Assembly: GCA_020848615.1 (NCBI GenBank)
Contig: JADLHW010000007.1
Span: 1 to 42,150 of the forward strand
Length of the DNA: 42,150 nt
Reading direction: 5' to 3'
From: Thermoleophilia bacterium
GTDB taxonomy: Bacteria > Actinomycetota > Thermoleophilia > Miltoncostaeales > Miltoncostaeaceae
Shown here: piece by piece, positions 1-42,150 of the stretch
Numbering within the stretch: position 1 is the first letter of the stretch
Layout: each line of letters begins with the position of its first letter
Program-made: the position numbers and the translations under genes
The notes under the pieces: generated by a model
What the model was told of the DNA's origin: nothing
The model's database searches: none
The model's input: only the letters and a program-made list of their open reading frames with translations

Positions 1-707
1 ACGAGCAGGCGCCGCAGCCGCTCCGCGCGGGCCGGCGAGAGCGTCCCGGCCAGGGCCGGGGCGTCCTCGGTGGGACCCACCAGGAACCGGTCGACGTCAT
101 CCACGAGGGGTCCCTCGCCGGCGTCCCGGATGGTGGTGAAGCGGCTCCCCTGGGGGATGAACCCGAGGATCCGCGTGCCCCGGGCGCCCTGCGCCCACAC
201 GCCCCAGGGCCGGTCCTGCGGGGGCACGCCGAGGGTCACCCGCAGCCCCGTGAGGCGCGGGCCGTCCAGCAGCACCACGCCCGGGTCCGGAGCCGGGGCG
301 GGCGGGATGCCCGGTGCCGGGCCGGTCCCGGTGGAGGCCGGGGGAGGCGCGCCGCCCGAGATGCCCGCCACGTAGGCGGACACGTCCGCGGCGTTCGCGT
401 CCTTGAGCAGGCCGGCGGGCATCGCGCCGCGTCCGGCGGCGATCACGCCCGCCACGGTGGGGGCGTCCAGGCCGGCGTCCACCAGCCTCGGCCCGATGCC
501 CCCGCCGGCCCCGCCGGTGCCGTGGCACCCGGCGCACGTCCGCTGGAACAGCTCGGCGCCCCGGGCCGTGTCACCGCCCGCGACGTCCCCGGCGGCGGGT
601 GCCGAGGGCTGGAGCGGGTGCAGGCGGGCCAGGCCGTACACCGCCACGGTCACGACGGCGAGCATGCCGATCAGCAGCGGCCAGCTGGGGCGGCCCGCGG
701 TGGACAT
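1..707 (-). CDS. membrane-anchored c-type cytochrome, partial (3' end outside window)
   Basis: The minus strand is open from an ATG at 707 to the window edge, giving about 235 residues and no stop. An N-terminal hydrophobic helix (about residues 10-28) follows a short polar start and probably anchors the protein in the membrane. A haem-attachment motif CAGCH lies at residues 58-62, and Met96 in GRGAMPAG is the likely axial ligand, so residues about 48-115 form one class I cytochrome c domain outside the membrane. A Pro/Ala/Gly-rich linker then leads to a C-terminal domain of at least 90 residues that I do not recognise. A role as an electron carrier to a terminal oxidase is inferred from the family. 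The start is followed at once by the hydrophobic anchor, and GGGAG lies a few bases upstream of the ATG. Confidence 0.85.
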   Translation of the reverse strand, partial: MSTAGRPSWPLLIGMLAVVTVAVYGLARLHPLQPSAPAAGDVAGGDTARGAELFQRTCAGCHGTGGAGGGIGPRLVDAGLDAPTVAGVIAAGRGAMPAGLLKDANAADVSAYVAGISGGAPPPASTGTGPAPGIPPAPAPDPGVVLLDGPRLTGLRVTLGVPPQDRPWGVWAQGARGTRILGFIPQGSRFTTIRDAGEGPLVDDVDRFLVGPTEDAPALAGTLSPARAERLRRLL

Positions 708-775
708 GGCACTCCCGGTGGACGCGGGGCGGGGCGCGCCCATCGTGCAACGGCCGCCGGTGCGGCGGCAAGGGC

Positions 776-2815
776 CTACCCGGCGAGCTCGGCCCGCAGG
801 ACCCCGGGGTCGGTGACCGGCGCGCGGCAGGCGGACCCCACGCACACGTACGCGGCGGGGGCGCCGTCCACCAGCGGGCGGTCCGCCAGCAGCGGCGACG
901 CGGCGACGGCATCGGCGTCGTCCGGCCGGCCGCAGGCGATCACGGTGCCCGGCCCCGCGGTGCGGGCCGCGGCGATGAGGGCGATCGTCGCCGGATGCGC
1001 GGGATCGCCGGCGATCGCGATCTCGCGGCGCTCGTGGGCCAGGTGGTCGGCGGCCACCAGCGCCGTCCCGAACGCATGCGGGAAGCGGAACAGGTCGGTG
1101 CGCACCAGGCGCACCGCGCCCTCGGCGATCTCCAGCAGGCGCCCGTCGCCGGTGAGCCCCGCCAGCCGCAGCAGCACCCACGCGGCCTGGGAGTTGCCGC
1201 CCGGGGTGGGGTGGTCCTCCAGGTCCCGGGTGCGGGCCACCAGCGCCTCGCCGTCGGAGCCCGAGTAGAAGAACCCGCCCTCCCCGTCACCGTCGTGGAA
1301 CAGCGCGATCATCCGGTCCGCGAGATCGCGGGCGGCGATCAGCCACCGGGGCGCGAACGTGGCGGCGTACAGCTGCAGCAGGCCGTGGGCCAGGTCGGCG
1401 TGGTCGTCCAGCTGGCCCAGGTGCCGGGCGGCCCCGTCCTGCAGGGTGCGGTGCAGCCGCCCGTCCACCACCAGCCCGTCCAGCAGGGCCGCGGCGGCCT
1501 CCTCGGCGGCGCGGACGAAGTCCGGGCGCCCGAGGATCACCCCGGCGTCGGCGAACGCGGCGATCGCCAGGCCGTTCCACGACGCGATGACCTTGTCGTC
1601 CCGGGCCGGCGCCTCGCGCCGGGAGCGCGCCGCGTACAACTTGCCCCGGGCGGACGCCAGGAGCGGCTCCGGGTCCTGGCCCAGATCGGCGGCCACGTGC
1701 TCCAGCGGCAGCTCGACGTGGAGGATGTTGCGGCCCTCGAAGTTGCCGGGTGCCGTCACCCCGTACCGCAGGGTCACGGCCCGGGCCTCGTCCTCGGTGA
1801 GCAGGTCGTGGAGGTCCTCGGGGCCCCACACGAAGAACGCCCCCTCGCCCCCCGGGCTGTCGGCGTCCTGGGCCGCGGCGAACGCCCCCTGGGCGCGCAT
1901 CTCGCGCAGCAGGTAGTCGAGGGTCTCCTCCGCCACGCGCCGCCAGTCCGGGTCACCGGTGAGGCGGTGCGCCTGGGCGTACACCCGGGCGAGCAGCGCG
2001 TTGTCGTACAGCATCTTCTCGAAGTGCGGCACCAGCCACACCGCGTCCACCGAGTACCGGTGGAACCCGCCGCCCACCTGGTCGTACACCCCGCCGTCGG
2101 CCATCCGCCGCAGCGTGAGCTCGGCCATCTCCCGCGTGTTCATCTCGTCGGGGTGCCGCTCGGCGCGGCGCAGCATGAACTCCAGGGCGAGCGACGGCGG
2201 GAACTTGGGGGCGCCGCCGAACCCGCCGTTGGCGGGGTCGAACGCCCGGGCCAGGCCGATGACCGCGTCGTCGAGCAGGGCGGGGGAGATCTCCCCGGGG
2301 GCGGTGCGCTTGATCGCCAGGCGGCCGATGCGGTCCACCACGTGCGCGGCCTGCTGATCCACCTCGCCGGGGCGCTTCGCCCAGGCGTCGGCGATGCCGC
2401 GGCACATGTCGGCGAAGCCCGGCAGGCCGCCGCGGGCCGTGGGCGGGAAGTAGGTGCCGGCGTAGAAGGGCCGGCGGTCGGGGGTGAGCCACACCGTCAT
2501 GGGCCAGCCGCCGTGCCCGGCGAGGGCGAGGGTGGCCTGCATGTAGAGGGCGTCCACATCGGGCCGCTCCTCGCGGTCCACCTTCACGCACACGAACAGC
2601 TCGTTCATGACGGCCGCGGTCGCCGGGTCCTCGAACGACTCGTGGGCCATCACGTGGCACCAATGGCACGATGAGTACCCGATGCTCAACAGCACGGGCC
2701 GGCCGGTCGCCCGGGCGGCGTCGAAGGCCTCGTCCCCCCACGGGAACCAGTCCACCGGGTTCCCGGCGTGCTGCCGCAGGTAGAGGCTGCTCTCGTGGGC
2801 GAGGCGGTTCGCCAT
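776..2815 (-). CDS. thioredoxin-domain protein of the YyaL/SSP411 (DUF255) family
   Basis: This 679-aa protein starts with the family signature [10 protein letters not shown]...NPVDWFPWG, followed by a thioredoxin-like fold whose active-site motif is C50-H-W-C53-H. The rest (about residues 170-679) reads as the alpha/alpha-barrel part of the family, resembling N-acylglucosamine epimerase/cellobiose epimerase folds. Length is normal for the family (about 650-700). The family is widespread but its reaction is not established. I chose the ATG at 2815 because the conserved N-terminus begins there; an in-frame ATG 13 codons upstream adds only unrelated sequence. A TACGTT box ends 8 nt before this ATG, suggesting a leaderless mRNA. 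The gene is divergent from the J-domain gene across 77 bp. Confidence 0.92.
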
Positions 2816-2892
2816 CCACGGACAACGTACCCGCGGCGGCGCCGGTCCGCCCATCCGCCCCGTCCGCGCCGATGGCGCTACCCTGCGCAGTC
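2816..2892. promoter_or_regulatory. divergent promoter region between the YyaL-type and J-domain genes
   Basis: On the minus strand TACGTT (complement of 2824-2829) lies 8 nt before the ATG at 2815. On the plus strand TACCCT (2879-2884) lies 8 nt before the GTG at 2893. Both fit a -10 box placed so that transcription starts at or next to the start codon. No ribosome-binding site is visible for either gene. I see no convincing -35 hexamers. Confidence 0.5.
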
Positions 2893-3957
2893 GTGATCGA
2901 CGACCTCATCGCATCGGCCGGGCCGGTCCCGGCGCGTGCCCCGGGGGCCCGGTGGCACCAGGTGGCGCTGCTCGCCACCGCCGCGGCCCTGGGCGCGAAC
3001 GGGCGGGTCCGGTCCGACCTGGCCGGGGTGCTGCAGTCCCTGGACCGCCCGGAGGCCGCCGCCCAGGCCGCCGCCGACGCCGGCGACCAGCCGTGGGCCC
3101 ATTGGTGGGCGACGCTCGCGATGGGCCAGCGCACGGGCGAGCTGGCGATGCGCGCGGTGCGGGAGGCCCTGGCCCACGCGCGCCTCGACGGGCCGGACGG
3201 CCGGGACGTCCAGCGGCGCCTCGGGGACCTGCGGGACGAGCTGGACGCGCTGTCCGGCCGCGACGCCGGGCACGCGCGGTTCTCCCTGCAGGGCGTCACC
3301 CAGGGGAACCCGCGCCGCGCGCTGCTGGTGGGGCGCTCGTCGGCGACGTTCCTCGTGGAGCCGACCTGGGAGGCGATGCGCCTCGTGCGGCTGGGGCCGT
3401 CGGAGGGGCCCACCGGCGGGAACCGCGCGCACCTGAACCTGGGGGAGATCATCCAGTCGGTGCGCCGCGGGGAACGCGGCGCCGACCGGCCCCTGCCGCC
3501 CGACCAGGCGGAGGCCCTGGGGGCCGATGCCCTGCTCGCCGGCCTGCGCGAGGACCGGGGCGTGCGGGACCGGCGCCTGCTGGGCCTCGCGGACGAGGTG
3601 CGGGAGGAGCGCGAGCGGCTCGCCGCCGAACGCGCCCAGCTGCAGAAGGAGAAGTCCACGCTCGCGGCCGTGCTGCGGCAGGCGCAGGCCATCCGGGCCG
3701 AGGGCGCCGCGGCCGTCGCGTCCCGGGTGCCGGCCACCCGTGAGGACGCCGCCGCCCTGCTGGAGCTGTCGCCCCAGGCGACACCCGCCGAGGTGGAGCG
3801 GGCGTTCCGCGCCCAGATCGTGCGCTGCCACCCGGACCGCGTCGCGGACATGCATCCCACGATCCGCGGCCACGCGGAGGGACTGACGGTGGCGCTGAAC
3901 GCGGCCCGCGACCTGCTGCTGGGGAACGGGGTTTCCCGGGGGAGGCCCGCGGGGTAG
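2893..3957 (+). CDS. protein with C-terminal J-domain
   Basis: A 354-aa protein if read from GTG 2893; an in-frame ATG at 2872 would add seven residues, but the TACCCT box at 2879-2884 lies between the two and favours the GTG. The C-terminal 60 or so residues form a J-domain: the diagnostic HPD is at residues 313-315 (CHPDR), within helices starting at AALLELS and ending near ARDLLLG, so it could stimulate a DnaK ATPase. Before it, about residues 235-275 are a charged Arg/Glu/Gln-rich stretch likely to be a coiled coil. The N-terminal 230 residues are Ala/Arg-rich and not recognised; there is no Gly/Phe region or zinc centre, so it is not a classical DnaJ. The menA-like gene follows 40 bp downstream. 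Confidence 0.75.
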
Positions 3958-3997
3958 GTTCGGCGGGCGGACCGACATCCACGGAAGGCCCACGACC

Positions 3998-4936
3998 GTG
4001 ACCCACACCGCCGCCGCACCGCACTCCACGCACCCGTCGCGCCCGTCGCTGTACTGGCGCGCCACCCGGCCGCTGTACCTGCCCACCTCCGGCATCCCGG
4101 CCCTCGCGGGCGCCGCGGTGGCGGTGGGAGCCCCGGATGCGAACTGGTGGTTCGCCGCGCTGGCGGTGGTGGCCGTGGTGCTCGTGCACTGCGGGGTGAA
4201 CGTCACCAACGACGTGGAGGACTACGCGCGGGGCGTGGACACCGCGGACAAGATGGACAACTCCCGCGTGTTCACCACGGGCCTGCTCGGCGTCGCGGAG
4301 GGCCGGGCCCTGGCGTGGGGGTACTTCGGCCTCGGGGCCCTGCTGGGCCTCGTGATCGTGGTGGTGCAGGGCCCGGCGCTGCTGGTGGTGGGGATCCTCG
4401 GGATCCTCGGCGGCTGGCTCTACACCGGCGGCCCGCGCCCCTACAAGTACGTGGGCCTGGGCGACCCGCTGATCGTGCTGCTCATGGGGCCCATGATCAC
4501 CCTGGGCGCATACACCGCCGTCACCGGCGACGGGTTCGACTGGACCGCCGCCGCCGTGGGCCTGGTACCCGGGTTCCTCATCGCGGCCGTGCTGCAGGGC
4601 AACAACCTCTCCGACATCGCCGAGGACGGCGCCGCCGGCGTCCGCACCCTCGCGGTGCGGGCCGGCTTCGACGGCGCGCGGGTGCTGTACCTGGTGAGCC
4701 TGGCCGCGGCGTTCGCGGTGCTGCCCATCATCTGGCTCGCGACCCACCTGGGCCCGGCGGTGCTCATCCCGCTCGTGACGCTTCCCATGGCCTGGTCACG
4801 CGTCCGCCAGGCGCTCGCCGGCACCGGCCCGGCCGACGCGAGCCTGCGGAGCCTCGCCCCGCTCACCGCCCAGCTGCACCTGCTCACCACCACCCTGCTG
4901 GTCTGCGCCATCACCCTGGACCGGGCGTTGTCCTAG
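3998..4936 (+). CDS. menA: UbiA-family prenyltransferase, probably MenA-type (menaquinone synthesis)
   Basis: A 312-aa integral membrane protein with about eight hydrophobic segments. The first Asp-rich motif of the UbiA family is at residues 71-81 (N-D-V-E-D-Y-A-R-G-V-D) and the second is the NLSDIAED segment near residue 205, binding the Mg2+-prenyl diphosphate. The segment YTGGPRPYKYVGLGD is typical of MenA, which attaches a polyprenyl chain to 1,4-dihydroxy-2-naphthoate. Other UbiA enzymes (for example in haem A or aromatic-lipid synthesis) cannot be excluded from sequence alone. The start is GTG with GGAAGG about 10 nt upstream. TAGGTT, overlapping the stop codon of the preceding gene (3955-3960), could be a -10 box. 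Confidence 0.8.
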   Translation: MTHTAAAPHSTHPSRPSLYWRATRPLYLPTSGIPALAGAAVAVGAPDANWWFAALAVVAVVLVHCGVNVTNDVEDYARGVDTADKMDNSRVFTTGLLGVAEGRALAWGYFGLGALLGLVIVVVQGPALLVVGILGILGGWLYTGGPRPYKYVGLGDPLIVLLMGPMITLGAYTAVTGDGFDWTAAAVGLVPGFLIAAVLQGNNLSDIAEDGAAGVRTLAVRAGFDGARVLYLVSLAAAFAVLPIIWLATHLGPAVLIPLVTLPMAWSRVRQALAGTGPADASLRSLAPLTAQLHLLTTTLLVCAITLDRALS

Positions 4937-4962
4937 TCGCGATGCTCATGGCCGGTCGCTCT

Positions 4963-5004
4963 TCATCGCCTGGTCGACTCGCGTGAGCGTGCCGTAGGCG
5001 CGCG
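4963..5004. repeat. 42-nt dispersed repeat, copy 1
   Basis: This stretch, 27 nt after the menA-like stop codon, matches 15877-15918 at 40 of 42 positions in the same orientation. Read on the minus strand, both copies encode the same peptide AYGTLTRVDQAM and both differences are synonymous in that frame, which hints at decayed coding sequence rather than a structured site. Apart from this repeat, the 268-bp interval 4937-5204 holds no gene I can support; it ends at the stop of the tocopherol-cyclase-like gene. Confidence 0.6.
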
Positions 5005-5204
5005 TTCGGGGCCGTTGGCCCCAGGAACCACCGCCCGCGCCTGCCCGGATCCGACCCCAGGTCGCCGTCCATGGCTCCCGGCATCTGGCCCTCGCCGTCC
5101 ACAGGGGGCTGCCTCGAGCCCGCCGGGGCCGGCGTCCTCGCCGGTACCGGGCGTTGCCTCTCGTGGGTCGACTCGCCAGGGGGATGCGGTTCGGGATTGC
5201 CGCA

Positions 5205-6122
5205 TCAGGTCGCCGGCGACGTGCCGGCCTCCAGGCCCGCGGGGGTGATCTCCCGGTCGGCGACCAAGCGCCGGCCCCGCCACAGCCGCACTCGCATGGT
5301 GCCCCGCGCGAACTGATCGACGTGGGTCACCGCGCCGCCCGGCGTCCTCGGCGGAACCGGCAACCGCAGGGCCGGTCCGGGCCCCGCCCAGGCCTCGATC
5401 TCCAGCCGGTGCGCGGCGTCGCGGCCCCGCACGTGCCATGTCCCGGCGCCCAGCCGGGTCCGCACCACCGCGAGTGGCAGGGCCAGCTGCACCACGCGCC
5501 CGTCCACGGCCACGACGACGGTGGTGGCGTGCAGGCGCGCCGGCCCGAGCCGCACCTCGCCGCCGGCGAAGGCGGCGGTCACCTCGTCGTCGTGCGCCTC
5601 GCCCCACCACCAGCGCTCCGGGAACCCCGGCCCCCAGTTCTTCTCGGCGTAGGCGGTCCCGGTGAACGTCTCGGCATGCCCGCCCAGGGTGAGCGTGCCC
5701 GCCGCCCGGCCGCCCAGCACGTGGGGGTGCCAGTACTGGGAGAGCCCGGGCACCATGCCGCCCAGGCCGAGGCCGCTCAGCCGGCGCGGCCACCCGGCGC
5801 CGGTGATCACCGCGTCCAGGCGCTCCGCGGGACCCAGGTCCACCAGCACGCGGCCACCGTCCGCGCGCAGCAGCCCGCCGGCGTCCACGCCCAGCCCGTG
5901 CCGGTCGAGCCGCGCGGGCCCGCCGGTGCGCCAGCTGACGCCCCCCGGTGACGCCGCCAGCGCCACCAGGGCGGTGTCGCCGGTGACCCCGCCCAGGGCG
6001 ACCACCACCCGGCCGGCGTCGGTCACCAGCCGCCAGTAGTAGCCCTCCATGCCCACGCCGTGGGCGCCGCGCGGGTCGTGCCAGGGCAGGTCGGCGCCGT
6101 GGCGGCGCCACCACCCCGTCAC
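5205..6122 (-). CDS. tocopherol-cyclase-like protein
   Basis: A 305-aa soluble protein with the tocopherol cyclase family hallmarks: GVGMEGYYWR near the N-terminus, SQYWHPHVLGG in the middle and YAEKNWG..FPERWWWGEA about two-thirds along. In plants and cyanobacteria the family closes the chromanol ring; bacterial relatives in non-phototrophs have no assigned substrate. I chose GTG 6122 because its last bases overlap the TGA of the glycosyltransferase upstream (GTGA, 4-nt overlap), the usual sign of translational coupling; an ATG at 6152 would extend it by ten residues into that gene. Its operon partner is an HpnB-like glycosyltransferase, and a quinone prenyltransferase lies on its other side, so a role on an isoprenoid or polyketide-derived lipid is a reasonable inference. 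Confidence 0.75.
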   Translation of the reverse strand: MTGWWRRHGADLPWHDPRGAHGVGMEGYYWRLVTDAGRVVVALGGVTGDTALVALAASPGGVSWRTGGPARLDRHGLGVDAGGLLRADGGRVLVDLGPAERLDAVITGAGWPRRLSGLGLGGMVPGLSQYWHPHVLGGRAAGTLTLGGHAETFTGTAYAEKNWGPGFPERWWWGEAHDDEVTAAFAGGEVRLGPARLHATTVVVAVDGRVVQLALPLAVVRTRLGAGTWHVRGRDAAHRLEIEAWAGPGPALRLPVPPRTPGGAVTHVDQFARGTMRVRLWRGRRLVADREITPAGLEAGTSPAT

Positions 6123-7240
6123 CGGGCCGCCGGGTAGCGCCGGCCGCGCCACACCGCCCCCCGGCCCGTGAGGCGGTCCACCGCGCCCTGCACCGCGGCG
6201 GCCGACAGCACGAGCATCCCCACCGGCAGGGTCGCCGCATCACGAACGGGGGTCGGCACCGCGGGCGCCGCCATCCGCTGCAGCCCCGCCTGCGCGCCGA
6301 TGCCCAGCAGGCCCCAGCGCAGCATCGCGCCGCGGCGGCGGGTCGCCCCGCGGGCGGCGGCCACCCACGGCGCGAGCGTCATCAGCGTCACCAGCGCCGC
6401 GCCGGCGAGCGCCTTCCCCGGTCCCCCCGGATGCGCGAAGGACGCGTTCTTGCGCCAGCCCCGCCACAGCTCCCGGGCCCCGTGGTACATCCGCAACGAC
6501 ACCAGCCCGTGTCCCAGGGCGGGCACCAGCAGCCCTCCCGCGCACTTGACCCGCAGCGCGAGGGCGACGTCGTCGACCATGTGCCCCGCCTGGCCGCGGT
6601 GCCCGCCGACCCGCCCGTACAGGCCGCGCTCGATGAGGATGAAGCCACCGGCGGCGATCGCGACGGGCGACCGGGGATGCCGCGCCAGCGGCCCCGGCGC
6701 CACGAACGTCCCGATCGCGACCACCGCCGCGGGCAGCACCCACCGCTCCACCCGCGTCCCGGTGCGCACCCGCGGCACCAGCGTCGCCCCGCCGCGGCCC
6801 TCACGGCGCGCCAGCCCCAGCGTCCTGGCGACGGCATCCGGGGCGTGCACGACGTCGGCGTCGCTGAACAGCAGCCACTCCGCGTCACCGGCCTCCCGCA
6901 CCCCGCGCCAGCACGCCCACGGCTTGCCCACCCACCCCGCGGGCAGCGGCCCGGCGGGCACGACGCGCAGCCGGGGGTCGCCCCGCCCGGCGGCGCGGGC
7001 GGCCTCCGCGGTGCCGTCGGTGGACCCGTCGTCCACCAGCACGACCCCGCGCAGCGGCGGACGCTGGGCGAGCAGCGAGGCCACGCACGCCCCCACCCCG
7101 CGCGCCTCGTCGCGTGCGGGCACCACCGCCACGACGGGCAGCGGGTCGTCCGCGGCGGGGAGCGCATCCGCGGCGTCGGGCACCGCGTGCCGCTCGTATG
7201 CCGCCAGGGCGAGCGCCCCGCCCCACAGCCCGGCGGCCAT
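6119..7240 (-). CDS. family 2 glycosyltransferase, HpnB-like
   Basis: About 373 aa. After one N-terminal hydrophobic helix comes a GT-A fold: VVAVVPARDEA, then VLVDDGSTDGT (residues about 67-77), PLPAGWVGKPWAC and the metal-binding FSDADVVHA. Downstream, AAGGFILIE and MVDDVALALRVK match the acceptor-side motifs of hopanoid-associated HpnB and carotenoid glycosyltransferases. Two or three hydrophobic segments close the protein, so it is probably membrane-bound and faces the cytoplasm. The start is uncertain: ATG 7240 is the first canonical codon that does not run deep into the upstream gene, but no good ribosome-binding site precedes it. The 3' end overlaps the tocopherol-cyclase-like gene by 4 nt. 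The lipid acceptor is not identifiable from sequence. Confidence 0.82.
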   Translation of the reverse strand: MAAGLWGGALALAAYERHAVPDAADALPAADDPLPVVAVVPARDEARGVGACVASLLAQRPPLRGVVLVDDGSTDGTAEAARAAGRGDPRLRVVPAGPLPAGWVGKPWACWRGVREAGDAEWLLFSDADVVHAPDAVARTLGLARREGRGGATLVPRVRTGTRVERWVLPAAVVAIGTFVAPGPLARHPRSPVAIAAGGFILIERGLYGRVGGHRGQAGHMVDDVALALRVKCAGGLLVPALGHGLVSLRMYHGARELWRGWRKNASFAHPGGPGKALAGAALVTLMTLAPWVAAARGATRRRGAMLRWGLLGIGAQAGLQRMAAPAVPTPVRDAATLPVGMLVLSAAAVQGAVDRLTGRGAVWRGRRYPAAR

Positions 7241-7263
7241 CCGCGCCAGGGCCGTCGTGAGGC

Positions 7264-7512
7264 TCAGTCCTCCCAGTCGTCCTCCACGGCGATGCTCGCG
7301 TACGCCCGCCATTCCCTGACGATCAGCCGGACGGTGCGGGCGCGGATGTGCGGGTGGGTGCCGCCCAACAGGGCCACGGCCAGGTCGTCGCCGCCCCTGG
7401 CGGGCGGGGTCACCAGCTCGTTGAGCACCGCCCACACCTCGTCCTCCCCGAGTTTGGGGCGCTCGGCCAGGATGTACTCGGCGGCCTCGCCCAGGTCCAG
7501 GTCGTCGCTCAT
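7264..7512 (-). CDS. conserved-looking small acidic protein of unknown function
   Basis: An 82-aa protein with an acidic start (MSDDLDLGEAAEYIL) and acidic end (VEDDWED), predicted mostly helical, with no signal peptide, membrane segment or cysteine. I do not recognise it. A CATACT box (complement) ends 7 nt before the ATG, consistent with a leaderless transcript. It is the first gene of a minus-strand group continuing into the glycosyltransferase and tocopherol-cyclase-like genes, and is divergent from the small gene at 7593 across 80 bp. That spacer contains ACGGGCCC three times (7526, 7561, 7583). Confidence 0.6.
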   Translation of the reverse strand: MSDDLDLGEAAEYILAERPKLGEDEVWAVLNELVTPPARGGDDLAVALLGGTHPHIRARTVRLIVREWRAYASIAVEDDWED

Positions 7513-7592
7513 CGGCCCGAGTATGACGGGCCCCGCGGGAAGTTCCTCCCGACCCTCAAGACGGGCCCCCGGACGGCCGACAACGGGCCCGG

Positions 7593-7850
7593 ATGAACGA
7601 CGCCCCTGACGACCCGATGACGCCCCGCGCGTGCGGCTGCCTCGCTCGCGTGCTGGACGTCCTCGACCACCACACAGAGGCCCCGCTCCGGGTCCGCGGC
7701 CACGCGTCCAGCTGGACGCACGAGGTGTTCGAGGTGCAAGAGGAGTTCGAGCTCGGCCCCAGCGGCCGGAGGTACCTGCTGTCGGTCGCCGCCACGGCGC
7801 GCGACGCGCTGCTGGTGCCCCTGCGGTCGACGGCCGTGGAGGAACGATGA
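7593..7850 (+). CDS. hypothetical protein, 85 aa
   Basis: A small soluble protein with no recognised domain. After a variable start the segment from CLARVLDVLDHH to the C-terminus alternates hydrophobic and charged residues and looks like a compact alpha/beta unit. The stop codon overlaps the ATG of the next gene (ATGA, 7847-7850), which supports both reading frames. An in-frame ATG at 7617 is an alternative start. Its function is unknown. Confidence 0.5.
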   Translation: MNDAPDDPMTPRACGCLARVLDVLDHHTEAPLRVRGHASSWTHEVFEVQEEFELGPSGRRYLLSVAATARDALLVPLRSTAVEER

Positions 7851-8125
7851 GCCCGCCAAGCAGAAGCGTGTTGCCCAGCGGAACGCCGACGGTCGAGGAC
7901 ATCCAGCGGCACTGCCACCGGGTGCGCTCCGCCGGCTCCCCGAACGCCAAGGCGCGGTCCGCCCTGGTGAACGACTACCGGCGCCTCTGCGCGCTGCTGT
8001 CGGTCCCGCCGGAGGAGACCCCCACCAACCTCGACCTGCAGAAGGCGTCCGCCGCCCTGCTGCGGGTCGCCGCGGCCCTCGAGGCCGCCGCCACGCGGGC
8101 TCTCGGGCCCCGTCGGCGCCCCTGA
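7847..8125 (+). CDS. hypothetical protein, 92 aa, translationally coupled to the preceding gene
   Basis: The start overlaps the previous stop by 4 nt (ATGA), with GGAGGAAC just upstream. The product is helical and basic, with [33 protein letters not shown] and a C-terminal Ala-rich amphipathic helix. It has no membrane segment and no family I recognise. It ends about 50 bp before the rpmG promoter. Confidence 0.55.
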
Positions 8126-8176
8126 CATCCGGCCACCGCCGCGGCCCGGTCTTCCAGATCGGGCCCGGCCGTGTGG

Positions 8177-8182
8177 TAGCGT
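8177..8182 (+). promoter_or_regulatory. candidate -10 box (TAGCGT) for rpmG/tRNA-Trp/secE
   Basis: TAGCGT is preceded by TGG, resembling an extended -10 element, and lies 35 nt before the GTG of rpmG. The upstream interval 8126-8176 contains no gene, so this is the likely start of the superoperon transcript. No convincing -35 box is visible. Confidence 0.4.
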
Positions 8183-8216
8183 CCCCGGTCCTTGCCGTCG
8201 AGCGAAAGGCTGGTCC

Positions 8217-8378
8217 GTGGCTCCGGGACAACGCCTTGCGATCACTCTTGCCTGCCAGGAGTGCAAACGTCGCAACTATCAGACGAACAAGTCCAGGCGG
8301 AACACCCCGGACCGGATCGAGCTGAAGAAGTACTGCCGGTGGTGCGGACGCCACACGGCGCATCGGGAGACGCGCTAA
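8217..8378 (+). CDS. rpmG: 50S ribosomal protein L33, zinc-binding type
   Basis: A 53-aa protein, full length for L33. It carries two CxxC pairs (C13-x2-C16 and C40-x2-C43) that form the zinc ribbon of the zinc-containing form of L33, plus the basic core ECKRRNYQT and [12 protein letters not shown]. It binds 23S rRNA near the E site. The start is GTG, with a purine-rich AGCGAAAGG about 9 nt upstream. The position directly before tRNA-Trp, secE and nusG is the usual one in many bacteria. The small hairpin at 8381-8396 after the stop may help separate the mRNA from the tRNA. Confidence 0.95.
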
Positions 8379-8402
8379 GCCGTCGCCTCGGCGACGCCTC
8401 GT

Positions 8403-8475
8403 AGGGTCGTAGCTCAATTGGTAGAGCACCGGTCTCCAAAACCGGGGGTTGGGGGTTCGAGTCCCTCCGGCCCTG
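8403..8475 (+). tRNA. trnW: tRNA-Trp (anticodon CCA)
   Basis: A 73-nt cloverleaf. The acceptor strand AGGGTCG pairs with CGGCCCT, with one G-T pair, and the discriminator base is G. The D-arm contains AGCTCAATTGGTAGAGC. The anticodon stem ACCGG/CCGGG encloses CT-CCA-AA, giving anticodon CCA for UGG. The T-loop is TTCGAGT. The 3' CCA is not encoded. It lies between rpmG and secE, its usual site. Confidence 0.97.
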
Positions 8476-8491
8476 TCACGAACGTGGACTG

Positions 8492-8842
8492 ATGGCACGA
8501 ATCCGACCCGCAAGAAACCAGGACGGCGGAGGCCCCCAGAAGGGCGAGGGCGGCTCCACGCCGGCGCGCAGCCGGCGGCAGGAGCGCGCCGCCGCGAGCC
8601 CGCGCCCCACGCCCCAGCGGCGTACGGAGAAGACGGGGTCCGTCACCAAGGCCGTCCAGGAGCAGCGCCGCGGATCGCGGTTCATCGCCGACGTCATGGC
8701 GGAGCTGCGCAAGGTGCAGTGGCCCACGCGGTCGCAGCTCATCCAGTCCACCGCGGTCGTGCTGATGGTCGTCGCGATCGTGGTCGTCTATCTCGCTGCC
8801 GTCGACGCGGTGGTGAGCCGCGCCGTCGACGCGATCTTCTAG
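8492..8842 (+). CDS. secE: preprotein translocase subunit SecE
   Basis: A 116-aa protein: a long basic, low-complexity N-terminal extension (residues about 1-60), then the conserved amphipathic helix DVMAELRKVQWPTRSQ and a single C-terminal transmembrane helix (LIQSTAVVLMVVAIVVVYL). This is the single-span form typical of most bacteria; the cytoplasmic extension is longer than in Bacillus. SecE clamps SecY in the Sec translocon. The ATG lies only 16 nt after tRNA-Trp, so it is probably translated from a processed transcript, and nusG follows 28 nt downstream. Confidence 0.95.
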   Translation: MARIRPARNQDGGGPQKGEGGSTPARSRRQERAAASPRPTPQRRTEKTGSVTKAVQEQRRGSRFIADVMAELRKVQWPTRSQLIQSTAVVLMVVAIVVVYLAAVDAVVSRAVDAIF

Positions 8843-8870
8843 CCCCGCCTCCGAAGGGACCCGCGCGCAA

Positions 8871-9398
8871 GTGTTCCGCTGGTACGTCATCAACACCTAC
8901 TCAGGCCACGAGAAGAAGGTGAAGGCCAACCTGGAGCACCGCCTCATCTCGATGGGGCAGCGGGAGCGGGTCCGTCAGATCGTCATCCCCACCGAGCAGG
9001 TCGTCGACACCAACAAGGACGGCCAGAAGGTGCAGACCGAGAAGCGCACGCTTCCCGGCTACGTCCTGGTGCAGATGGACATGACCCCCGACGCCCTGTG
9101 GGTCGTGAAGGACACGCCCGGCGTCACCGGCTTCGTCGGGTCCTCCACGGACCCCGTGCCGCTCACGCAGGCCGAGGTCGACCGCCTGCTGCGCACCCAG
9201 TCCGAGGCGCGCCCCAAGGTGCGGGCCGAGTTCACGGTGGGCGAGCAGGTGAAGGTCATCTCCGGCCCCCTGTCGGACTTCACCGGGGAGATCGCCGAGA
9301 TCAACGCGGAGGCCGGCCGCCTGAAGGTGCTCGTCAGCATCTTCGGCCGCGAGACCCCCGCCGACCTGTCGTTCGACCAGGTCAAGAAGCTCACGTAG
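8871..9398 (+). CDS. nusG: transcription termination/antitermination protein NusG
   Basis: A 175-aa protein of normal length. The NGN domain begins at FRWYVINTYSGHEKKV and includes KRTLPGYVLVQMDM and TPGVTGFVGS. The KOW domain (about residues 121-175) carries FTVGEQVKVISGPLSDFTGEI. NusG binds the RNA polymerase clamp and connects it to Rho or to the ribosome through the S10 contact. The start is GTG at 8871. A short GC-rich hairpin follows (9407-9424), separating it from the ribosomal protein genes. Confidence 0.97.
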   Translation: MFRWYVINTYSGHEKKVKANLEHRLISMGQRERVRQIVIPTEQVVDTNKDGQKVQTEKRTLPGYVLVQMDMTPDALWVVKDTPGVTGFVGSSTDPVPLTQAEVDRLLRTQSEARPKVRAEFTVGEQVKVISGPLSDFTGEIAEINAEAGRLKVLVSIFGRETPADLSFDQVKKLT

Positions 9399-9406
9399 CG
9401 CCACGC

Positions 9407-9433
9407 GCCCCGCCGTCGCGGGGCCGGTACACT
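9407..9433 (+). promoter_or_regulatory. hairpin plus candidate -10 box upstream of rplK
   Basis: GCCCCGC (9407-9413) and GCGGGGC (9418-9424) form a 7-bp stem with a 4-nt loop and no T tract. Immediately after it TACACT (9428-9433) is a good -10 candidate, 72 nt before rplK. This would allow the rplKAJL genes to be transcribed separately from nusG. Confidence 0.4.
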
Positions 9434-9505
9434 CCAACGTCCGGACCGGCGGCGTAGCGCGCGCCTGCCACCCCGGGACACAACGACGACACGCGCGAAG
9501 AGGCC

Positions 9506-9931
9506 ATGGCGAAGAAGGTCCTGCAGCTCATCAAGCTCCAGATCCCGGCGGGGCAGGCGTCACCGGCGCCCCCGGTCGGTCCCGCGCTGGGTGCGGCGAG
9601 CATCAACATCATGGAGTTCTGCAAGGCGTTCAACGCGCAGACCCAGGCGCAGCAGGGGACCATCACCCCTGTCGTCATCACCGTGTACGAGGACCGGTCG
9701 TTCTCGTTCATCACCAAGACCCCGCCGGCGCCGGTGCTCATTCGCCAGGCGCTCGGGATCGACAAGGGCTCCGCGGTGCCGCAGACCGACAAGGTCGGCA
9801 CCCTCACCAGGGCGCAGCTGCGCCAGATCGCGGAGACGAAGATGCCCGACCTCAACGCCAACAGCGTCGAGACGGCGATGTCCATGATCGCGGGCACGGC
9901 CCGCTCCATGGGGGTCCTGGTCGAGGAGTAG
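9506..9931 (+). CDS. rplK: 50S ribosomal protein L11
   Basis: 141 aa, exactly the usual length. The N-terminal domain has [20 protein letters not shown] with the proline-rich hinge; the C-terminal RNA-binding domain has [18 protein letters not shown] and [10 protein letters not shown]11 binds the GTPase-associated centre of 23S rRNA and is the thiostrepton site. The ATG follows a purine-rich GCGAAGAGG. Gene order nusG-rplK-rplA is canonical. Confidence 0.97.
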
Positions 9932-9981
9932 CCGGGCGGCGGGCCGCGGCGCGCACCCTGGCGGTGCCCGCGATCACCCGC

Positions 9982-9987
9982 TACCCT
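9982..9987 (+). promoter_or_regulatory. candidate -10 box (TACCCT) upstream of rplA
   Basis: TACCCT lies 32 nt before rplA, in the same GCTACCCTGC context as the box before the J-domain gene (2879-2884). It may be an internal promoter in the 88-nt rplK-rplA spacer. I did not identify an L1 autoregulatory hairpin there. Confidence 0.35.
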
Positions 9988-10019
9988 GCACGGTCGCGTC
10001 ACGAGGAGGAGGACGAACG

Positions 10020-10745
10020 GTGCCGAAGCGCGGCAAGCGCTATCAGCAGGCACGGACCGAGGTCGGCCAGCAGGAGCTCTACGCCCCGCTGGACGCGGTC
10101 CGCCTGATCAAGTCGCAGGAGCTCTCGCGGTTCGACGCGACGGTCGAGGTACACATGCGCCTCGGTGTGAACGTGCGGCACGCCGACCAGCAGCTGCGCG
10201 GCACCATCAGCCTCCCGCACGGGACCGGCAAGAGCGTCCGTGTGGCCGTGTTCGCCCAGGGCGACAAGGCGCGCGAGGCGGAGGAGGCCGGCGCTGAGGT
10301 CGTGGGCGGCGAGGACCTCGCCGCGAAGATCCAGGAGGGCTTCGACGAGTTCGACGTCGCGATCGCGACGCCGGACATGATGGGCACCGTCGGCAAGCTG
10401 GGCCGCATCCTCGGCCCCGCCGGCAAGATGCCCAACCCGAAGACCGGCACGGTGACCTTCGACGTCGCGAAGGCCGTGGAGGACGTGAAGGGCGGCAAGG
10501 TCGAGTACCGCACCGACCGCACCGGCATCATCCACCTCGGCATCGGCAAGCGGTCCTTCGAGACCGAGCAGCTGGTGGAGAACTACCAGGCGGTGCTCGA
10601 GGAGATCGTCCGCGCGAAGCCGGCCGCCGCGAAGGGCCGGTACCTCAAGTCCATCACCCTGGTCCAGACGATGGGCCCCGGGATCCCGGTGGACACCACG
10701 CGCACCAGCAACCTCCTGGAGGAGACCAGCGCCGTCGGCGCCTGA
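10020..10745 (+). CDS. rplA: 50S ribosomal protein L1
   Basis: A 241-aa protein; family members are about 230-240. Diagnostic segments are [14 protein letters not shown], the domain II signature [18 protein letters not shown] with [12 protein letters not shown] following, and the C-terminal [19 protein letters not shown]1 forms the mobile L1 stalk at the E site and usually represses its own operon. The start is GTG, 10 nt after a strong GAGGAGGAGG ribosome-binding site. Confidence 0.97.
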
Positions 10746-10756
10746 TCCCGCCACGA

Positions 10757-10917
10757 ACCGATCGTAGACCCACGGGGGCGGCCGCCGGCCGCCTCAAACC
10801 GGCCCAGCGGGCCACCCGTGCGAGATCGGTGACGAGCCCGCCTCACCCGGACCGCCTCGGCGGGACCGGTGTCGTCGGCCCGCACCGTCCGCCCGGAGCG
10901 AGTCGAGAAGGAGGTGA
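10757..10917 (+). promoter_or_regulatory. probable L10-type autoregulatory leader of rplJ-rplL
   Basis: The 178-nt gap before rplJ contains a nested structure: ACCGATC (10757-10763) pairs with GATCGGT (10824-10830), CACGGG (10771-10776) pairs with CCCGTG (10815-10820), and a GC-rich inner hairpin lies between. The asymmetric internal loop (GTAGACC facing CGA) is where L10 leaders usually have a kink-turn. In many bacteria the L10-(L7/L12) complex binds this leader to repress rplJL. The element ends at a perfect Shine-Dalgarno AAGGAGGTGA (10908-10917). The pairing is seen in the sequence; the assignment to the L10 leader class is inference from position and shape. Confidence 0.55.
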
Positions 10918-10923
10918 GGCAAA

Positions 10924-11448
10924 CTGAACCGGGACCAGAAGGCGGCCGCGATCGCCGAGATCGAGCAGAAGCTCGGCTCGACGGACACCGTCCTCGCCGC
11001 GGACTTCCGCGGGCTCACGGTGCAGCAGATCTCCGACCTGCGCGGTGCGCTGCGCGAGGCGGAGGCCGAGCTGAGCGTCGTGAAGAACACCCTCGCCCGG
11101 CGTGCCGCGAACAGCACGGGCAGGGAGGCGCTGCTCCCGTACCTCACCGGCCCGTCGGGCCTGGTGTGGGTGAACGGGGACCCCGCGGTCGCCGCGAAGG
11201 CGCTGTCGCAGTTCGCATCGAAGCACCAGGCGCTCGAGCTGAAGGGCGGCATGCTGGAGGGGCGCGACCTGCCGGTCGAGAGCCTCACCCGGCTGGCCTC
11301 CCTCCCCTCGCGGGAGCAGCTCATCGCCCAGCTGGCCGGGGGCGTCGCCGCCCCGCTGCGCGGCCTCGCGGGCGGCCTGAACGCACTCATCGCCGGGCTG
11401 GCGCGCTCGCTCGCCGCGGTGCACGACCAGAAGGCGGCCGAGGGCTGA
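10924..11448 (+). CDS. rplJ: 50S ribosomal protein L10, with apparent CTG start
   Basis: 174 aa, normal for L10. NRDQKAAAIAEI at the N-terminus and VLAADFRGLTVQQISDLRGALREA match the family from its first residues; the C-terminal helix that binds L7/L12 dimers ends in AAVHDQKAAEG. The frame has a stop at 10915-10917 and contains no ATG, GTG or TTG before the conserved start, so CTG at 10924 is the only plausible initiation codon. It sits 9 nt after GGAGG of a perfect Shine-Dalgarno. A downstream GTG at 11020 would remove about 32 conserved residues and is rejected. L10 anchors the L7/L12 stalk; rplL follows at 44 nt. Confidence 0.9.
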   Translation: MNRDQKAAAIAEIEQKLGSTDTVLAADFRGLTVQQISDLRGALREAEAELSVVKNTLARRAANSTGREALLPYLTGPSGLVWVNGDPAVAAKALSQFASKHQALELKGGMLEGRDLPVESLTRLASLPSREQLIAQLAGGVAAPLRGLAGGLNALIAGLARSLAAVHDQKAAEG

Positions 11449-11492
11449 GCCCTCGATCCAACCCGTTTCCCACGAGTCACTGAGGAGTACGC

Positions 11493-11873
11493 ATGGCTAC
11501 CACTGAGGAGTGGATCGAGGAGCTCAAGAGCATCTCCGTGCTGGAGCTCGCCGAGCGCATCAAGGCGATCGAGGAGACCTTCGGCGTGAGCGCCGCGGCC
11601 CCGGTCGCGGTCGCCGCGGCCCCGGCCGGCGGTGGCGACGGCGGCGGTGCCGCCGAGGAGCAGACCGCGTTCACGGTGAACCTCGACGGCGCCGGCGACA
11701 AGAAGATCCAGGTGATCAAGGTCGTCCGCGCGGTCACCGGCCTGGGCCTCAAGGAGGCGAAGGACCTGGTGGACGGCGCCCCCGCCGTCGTCAAGGAGGG
11801 CATCCCGAAGGAGGAGGCCGAGCAGATCAAGGCGCAGCTCGAGGAGAGCGGCGCGGTCGTCTCGGTCAAGTAG
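11493..11873 (+). CDS. rplL: 50S ribosomal protein L7/L12
   Basis: 126 aa, normal length. An N-terminal dimerisation helix ([18 protein letters not shown]), an Ala/Gly-rich hinge (residues about 35-55) and the C-terminal factor-binding domain with [20 protein letters not shown] and [20 protein letters not shown] are all present. Several dimers bind L10 and recruit EF-G and EF-Tu. ATG is preceded by TGAGGAG. A strong hairpin follows directly (11882-11915), so transcription into the protease genes is probably attenuated. Confidence 0.97.
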
Positions 11874-11881
11874 TCCGCGCG

Positions 11882-11915
11882 CTCCGGGTCCCCGGCCGTC
11901 GCCGGGGACCCGGAG
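11882..11915 (+). terminator. strong hairpin after rplL
   Basis: A perfect 15-bp stem: CTCCGGGTCCCCGGC (11882-11896) pairs with GCCGGGGACCCGGAG (11901-11915) around a 4-nt loop. There is no T tract, as is common in GC-rich genomes. It separates rplL from the protease genes. Confidence 0.7.
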
Positions 11916-11937
11916 TGTGGACCACCCGGCCGCTCGT

Positions 11938-13425
11938 ATGGTGAAGTCCCCGCTCGTGAGGCGGTTCGGGCTCCCGGGGGCCATGGTGGCGGCGGTCGCC
12001 CTGGGGGCGGCCCCCGCGGTGCATGCCGGCGTCCTGTCGCAGGGCGTGTTCCGGATGGGCGCCGACGTGCTGTGGAGCTCCGGGGACACCGGCGCCGGCC
12101 AGGTCGTCGCGATCGTCGACGAGGGCTTCGGCGGGCTGGACGCCTCGATCGCCGCCGGTGAGATGCCGCCGCGTGAGGTGCTCACCATGCGCAGCTTCGA
12201 CGCCCGCCACGGCCTGGACGGGCGCAACCGGCTGGGCCTGCCCACCGAGCACGGCACCCGGATGGCGGAGATCGTCCACGACGTGGCGCCGGACGCCCGG
12301 CTGGTGCTCGTGAACTACAACACGGTCGCGGAGTTCGCCCTGGCCGCGGAATGGGTCACGGCGCAGGGCATCCCGGTGGTGTCCCACTCGAACTCGTTCC
12401 TGGACGGGCCGTTCGACGGGTCGGGGCCGGCCGCGGGGGCGGTGGACCGCGCCGCCGCGGGCGGGGTGCTGTGGGTGAACTCCTCCGGCAACTTCGCGAT
12501 GCGCCACTGGTCGGGCACGGCCCCGGCCGGGACACCGGTGCCCGTCGGGATCACGACCGTCGGCGGAACGTGGATCCAGCTGCACCTGTCGTGGCGGGAC
12601 CCGTCGGCGTCCGCCTCGTTCACCGTCGAGCACCGCGGCCCGGACGGCACCTGGACGGCGGTGGCGGCCTCCGGGCCGAGCGGCCCCGTGTCCGCGGCGG
12701 TCGCGGCGTTCCCGGCGGCCGACGACGGCGCGTATCGCGCGGTGGTGCGGCAGGACGCCGGGACCCCGCAGCTCCTGGAGCTCGTGTCGGGGTCCGCGAA
12801 CCTGGAGGGCGCGGTGGCGGACGGCAGCGTCCTCACGCCCGGTGACGCCCGCGGATCGCTCACGGTGGGGGCGGTGCCGTGGCAGAGCGGGACCCTCGCG
12901 CCGTACTCGTCGCGCGGGCCCACCGAGGACGGCCGCGCGAAGCCGGACATCTCGGGTCCCACGTACGTCACCGCCAACCCGGGGTACCCGGGGACGGCCG
13001 GCACGTCCGCCGCCACCGCCCACGTGGCGGGCGCCGCGGTGCTGCTGCGCGCCCGGCGCGAGGCCGCCGGGCTGCCCGCGGCGGCCGGTGACATCCGGCA
13101 GGCCCTGGTCGCTGGCGCCCTGGACCTGGGCCCCGCGGGCCCCGACACCGGGTACGGTGCGGGCATGGTGCGGCTGGATCTGAGCGCCCCGCGGCTCGAG
13201 GCCCGGTACGTCCCCTCCCGTTCGGTGCTGCGCGTGCGCGCGACCGACGACGGCACGCTCGACGCCGTGGAGGTGCGCGTGCCGGGGGCCAGGACCCGGG
13301 TGCTGCGGCGGGCCGTCGTGAACCTGCGGCTGCGGCCCGCCCGCGCGACGCGCGTGACCGTGGTGGCACGTGACCTGGCGGGCAACAGGACCACCCGCGT
13401 GGTGCGCATCCGGGGTGCCCGGTGA
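11938..13425 (+). CDS. secreted subtilisin-like serine protease (S8) without a prodomain
   Basis: About 495 aa from ATG 11938. A signal peptide (about residues 1-30, ending APAVHA-G) is followed almost at once by the protease core: D61 (VAIVDEGF), H105 (TEHGTRMAEI), oxyanion N185 (NSSGNFAM) and nucleophile S357 (AGTSAATAHVAG). About 110 residues of beta-rich sequence (residues about 205-310) are inserted between the Asn and Ser motifs, and a small C-terminal beta domain ends the protein. No I9-type prodomain separates signal and core. An alternative GTG start at 11956 would sit 13 nt after TATGGT and still give a signal peptide. It overlaps the second protease by 4 nt (GTGA) and is clearly its paralogue. 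Confidence 0.88.
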   Translation: MVKSPLVRRFGLPGAMVAAVALGAAPAVHAGVLSQGVFRMGADVLWSSGDTGAGQVVAIVDEGFGGLDASIAAGEMPPREVLTMRSFDARHGLDGRNRLGLPTEHGTRMAEIVHDVAPDARLVLVNYNTVAEFALAAEWVTAQGIPVVSHSNSFLDGPFDGSGPAAGAVDRAAAGGVLWVNSSGNFAMRHWSGTAPAGTPVPVGITTVGGTWIQLHLSWRDPSASASFTVEHRGPDGTWTAVAASGPSGPVSAAVAAFPAADDGAYRAVVRQDAGTPQLLELVSGSANLEGAVADGSVLTPGDARGSLTVGAVPWQSGTLAPYSSRGPTEDGRAKPDISGPTYVTANPGYPGTAGTSAATAHVAGAAVLLRARREAAGLPAAAGDIRQALVAGALDLGPAGPDTGYGAGMVRLDLSAPRLEARYVPSRSVLRVRATDDGTLDAVEVRVPGARTRVLRRAVVNLRLRPARATRVTVVARDLAGNRTTRVVRIRGAR

Positions 13426-15503
13426 GGCGCCGCGCGCTGCTGGCCGCCCTCGCGATCGCCGTCTGCGTCCCGCCCGTGGCCGGGGCGGCGGAGGGTCCGG
13501 TGGCGGTGACGGTGCAGGCCCGGCCGGGGCAGGCCGGGCAGGTGCGGGACGCCCTGGGCCGCGGCGCCCTGCGCGTGCAGCGCCTGCGGGGACGCACCCT
13601 GCAGGTGGTGGCCGCGCCGGACCGCGTGGCGGCGCTGCGCCGCCTGCCGGGGGTGGCGGCCGCCGGGGTCGCGACCAGCGCCTTCGAGGACGAGACGGCG
13701 GTCACCAGCGAGGGCCTGTTCCGCACCGGGGCCGCGGCGGTGGCGCCCGCGGCGAACGGCGGCGAGGGCCTGGTCATCGCCATCCTGGACCTGGGCTTCG
13801 GGAACAACATCGAGACGCTGCGGGCGAAGAACGAGCTGCCGCCGGCGGAGCGCACCGAGACGCGGTCGTTCGACACCGTGAACGGCCTGGCCGGCCGCAA
13901 CGCGTACGGCAACGCCACGAACCACGGGGAGCTCGTCACCCAGACGGTGTTCGACTACGCCCCGAGGGCCACGTTCGTGCTCGTGAACTACCGCACGCCC
14001 GAGGACTTCGTGTCGGCCGGCGACTTCCTCGTCGCCCGGCGCCCGGACATCGTCGTCCACTCGAACAACTTCATCGAGGGGCCGTTCGACGGCACCGGCG
14101 CCGCCGCGCAGGCGGTCGACCGGGCGGCGGCCGCCGGCGTGCTGTGGTTCAACAGCGCCGGGAACTACGCCCAGCGCCACTGGGCGGGGCCGTGGACCGA
14201 CGCCGACGGCGACGACCTCCTGGACTTCGCCGGCGCCGAGCGCGGCCTGTTCTACCAGGGTGCAGGCAAGCCCGTCACGTTCGCGGTGTCATGGGTGCAG
14301 CGGCCCTCCGGCCCGCGCACCGACCTGGACATCGCCCTGGAGCGCCGCAACGACGACGGCAGCTGGACCGCCGTGGCCACCAGCACGGACCGGCAGCCCG
14401 CCGGGGCGGCGCCCGCGGAGCGCATCACCGGGTACCTGCCCCCGTCCGACGGCTTCTTCCGGCTGGCGGTGCGGCTGGTGGACGGCCCTCCCCCCGTGGG
14501 GGACGTGACCGTCTTCTCACGCGAGGTGGACGTCCCGCTGGTGCTCGGCGGGTCCGCGGTGTCGAGCGTGCCGACGCCGGGTGACGCCGCTGGCGGGATC
14601 TCCGTGGGAGCGGTGGACTGGCGCGGCGACCGGCTGAAGAGCTACTCGTCGCACGGCCCCACCGCGGACCTGCGCCGGAAGCCGGACCTGGTGGCCCCCA
14701 CCGACACCAGCCTCGCGGGCCCGAACGGCCCGCGCCTGGTGGGCGGCACCTCCAACGCCGCCCCGAACGCCGCCGGCGCGGCCGCCGTGATCATCGCCAG
14801 CATGCGCGCCGGGGGCGTGAACCCGGCGGCGGCCGACGTCCGCGCCCAGCTGCTGCGGGACGCCCTGGACCTGGGCGACCCGGGCCCCGACGACTCGTTC
14901 GGCGCGGGGCGCGCACGCGTGGACCTGGTGCCGCCCGTGGTCACGGGCCTCCGCCCCGCCGAGGGCTCCGCCGTGCGCGGCCCCGTGACCGTCGCCGTGA
15001 AGGCCGCGGACCCGTCCCGCGTGGCCCGCCTCACCCTCTGGACCGGCGAGCGCCAGCTCGCCCAGGTCCTGGCACGCGACGGCCTGGGGGTGCGCCTCGA
15101 CACGCGCCGGTTCCCCGACGGGGACCTGTCGTTCGCCGTGGACTCCCGCGACTGGCCGGGCAACACCAGCCGCCGGGAGTGGCACGTGCGGGTCGACAAC
15201 ACCCCGCCGGTCCTGTCGGTGCGTCGCGTGTTCGCGCTCCCGCGTCCGAAGGGCCGGGCCCCGGACCCCAGGCGCAGGCGCCAGGCGTTCGTCGTGATCT
15301 CGGCGCGCGACACCGGCGCCCCCCGGATGACGCTCACCCTGTCCGCCGCGGGGATGAAGCCCAGGACCGTCGCGCTGCGCGCCGTCGCGAACCGCCGCAT
15401 CGCCGTGGGGAAGCTGCTTCCGGGCCGGAACCTCATCCGCCTGGATCTCCGCGACGCCGCCGGAAACGCACGAATCAAAAATCAGGTCCTTCGGTTCCGG
15501 TAA
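13422..15503 (+). CDS. secreted subtilisin-like serine protease (S8) with prodomain and C-terminal beta domains
   Basis: 693 aa, GTG start overlapping the preceding TGA. The signal peptide (residues about 1-23, PPVAGA-A) precedes an apparent I9-like prodomain (residues about 25-90: VTVQARPGQAGQV...RLPGVAAA). The catalytic core follows: D123 (IAILDLGF), H168 (TNHGELVTQ), N248 (NSAGNYAQ) and S444 (GGTSNAAPNAAG). As in its neighbour, a beta-rich insertion lies between N248 and S444, here longer. Residues about 510-693 form one or two Ig-like beta domains with Arg-rich loops (PVVTGLRPAEGSAV, VRVDNTPPVLS). It shares VLVNY, EGPFDG and AVDRAAAAGVLW-type motifs with the upstream protease, so the pair arose by duplication. 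TAAGGT at 15501-15506 overlaps the stop and may be a promoter for the next gene. Confidence 0.9.
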   Translation: MRRRALLAALAIAVCVPPVAGAAEGPVAVTVQARPGQAGQVRDALGRGALRVQRLRGRTLQVVAAPDRVAALRRLPGVAAAGVATSAFEDETAVTSEGLFRTGAAAVAPAANGGEGLVIAILDLGFGNNIETLRAKNELPPAERTETRSFDTVNGLAGRNAYGNATNHGELVTQTVFDYAPRATFVLVNYRTPEDFVSAGDFLVARRPDIVVHSNNFIEGPFDGTGAAAQAVDRAAAAGVLWFNSAGNYAQRHWAGPWTDADGDDLLDFAGAERGLFYQGAGKPVTFAVSWVQRPSGPRTDLDIALERRNDDGSWTAVATSTDRQPAGAAPAERITGYLPPSDGFFRLAVRLVDGPPPVGDVTVFSREVDVPLVLGGSAVSSVPTPGDAAGGISVGAVDWRGDRLKSYSSHGPTADLRRKPDLVAPTDTSLAGPNGPRLVGGTSNAAPNAAGAAAVIIASMRAGGVNPAAADVRAQLLRDALDLGDPGPDDSFGAGRARVDLVPPVVTGLRPAEGSAVRGPVTVAVKAADPSRVARLTLWTGERQLAQVLARDGLGVRLDTRRFPDGDLSFAVDSRDWPGNTSRREWHVRVDNTPPVLSVRRVFALPRPKGRAPDPRRRRQAFVVISARDTGAPRMTLTLSAAGMKPRTVALRAVANRRIAVGKLLPGRNLIRLDLRDAAGNARIKNQVLRFR

Positions 15504-15602
15504 GGTTGGGGGGCCGGAATTGGCCCGTGGGATGGACAAACGCCCCCACCCTGGCGCAGAATTCCCGCTCGGATCGACCCGACCATTCGGAGGACGACAA
15601 GA

Positions 15603-15815
15603 ATGCCGCTCGACCAGCCCCTCAAGAGTGCGCTTCGGGACAAGGTCTCGACCGCGAACAAGAGCAACGTCGACGACGTCGCCGCGCAGGTGCAGGAGGC
15701 GCTCGCCACCCTTCCCGAGGACGACAAGGACCACGCCCGCCTCAAGGGCTGGCTCGAGGACCTCGCCGTCGTCAAGGGCGGCCAGGTGATCGGCCGGTTC
15801 GGGGACACGGTCTGA
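15603..15815 (+). CDS. small hypothetical protein, 70 aa
   Basis: A soluble protein of mixed charge, mostly helical, running from PLDQPLKSALRDKV to VVKGGQVIGRFGDTV. No domain is recognised. GGAGG (15589-15593) lies 9 nt before the ATG, TAAGGT (15501-15506) is a possible -10 box about 97 nt upstream, and a 19-bp hairpin follows at 15822, so it looks like an independently transcribed gene. The 99-nt interval 15504-15602 holds its leader and nothing else I recognise. Confidence 0.65.
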   Translation: MPLDQPLKSALRDKVSTANKSNVDDVAAQVQEALATLPEDDKDHARLKGWLEDLAVVKGGQVIGRFGDTV

Positions 15816-15821
15816 GCGACC

Positions 15822-15864
15822 GAGGTTCATCCCCGGGGGCGTCCGGCCCCCGGGGATGAACCTC
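15822..15864. terminator. 19-bp perfect inverted repeat, terminator-like
   Basis: GAGGTTCATCCCCGGGGGC (15822-15840) is perfectly complementary to 15846-15864 across a 5-nt loop, starting 7 nt after the stop of the 70-aa gene. There is no T tract. The stem is long enough to be a bidirectional terminator; it may also be the edge of a rearranged segment, since the 42-nt repeat follows 12 nt later. Confidence 0.6.
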
Positions 15865-16111
15865 ACCCGGGCGTCCTCATCGCCTGGTCGACCCGCGTGA
15901 GCGTGCCGTATGCGCGCGCCATCGCCCGGCCATCGAGCGGGGGCTCGGTCCGGCGATCGTCGATGTCCTCGTCGCCGACGTCCACCGCACGGCGACCGAC
16001 GCCGACCTGCCGCCGGCGGCGAAGCACGTGTACGTGGCGTGCGCCCGCGATGTCCTCACCGGCACACCGGAGGGGACGCTCGCGGTGACCGCGCACGACG
16101 TCTTCGCATGA
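15860..16111 (+). pseudogene. C-terminal remnant of an unrecognised protein
   Basis: One frame is open from just after a stop at 15857-15859 to TGA at 16109-16111 and reads like a genuine protein tail, for example GPAIVDVLVADVH, AAKHVYVACARDVL and GTLAVTAHDVFA, with third-position GC as in real genes here. It has no ATG, GTG or TTG before its conserved-looking part, and an ATG at 15910 is out of frame. I therefore read it as a 5'-truncated or frameshifted remnant. I do not recognise the family. Its first bases include copy 2 of the 42-nt repeat. Confidence 0.4.
15877..15918. repeat. 42-nt dispersed repeat, copy 2
   Basis: It matches 4963-5004 at 40 of 42 positions in direct orientation. The differences are C for T in the GAC(C/T)CGCG part and T for G in GCCGTA(T/G)GCG. 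Both copies lie in short intergenic stretches downstream of a + strand gene. Confidence 0.6.
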
Positions 16112-16142
16112 CCGCGACCCCGATTCCGGGTCGCGGCTCGGC

Positions 16143-16634
16143 TCAGCGGCGTGGGCGCTGGACCTGGAGCAGGCGCTGCATGCGCCTCGTCTCCGCCAGG
16201 GCGTTGAGGGGCCTGGCGTCGGCACCGGTCTGGGCGCCGCGGGCGATGCGCTCCTCCCGGCCCTCCCGGGACTCCACCCAGCGCTCGTAGGACTGGATGA
16301 GGTCCATGAGCTGGCGGACGAGCTCCAGGCCGCCCTCGGTGGGGACGAAGGCGCCGCCGTCGAGGAGGACCGTCCGGTCGGCGCCGCGGTACACGAGCTC
16401 CCCGGCCCCGGGCAGCGCGGCGCGGAGGGTACCGGTGGACACGCGGACCTGCATGCCGTGCCACTCGCGCTTCAGGACCCCCTGCTCCACCGCGGGGCGG
16501 AAGCCGAAGTACCGCATCCGGCGGCGCTCGTCGGGCTGCCCCCACAGGGTGTGGGCCGTCTCGAGCAGGACGGCGAGCTGACCGGGGAGGTCGTCGCCGC
16601 CGCCGGCCGGGAGATGGGGGAGGGGGTCGGTCAT
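16143..16634 (-). CDS. hypothetical protein, 163 aa
   Basis: A soluble protein on the strand opposite to rpoB. It reads LLETAHTLWGQPDERR, MRYFGFRPAVEQGVL and LVRQLMDLIQSYERW and ends in a charged helix (ALAETRRMQRLLQVQ). There is no signal peptide, membrane span or recognised catalytic motif. CATACT (complement) lies 9 nt before the ATG at 16634, matching the leaderless pattern of its neighbours. It is divergent from rpoB across 258 bp. Much longer open frames on this strand across rpoB are shadows, but this part has its own start and normal codon bias. Confidence 0.65.
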   Translation of the reverse strand: MTDPLPHLPAGGGDDLPGQLAVLLETAHTLWGQPDERRRMRYFGFRPAVEQGVLKREWHGMQVRVSTGTLRAALPGAGELVYRGADRTVLLDGGAFVPTEGGLELVRQLMDLIQSYERWVESREGREERIARGAQTGADARPLNALAETRRMQRLLQVQRPRR

Positions 16635-16792
16635 CGAAGGGGAAGTATGCCTGGCTTGGAATACGGCGTCGCGAACAGGTAGTGTTCGCACTCTTGTCCG
16701 TCCGGTCGGGTTGAGTTCGGCTGCTGTGACCCACCCTCTGACGCCGTTCCATCCACGGCGTGTTCTCACGGGTGGCTCACCCCTGCCGTTTT

Positions 16793-16802
16793 TTGGTACG
16801 AT
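16793..16802 (+). promoter_or_regulatory. candidate rpoB promoter (extended -10, TTGG-TACGAT)
   Basis: TACGAT (16797-16802) preceded by TGG forms an extended -10 element 90 nt before rpoB, just after a run of six T (16789-16794), the most AT-rich point of the spacer. No good -35 box is seen. The 258-nt interval 16635-16892 otherwise holds only this promoter, a second weak box (TAGTGT near 16680) and the rpoB leader. Confidence 0.5.
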
Positions 16803-16892
16803 ACCCGGCCGCCCCTCGCCCGGTGAATCCTCACGGGGTGGGGCCGTGCCCGCTGCCCGCCGCCACCATGCTCGTCCAGGAGGCCTCGCGAC

Positions 16893-20645
<3,753 letters not shown>

Positions 20646-20652
20646 CGGGAGC

Positions 20653-20733
20653 GCCCACCGGGGGCGGCTGACGCCATCCCCGGTGGGCCTCTCGAGGCGA
20701 ACCCACCTCGAGCGGCGCGCGTGCACGCGCCGC
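20653..20733 (+). promoter_or_regulatory. three consecutive hairpins in the rpoB-rpoC spacer
   Basis: Hairpin 1: GCCCACCGGGG (20653-20663) with CCCCGGTGGGC (20678-20688). Hairpin 2: CTCGAGG (20691-20697) with CCTCGAG (20706-20712). Hairpin 3: GCGGCGCG (20712-20719) with CGCGCCGC (20726-20733). All are perfect stems without T tracts. They may be RNA-processing or attenuation elements that balance beta and beta' synthesis; hairpins 2 and 3 share one base and so cannot both be full length. Confidence 0.5.
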
Positions 20734-20758
20734 CCGTCGCGAGAAGGAGCGAGCGCAC

Positions 20759-25327
<4,569 letters not shown>

Positions 25328-25334
25328 GCACCAC

Positions 25335-25362
25335 CCGGGGGGCGCCGCGAGGCGCCCCCCGG
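25335..25362. terminator. terminator hairpin between rpoC and the convergent M50 gene
   Basis: CCGGGGGGCGCC (25335-25346) and GGCGCCCCCCGG (25351-25362) form a perfect 12-bp stem with a GCGA tetraloop. It lies 8 nt after the rpoC stop and 12 nt from the 3' end of the convergent gene, so it probably serves both strands. Confidence 0.75.
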
Positions 25363-25373
25363 TCGTTCCGCGC

Positions 25374-26321
25374 CTAGGTGAGGTCCAGGTCCGTGAGAAC
25401 CTGGCCGAGGGCGACGGTCACGTCGTCCACGCCCATGAGGCCCGTGCCCCACCGGGCGGCGTCCCACAGCCAGTTCCCGGCGTCGGTGGAGACGAACACG
25501 AAGAACAGCACGATGATCCCGTACTGGGCGATGGGGCGCAGCATCATGCGCACCCCGTGCGGGAGGTACGGCTCGATCGCGCCGTAGCCGTCCAGGCCGG
25601 GGATCGGGATGAGGTTGAGCAGGGCCGTGGCGAACTCCAGGAGCCCGAGGTACGCCAGGGCGAACCGGAGCACCGGGGAGCCGTCCACCATGCCCGACCG
25701 CACCACGGCGAGCACCGCGACCCCGAACACGATGTTGGTCGCGGGGCCGGCGAGCGACACCAGGCTCTGCACGCGGCGGGACCTGATGCGGTGCCGCTCG
25801 ATCCACACCGCGCCGCCCGGCAGGCCGAGGCCGCCGAGGATGAGGAAGGCGATCGGCATCGCCACCGACCAGATGGGGTCGGCGTAGTGGCGGGGGTCGA
25901 GGGTGAGGTAGCCCTTCTCGGCGACGGTGCGGTCGCCGCCGCGGTACGCCACCGCGGCGTGCGCCCACTCGTGGATGCACAGCGACACGATCCAGCCGAG
26001 GATGACCACCAGGATCGGCGCGATGCGGTCCCCGATGGAGGGTCCCACGGTGGTGATCGGCGTGGCGGCCGCCCACCCGCAGGCCCCGGCGAACGCCGCG
26101 ACCAGGAGGTAGAACACCGGGCCCGGGCGGAACAGGCGGCTCTCGGCGCGGGCGGCGACGGTGCGCTCACGGCGCTGGCCGCGGACGCAGTCGATGCAGT
26201 GGCTGCCGACCGCGCTGGTGACCAGGCAGTCGGGGCACGCAGGTGCCCCGCACCGCGTGCAGGACAGCAGCGTCTCCACGCCGGGATGGCGCGGGCAGGT
26301 GGGTTCGGTCTCGGTGGTCAT
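25374..26321 (-). CDS. M50-family (site-2-protease-like) membrane metalloprotease with N-terminal zinc finger
   Basis: A 315-aa protein. Residues 9-45 hold a Cys/His-rich B-box-type zinc finger (C9, H12, C21, C24, C29, C32, H41, C42, C45). Five or six membrane helices follow. The zinc-protease motif H117-E-W-A-H121 lies in a membrane helix and the third ligand is D244 in NLIPIPGLDGYG, as in site-2 proteases of the compact group. Such enzymes cleave membrane-embedded substrates, often to release regulators; the substrate here is unknown. The cytosolic zinc finger may recruit it. The start at 26321 precedes the zinc finger directly; upstream open frame is shadow. It follows PPK2 after 104 bp that include a terminator-like palindrome. 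Confidence 0.85.
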   Translation of the reverse strand: MTTETEPTCPRHPGVETLLSCTRCGAPACPDCLVTSAVGSHCIDCVRGQRRERTVAARAESRLFRPGPVFYLLVAAFAGACGWAAATPITTVGPSIGDRIAPILVVILGWIVSLCIHEWAHAAVAYRGGDRTVAEKGYLTLDPRHYADPIWSVAMPIAFLILGGLGLPGGAVWIERHRIRSRRVQSLVSLAGPATNIVFGVAVLAVVRSGMVDGSPVLRFALAYLGLLEFATALLNLIPIPGLDGYGAIEPYLPHGVRMMLRPIAQYGIIVLFFVFVSTDAGNWLWDAARWGTGLMGVDDVTVALGQVLTDLDLT

Positions 26322-26390
26322 GTGGCGGGGATCATGACCGGTCCGCCGGTCCCCGGGGCGGCGGGGCGGGGTCCGGTGGGCGCGCCGCGC

Positions 26391-26414
26391 GGCCCGCCGC
26401 CGCGGCGGCGGGCC
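26391..26414. terminator. 24-nt perfect palindrome downstream of the PPK2 gene
   Basis: GGCCCGCCGCCG followed directly by its reverse complement, with flanking GGTGGG/CCCACC able to extend the stem. It lies 11 nt after the stop of the PPK2 gene on the minus strand and probably ends that transcript. Confidence 0.55.
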
Positions 26415-26425
26415 CACCGCGCAAC

Positions 26426-27523
26426 TCAGATGAGGGCGTCCCCGTCGGGCCCGCCGTCCTCGTGGACGACGCTCGCCCGGCCCACCAGCAGCGGGTCGAG
26501 CTGGCCGATGCGGGACAGGTCCTTGTCGGTGTAGGGGAGGCGGTGCAGCACGTACCGCAGGGCGTTCAGGCGGGCGCGCTTCTTGCAGTCCGACTTGATG
26601 ACCACCCATGGGGCGTCGGCGGTGTCGGTGTGCAGGAACATCGCCTCCTTCGCCTCCGTGTAGACGTCCCACTTGTCGAGGGACGCGAGGTCGATGGGCG
26701 ACAGCTTCCACTGCTTCAGGGGGTGGCGCTGCCGTTCGGCGAAGCGGCGCTGCTGCTCCTCGCGGCTCACGGAGAACCAGAACTTGATGAGGTGCGTCCC
26801 GCTGCGCACCAGCTGCCGTTCGAACTCCGGCGCCTGGCGCATGAACTCGTGGTACTCGTCGTTGGTGCAGAAGCCCATGACGCGCTCGACGCCGGCGCGG
26901 TTGTACCAGGAGCGGTCGAACAGGACGATCTCGCCGGCGGTGGGCAGGTGCTGGATGTAGCGCTGGAAATACCACTGCCCGCGCTCGGTCTCGCTGGGCT
27001 TCTCGAGCGCCACCACCCGGGATCCGCGCGGGTTGAGGTGCTCCATGAACCGCTTGATGGTGCCCCCCTTGCCCGCCGCGTCGCGGCCTTCGAAGAGGAT
27101 CACCACGCGCTCGCCGGACTCCTTCGCCCAGGCCTGCAGCTTCAGCAGCTCGACCTGCAGCCGGTACTTCTGCTTCTCGTAGGTCTTCCGCGCCATGAGG
27201 TTCTGGTACGGGTAGACCGCGGTGCGCCAGTCCTTCACCAGGATGTCGTCCTGATGGAGGGGCGGCGTGCCGTACATCGCCAGGTCGGCGGCGGCGAGGC
27301 GGGCCATCGCCTGCGCGTCATCGGCGGAGACGCCGCCGGCGACGGCCTGCAGCCACCGCGCCACCGCGGCGAGGTCGTCGTTGCCGGCCCCTGAGATCAC
27401 ATCGCGCACCGCGGCCAGCAGCACCTCCTGGGCGCCGTCCGTTGCCTGCGTCACCTCGAAGCGCTCGATGCCCTGCTCGTCCAGACGGGGGGAGGTGTCC
27501 CCGTCACTCACCTTGCGTGCCAT
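26426..27523 (-). CDS. ppk2: polyphosphate kinase 2 family protein
   Basis: 365 aa. The PPK2 core starts near residue 100 (VKDWRTAVYPYQ) and contains Walker A (G146-RDAAGKGG154), the switch region ALEKPSETERGQWYFQRYIQHLP, Walker B with VLFDRSWYNRAGVERVMGFC and the lid Arg residues, FWFSVSREEQQRRF and APWVVIKSDCKKRARLNALRYVL. A single domain of this type is class I, which mainly uses polyphosphate to phosphorylate nucleoside diphosphates. The N-terminal 95 residues are less conserved. TACCCT (complement) ends 6 nt before the ATG at 27523, a leaderless arrangement. It acts in the cytosol in phosphate storage or nucleotide balance. Confidence 0.95.
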   Translation of the reverse strand: MARKVSDGDTSPRLDEQGIERFEVTQATDGAQEVLLAAVRDVISGAGNDDLAAVARWLQAVAGGVSADDAQAMARLAAADLAMYGTPPLHQDDILVKDWRTAVYPYQNLMARKTYEKQKYRLQVELLKLQAWAKESGERVVILFEGRDAAGKGGTIKRFMEHLNPRGSRVVALEKPSETERGQWYFQRYIQHLPTAGEIVLFDRSWYNRAGVERVMGFCTNDEYHEFMRQAPEFERQLVRSGTHLIKFWFSVSREEQQRRFAERQRHPLKQWKLSPIDLASLDKWDVYTEAKEAMFLHTDTADAPWVVIKSDCKKRARLNALRYVLHRLPYTDKDLSRIGQLDPLLVGRASVVHEDGGPDGDALI

Positions 27524-27927
27524 GCGCGGAGGGTAGCGGGCGACGGCGGGGATGACGCGCCCCCGTCCATATGGGGAGTGCGCATGCCCTCTGAACCGAT
27601 GGTCACACGCCGCCGCCGGGACCCGATGCTGATCGGCGCGGGCGACGCACCCACACCGGGCCGGTGCGCCCCGACGGTCCATCCGACCCCTCGTGAGGAA
27701 ATGTTTCGGATCCTGATCTCCGCGGTCAGGACAAGCGCCCGGCACGTCATGGCCGCCGGCCGCGTGGTCGGGTCCGCATCATCGGCGTCCGCCCCGGGGC
27801 CCGGTACCCCGCCGCCGGGGCCCCAGGTGCCGGGCGCCGACCCGCGCCCCGCCATCGCCCGGCGGCCCGGCCGCCGCAGGCGCCGATTGGCCGTCGCACT
27901 GGCGGCCGGCGTCGGCCCCGTGGCGGC
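27524..27927. other. 404-bp interval without a supportable gene
   Basis: Apart from the ppk2 promoter next to 27523, this stretch holds no open frame with coding character of its own. It includes a patch of lower GC (about 27695-27730, CTCGTGAGGAAATGTTTCGG). Near its right end, one + frame (about 27880-27935) reads like a basic signal peptide (RRLAVALAAGVGPVAAM), in a different frame from the remnant at 27928. Confidence 0.4.
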
Positions 27928-28314
27928 CATGCCTGGTACCGGTCGGACTCCGCTCCGCGCCTGGTGGTGTTCGCCCGCGACCGCGAGGGCGGGTGGGGGT
28001 ACCTCGGCGGATCCGCGCGACTCGGCGCCGCCGGGGATTGGCGCGAGGCCAGTTGGACCACGCCGCCCATCGCCGACGGCGTCACGCACCTCAGCTTCGG
28101 GATCGCCCTCGACCGGGTCGGGACCGTGGACATCGACGATGCCGCGGTCGCGCCGGTGCCGGCGGCGACGCCCGCGGGCTCGGGAACGGCGCGAAGGGTC
28201 CTGCTGGCCCTGGCGGTGGTCGCCTTCGTGCCGTCGCTGCTGTTCGTCGGCGGCAGGCGCCTGCGGCGATCCTCCCGACGGCTCCGGGGAACCGGGTCCG
28301 CCGGTACGGGCTGA
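27928..28314 (+). pseudogene. truncated secreted protein: C-terminal beta-sandwich plus membrane anchor
   Basis: The open frame reads HAWYRSDSAPRLVVFARD, then WREASWTTPPIADGVTHLSFGIALD, then VDIDDAAVAPV. This resembles the C-terminal galactose-binding-like or carbohydrate-binding beta-sandwich often attached to secreted polysaccharide deacetylases and similar enzymes. A hydrophobic helix (VLLALAVVAFVPSLLFVGG) and an Arg-rich tail end it, like a C-terminal membrane anchor. No catalytic domain precedes it and the first usable start is GTG 27964, inside the domain, so I call it a 5'-truncated remnant. A short functional protein from GTG 27964 cannot be excluded. Its TGA abuts the stop of the convergent peptidase gene with no spacer. 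Confidence 0.5.
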
Positions 28315-29175
28315 TCAGTTGCCCGTGCCGTCCGGGTCGGGGAACCGGGCGTGGAGGTGGTCGTCGTGCGCCGGCCAGCGCATGACGATGCCCCCGGGAC
28401 CGGTGAGGTCCAGGCTCGGGCCGATGAGCACCAGCGACGCGCCCTGCTCCACCAGCCGGTCCACCACCTGCTGCGCCAGGTCCCGGTCGTAGTTCGACGG
28501 GTTCGCGGACCCCATGACGCGGTCGCGGCGCGGCAGGCGGATGTCGACGTCCAACCCGTTCTGGTGCGAGCTGTGCCCCACGCCGGGCCCGGTGAACGAG
28601 CCGCCGCGCTCACGGGACAGGTCCCCGATGCCCAGCGGCGGCAGGTCCGGGTGGGCCTGCGCCCACCAGCGGCCCAGGCTCATCACCTGCGACACGAGCA
28701 TCGCGGTGCCCCACCGGCGGTCCGGGGACTGCGGCGTGGACTGCGTCGCCGGGTCGTAGGTGTAGTAGCCGGTGCCGGCCACCGGCAGCCGCACGCCGCT
28801 CGCGAGGCGCCCGCCGTTGGGGCCGCCCAGCGCCAGCGACCCGTCTCCGAGGTCCACGATGGGACCCGACCGCTCGGAGCTCGCCACGCGGACCTCCACC
28901 TGCATGGGCCACTCCGCGTCGAACGGGCCGTCGTCGATGAGGGTGTCGCCGCCCGCCGCGGCGGCCGTGGACGGTTCATTGCTGGCCGCCCCCAGGGGGA
29001 TGGCCAGCAGCACCGCCGACAGCAGCACGGCCCACAGCCACGAGGGGTGACGCTGGGTCCGCTGGGCCACCCGCCGCCGGGGGCGGGGGCGCAGCAGCTC
29101 GAGCCGCGGGGCGACCGGCGGTTCGGCCTGCGGACCCGCGACGGGGAGGATGTCTGCCAATGCGGCCGTGCTCAC
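28315..29175 (-). CDS. MepA-like penicillin-insensitive murein endopeptidase (M74/LAS type), membrane-anchored
   Basis: 286 aa. A basic cytoplasmic N-terminus (residues 1-44) precedes one transmembrane helix (about 47-65), placing the catalytic domain outside. GIGDLSRERGGSFTGPGVGHSSH leads into the zinc motif H204-Q-N-G-L-D-V-D211, and the second site is H273-L-H275 (AHDDHLHARF), matching the H113, D120 and H211 ligands of E. coli MepA. MepA cuts D-Ala-meso-DAP cross-links in peptidoglycan; cell-wall remodelling is the inferred role. The GTG start at 29175 has TACCGT (complement) ending 7 nt upstream, a leaderless arrangement, and is divergent from the next gene across 81 bp. Confidence 0.82.
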   Translation of the reverse strand: MSTAALADILPVAGPQAEPPVAPRLELLRPRPRRRVAQRTQRHPSWLWAVLLSAVLLAIPLGAASNEPSTAAAAGGDTLIDDGPFDAEWPMQVEVRVASSERSGPIVDLGDGSLALGGPNGGRLASGVRLPVAGTGYYTYDPATQSTPQSPDRRWGTAMLVSQVMSLGRWWAQAHPDLPPLGIGDLSRERGGSFTGPGVGHSSHQNGLDVDIRLPRRDRVMGSANPSNYDRDLAQQVVDRLVEQGASLVLIGPSLDLTGPGGIVMRWPAHDDHLHARFPDPDGTGN

Positions 29176-29256
29176 TGCGACGACGGTAGCAATCACGCTG
29201 CACGTGCGGTGAAACCCCGATTGCGGGCAACAGGCCCGGGGGTACCGTGATGCCCC
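29176..29256. promoter_or_regulatory. divergent leaderless promoters for the MepA-like and exported-protein genes
   Basis: TACCGT on the minus strand (complement of 29183-29188) lies 7 nt before GTG 29175. TACCGT on the plus strand (29243-29248) lies 8 nt before GTG 29257. The two boxes are identical and face outward, suggesting coordinated expression of the two envelope proteins. Confidence 0.5.
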
Positions 29257-30027
29257 GTGGAGCACCGGATCACCCGACCCGTCCCGGCCCTCTCCGCCGC
29301 CGTCGCCGCCCTCGCCCTGGTCGCCGCCGGAGCCTGGGCGTGGCAGACGGCCAGCACCTCCACCGAGGTCTCCGTCGCGACCGCCGTCGACGAGTTCCGC
29401 GACACCGGCGTCGCCGGGATCGCGACCGGTGACGCGCCAGCCCCGGGGGTCTACAGCTACGCGGCGTCCGGATCGGAGACCGCGCACCTCGGCCCCGTCT
29501 CCATCGACCGGGACGTGCCGTCCCAGGCCCGGTACATCGTCACCACCACGCCGGAGGGCTTCCAGGCGGAGCTGCGCATCAGCGCCGAGCACATCGAGGC
29601 CGTGCGGTACGCCGTCGGGTCGCGGTGGATCCGGGCGACCTGGCGCCGCGTGGACGTGACGTTCCTGCGCATCGGCCGTGACGACCGCCGGCCGCTCACC
29701 CCCGCGGTGCCCGCCATCCCGGTGCGCCCCCGCGTGGGCCAGACGTGGGACGTGGCGTACTCGGCGTGGAAGCTGCGCACGACGGGCACCGCCCGCGTGG
29801 TGCGCCGCGAGACCCTCGTGGTGGCGGGCACCCCCGAGACGACGTTCCTCATCGAGACGCGCACGCGCACCAGCGGCGCGCACGGCGGGCCGCGCACCGA
29901 GCGCATGTGGTGGGCGCCGCGCCTGGGCGTGCCGGTGCGGCTGGACAACGACATGTCCCTGGAGGGCGCGGTGGGGTACCGGTCGCGGGTGCGGCTGGAC
30001 CTCACGTCGCCGTCCCCCGCACGGTAG
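29257..30027 (+). CDS. exported protein of unknown function, 256 aa
   Basis: A single N-terminal hydrophobic helix (about residues 10-29, [18 protein letters not shown]) acts as a signal anchor or uncleaved signal. The rest is beta-rich: [72 protein letters not shown] and the C-terminal [13 protein letters not shown]. The alternating pattern and the [11 protein letters not shown] and WWAPRLG features recall lipoprotein or DUF3108-type outer-layer proteins, but I do not assign a family. The gene is divergently paired with the MepA-like peptidase, so a cell-envelope role is a fair inference. It ends 58 nt before the rpsL promoter. Confidence 0.65.
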
Positions 30028-30084
30028 GGTTCACCCTCCGCAGCACCCCGCCGCCGGGGCGAACCCCGGTGCGTGCGCGTGTGC

Positions 30085-30116
30085 TAACGTCCCCCGGCCG
30101 CTCGGCGAGCGGCCGG
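30085..30116 (+). promoter_or_regulatory. rpsL promoter -10 and leader hairpin
   Basis: TAACGT (30085-30090) preceded by TGC looks like an extended -10 box. Just after it CCGGCCGCTC (30094-30103) pairs with GAGCGGCCGG (30107-30116) in a perfect 10-bp hairpin with a 3-nt loop, at or near the 5' end of the transcript. A 5' hairpin of this kind could stabilise the mRNA or act in autoregulation. rpsL starts 36 nt later. Confidence 0.5.
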
Positions 30117-30151
30117 TCACGCACTGCTTTCAACCGCGACAAAAGGCGATC

Positions 30152-30523
30152 GTGCCGACGATCAACCAGCTCGTCCGCAAGGGTCGGACGCCCAAGACCA
30201 GCAAGACCTCGACGCCGGCCCTGCGGGGCGCTCCGCAGAAGCGCGGCGTCTGCACCCGCGTGTACACGACCACGCCCAAGAAGCCGAACTCCGCGCTTCG
30301 CAAGGTGTGCCGTGTCCGTCTGACGAACCAGATGGAGATCACGTGCTACATCCCGGGTGAGGGTCACAACCTCCAGGAGCACTCGGTGGTGCTGGTCCGC
30401 GGTGGCCGCGTGAAGGACCTGCCGGGTGTGCGGTACAAGGTGATCCGGGCGGCTCTGGACGCCGCCGGCGTGTCCGGCCGACGCAAGGCGCGCTCCAAGT
30501 ACGGCGCCAAGACCCCGAAGTAG
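30152..30523 (+). CDS. rpsL: 30S ribosomal protein S12
   Basis: 123 aa, normal length, GTG start with AAAAGG 6 nt upstream. [11 protein letters not shown] begins the protein; [16 protein letters not shown] holds the Lys equivalent to E. coli K42 and [15 protein letters not shown] the one equivalent to K87, both wild type for streptomycin sensitivity. S12 monitors codon-anticodon pairing in the decoding site. rpsG follows 6 nt downstream, as expected. Confidence 0.98.
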
Positions 30524-30529
30524 CCACAT

Positions 30530-31000
30530 ATGCCACGTCGCGCAGCAATCGCCCGCCGGACCATCGATCCGGACCCGGTGTTCAACAGCACCCTCGTCAC
30601 CCAGCTGATCAACAAGATCCTGCGTGACGGCAAGAAGTCCGTCGCCGAACGCGTCGTCTACGACGCCCTCGAGCGCATCCGCGACCGCACGGGCCGTGAC
30701 CCGGTGCAGGTCACGGAGGAAGCGATCCGCAACGTCACCCCCCTCATCGAGGTGAAGTCGCGCCGCGTCGGCGGTGCCACCTACCAGGTGCCGATCGAGG
30801 TCCAGCCGCGCCGCGGGCGCACCCTCGCCGTCCGCTGGATCGTCTCCTTCTCCCGTGCCCGCCGCGAGAAGCAGATGAGCGAGCGGCTCGCCAACGAGCT
30901 GCTGGACGCCCTCGGCTCGCAGGGCGGCGCCTTCAAGCGCAAGGACGACCTGTACCGCATGGCGCAGGCGAACCGGGCGTTCGCGCACTACCGCTGGTAG
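30530..31000 (+). CDS. rpsG: 30S ribosomal protein S7
   Basis: 156 aa, exactly the usual length. The protein begins [16 protein letters not shown] and contains [36 protein letters not shown] and [10 protein letters not shown], ending [13 protein letters not shown]7 nucleates assembly of the 30S head and binds mRNA near the E site. The 119-nt gap to fusA has a small hairpin (GGCGGGCCCC.. region) but no separate promoter that I can support. Confidence 0.98.
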
Positions 31001-31119
31001 CGGCGGGCCCCCTCGCCGGGGCCCCGTCAGTGCCACCGCTGGGATCGTGAAGTTCCACGCCGCGCACGCGCCTTGGTCGCGTGCGTCGGTCGTCGTCAGA
31101 GAGGGCAGGTGATCAGAGC

Positions 31120-33216
31120 GTGTCGACCGTGAAGAAGGTGCCCCTCGACCGGGTGCGCAACATCGGCATCATGGCCCACATCGATGCCGGGAAGACCACC
31201 ACGACCGAGCGGATCCTCTACTACACCGGTCGTCTGCACCGGATGGGCGAGGTGCACGAGGGCGCGGCGACGATGGACTGGATGGCGCAGGAGCAGGAGC
31301 GCGGCATCACCATCACCTCCGCGGCCACCACGTGCTTCTGGCGCGACCACCGCATCAACATCATCGACACGCCGGGCCACGTGGACTTCACCGTCGAGGT
31401 GGAGCGGTCCCTGCGCGTGCTCGACGGCTCCGTCGCCCTCTTCGACTCGGTGGCCGGCGTCGAGCCGCAGTCCGAGACCGTGTGGCGCCAGGCGGACCGG
31501 TACGGCGTGCCGCGCATCGCGTACGTCAACAAGATGGACCGCATCGGCGCGGACTTCGCGAAGGCCGTCCAGACGATGATCGACCGGCTCGGCGCCAACG
31601 CCGTGCCGATCCAGCTGCCCATCGGCGCCGAGGCCGACTTCCAGGGCATCATCGACCTCGTCACGATGAACGCGACGATCTACAAGGACGACCTGGGCAC
31701 CGAGACCGACGTCACGGAGATCCCCGCGGACATGCGGCGCGAGGCCGAGGCGGCCCGCGAGCGGCTCGTCGAGGCCCTCGCCGACACCGACGACGACCTC
31801 GCCGAGGCGTACCTGGAGGGGTCCGAGATCACCGCGGAGCGCCTGCACGAGGCCGTCCGCAAGGGCGTGCTCGCCAACGCGATCACCCCGGTGCTCTGCG
31901 GCTCGTCCTTCAAGAACAAGGGCGTGCAGCCGCTGCTGGACGCCATCGTGGACTACCTCCCGTCCCCGCTGCAGGTGCCGCCCGCCGAGGGCTCGGTGCC
32001 GGGCAAGGAGGACGAGAAGCTCATCCGCGAGTCCAGCGAGAGCGAGCCGTTCGCCGCGCTGGCGTTCAAGGTCATGAGCGACCCGTACGTGGGCCGCCTC
32101 ACCTACCTGCGCGTGTACTCCGGCGTCACCCAGAGCGGCGCGGGCATCATCAACGCCACGAAGGACCGCAAGGAGCGCATCGGCCGGCTCCTGATGATGC
32201 ACGCGAACCACCGCGAGGACGTGGACTCGGTGGCCGCCGGGGACATCGTCGCGGCCGTGGGCCTCAAGTCCACCACCACCGGTGACACGCTCTGCGACCC
32301 CCAGGCGCCCATCGTCCTGGAGCAGATGACGTTCCCGGAGCCGGTGATCGGCCTCGCGATCGAGCCGAAGACCAAGCAGGACCAGGAGAAGCTCACCGTC
32401 GCCCTCGGCCGCCTGTCGGACGAGGACCCCACGTTCCGGGTGCGCACCGACGAGGAGACCGGCCAGACCGTCATCTCCGGCATGGGCGAGCTCCACCTGG
32501 AGATCATCGTGGACCGCCTCATGCGCGAGTTCAGCGTGGACGCCAACGTCGGCGCCCCGCAGGTCGCGTACCGCGAGACGATCCGCAAGGAGGTGCGGAA
32601 GGTCGAGGGCAAGTTCGTGCGCCAGACCGGTGGCCGCGGCCAGTTCGGCCACGTCTACATCGACCTGGAGCCGAACGAGTCCGGCGCGGGCTACAGCTTC
32701 GAGAGCAAGGTCGTCGGCGGCTCCATCCCGAAGGAGTACATCCCGGCGGTGGACCAGGGCATCCGCGAGGCCCTGGAGGGCGGCGTGGTGGCCGGCTACC
32801 CGATGGTGGACATCAAGGTCCGCCTGGTGGACGGCAGCTACCACGAGGTCGACTCCTCGGAGATGGCGTTCAAGATCGCCGGCTCGATGGCCTTCAAGGA
32901 GGCCGCGCGCAAGGCGAGCCCCACGTTGCTGGAGCCCGTGATGGCCGTCGAGGTCGTCGCGCCGAAGGAGTTCGTGGGCACCGTGGTTGGCGACCTCAAC
33001 CGCCGCCGCGGCCGCATCCAGGGCACCGAGCCCCGCCAGGGCGGCCTGGAGGTCGTGAACGCCTCCGTCCCGCTGTCGGAGATGTTCGGCTACGCCACCT
33101 CGGTGCGCTCCGCCACGCAGGGCCGCGCGACCTTCACGATGCAGTTCGAGAAGTACATGGAGGTCCCGAACTCCATCGCGCAGGAGATCCAGCAGAAGGT
33201 CGGCGCCGCGCACTGA
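31120..33216 (+). CDS. fusA: elongation factor G
   Basis: 698 aa, normal length. The G domain has the P-loop [12 protein letters not shown], the switch I threonine region [29 protein letters not shown] and NKMD. Domains II to V follow, with [21 protein letters not shown] and [13 protein letters not shown]; the C-terminus has [22 protein letters not shown] drives tRNA-mRNA translocation. I chose GTG 31120 because it sits 7 nt after AGGTGA and directly precedes the conserved start; the 13 codons before it are not conserved. A hairpin follows at 33247, and tuf, usually next, is 8.3 kb away. Confidence 0.98.
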
Positions 33217-33246
33217 CGCCGCCCCCCCCGCGAATGTGATTCCGAC

Positions 33247-33277
33247 GGCCCCGTCGCCCACCCCGGGCGGCGGGGCC
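33247..33277. terminator. terminator-like hairpin after fusA
   Basis: GGCCCCG (33247-33253) pairs with CGGGGCC (33271-33277), and CGCCC/GGGCG inside can extend the stem. There is no T tract. It lies between fusA and the convergent dehydrogenase remnant. Confidence 0.5.
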
Positions 33278-33285
33278 GCCGTGGT

Positions 33286-33444
33286 TCAGGGCGCGGCCGG
33301 GTCCCCCGGCGCCGCACCGCGCGCCACGTCGATGACGGCGCTCTCGTTCCGGTCGCCGGCGCCGCGACGTGCACCGGCGCCGAGCAGGCGGGCCGCCATC
33401 CCGGAGCCCATCCGGGCCGGTCCGATGAACGCGACGTGCGCCAT
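33286..33444 (-). pseudogene. remnant of a 6-phosphogluconate/3-hydroxyisobutyrate dehydrogenase-type gene
   Basis: The 52 residues start MAHVAFIGPARMGSGMAARLLGAG, the typical N-terminal Rossmann fold of beta-hydroxyacid dehydrogenases, then jump to AVIDVARGAAPGD and stop. Intact enzymes have about 290 residues. The nucleotide-binding G-x-G-x-x-G is damaged (GPARMG in place of GLGRMG). It is therefore a short decayed fragment without enzyme activity, though its start codon is intact. It lies next to a TetR-controlled promoter that reads away from it, so the intact gene may once have belonged to that regulon. Confidence 0.6.
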
Positions 33445-33509
33445 CGCGCCACCCTCTCCGTGGCACACCCCGGGGTCGGCCCGGCACGTTCGCGATCGAC
33501 CGAGGGTGC

Positions 33510-33554
33510 TTGACCGACATGAGATAACGCGCGTAAGGTTACGAGCGTTATCTC
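33510..33554 (+). promoter_or_regulatory. promoter with overlapping 34-nt palindromic operator, probably for the nearby TetR regulator
   Basis: A -35 box TTGACC (33510-33515) and -10 box TAAGGT (33534-33539) are 18 nt apart. Over them lies a near-perfect palindrome at 33521-33554: arms GAGATAACGC and GCGTTATCTC, and inside them CGTAA and TTACG around a GG centre, so 15 of 17 half-site positions are symmetric. The operator covers the spacer, the -10 box and the likely start site. The TetR gene is the second gene downstream, making autoregulation the simplest reading. Confidence 0.7.
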
Positions 33555-33576
33555 TCGCCGTCCCGGAGGCCTCCCG

Positions 33577-33795
33577 ATGAACCCTCGCCGTCTGCGCCGC
33601 GCGACCCGGATCGTCCACCTCGCCGCCGGAGCGCTGGCCGGCTTCGCCATCTACGCCCGTCCGGTGGTCGGCGCCTCGAGCGCCCGCGACCTGCTCGCGA
33701 TCGCCGTGGTCCCGGCGCTCGTGGCGAGCGGCTTCGGGATGTGGCAGCAGGCCCGCCTGCGCCGCCTCCTGGGCGGCCGTCGCCGGCCCGCCTGA
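33577..33795 (+). CDS. small two-helix membrane protein, 72 aa
   Basis: After a basic start (MNPRRLRRATR) come two hydrophobic segments (about residues 12-32, VHLAAGALAGFAIY, and 38-55, LLAIAVVPALVASGFGMW) and an Arg-rich C-terminus. The positive-inside rule puts both ends in the cytoplasm. No family is recognised. GGAGG lies about 10 nt upstream of the ATG. It is the first gene behind the palindromic operator and 46 nt before the TetR gene, so it is probably the regulated target. Confidence 0.65.
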   Translation: MNPRRLRRATRIVHLAAGALAGFAIYARPVVGASSARDLLAIAVVPALVASGFGMWQQARLRRLLGGRRRPA

Positions 33796-33841
33796 GCGTC
33801 GCGCGGCCCACCGGGCCGCCTCGCGCTGCGATCATGCCGCG

Positions 33842-34501
33842 ATGATCCAGGACGCTGGCGGCGAGGCGACGCCCACGGCACGTGCGCGGAACCGGCGCGG
33901 CGAGGGGGCCCGGCTGCGCGACGAGCTGGTGGCCGCCGCCGGGCGGGTGTTCGAGCGCGTCGGTTCGGAGGACGCCATGTCACTCCGGGCGGTGGCGGCC
34001 GAGGCGGGCGTGGCCGCGCCGAGCATCTACCAGCACTTCCCCGACAAGCACGCGCTGGTGCAGGCGGTCCAGGCCGCCCGCTTCGCCGAGCTGCGCGCCG
34101 TGATCGAGGCGGCGGCCGCCCGGGCCGCGGACCCCGCGGAGGAACTGCGGCGGCGCGGCCGCGCGTACTGCCGCTTCGGCGCCGACCACCCGGGCAACTA
34201 CCGCGTGATGTTCGGCTCGGTGCCCGACACGAAGGGGCCGCTCACCCTCCAGGAGCTCCCGGGCGCGGAGATCATCGAGGACCTCGTCGGGAGCATCACC
34301 CGGGCGGCCGCCGCCGGCATCGCCGGCCCCCACGACGCGTTCACGACCGCGGTGCTGCTGTGGTCGGCGCTGCACGGCATCGTGAGCCTCCGGATCGCGA
34401 AGCCGGCGTTCCCGTGGCCGGACACCGAAGCCCTCGTGGACGCCGCGCTCACCGCGCTGGCCGGGGTGCCGCCGGGACCGGCGGGGGACGCGATCGCGTG
34501 A
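33842..34501 (+). CDS. TetR/AcrR-family transcriptional regulator (WHG-type C-terminal domain)
   Basis: 219 aa. The N-terminal helix-turn-helix (about residues 24-75) has ELVAAAGRVFERVG, MSLRAVAAEAGVAAPSIYQHFPDKHALVQAV, the classical TetR signature. The C-terminal ligand-binding domain has GRAYCRFGADHPGNYRVMFG and LLWSALHGIVSLRI, the WHG-like motif of one TetR subgroup. It probably represses its own operon through the operator at 33521-33554. The inducer is unknown. ATG 33842 is the first start in frame and precedes the usual disordered basic arm. Confidence 0.92.
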   Translation: MIQDAGGEATPTARARNRRGEGARLRDELVAAAGRVFERVGSEDAMSLRAVAAEAGVAAPSIYQHFPDKHALVQAVQAARFAELRAVIEAAAARAADPAEELRRRGRAYCRFGADHPGNYRVMFGSVPDTKGPLTLQELPGAEIIEDLVGSITRAAAAGIAGPHDAFTTAVLLWSALHGIVSLRIAKPAFPWPDTEALVDAALTALAGVPPGPAGDAIA

Positions 34502-34594
34502 CGCCGTCCGCCTGACGACCCGAGACGTGTTCACGTTCGGTTCAGGCGTGCGCGGGTCGGACCCCGGGCGGCGGGCCGCGTGCATCATTCGCCC

Positions 34595-35104
34595 GTGACC
34601 GGCGACGGACACCGGGTGGTGGACCCCTCCCAGCCCCTCGACCCGCGGGCCATCGGCCTGTGGACGACGCAGGCCCGGCTGGCGACGGCGGCCGCGACGG
34701 CGATCCCCGGGGCCGTCGCGGTGGCGCTGCTGGTCACCGGCCACCGCACGGCGGCGCTCGTGTTCGCCCTCGGCGCCCTCGCGCGGGGCGCGTCGGGCGC
34801 CGCGTTCAGCGTGCTCTGGCCGCCGCGGTACCACGCGCGGTACCGCTGGGACGTCCTCCCGGAGGGCGTGGTCGTCGCGCACGGGTGGCTGTGGCGGACC
34901 GTGCAGGTGGTGCCGCACAGCCGCATCCAGGCGGTCGACTCCAGCAGCGGCCCGATGGAGCGCCGGGCGGGGCTGGCGTCCGTGCACCTGCGCACCGCCT
35001 CGCGGGAGGGCAGCCCCCACATCCCGGGGCTGGCCGCGGACGTCGCGCGCGCGCTCGCCGCGCGGATCGCCGAGGCCGCGGGGAACGAGGACGACGCCAC
35101 GTGA
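34595..35104 (+). CDS. PH-domain (bPH2/YdbS-like) membrane protein
   Basis: About 169 aa. Two hydrophobic helices (ATAIPGAVAVALLVTG and ALVFALGALARGASGAAFSV) precede a single bacterial PH domain with YRWDVLPEGVVVAHGWLWRTVQVVPHSRIQAVD and GLASVHLRTA. This matches YdbS, encoded next to YdbT in Bacillus and others; the pair is a membrane complex of unknown biochemical role, in Bacillus linked to antimicrobial-peptide resistance. I prefer GTG 34595, as CATCAT ends 6 nt before it; GTG 34580 is possible. The stop overlaps the start of the YdbT-like gene by 4 nt. Confidence 0.8.
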   Translation: MTGDGHRVVDPSQPLDPRAIGLWTTQARLATAAATAIPGAVAVALLVTGHRTAALVFALGALARGASGAAFSVLWPPRYHARYRWDVLPEGVVVAHGWLWRTVQVVPHSRIQAVDSSSGPMERRAGLASVHLRTASREGSPHIPGLAADVARALAARIAEAAGNEDDAT

Positions 35105-36534
35105 CCGGGGCCGCCGCCGAGGGGCGGCTGCACCCGCTCGCCGCGGTGCTGTACGGCGTGCGGGTCATCCGGAACACCGTCCCCCTGCTGCTCGCCGGCC
35201 TCGTCACCGACGTCCCGCGGCCCGTCCTCGCCGTCGCGATCGCCGCGGTGCTGCTGGCCGGCGTGCCGTACGGGCTGCTGTCGTGGTGGCGCTTCCGGTA
35301 CCGGGTGGAGGCCGGGCGGCTGGTCGTCGACGCCGGGGTCCTGGTGCGCCGCAACCGGGTGGTGCCCCTGGAGCGCATCCGCGGCGTGTCGCTGGACGAA
35401 CCCGTCCTGCACCGGGTGTTCGGGCTCGTGCGGGCCCGGGTGGAGGCCGCCGCGGCCGGCGACCAGAAGGGCGAGCTGGCCCTCGCCGCCGTCTCACGGG
35501 ACCAGGCGGAGCGGCTGCGCGACGCCGTGCTGCGCGCCGGGGACGCGCCGGCCGCGACCGCCGCCGCCGCCGCGCCGCCGCCGCTGGCCGCCATGCGCCC
35601 GGGGCGGCTGGCGCTCGCCGGGGCGACCTCCGCCCGGTTCGTGCTGGTGCCCGCGGCCGCGGCGGGCGGCCTGCTGAACTTCGCCGACGACGTCGGGCTC
35701 GACGGCCTGCTGCGGGACGGCGCCGGGCGGGTGGCCGACCGGGCGCCGCACTCGGCCGTGAGCATCGCGCTGGCCGTGGCGGCCGCCGCCGTGTTCGTCA
35801 CGCTGCTCGCGGCAGCCGGCAGCGTCATCGCCGACTGGGCGTTCGAGCTGCGCGCCGAGGGCCCCCGCCTCGCGACGGTGCGCGGCCTCCTGTCGCGGCG
35901 GCGCACCACGGTGGACCGCCGGCGCGTGCTGGGCGTGGAGGTGTGCGACTCACCCGTGCGCCGCGCGCTGGGGATGGCGGCCATCGTGGCGCCGGTGGGG
36001 GGCTTCGGGGTGTCGAAGGACGGCGACTCCGCCGGGCGGGTGCGGCTCCTGCCGCTGGCCGACGCGGACGAGATCGCGCGGGTGACGGCGGAGGTGGCCC
36101 CCGGCGATGCGCCGCCCCTGCTGCCGCACCCCCGGTCGGGCCTCCCGCGGCGCGTGGGGCGGGCGACGGTGCCGCCCCTCGCGGTGGCGATCGGCGCCGC
36201 CGTCCTGGGCTGGTGGTGGGTGGCCGGCCTCGCCGCGCTTGCCGCGGCGGCGATGGTCCCCGTGGCGTTCGACCGGCACCGGAACCTGGGCCACGCGGCC
36301 GGACGGTGGCTGGTGCTGCGGTCCGGGTCGCTGGCCCGGCGGCACTCGCGCCTGGACCCCGGGGCGATCGTCGCGACCAGGGTGCGCAGCTCGCCGTTCC
36401 AGCGGCGCCGCGGCCTCTGCAGCGTGCAGGTGCACCTGGGCCTGGGCGCCGGCAGCCGCACGGCCATCGACATGGGCGAGGACCAGGGCCGGGCCCTGCT
36501 CGCCCGCCTGCACCCCTGGATGCGCGAGGGCTGA
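35101..36534 (+). CDS. YdbT-like protein with multiple bacterial PH domains
   Basis: 477 aa, GTG start overlapping the preceding TGA (GTGA). Three bPH2 units are interleaved with paired hydrophobic helices. Unit 1, about residues 63-140, has FRYRVEAGRLVVDAGVLVRR and VVPLERIRGVSLDEPVLHRVFG. Unit 2, about 240-340, has ELRAEGPRLATVRGLLSRR and TVDRRRVLGVEVCDSP. Unit 3, about 390-475, has GRWLVLRSGSLARRHSRLD and RSSPFQRRRGLCSVQVHL. The order matches YdbT and the gene pair is almost always with YdbS. It ends 13 nt from the convergent propeller gene. Confidence 0.82.
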   Translation: MTGAAAEGRLHPLAAVLYGVRVIRNTVPLLLAGLVTDVPRPVLAVAIAAVLLAGVPYGLLSWWRFRYRVEAGRLVVDAGVLVRRNRVVPLERIRGVSLDEPVLHRVFGLVRARVEAAAAGDQKGELALAAVSRDQAERLRDAVLRAGDAPAATAAAAAPPPLAAMRPGRLALAGATSARFVLVPAAAAGGLLNFADDVGLDGLLRDGAGRVADRAPHSAVSIALAVAAAAVFVTLLAAAGSVIADWAFELRAEGPRLATVRGLLSRRRTTVDRRRVLGVEVCDSPVRRALGMAAIVAPVGGFGVSKDGDSAGRVRLLPLADADEIARVTAEVAPGDAPPLLPHPRSGLPRRVGRATVPPLAVAIGAAVLGWWWVAGLAALAAAAMVPVAFDRHRNLGHAAGRWLVLRSGSLARRHSRLDPGAIVATRVRSSPFQRRRGLCSVQVHLGLGAGSRTAIDMGEDQGRALLARLHPWMREG

Positions 36535-36547
36535 CGCCCCCGCGCGG

Positions 36548-38059
36548 TCACACCAGGCGGCCCGCCCGGTTGACCAGCGCCACCCGCAGGGTGCCGTCGT
36601 CGGAGCGGTGCGCGACGCGCAGCCGGATGTCGGCGGCGCGCGGCGGAAGAGCGCGGCGGTTCACGCACGCCACCAGCCGCAGCGCCCGGCCCGGCACGGC
36701 GGTGACCACCACCGCGGCGCTGCGGCGGCGGGCCGAGGCGGCGCCGGCGATGGCGGTGCCCGGCAGCATCGGGCTGCGCCGGCCCGTCGCCCGGTTGATG
36801 AACGTGAAGGTGTGGGCGCCGGCGCGGTGCAGCCGCAGGCGGACGATGATGTGCCGCGGGCACGCCGCGCGCACCGCCGGGTCGGACGGCCGGGTCACGG
36901 GCTGCGGGCCCAGCGGCGTCACCAGCCCGCGGGACCGCACCGGGACCGGGACCGAGGGGTGCGCCGGGGTGGGGGACGGCGCCGGCGACGCACCGCCCGC
37001 CGGACCCTGCGAGGGGGACGAGCCGCCGCCGGACGGGGCGGAGCCCGTGTCCGGTTCGGCGGGGCCGGGCACCGCGCCGTGGGTCCCGCTGCTCATCACG
37101 CGGGCCGGGCCGCCGTGCGCGACGGCCACGAACACGCCGTCGCCGTAGGCCACCGAGTGCCAGAAGGCGTCGGCCGGCGTGGACCGCAGCGTCCACGCCG
37201 CCCCGTCGGGGCTGGTCATCGCCCGGGACCCGGTGCCCGTCGCGGACACGGCGACGAAGCCCCCGTCCCCGTACGCCACCGACGACCACGTGTTGTCCGC
37301 GGGCGTCGCGCGCAGCGTCCAGGTGACGCCGTCCGGGCTGGTCATCGCACGGTTGCCCGTGCCCGCCGTGCCGACGGCGACGAACACGCCGCCGCCGTAC
37401 GCCACGGCGTTCCACCAGTTGTCGGCGGGCGTCGAGCGCTCGGTCCACGTGGCGCCGTCCGGACTGGTCATCACGTGGTTCCCGGCCCGCGTGGTCCCGA
37501 CGGCGACGAACGCGCCCGCCCCGTAGGCGACCGAGGTCCACCAGCTCTCGGCGGGCGTGGACCGCAGCGTCCAGGTCACGCCGTCCGGGCTGGTCATCAC
37601 GCGGTTGCCGGCGCCGTTCTGGGCGACCGCCACGAACGTGCCGTTGCCGTAGGCGACCGACGTCCAGTCGACGTCCGCGGCGCTCGCCCGGGGCGTCCAG
37701 GAGATCCCGTCGGGGCTGGTCATCACGCGGTTCCCCGACCCGGTGCGCGCGACCGCGACGAAGATGCCGCGCCCGTACGTCACCGCGGTCCAGTCGTTGT
37801 CCGCGGCGCTCGCCCGCACCGTCCAGTCGGTGCCGTCCGGGCTGGTCATCACCCGGTTCCCGGCGCCCGTGCGCGCGACCGCCACGAACAGCCCCTCACC
37901 GTGCGCGACCGCGTGCCAGCCGTTCGGCGCCGCCGGGGTGCGGACCGCCCAGTCGGTCCCGGCCTGGCCGGCCGCCAGGGGCGAGGCCAGCAGGCCCGCG
38001 ACGAGGATGACGGCGGCGGCCGTGCGGGGCCGCAGGCGGGCGGGGCGGGAGCGGCGCAT
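36548..38059 (-). CDS. secreted seven-repeat beta-propeller protein
   Basis: 503 aa. A signal peptide (residues about 1-31, ILVAGLLASPLAAG) precedes seven tandem 42-residue repeats (residues 35-328; 37076-37957 in the window). Each follows the pattern W-T-x-R, W-x-S-V-A-Y-G-x-G-x-F-V-A-V and G-N-R-x-M-T-S-P-D-G. Seven units of one blade each predict a closed seven-bladed propeller. A Pro/Ser/Gly-rich linker (about 330-375) leads to a C-terminal beta domain of about 120 residues ending LRVALVNRAGRLV, perhaps a surface anchor. The ligand is unknown; such propellers usually bind proteins or sugars. GTG at 38062, one codon upstream, is an alternative start. It is the last gene of a minus-strand group after the DDN-like gene (47-nt gap). 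Confidence 0.85.
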   Translation of the reverse strand: MRRSRPARLRPRTAAAVILVAGLLASPLAAGQAGTDWAVRTPAAPNGWHAVAHGEGLFVAVARTGAGNRVMTSPDGTDWTVRASAADNDWTAVTYGRGIFVAVARTGSGNRVMTSPDGISWTPRASAADVDWTSVAYGNGTFVAVAQNGAGNRVMTSPDGVTWTLRSTPAESWWTSVAYGAGAFVAVGTTRAGNHVMTSPDGATWTERSTPADNWWNAVAYGGGVFVAVGTAGTGNRAMTSPDGVTWTLRATPADNTWSSVAYGDGGFVAVSATGTGSRAMTSPDGAAWTLRSTPADAFWHSVAYGDGVFVAVAHGGPARVMSSGTHGAVPGPAEPDTGSAPSGGGSSPSQGPAGGASPAPSPTPAHPSVPVPVRSRGLVTPLGPQPVTRPSDPAVRAACPRHIIVRLRLHRAGAHTFTFINRATGRRSPMLPGTAIAGAASARRRSAAVVVTAVPGRALRLVACVNRRALPPRAADIRLRVAHRSDDGTLRVALVNRAGRLV

Positions 38060-38106
38060 CACCCTGGGGATATCGGCGTTCCCGGAGGCGGCCTGAGCGG
38101 CCGGGC

Positions 38107-38547
38107 TCAGCGCAGCCGCACCACCGGATGGCGGTGGGCGATGTGGCGCACGTCGTCGGCGGTGAAGCGCTCGGGCAGGTCGAAGAAGCGCCCGTTCCGG
38201 CGCCGGTTCGCCGTGACGTACGCGGTGAGCACCCGCACCCGGGCCTCGCCGTCCACCGCCGCGGCCGCCACGCGCCGCACCCGCCGGCCGCGCCGCAGCT
38301 CCCCGCCGCCGGCGAGGAGGTTCCGCATCCAGTCCGTCGTGCCGCGCGGCGCCACCAGGTGGTCCGCGCCGTCCACCGCCACCGGGATCACGGGGACCTC
38401 GTGCACCCGTCCCGTGCGGCGGCCACGGGTGCGCAGCACCCACACCCCCGCCACCGGCAGGCCGAGCCGCCCCGCTGCCAGCAGCACCCGGTTCGCCGCC
38501 CCGGCCGGGACGAGTCCCCCGGCCACGCGCGGCCGGTCACGGGACAC
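38107..38547 (-). CDS. nitroreductase/quinone-reductase family protein, deazaflavin (F420)-dependent type (DDN-like)
   Basis: A 146-aa split-barrel protein. WVLRTRGRRTGRVHEVPVIP and WMRNLLAGGG are the hallmark segments of the DDN family, which uses coenzyme F420 to reduce quinones or nitro compounds in Actinomycetota; the C-terminal TAYVTANRRRNGRFFDLP is also typical. The substrate cannot be read from sequence. The GTG start at 38547 overlaps the end of the FAD/Fe-S oxidase gene by 11 nt, implying one transcript and perhaps a shared redox role. Confidence 0.8.
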   Translation of the reverse strand: MSRDRPRVAGGLVPAGAANRVLLAAGRLGLPVAGVWVLRTRGRRTGRVHEVPVIPVAVDGADHLVAPRGTTDWMRNLLAGGGELRRGRRVRRVAAAAVDGEARVRVLTAYVTANRRRNGRFFDLPERFTADDVRHIAHRHPVVRLR

Positions 38548-41263
38548 CGAGCGACCTCGCGATGAGCTCCGCCGGATGCAGGGTGGGCGTGCCGGCCAGG
38601 TCGCCCACCTGCTGGCGGCACGACGTGCCGTGGGCGATCACGACGTCGGCCGCCCGCGCGGCCGGCAGCAGCCGGTCCTCGGCGATGCGGCGCGACAGCT
38701 CCGGGTGCTCGTAGCCGAACGACCCCGCCATGCCGCAGCACCCCGCGCCGGAGGGGCGCACCTCCAGGCCGGGCACCAGCCGCGCGAGCTCCAGGACGTG
38801 GTCACCGGCGCCGAGGGCCCGGGCGTGGCAGTGGGGATGCACGACGGCGGTCCCCGGGCGGGGGGCCGGCGGCAGGGTGAGGCCCAGGCGCAGCACCGCC
38901 TGCTCGAAGGTCTCCACCGCGTCCGCGACCCACCGGGCGCGCGGGTCGTCCGGCAGGAGCTTCGGCGCATCGTCCAGGAGCATCGACCAGCAGGACGGCT
39001 CCAGCACCACGATCGGCACCCCGTCGATCGCCAGCGGAGCCAGGCGGTCGAGCATCGCCGACAGCCGCCGCCGGGCGGCGTCCGCGAGGCCCTGCGACAG
39101 CAACGGGCGCCCGCAGCAGCCGGCGTCCACCACCTCCGGCCGCACGCCGCAGGCGGTGAGCGCCATCACGGCGTCCGACCCGACGCGCGGATGCAGGTGG
39201 GTCGTGAACGTGTCGGCGAGCAGGGCGACCCGGGGCATGTCGCCCCAGCCGTACGTGCGCCCCCACCCGCGCGGCCGCACCGGGACCGGCACCGGCCGGC
39301 CCAGGCGCCACCCGGCGATCCGCGCGCCCGCGCGCAGCACGGGCGCCGGGAGGCGCGCCCCGAACGCCATCAGGCGCCGCACGTCGCCGAACGCCCGGGC
39401 CCGCAGGGGCACGCCGTACCGGGCGTGCCGGTGCGCGAGGGCCTCCACCTTCAGGCGGGCCATGTCCACCGACGCCGGGCACTCGGCGGCGCACGCCTTG
39501 CAGGACAGGCACAGCGACAGCGCCTCGTGCAGGCCGTCGCCGGCGAGCCCCCCGGGCAGCCGGCCCTCCAGCGCCGCGCGGAACAGCACCGCCCGTCCGC
39601 GCGTGGCGTGCCGCTCGTCGCCGAGCGCCTGGAAGCTCGGGCACATCACCCCCGTGCGGGCCCGGCACGCCCCGTTGCCGTTGCACGCCTCCGCCGCCCG
39701 CGCGAGGCCGCCCTGCGGGGCGAAGCTCGAGACCGTGGCATGGCTCCGGCGGGGCGGGGACTCCAGCAGCCGCAGGCCGGCGTCCAGCGGCTCCGGCCGG
39801 ACGATGACGCCCGGGTTGAGGATGCCCGCCGGGTCCAGGGCGTCCTTCAGGCGCCGGAACGCCGCGATCGTGCGCGGCGGGTACATGCACGGCAGCAGCT
39901 CGCCGCGCAGGCGGCCGTCCCCGTGCTCGCCGGACAGGGACCCGCCGTGGGCCACCACCAGGCCGGCGACCGCCTCGGCGATGCGGCGCACCTGGGCGGC
40001 GGCACCCGGCGCGCGGAGGTCGATCACCGGGCGGATGTGCAGGCAGCCCACGCTGGCGTGGCCGTACCAGGACGCCGGCACGCCCTCCTCGGCCAGCAGC
40101 CGCCGCACCTCGCGGGCGAACGCCGCCAGCCGTGCCGGCGGCACCGCCGGGTCCTCGATGAACGCCAGCGGCTTGGCGTCGGCCGGCGCCGGCCGGTCCG
40201 GCCCCAGCCCGCGCATCGCCCGCGCGATCCCGGAGCGCCGCACCGCCCACACGCCCGCCTGGGCCTCCGGGTCCAGCACGGCGGCGGCCCCCGTGGTGGC
40301 GAGGACCCTGCGGCGCACGTCATCCGGGTCGCCGCTGTGCTCCACCACCAGCATCGCCGCCACGCCGTCGCCGAAGCCGGTGAGCGACGCCGTGGCGCGC
40401 GCCCGGTTGGCGGGGTCCAGCATGGCCTCGTCCAGCAGCTCGATCGCCGAGGGACCGTCGGCCAGCAGGTCCACCACCGCATCGAGGGCGGCGTCGACGT
40501 CCGGGAAGGGAAGGAGGGCCAGCCCACGCGCCATCGGCCGCGGCTCCAGGTGCAGCTCGGCGCCCGTGGTGACCGCGAGCGTCCCCTCGGAGCCGCACAG
40601 CAGCCGCGGCCAGTCCGGGTCGTCGCCGGCGAGGGCGTCGAGGTTGTAGCCCGACACGCGCCGCAGCAGCGACGGCCCCTCCCAGTCGCCGGCCAGGGGC
40701 CGGCAGCCCTCGAACACCGCCGGCGCCGCCGCGCCGCGCCGCAGGGTCGCGCGCGTGCCGTCGGCCAGCACCACCTCGAGCACCGCGACGGCGTCCGCGG
40801 TGAGGCCGTGCACCACCGATCGGGCGCCGGCGGAGTTGTTGGCGATCATCCCGCCGAGGGTCGCCCGGCTCGCGGTGGCCACGTCGGGCCCGAAGACCAG
40901 CCCGTGGACGCCGGCGGCGGCGTTCAGGTCGTCGAGCACCGCGCCCGGGCCCACGCGCGCGACGCGCGCGTCCGGATCCACCGCGCACCACGACAGTGCG
41001 GAGCAGTCCACCACCAGGCCCCGGCCCACCGCCTGCCCGGCCAGGCTGGTGCCCGCGCCCCGCATGGTGAGCGGCATCCCGGTCTCCGCGCAGGCCGCCA
41101 CGGCGGCCGCCAGGTCGTCGGCGTGCGCCGCCCGGAGCACCGCCGCGGGACGGCGCCGGTAGAGGCTCGCATCCGCCGAGTACAGCTCGAGCGTGGCCGG
41201 ATCGGCCCGGATCTCGCCGGACACATGCCCCGACAACCGGCGAACGAGGCCCGCGGCGTCCAT
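38537..41263 (-). CDS. FAD-linked oxidase fused to a 4Fe-4S/CCG domain protein (GlcD-GlpC type, D-lactate dehydrogenase-like)
   Basis: 908 aa. The N-terminal FAD-binding PCMH-type domain (about residues 35-215) has LTMRGAGTSLAGQAVG and GGMIANNSAGARSVVHG. The FAD-oxidase C-terminal domain (about 230-480) has SLSGEHGDGRLRGELLP. A ferredoxin-like region follows with C527-NGNGACRARTGVMCPSF and C585-LSCKACAAECPAS, enough cysteines for two 4Fe-4S clusters. The last third has two CCG-type motifs (DAGCCGRPLL, SGAGCCGMAGSFG). Single-chain enzymes of this layout oxidise D-2-hydroxy acids such as D-lactate or 2-hydroxyglutarate and pass electrons to quinone; the exact substrate is open. TAGCAT (complement) ends 7 nt before ATG 41263, a leaderless start. 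Confidence 0.9.
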   Translation of the reverse strand: MDAAGLVRRLSGHVSGEIRADPATLELYSADASLYRRRPAAVLRAAHADDLAAAVAACAETGMPLTMRGAGTSLAGQAVGRGLVVDCSALSWCAVDPDARVARVGPGAVLDDLNAAAGVHGLVFGPDVATASRATLGGMIANNSAGARSVVHGLTADAVAVLEVVLADGTRATLRRGAAAPAVFEGCRPLAGDWEGPSLLRRVSGYNLDALAGDDPDWPRLLCGSEGTLAVTTGAELHLEPRPMARGLALLPFPDVDAALDAVVDLLADGPSAIELLDEAMLDPANRARATASLTGFGDGVAAMLVVEHSGDPDDVRRRVLATTGAAAVLDPEAQAGVWAVRRSGIARAMRGLGPDRPAPADAKPLAFIEDPAVPPARLAAFAREVRRLLAEEGVPASWYGHASVGCLHIRPVIDLRAPGAAAQVRRIAEAVAGLVVAHGGSLSGEHGDGRLRGELLPCMYPPRTIAAFRRLKDALDPAGILNPGVIVRPEPLDAGLRLLESPPRRSHATVSSFAPQGGLARAAEACNGNGACRARTGVMCPSFQALGDERHATRGRAVLFRAALEGRLPGGLAGDGLHEALSLCLSCKACAAECPASVDMARLKVEALAHRHARYGVPLRARAFGDVRRLMAFGARLPAPVLRAGARIAGWRLGRPVPVPVRPRGWGRTYGWGDMPRVALLADTFTTHLHPRVGSDAVMALTACGVRPEVVDAGCCGRPLLSQGLADAARRRLSAMLDRLAPLAIDGVPIVVLEPSCWSMLLDDAPKLLPDDPRARWVADAVETFEQAVLRLGLTLPPAPRPGTAVVHPHCHARALGAGDHVLELARLVPGLEVRPSGAGCCGMAGSFGYEHPELSRRIAEDRLLPAARAADVVIAHGTSCRQQVGDLAGTPTLHPAELIARSLGVP

Positions 41264-41330
41264 ATCTGCGATGCTACCCATGCCCGGCCGAGCCGCGGCG
41301 CGGAACCTTCCATCCGGGGGTGCGGGTCCC

Positions 41331-41359
41331 TTGCGACCCCCTATTCGCGTCGCTAATCT
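41331..41359 (+). promoter_or_regulatory. tuf promoter
   Basis: TTGCGA (41331-41336) and TAATCT (41354-41359) are separated by 17 nt, among the best matches to the housekeeping consensus in the window and in the most AT-rich spot of its region. It predicts an mRNA start near 41366 and a leader of about 130 nt. Confidence 0.75.
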
Positions 41360-41390
41360 ACCCGGGCTTTACGGAGCACCCGGCTGTTCC

Positions 41391-41416
41391 CGCGCGGCCT
41401 AGCGGCCGCGCGTTTT
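41391..41416 (+). terminator. intrinsic terminator/attenuator in the tuf leader
   Basis: CGCGCGGCC (41391-41399) pairs with GGCCGCGCG (41404-41412) across TAGC, and TTTT (41413-41416) follows at once. It lies about 30 nt inside the predicted leader and 82 nt before the tuf ATG, so it would stop transcription before the gene unless overridden. A weaker stem just upstream (CCGGG 41362-41366 with CCCGG 41379-41383) ends 8 nt before it. Confidence 0.6.
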
Positions 41417-41497
41417 GCGCCGGGGACCGGTTCTACGTCCGGAACACAGGCCCGCGGAATGGCCGCGGCCGCGAGTGCCCGACAGGAGCAATCGAGA

Positions 41498-42150
41498 ATG
41501 GCCAAAGAGAAGTTCGACAGGTCCAAGCCTCACGTGAACGTGGGCACCATCGGCCACGTCGATCACGGCAAAACCACGCTCACGGCGGCCATCACGAAGG
41601 TCCTGAACGAGCGCATGGGCACCGGCGCTGCGATCGCCTACGACGAGATCGACAAGGCGCCGGAGGAGCGGGAGCGCGGCATCACCATCGCCACCGCCCA
41701 CGTCGAGTACGAGACCGAGAAGCGGCACTACGCGCACGTGGACTGCCCGGGCCACGCCGACTACATCAAGAACATGATCACCGGTGCGGCGCAGATGGAC
41801 GGCGCCATCCTGGTGGTGTCGGCCGCCGACGGCCCCATGCCGCAGACCCGCGAGCACATCCTGCTCGCCCGTCAGGTCGGCGTGCCGTCGATCGTGGTCT
41901 TCCTCAACAAGGCCGACATGGTCGACGACCCCGAGCTGCTCGAGCTCGTCGAGCTCGAGGTCCGCGAGCTGCTGTCCGAGTACGAGTTCCCCGGTGACGA
42001 GATCCCGGTGATCGCCGGCTCCGCCCTGAACGCCCTGAACGGCGACGCGGCCGCTGCCGAGAAGATCGTCGAGCTCATGGACGCCGTGGACGACTACATC
42101 CCGGAGCCCGAGCGCGAGATCGACAAGCCGTTCCTGCTCCCGATCGAGGA
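41498..42150 (+). CDS. tuf: elongation factor Tu, partial (3' end outside window)
   Basis: The ATG at 41498 opens a frame that runs off the window after about 217 codons; intact EF-Tu has about 395. [20 protein letters not shown], the P-loop [10 protein letters not shown], switch [39 protein letters not shown] and NKADMVDD are as in all EF-Tu. EF-Tu delivers aminoacyl-tRNA to the ribosome. AGGAG lies 9 nt upstream. It stands 8.3 kb from fusA and has its own promoter. Confidence 0.98.

Follow-up and report, generated by a model that had tools for sequence, protein, structure and literature searches.

A clade of secreted S8 proteases without a prodomain, translationally coupled to a prodomain-bearing sister in a family of Thermoleophilia

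The dependence of subtilases on a prodomain is a textbook example of protein folding under kinetic control. The window analyzed here, a 42,150-nucleotide stretch of DNA from a Thermoleophilia bacterium, raises the question of how a secreted subtilase might do without such help: it encodes two S8 proteases in tandem, P1 and P2, of which the original prediction assigned a prodomain only to the second, proposing that the first either folds independently or is assisted in trans by its partner.

Both open reading frames were confirmed. P1 (495 amino acids; 11938..13425, plus strand) and P2 (693 amino acids; 13422..15503, plus strand) are secreted S8 proteases by sequence, scoring 81.9 and 65 bits, respectively, against the Peptidase_S8 profile (PF00082; curated cutoff, 21.8 bits), and they overlap, as predicted, by the tetranucleotide GTGA (13422..13425, plus strand), which contains the start of P2 and the stop of P1. 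The complete triads proposed for the two proteins, D61/H105/S357 in P1 and D123/H168/S444 in P2, were recovered together with the oxyanion asparagines N185 and N248, and the beta-rich insertion that had been noted in both could be refined to a jellyroll-like one (about residues 190 to 285 in P1), with CspB as the top Foldseek match. Whereas P1 leads from a signal peptide into the catalytic core, P2 consists of a signal peptide, a prodomain, the core, and C-terminal Ig-like domains. The latter are present as predicted, but a C-terminal addition is not exclusive to P2, since P1 carries a small beta domain of its own (about residues 415 to 491). Around the catalytic residues, P2 reads HGE, not the usual HGT, from H168 onward in all rows that reach the site, and its catalytic serine motif is GTSN in nearly all rows; in P1, the proline after GTSxx is mostly missing. 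A separate substitution was seen in distant relatives from the Hymenobacter/Spirosoma group (L062, L070, L081, and L083), which feature a glutamate in the catalytic His column (DEGRAMAEIVHD). As read from the alignment, this suggests a switch toward an S53-like catalytic set within one related group.

The pair is located in the gap between rplL (11493..11873, plus strand), which ends 64 bases 5' of P1, and rpoB (16893..20645, plus strand), the downstream border. The space between rplL and P1 holds a hairpin (11879..11918, plus strand; -46.2 kcal/mol, z = -4.1), a possible terminator, and long hairpins follow rplL in relatives across family f1 (42 genomes examined; Thermoleophilia, probably Miltoncostaeales). 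These hairpins, including that of the window, are very strong, differ in sequence, and are in some cases followed by a T-rich stretch. Given so strong a hairpin between rplL and P1, the protease pair may be its own transcript. On the other side of the pair, between P2 and rpoB, lies the family-specific orfS (15603..15815, plus strand), encoding a small protein of 70 amino acids. Of 149 genomes, the 29 that encode it all belong to family f1, and it occupies the rplL-rpoB gap even where the proteases are missing. Another feature of this region concerns rplJ (L10), for which positions 10907-10926 of the window contain no in-frame ATG, GTG, or TTG; the gene seems to start at CTG (10924) after a strong ribosome-binding site (GGAGGTGA), and in a related genome (G001) leucine is found at its start as well.

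That P1 passes from its signal peptide straight into the core is borne out by an AlphaFold2 model (mean pLDDT, 84.5), in which residues 1 to 44 are of low confidence and the core begins at about residue 45, and by structural alignment, which matches residues 1 to 275 of mature subtilisin with residues 35 to 416 of P1. No prodomain appears in this single-chain prediction. The putative signal peptidase site, read by eye as lying between AVHA and GV, would leave residues 31 to 34 (12028..12039, plus strand) ahead of residue 35, which corresponds to residue 1 of subtilisin. Since the fold starts at residue 35 and rplL ends so close upstream, there is no space for a P1 prodomain, and none was present in any of the 32 P1 N termini read (31 rows from relatives plus the window). 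A miscalled start that conceals a prodomain was also considered and ruled out, given the mere 64 bases to rplL in the window and the agreement of the N termini in 32 of 32 cases.

In P2, by contrast, the distance from signal peptide to core is about 60 residues greater than in P1, and it accommodates the prodomain (about residues 25 to 86; 13494..13679, plus strand). The AlphaFold2 model (mean pLDDT, 83.5) places a strand at residues 27 to 33, a helix at 38 to 47, strands at 52 to 56 and 59 to 64, a helix at 66 to 72, and a strand at 78 to 83. This beta-alpha-beta-beta-alpha-beta order supports the predicted I9-like prodomain (residues 27 to 83), and the same make-up of four strands and two helices is described for subtilisin prodomains (PMC4865297). 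The Pfam I9 profile itself was detected in neither P1 nor P2 at an E value of ≤1, nor did a further profile search find it in P2. When the P2 prodomain was compared with PDB profiles, the two best matches, both weak (E values of 0.09 and 0.67), were short subtilisin-like protease chains, while P2 prodomains matched those of single-copy relatives with an hhalign E value of 2.8e-7. The CspB_prodomain profile was listed for none of 12 P2 prodomains and gave weak matches in two of nine single-copy proteases (best E value, 0.015).

The P1-P2 pair is a conserved feature of family f1. P1 is present in 32 of the 42 genomes, 30 of which also contain P2; in the other two (G111 and G011), the contigs end inside P1, so that no genome clearly has P1 alone. 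Of the two observations that would have told against the original prediction, a recognizable prodomain in P1 and frequent P1 without P2, neither was made. P2 was detected by search in 34 genomes, and one more (G161) was added from a P2 start and half a prodomain at a contig end. Five genomes hold P2 only: in G164, G125, and G022 the contigs begin inside P2, in G005 neither rplL nor rpoB was matched, and in G016 a P2 fragment without a preceding P1 is found, with no P1 in the approximately 670 bases after rplL. Neither protease was found in 5 of the 42 genomes (G002, G013, G020, G023, and G007). Adjacent pairs overlap by 4 nucleotides in 24 of 26 cases (among them the window, G080, and G161) and by 22 nucleotides in the other two. 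P1 follows rplL immediately in 28 of 32 genomes (exceptions, G006, G017, G008, and, where a contig starts, G024), and P2 is located away from P1 in G003, G014, and G006. The catalytic D, H, N, and S are intact in 31 of 32 P1 and 31 of 34 P2 proteins, the remainder being truncated by contig ends.

The prodomain of P2 is kept in 30 of the 31 readable N termini (only half of it being visible in G161). The exception is G080 (L144 8334-8530), whose P2 has lost the prodomain in frame, so that the signal peptide is directly followed by the linker, with the 4-nucleotide overlap retained. Its catalytic residues are intact and its branch, at 0.18, is not long. No displaced prodomain was found elsewhere in this genome, the best E value (0.05) being on a par with chance hits in relatives. 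As the deletion is seen in a single metagenome assembly, it could be an assembly error.

To place the prodomain loss in time, we turn to the tree, computed by a quick method and drawn with a midpoint root from 31 P1, 32 P2, and 18 single-copy rows, in which P1, P2, and the single-copy proteases form one clade each (SH-aLRT values of 99, 99, and 100). L188 (G033) was left out of all alignments, and G100_P1, G016_P2, G022_P2, and G316_single were left out of the tree. A prodomain-type N-terminal region is found in the single-copy proteases of families f6 and f3 as well as in more distant Actinomycetota relatives and in Bacteroidota relatives. Because the prodomains of P2 and of the single-copy proteases are related, the absence in P1 is derived, and parsimony over these sequences points to an ancestral prodomain and to one loss after the duplication, on the stem leading to P1. 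We consider the anatomy, the pairing, and the single prodomain loss near certain. A single-copy protease from Acidimicrobiaceae (L057 7638-8001) may have only a short segment between its possible signal peptide and the core, perhaps another shortened or missing prodomain. No rpl or rpo genes lie near the outgroup single-copy proteases in the genomic stretches examined.

In our preferred account, a secreted S8 protease that was present as a single copy, had a prodomain, and carried a jellyroll insertion of the Csp kind was duplicated in the rplL-rpoB gap of the family f1 ancestor. The first copy, P1, dropped its prodomain on its stem branch, and P2 remained a canonical zymogen. The cut by signal peptidase would then directly free the N terminus of P1 at the mature position, so that P1 would be exported at mature length, without a zymogen stage. 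The two proteins would be cotranslated via the 4-nucleotide overlap and probably work as a team. Of this account, the single duplication and the loss are shown, as are the anatomy, the conserved pairing, and the missing loop discussed below, while activity, unaided folding, and teamwork are inferred.

How, then, might P1 fold? The nine residues 75 to 83 of subtilisin are absent here. The segment from H105 to P118 of P1 (HGTRMAEIVHDVAP; 12250..12291, plus strand) is nine residues shorter than in subtilisin, and the spacing from the catalytic His to the AP motif is 11 in 31 of 31 P1, 31 of 32 P2 (the remaining one reads VP at the same position), and 19 of 19 single-copy proteins. Engineered 266-residue subtilisins that lack residues 75 to 83 align with P1 without a gap at this site and outscore their 275-residue parents. 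Work on subtilisin reports that the enzyme folds very slowly without its prodomain, that deletion of residues 75 to 83 (the calcium site A loop) greatly accelerates folding, and that the mutant Sbt-70 folds independently of the prodomain (PMC4865297). In addition, CspB is described as stiffened by its inserted jellyroll (PMC3567191), and by analogy the insertion may stiffen the cores of P1 and P2 likewise. From the family-wide absence of the calcium-site loop and a core that the jellyroll may stiffen, we infer that P1 folds without an obligatory prodomain, the most probable account, to which we nevertheless give only even chances. P2 and the single-copy proteases lack the loop yet keep the prodomain, so that loop loss would be permissive but not sufficient. 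The prodomain loss in the P2 of G080, with its catalytic residues intact, leans toward unaided folding as well. On the other hand, P1 is never demonstrably apart from P2, which would fit dependence on the latter; CspB, the nearest solved fold, is reported to require its prodomain in cis or in trans (PMC3567191); and a propeptide-less KP-43 paralogue from Bergeyella is described as inactive on expression (PMC11982257). Between the two mechanisms of the original prediction, the family-wide loop absence and the G080 case thus tip the evidence toward independent folding without settling the choice.

The alternative is that the P2 prodomain acts in trans as a foldase, perhaps also as an inhibitor, shared by both enzymes, its supply being secured by cotranslation. 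We regard this as possible but rather unlikely. It would explain why 30 of the 32 genomes with P1 also have P2 (the other two being cut inside P1), including the three with a relocated P2, and why the short overlap is retained in 24 of 26 adjacent pairs; moreover, the prodomains of subtilisin (PMC4865297) and CspB (PMC3567191) are reported to act in trans. However, P1 and P2 share about 39% of their core residues (28 pairs), the G080 pair has no prodomain at all, and noncognate prodomains are said to have rescued CspB only marginally (PMC3567191). Subtilisin is bound by its prodomain at two parallel helices on its surface (PMC4865297). A comparison of this surface in our proteins had a mixed outcome that favors neither mechanism. 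We take the helices in question to be residues 104-116 and 133-144 of subtilisin; their expected equivalents are residues 130-142 and 164-174 of P1. In the second helix, the majority residues of P1 and P2 are identical at 82% of the sites, versus 27% with the single-copy proteases, but agreement in the first is limited to 31% of the sites, and P1 varies more there than P2 does. The more elaborate version, with one foldase for two enzymes, in which the P2 prodomain would be both a trans folding catalyst and a timed inhibitor of P1 and the synthesis of the two would be matched by the 4-nucleotide overlap, seems to us slightly less probable again. If true, one prodomain would control the activation of two secreted proteases.

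Help for P1 could instead come from an unrelated factor, such as an ORF2-like external chaperone or general secretion chaperones, for which the Aeromonas protease ASP offers a precedent, as it is reported to require ORF2, encoded just downstream (PMC5638518). We judge this improbable: orfS, the sole other conserved neighbor, lacks a signal peptide on inspection by eye and persists in G002 and G013, whose rplL-rpoB gaps are free of proteases, and no further candidate was found near the pair. For the same reasons, namely, its retention in protease-free rplL-rpoB gaps and its lack of a signal peptide by eye, orfS itself was ruled out as a detached prodomain or chaperone. Little more than a slim chance, in our view, is left for P1 as an inactive or nonenzymatic partner (decoy, inhibitor, or scaffold) that retained its catalytic residues by chance. 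Such a role would suit the alanine that replaces the usual proline after the catalytic serine motif in most rows (GTSAATA), and it has a parallel in the CspA part of Clostridium difficile CspBA, described as lacking an intact triad (PMC3567191), but all four catalytic residues are kept in 31 of the 31 P1 rows that reach them. Unaided folding of P1 remains our preferred reading.

The layout had originally been called unrecognized, which is fair for the exact pair: the passages found in the open-licence literature contain no description of a propeptide-less subtilase translationally coupled to a prodomain-bearing sister, nor of this pair in Thermoleophilia or Miltoncostaea. Its elements, however, have known counterparts in ASP/ORF2 and in the tandem jellyroll S8 proteases of the Csp type. 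Like P1 and P2, the clostridial Csp germination proteases (CspB, CspBA-CspC) have a jellyroll-interrupted S8 core (best match of P1, 4i0w; Foldseek E value, 6.7e-16; also VIA) and occur as multiple paralogues per operon. In contrast to P1 and P2, which have signal peptides, the Csps are spore proteins whose prodomain stays bound; P1 lacks a prodomain, the catalytic residues of both P1 and P2 are intact, and the gene setting is unrelated. Neither protein reached the cutoff of the NCBIfam model germ_prot_CspBA (22.7 and 18.8 bits versus 1250). ASP of Aeromonas sobria resembles P1 as a secreted subtilase without a propeptide and with a partner gene downstream (PMC5638518, PMC9549277), but it belongs to the kexin subfamily and ORF2 is a dedicated chaperone, whereas the downstream partner of P1 is a protease with its own prodomain. 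A 2022 survey, as far as its available text goes, describes the propeptide as a chaperone in subtilases except ASP and lists AspA as one of two without a propeptide (PMC9549277). The calcium-independent subtilisin engineered by deletion of residues 75 to 83 lacks the same nine residues and is described as fast folding, with some versions prodomain free (PMC4865297); it is laboratory made, while here the loop is naturally absent across a family that mostly keeps its prodomains. The KP-43 peptidases SpBcA, SpBcB, and SpBcC of Bergeyella cardium likewise form a paralogue set in which one member, SpBcC, has no propeptide, but they belong to another subfamily, SpBcC was inactive and lacks the predicted N-terminal sequence, and the consulted part of that report describes no coupled pair (PMC11982257).

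Taken together, family f1 contains a whole clade of secreted subtilases without a prodomain, beside a sister that keeps one, and the folding-barrier loop is naturally absent throughout this family. The P1-P2 pair is a natural test of how subtilases fold: comparing P1 with P2 would directly reveal what releases a subtilase from the need for a prodomain and could open a way to more easily produced proteases.
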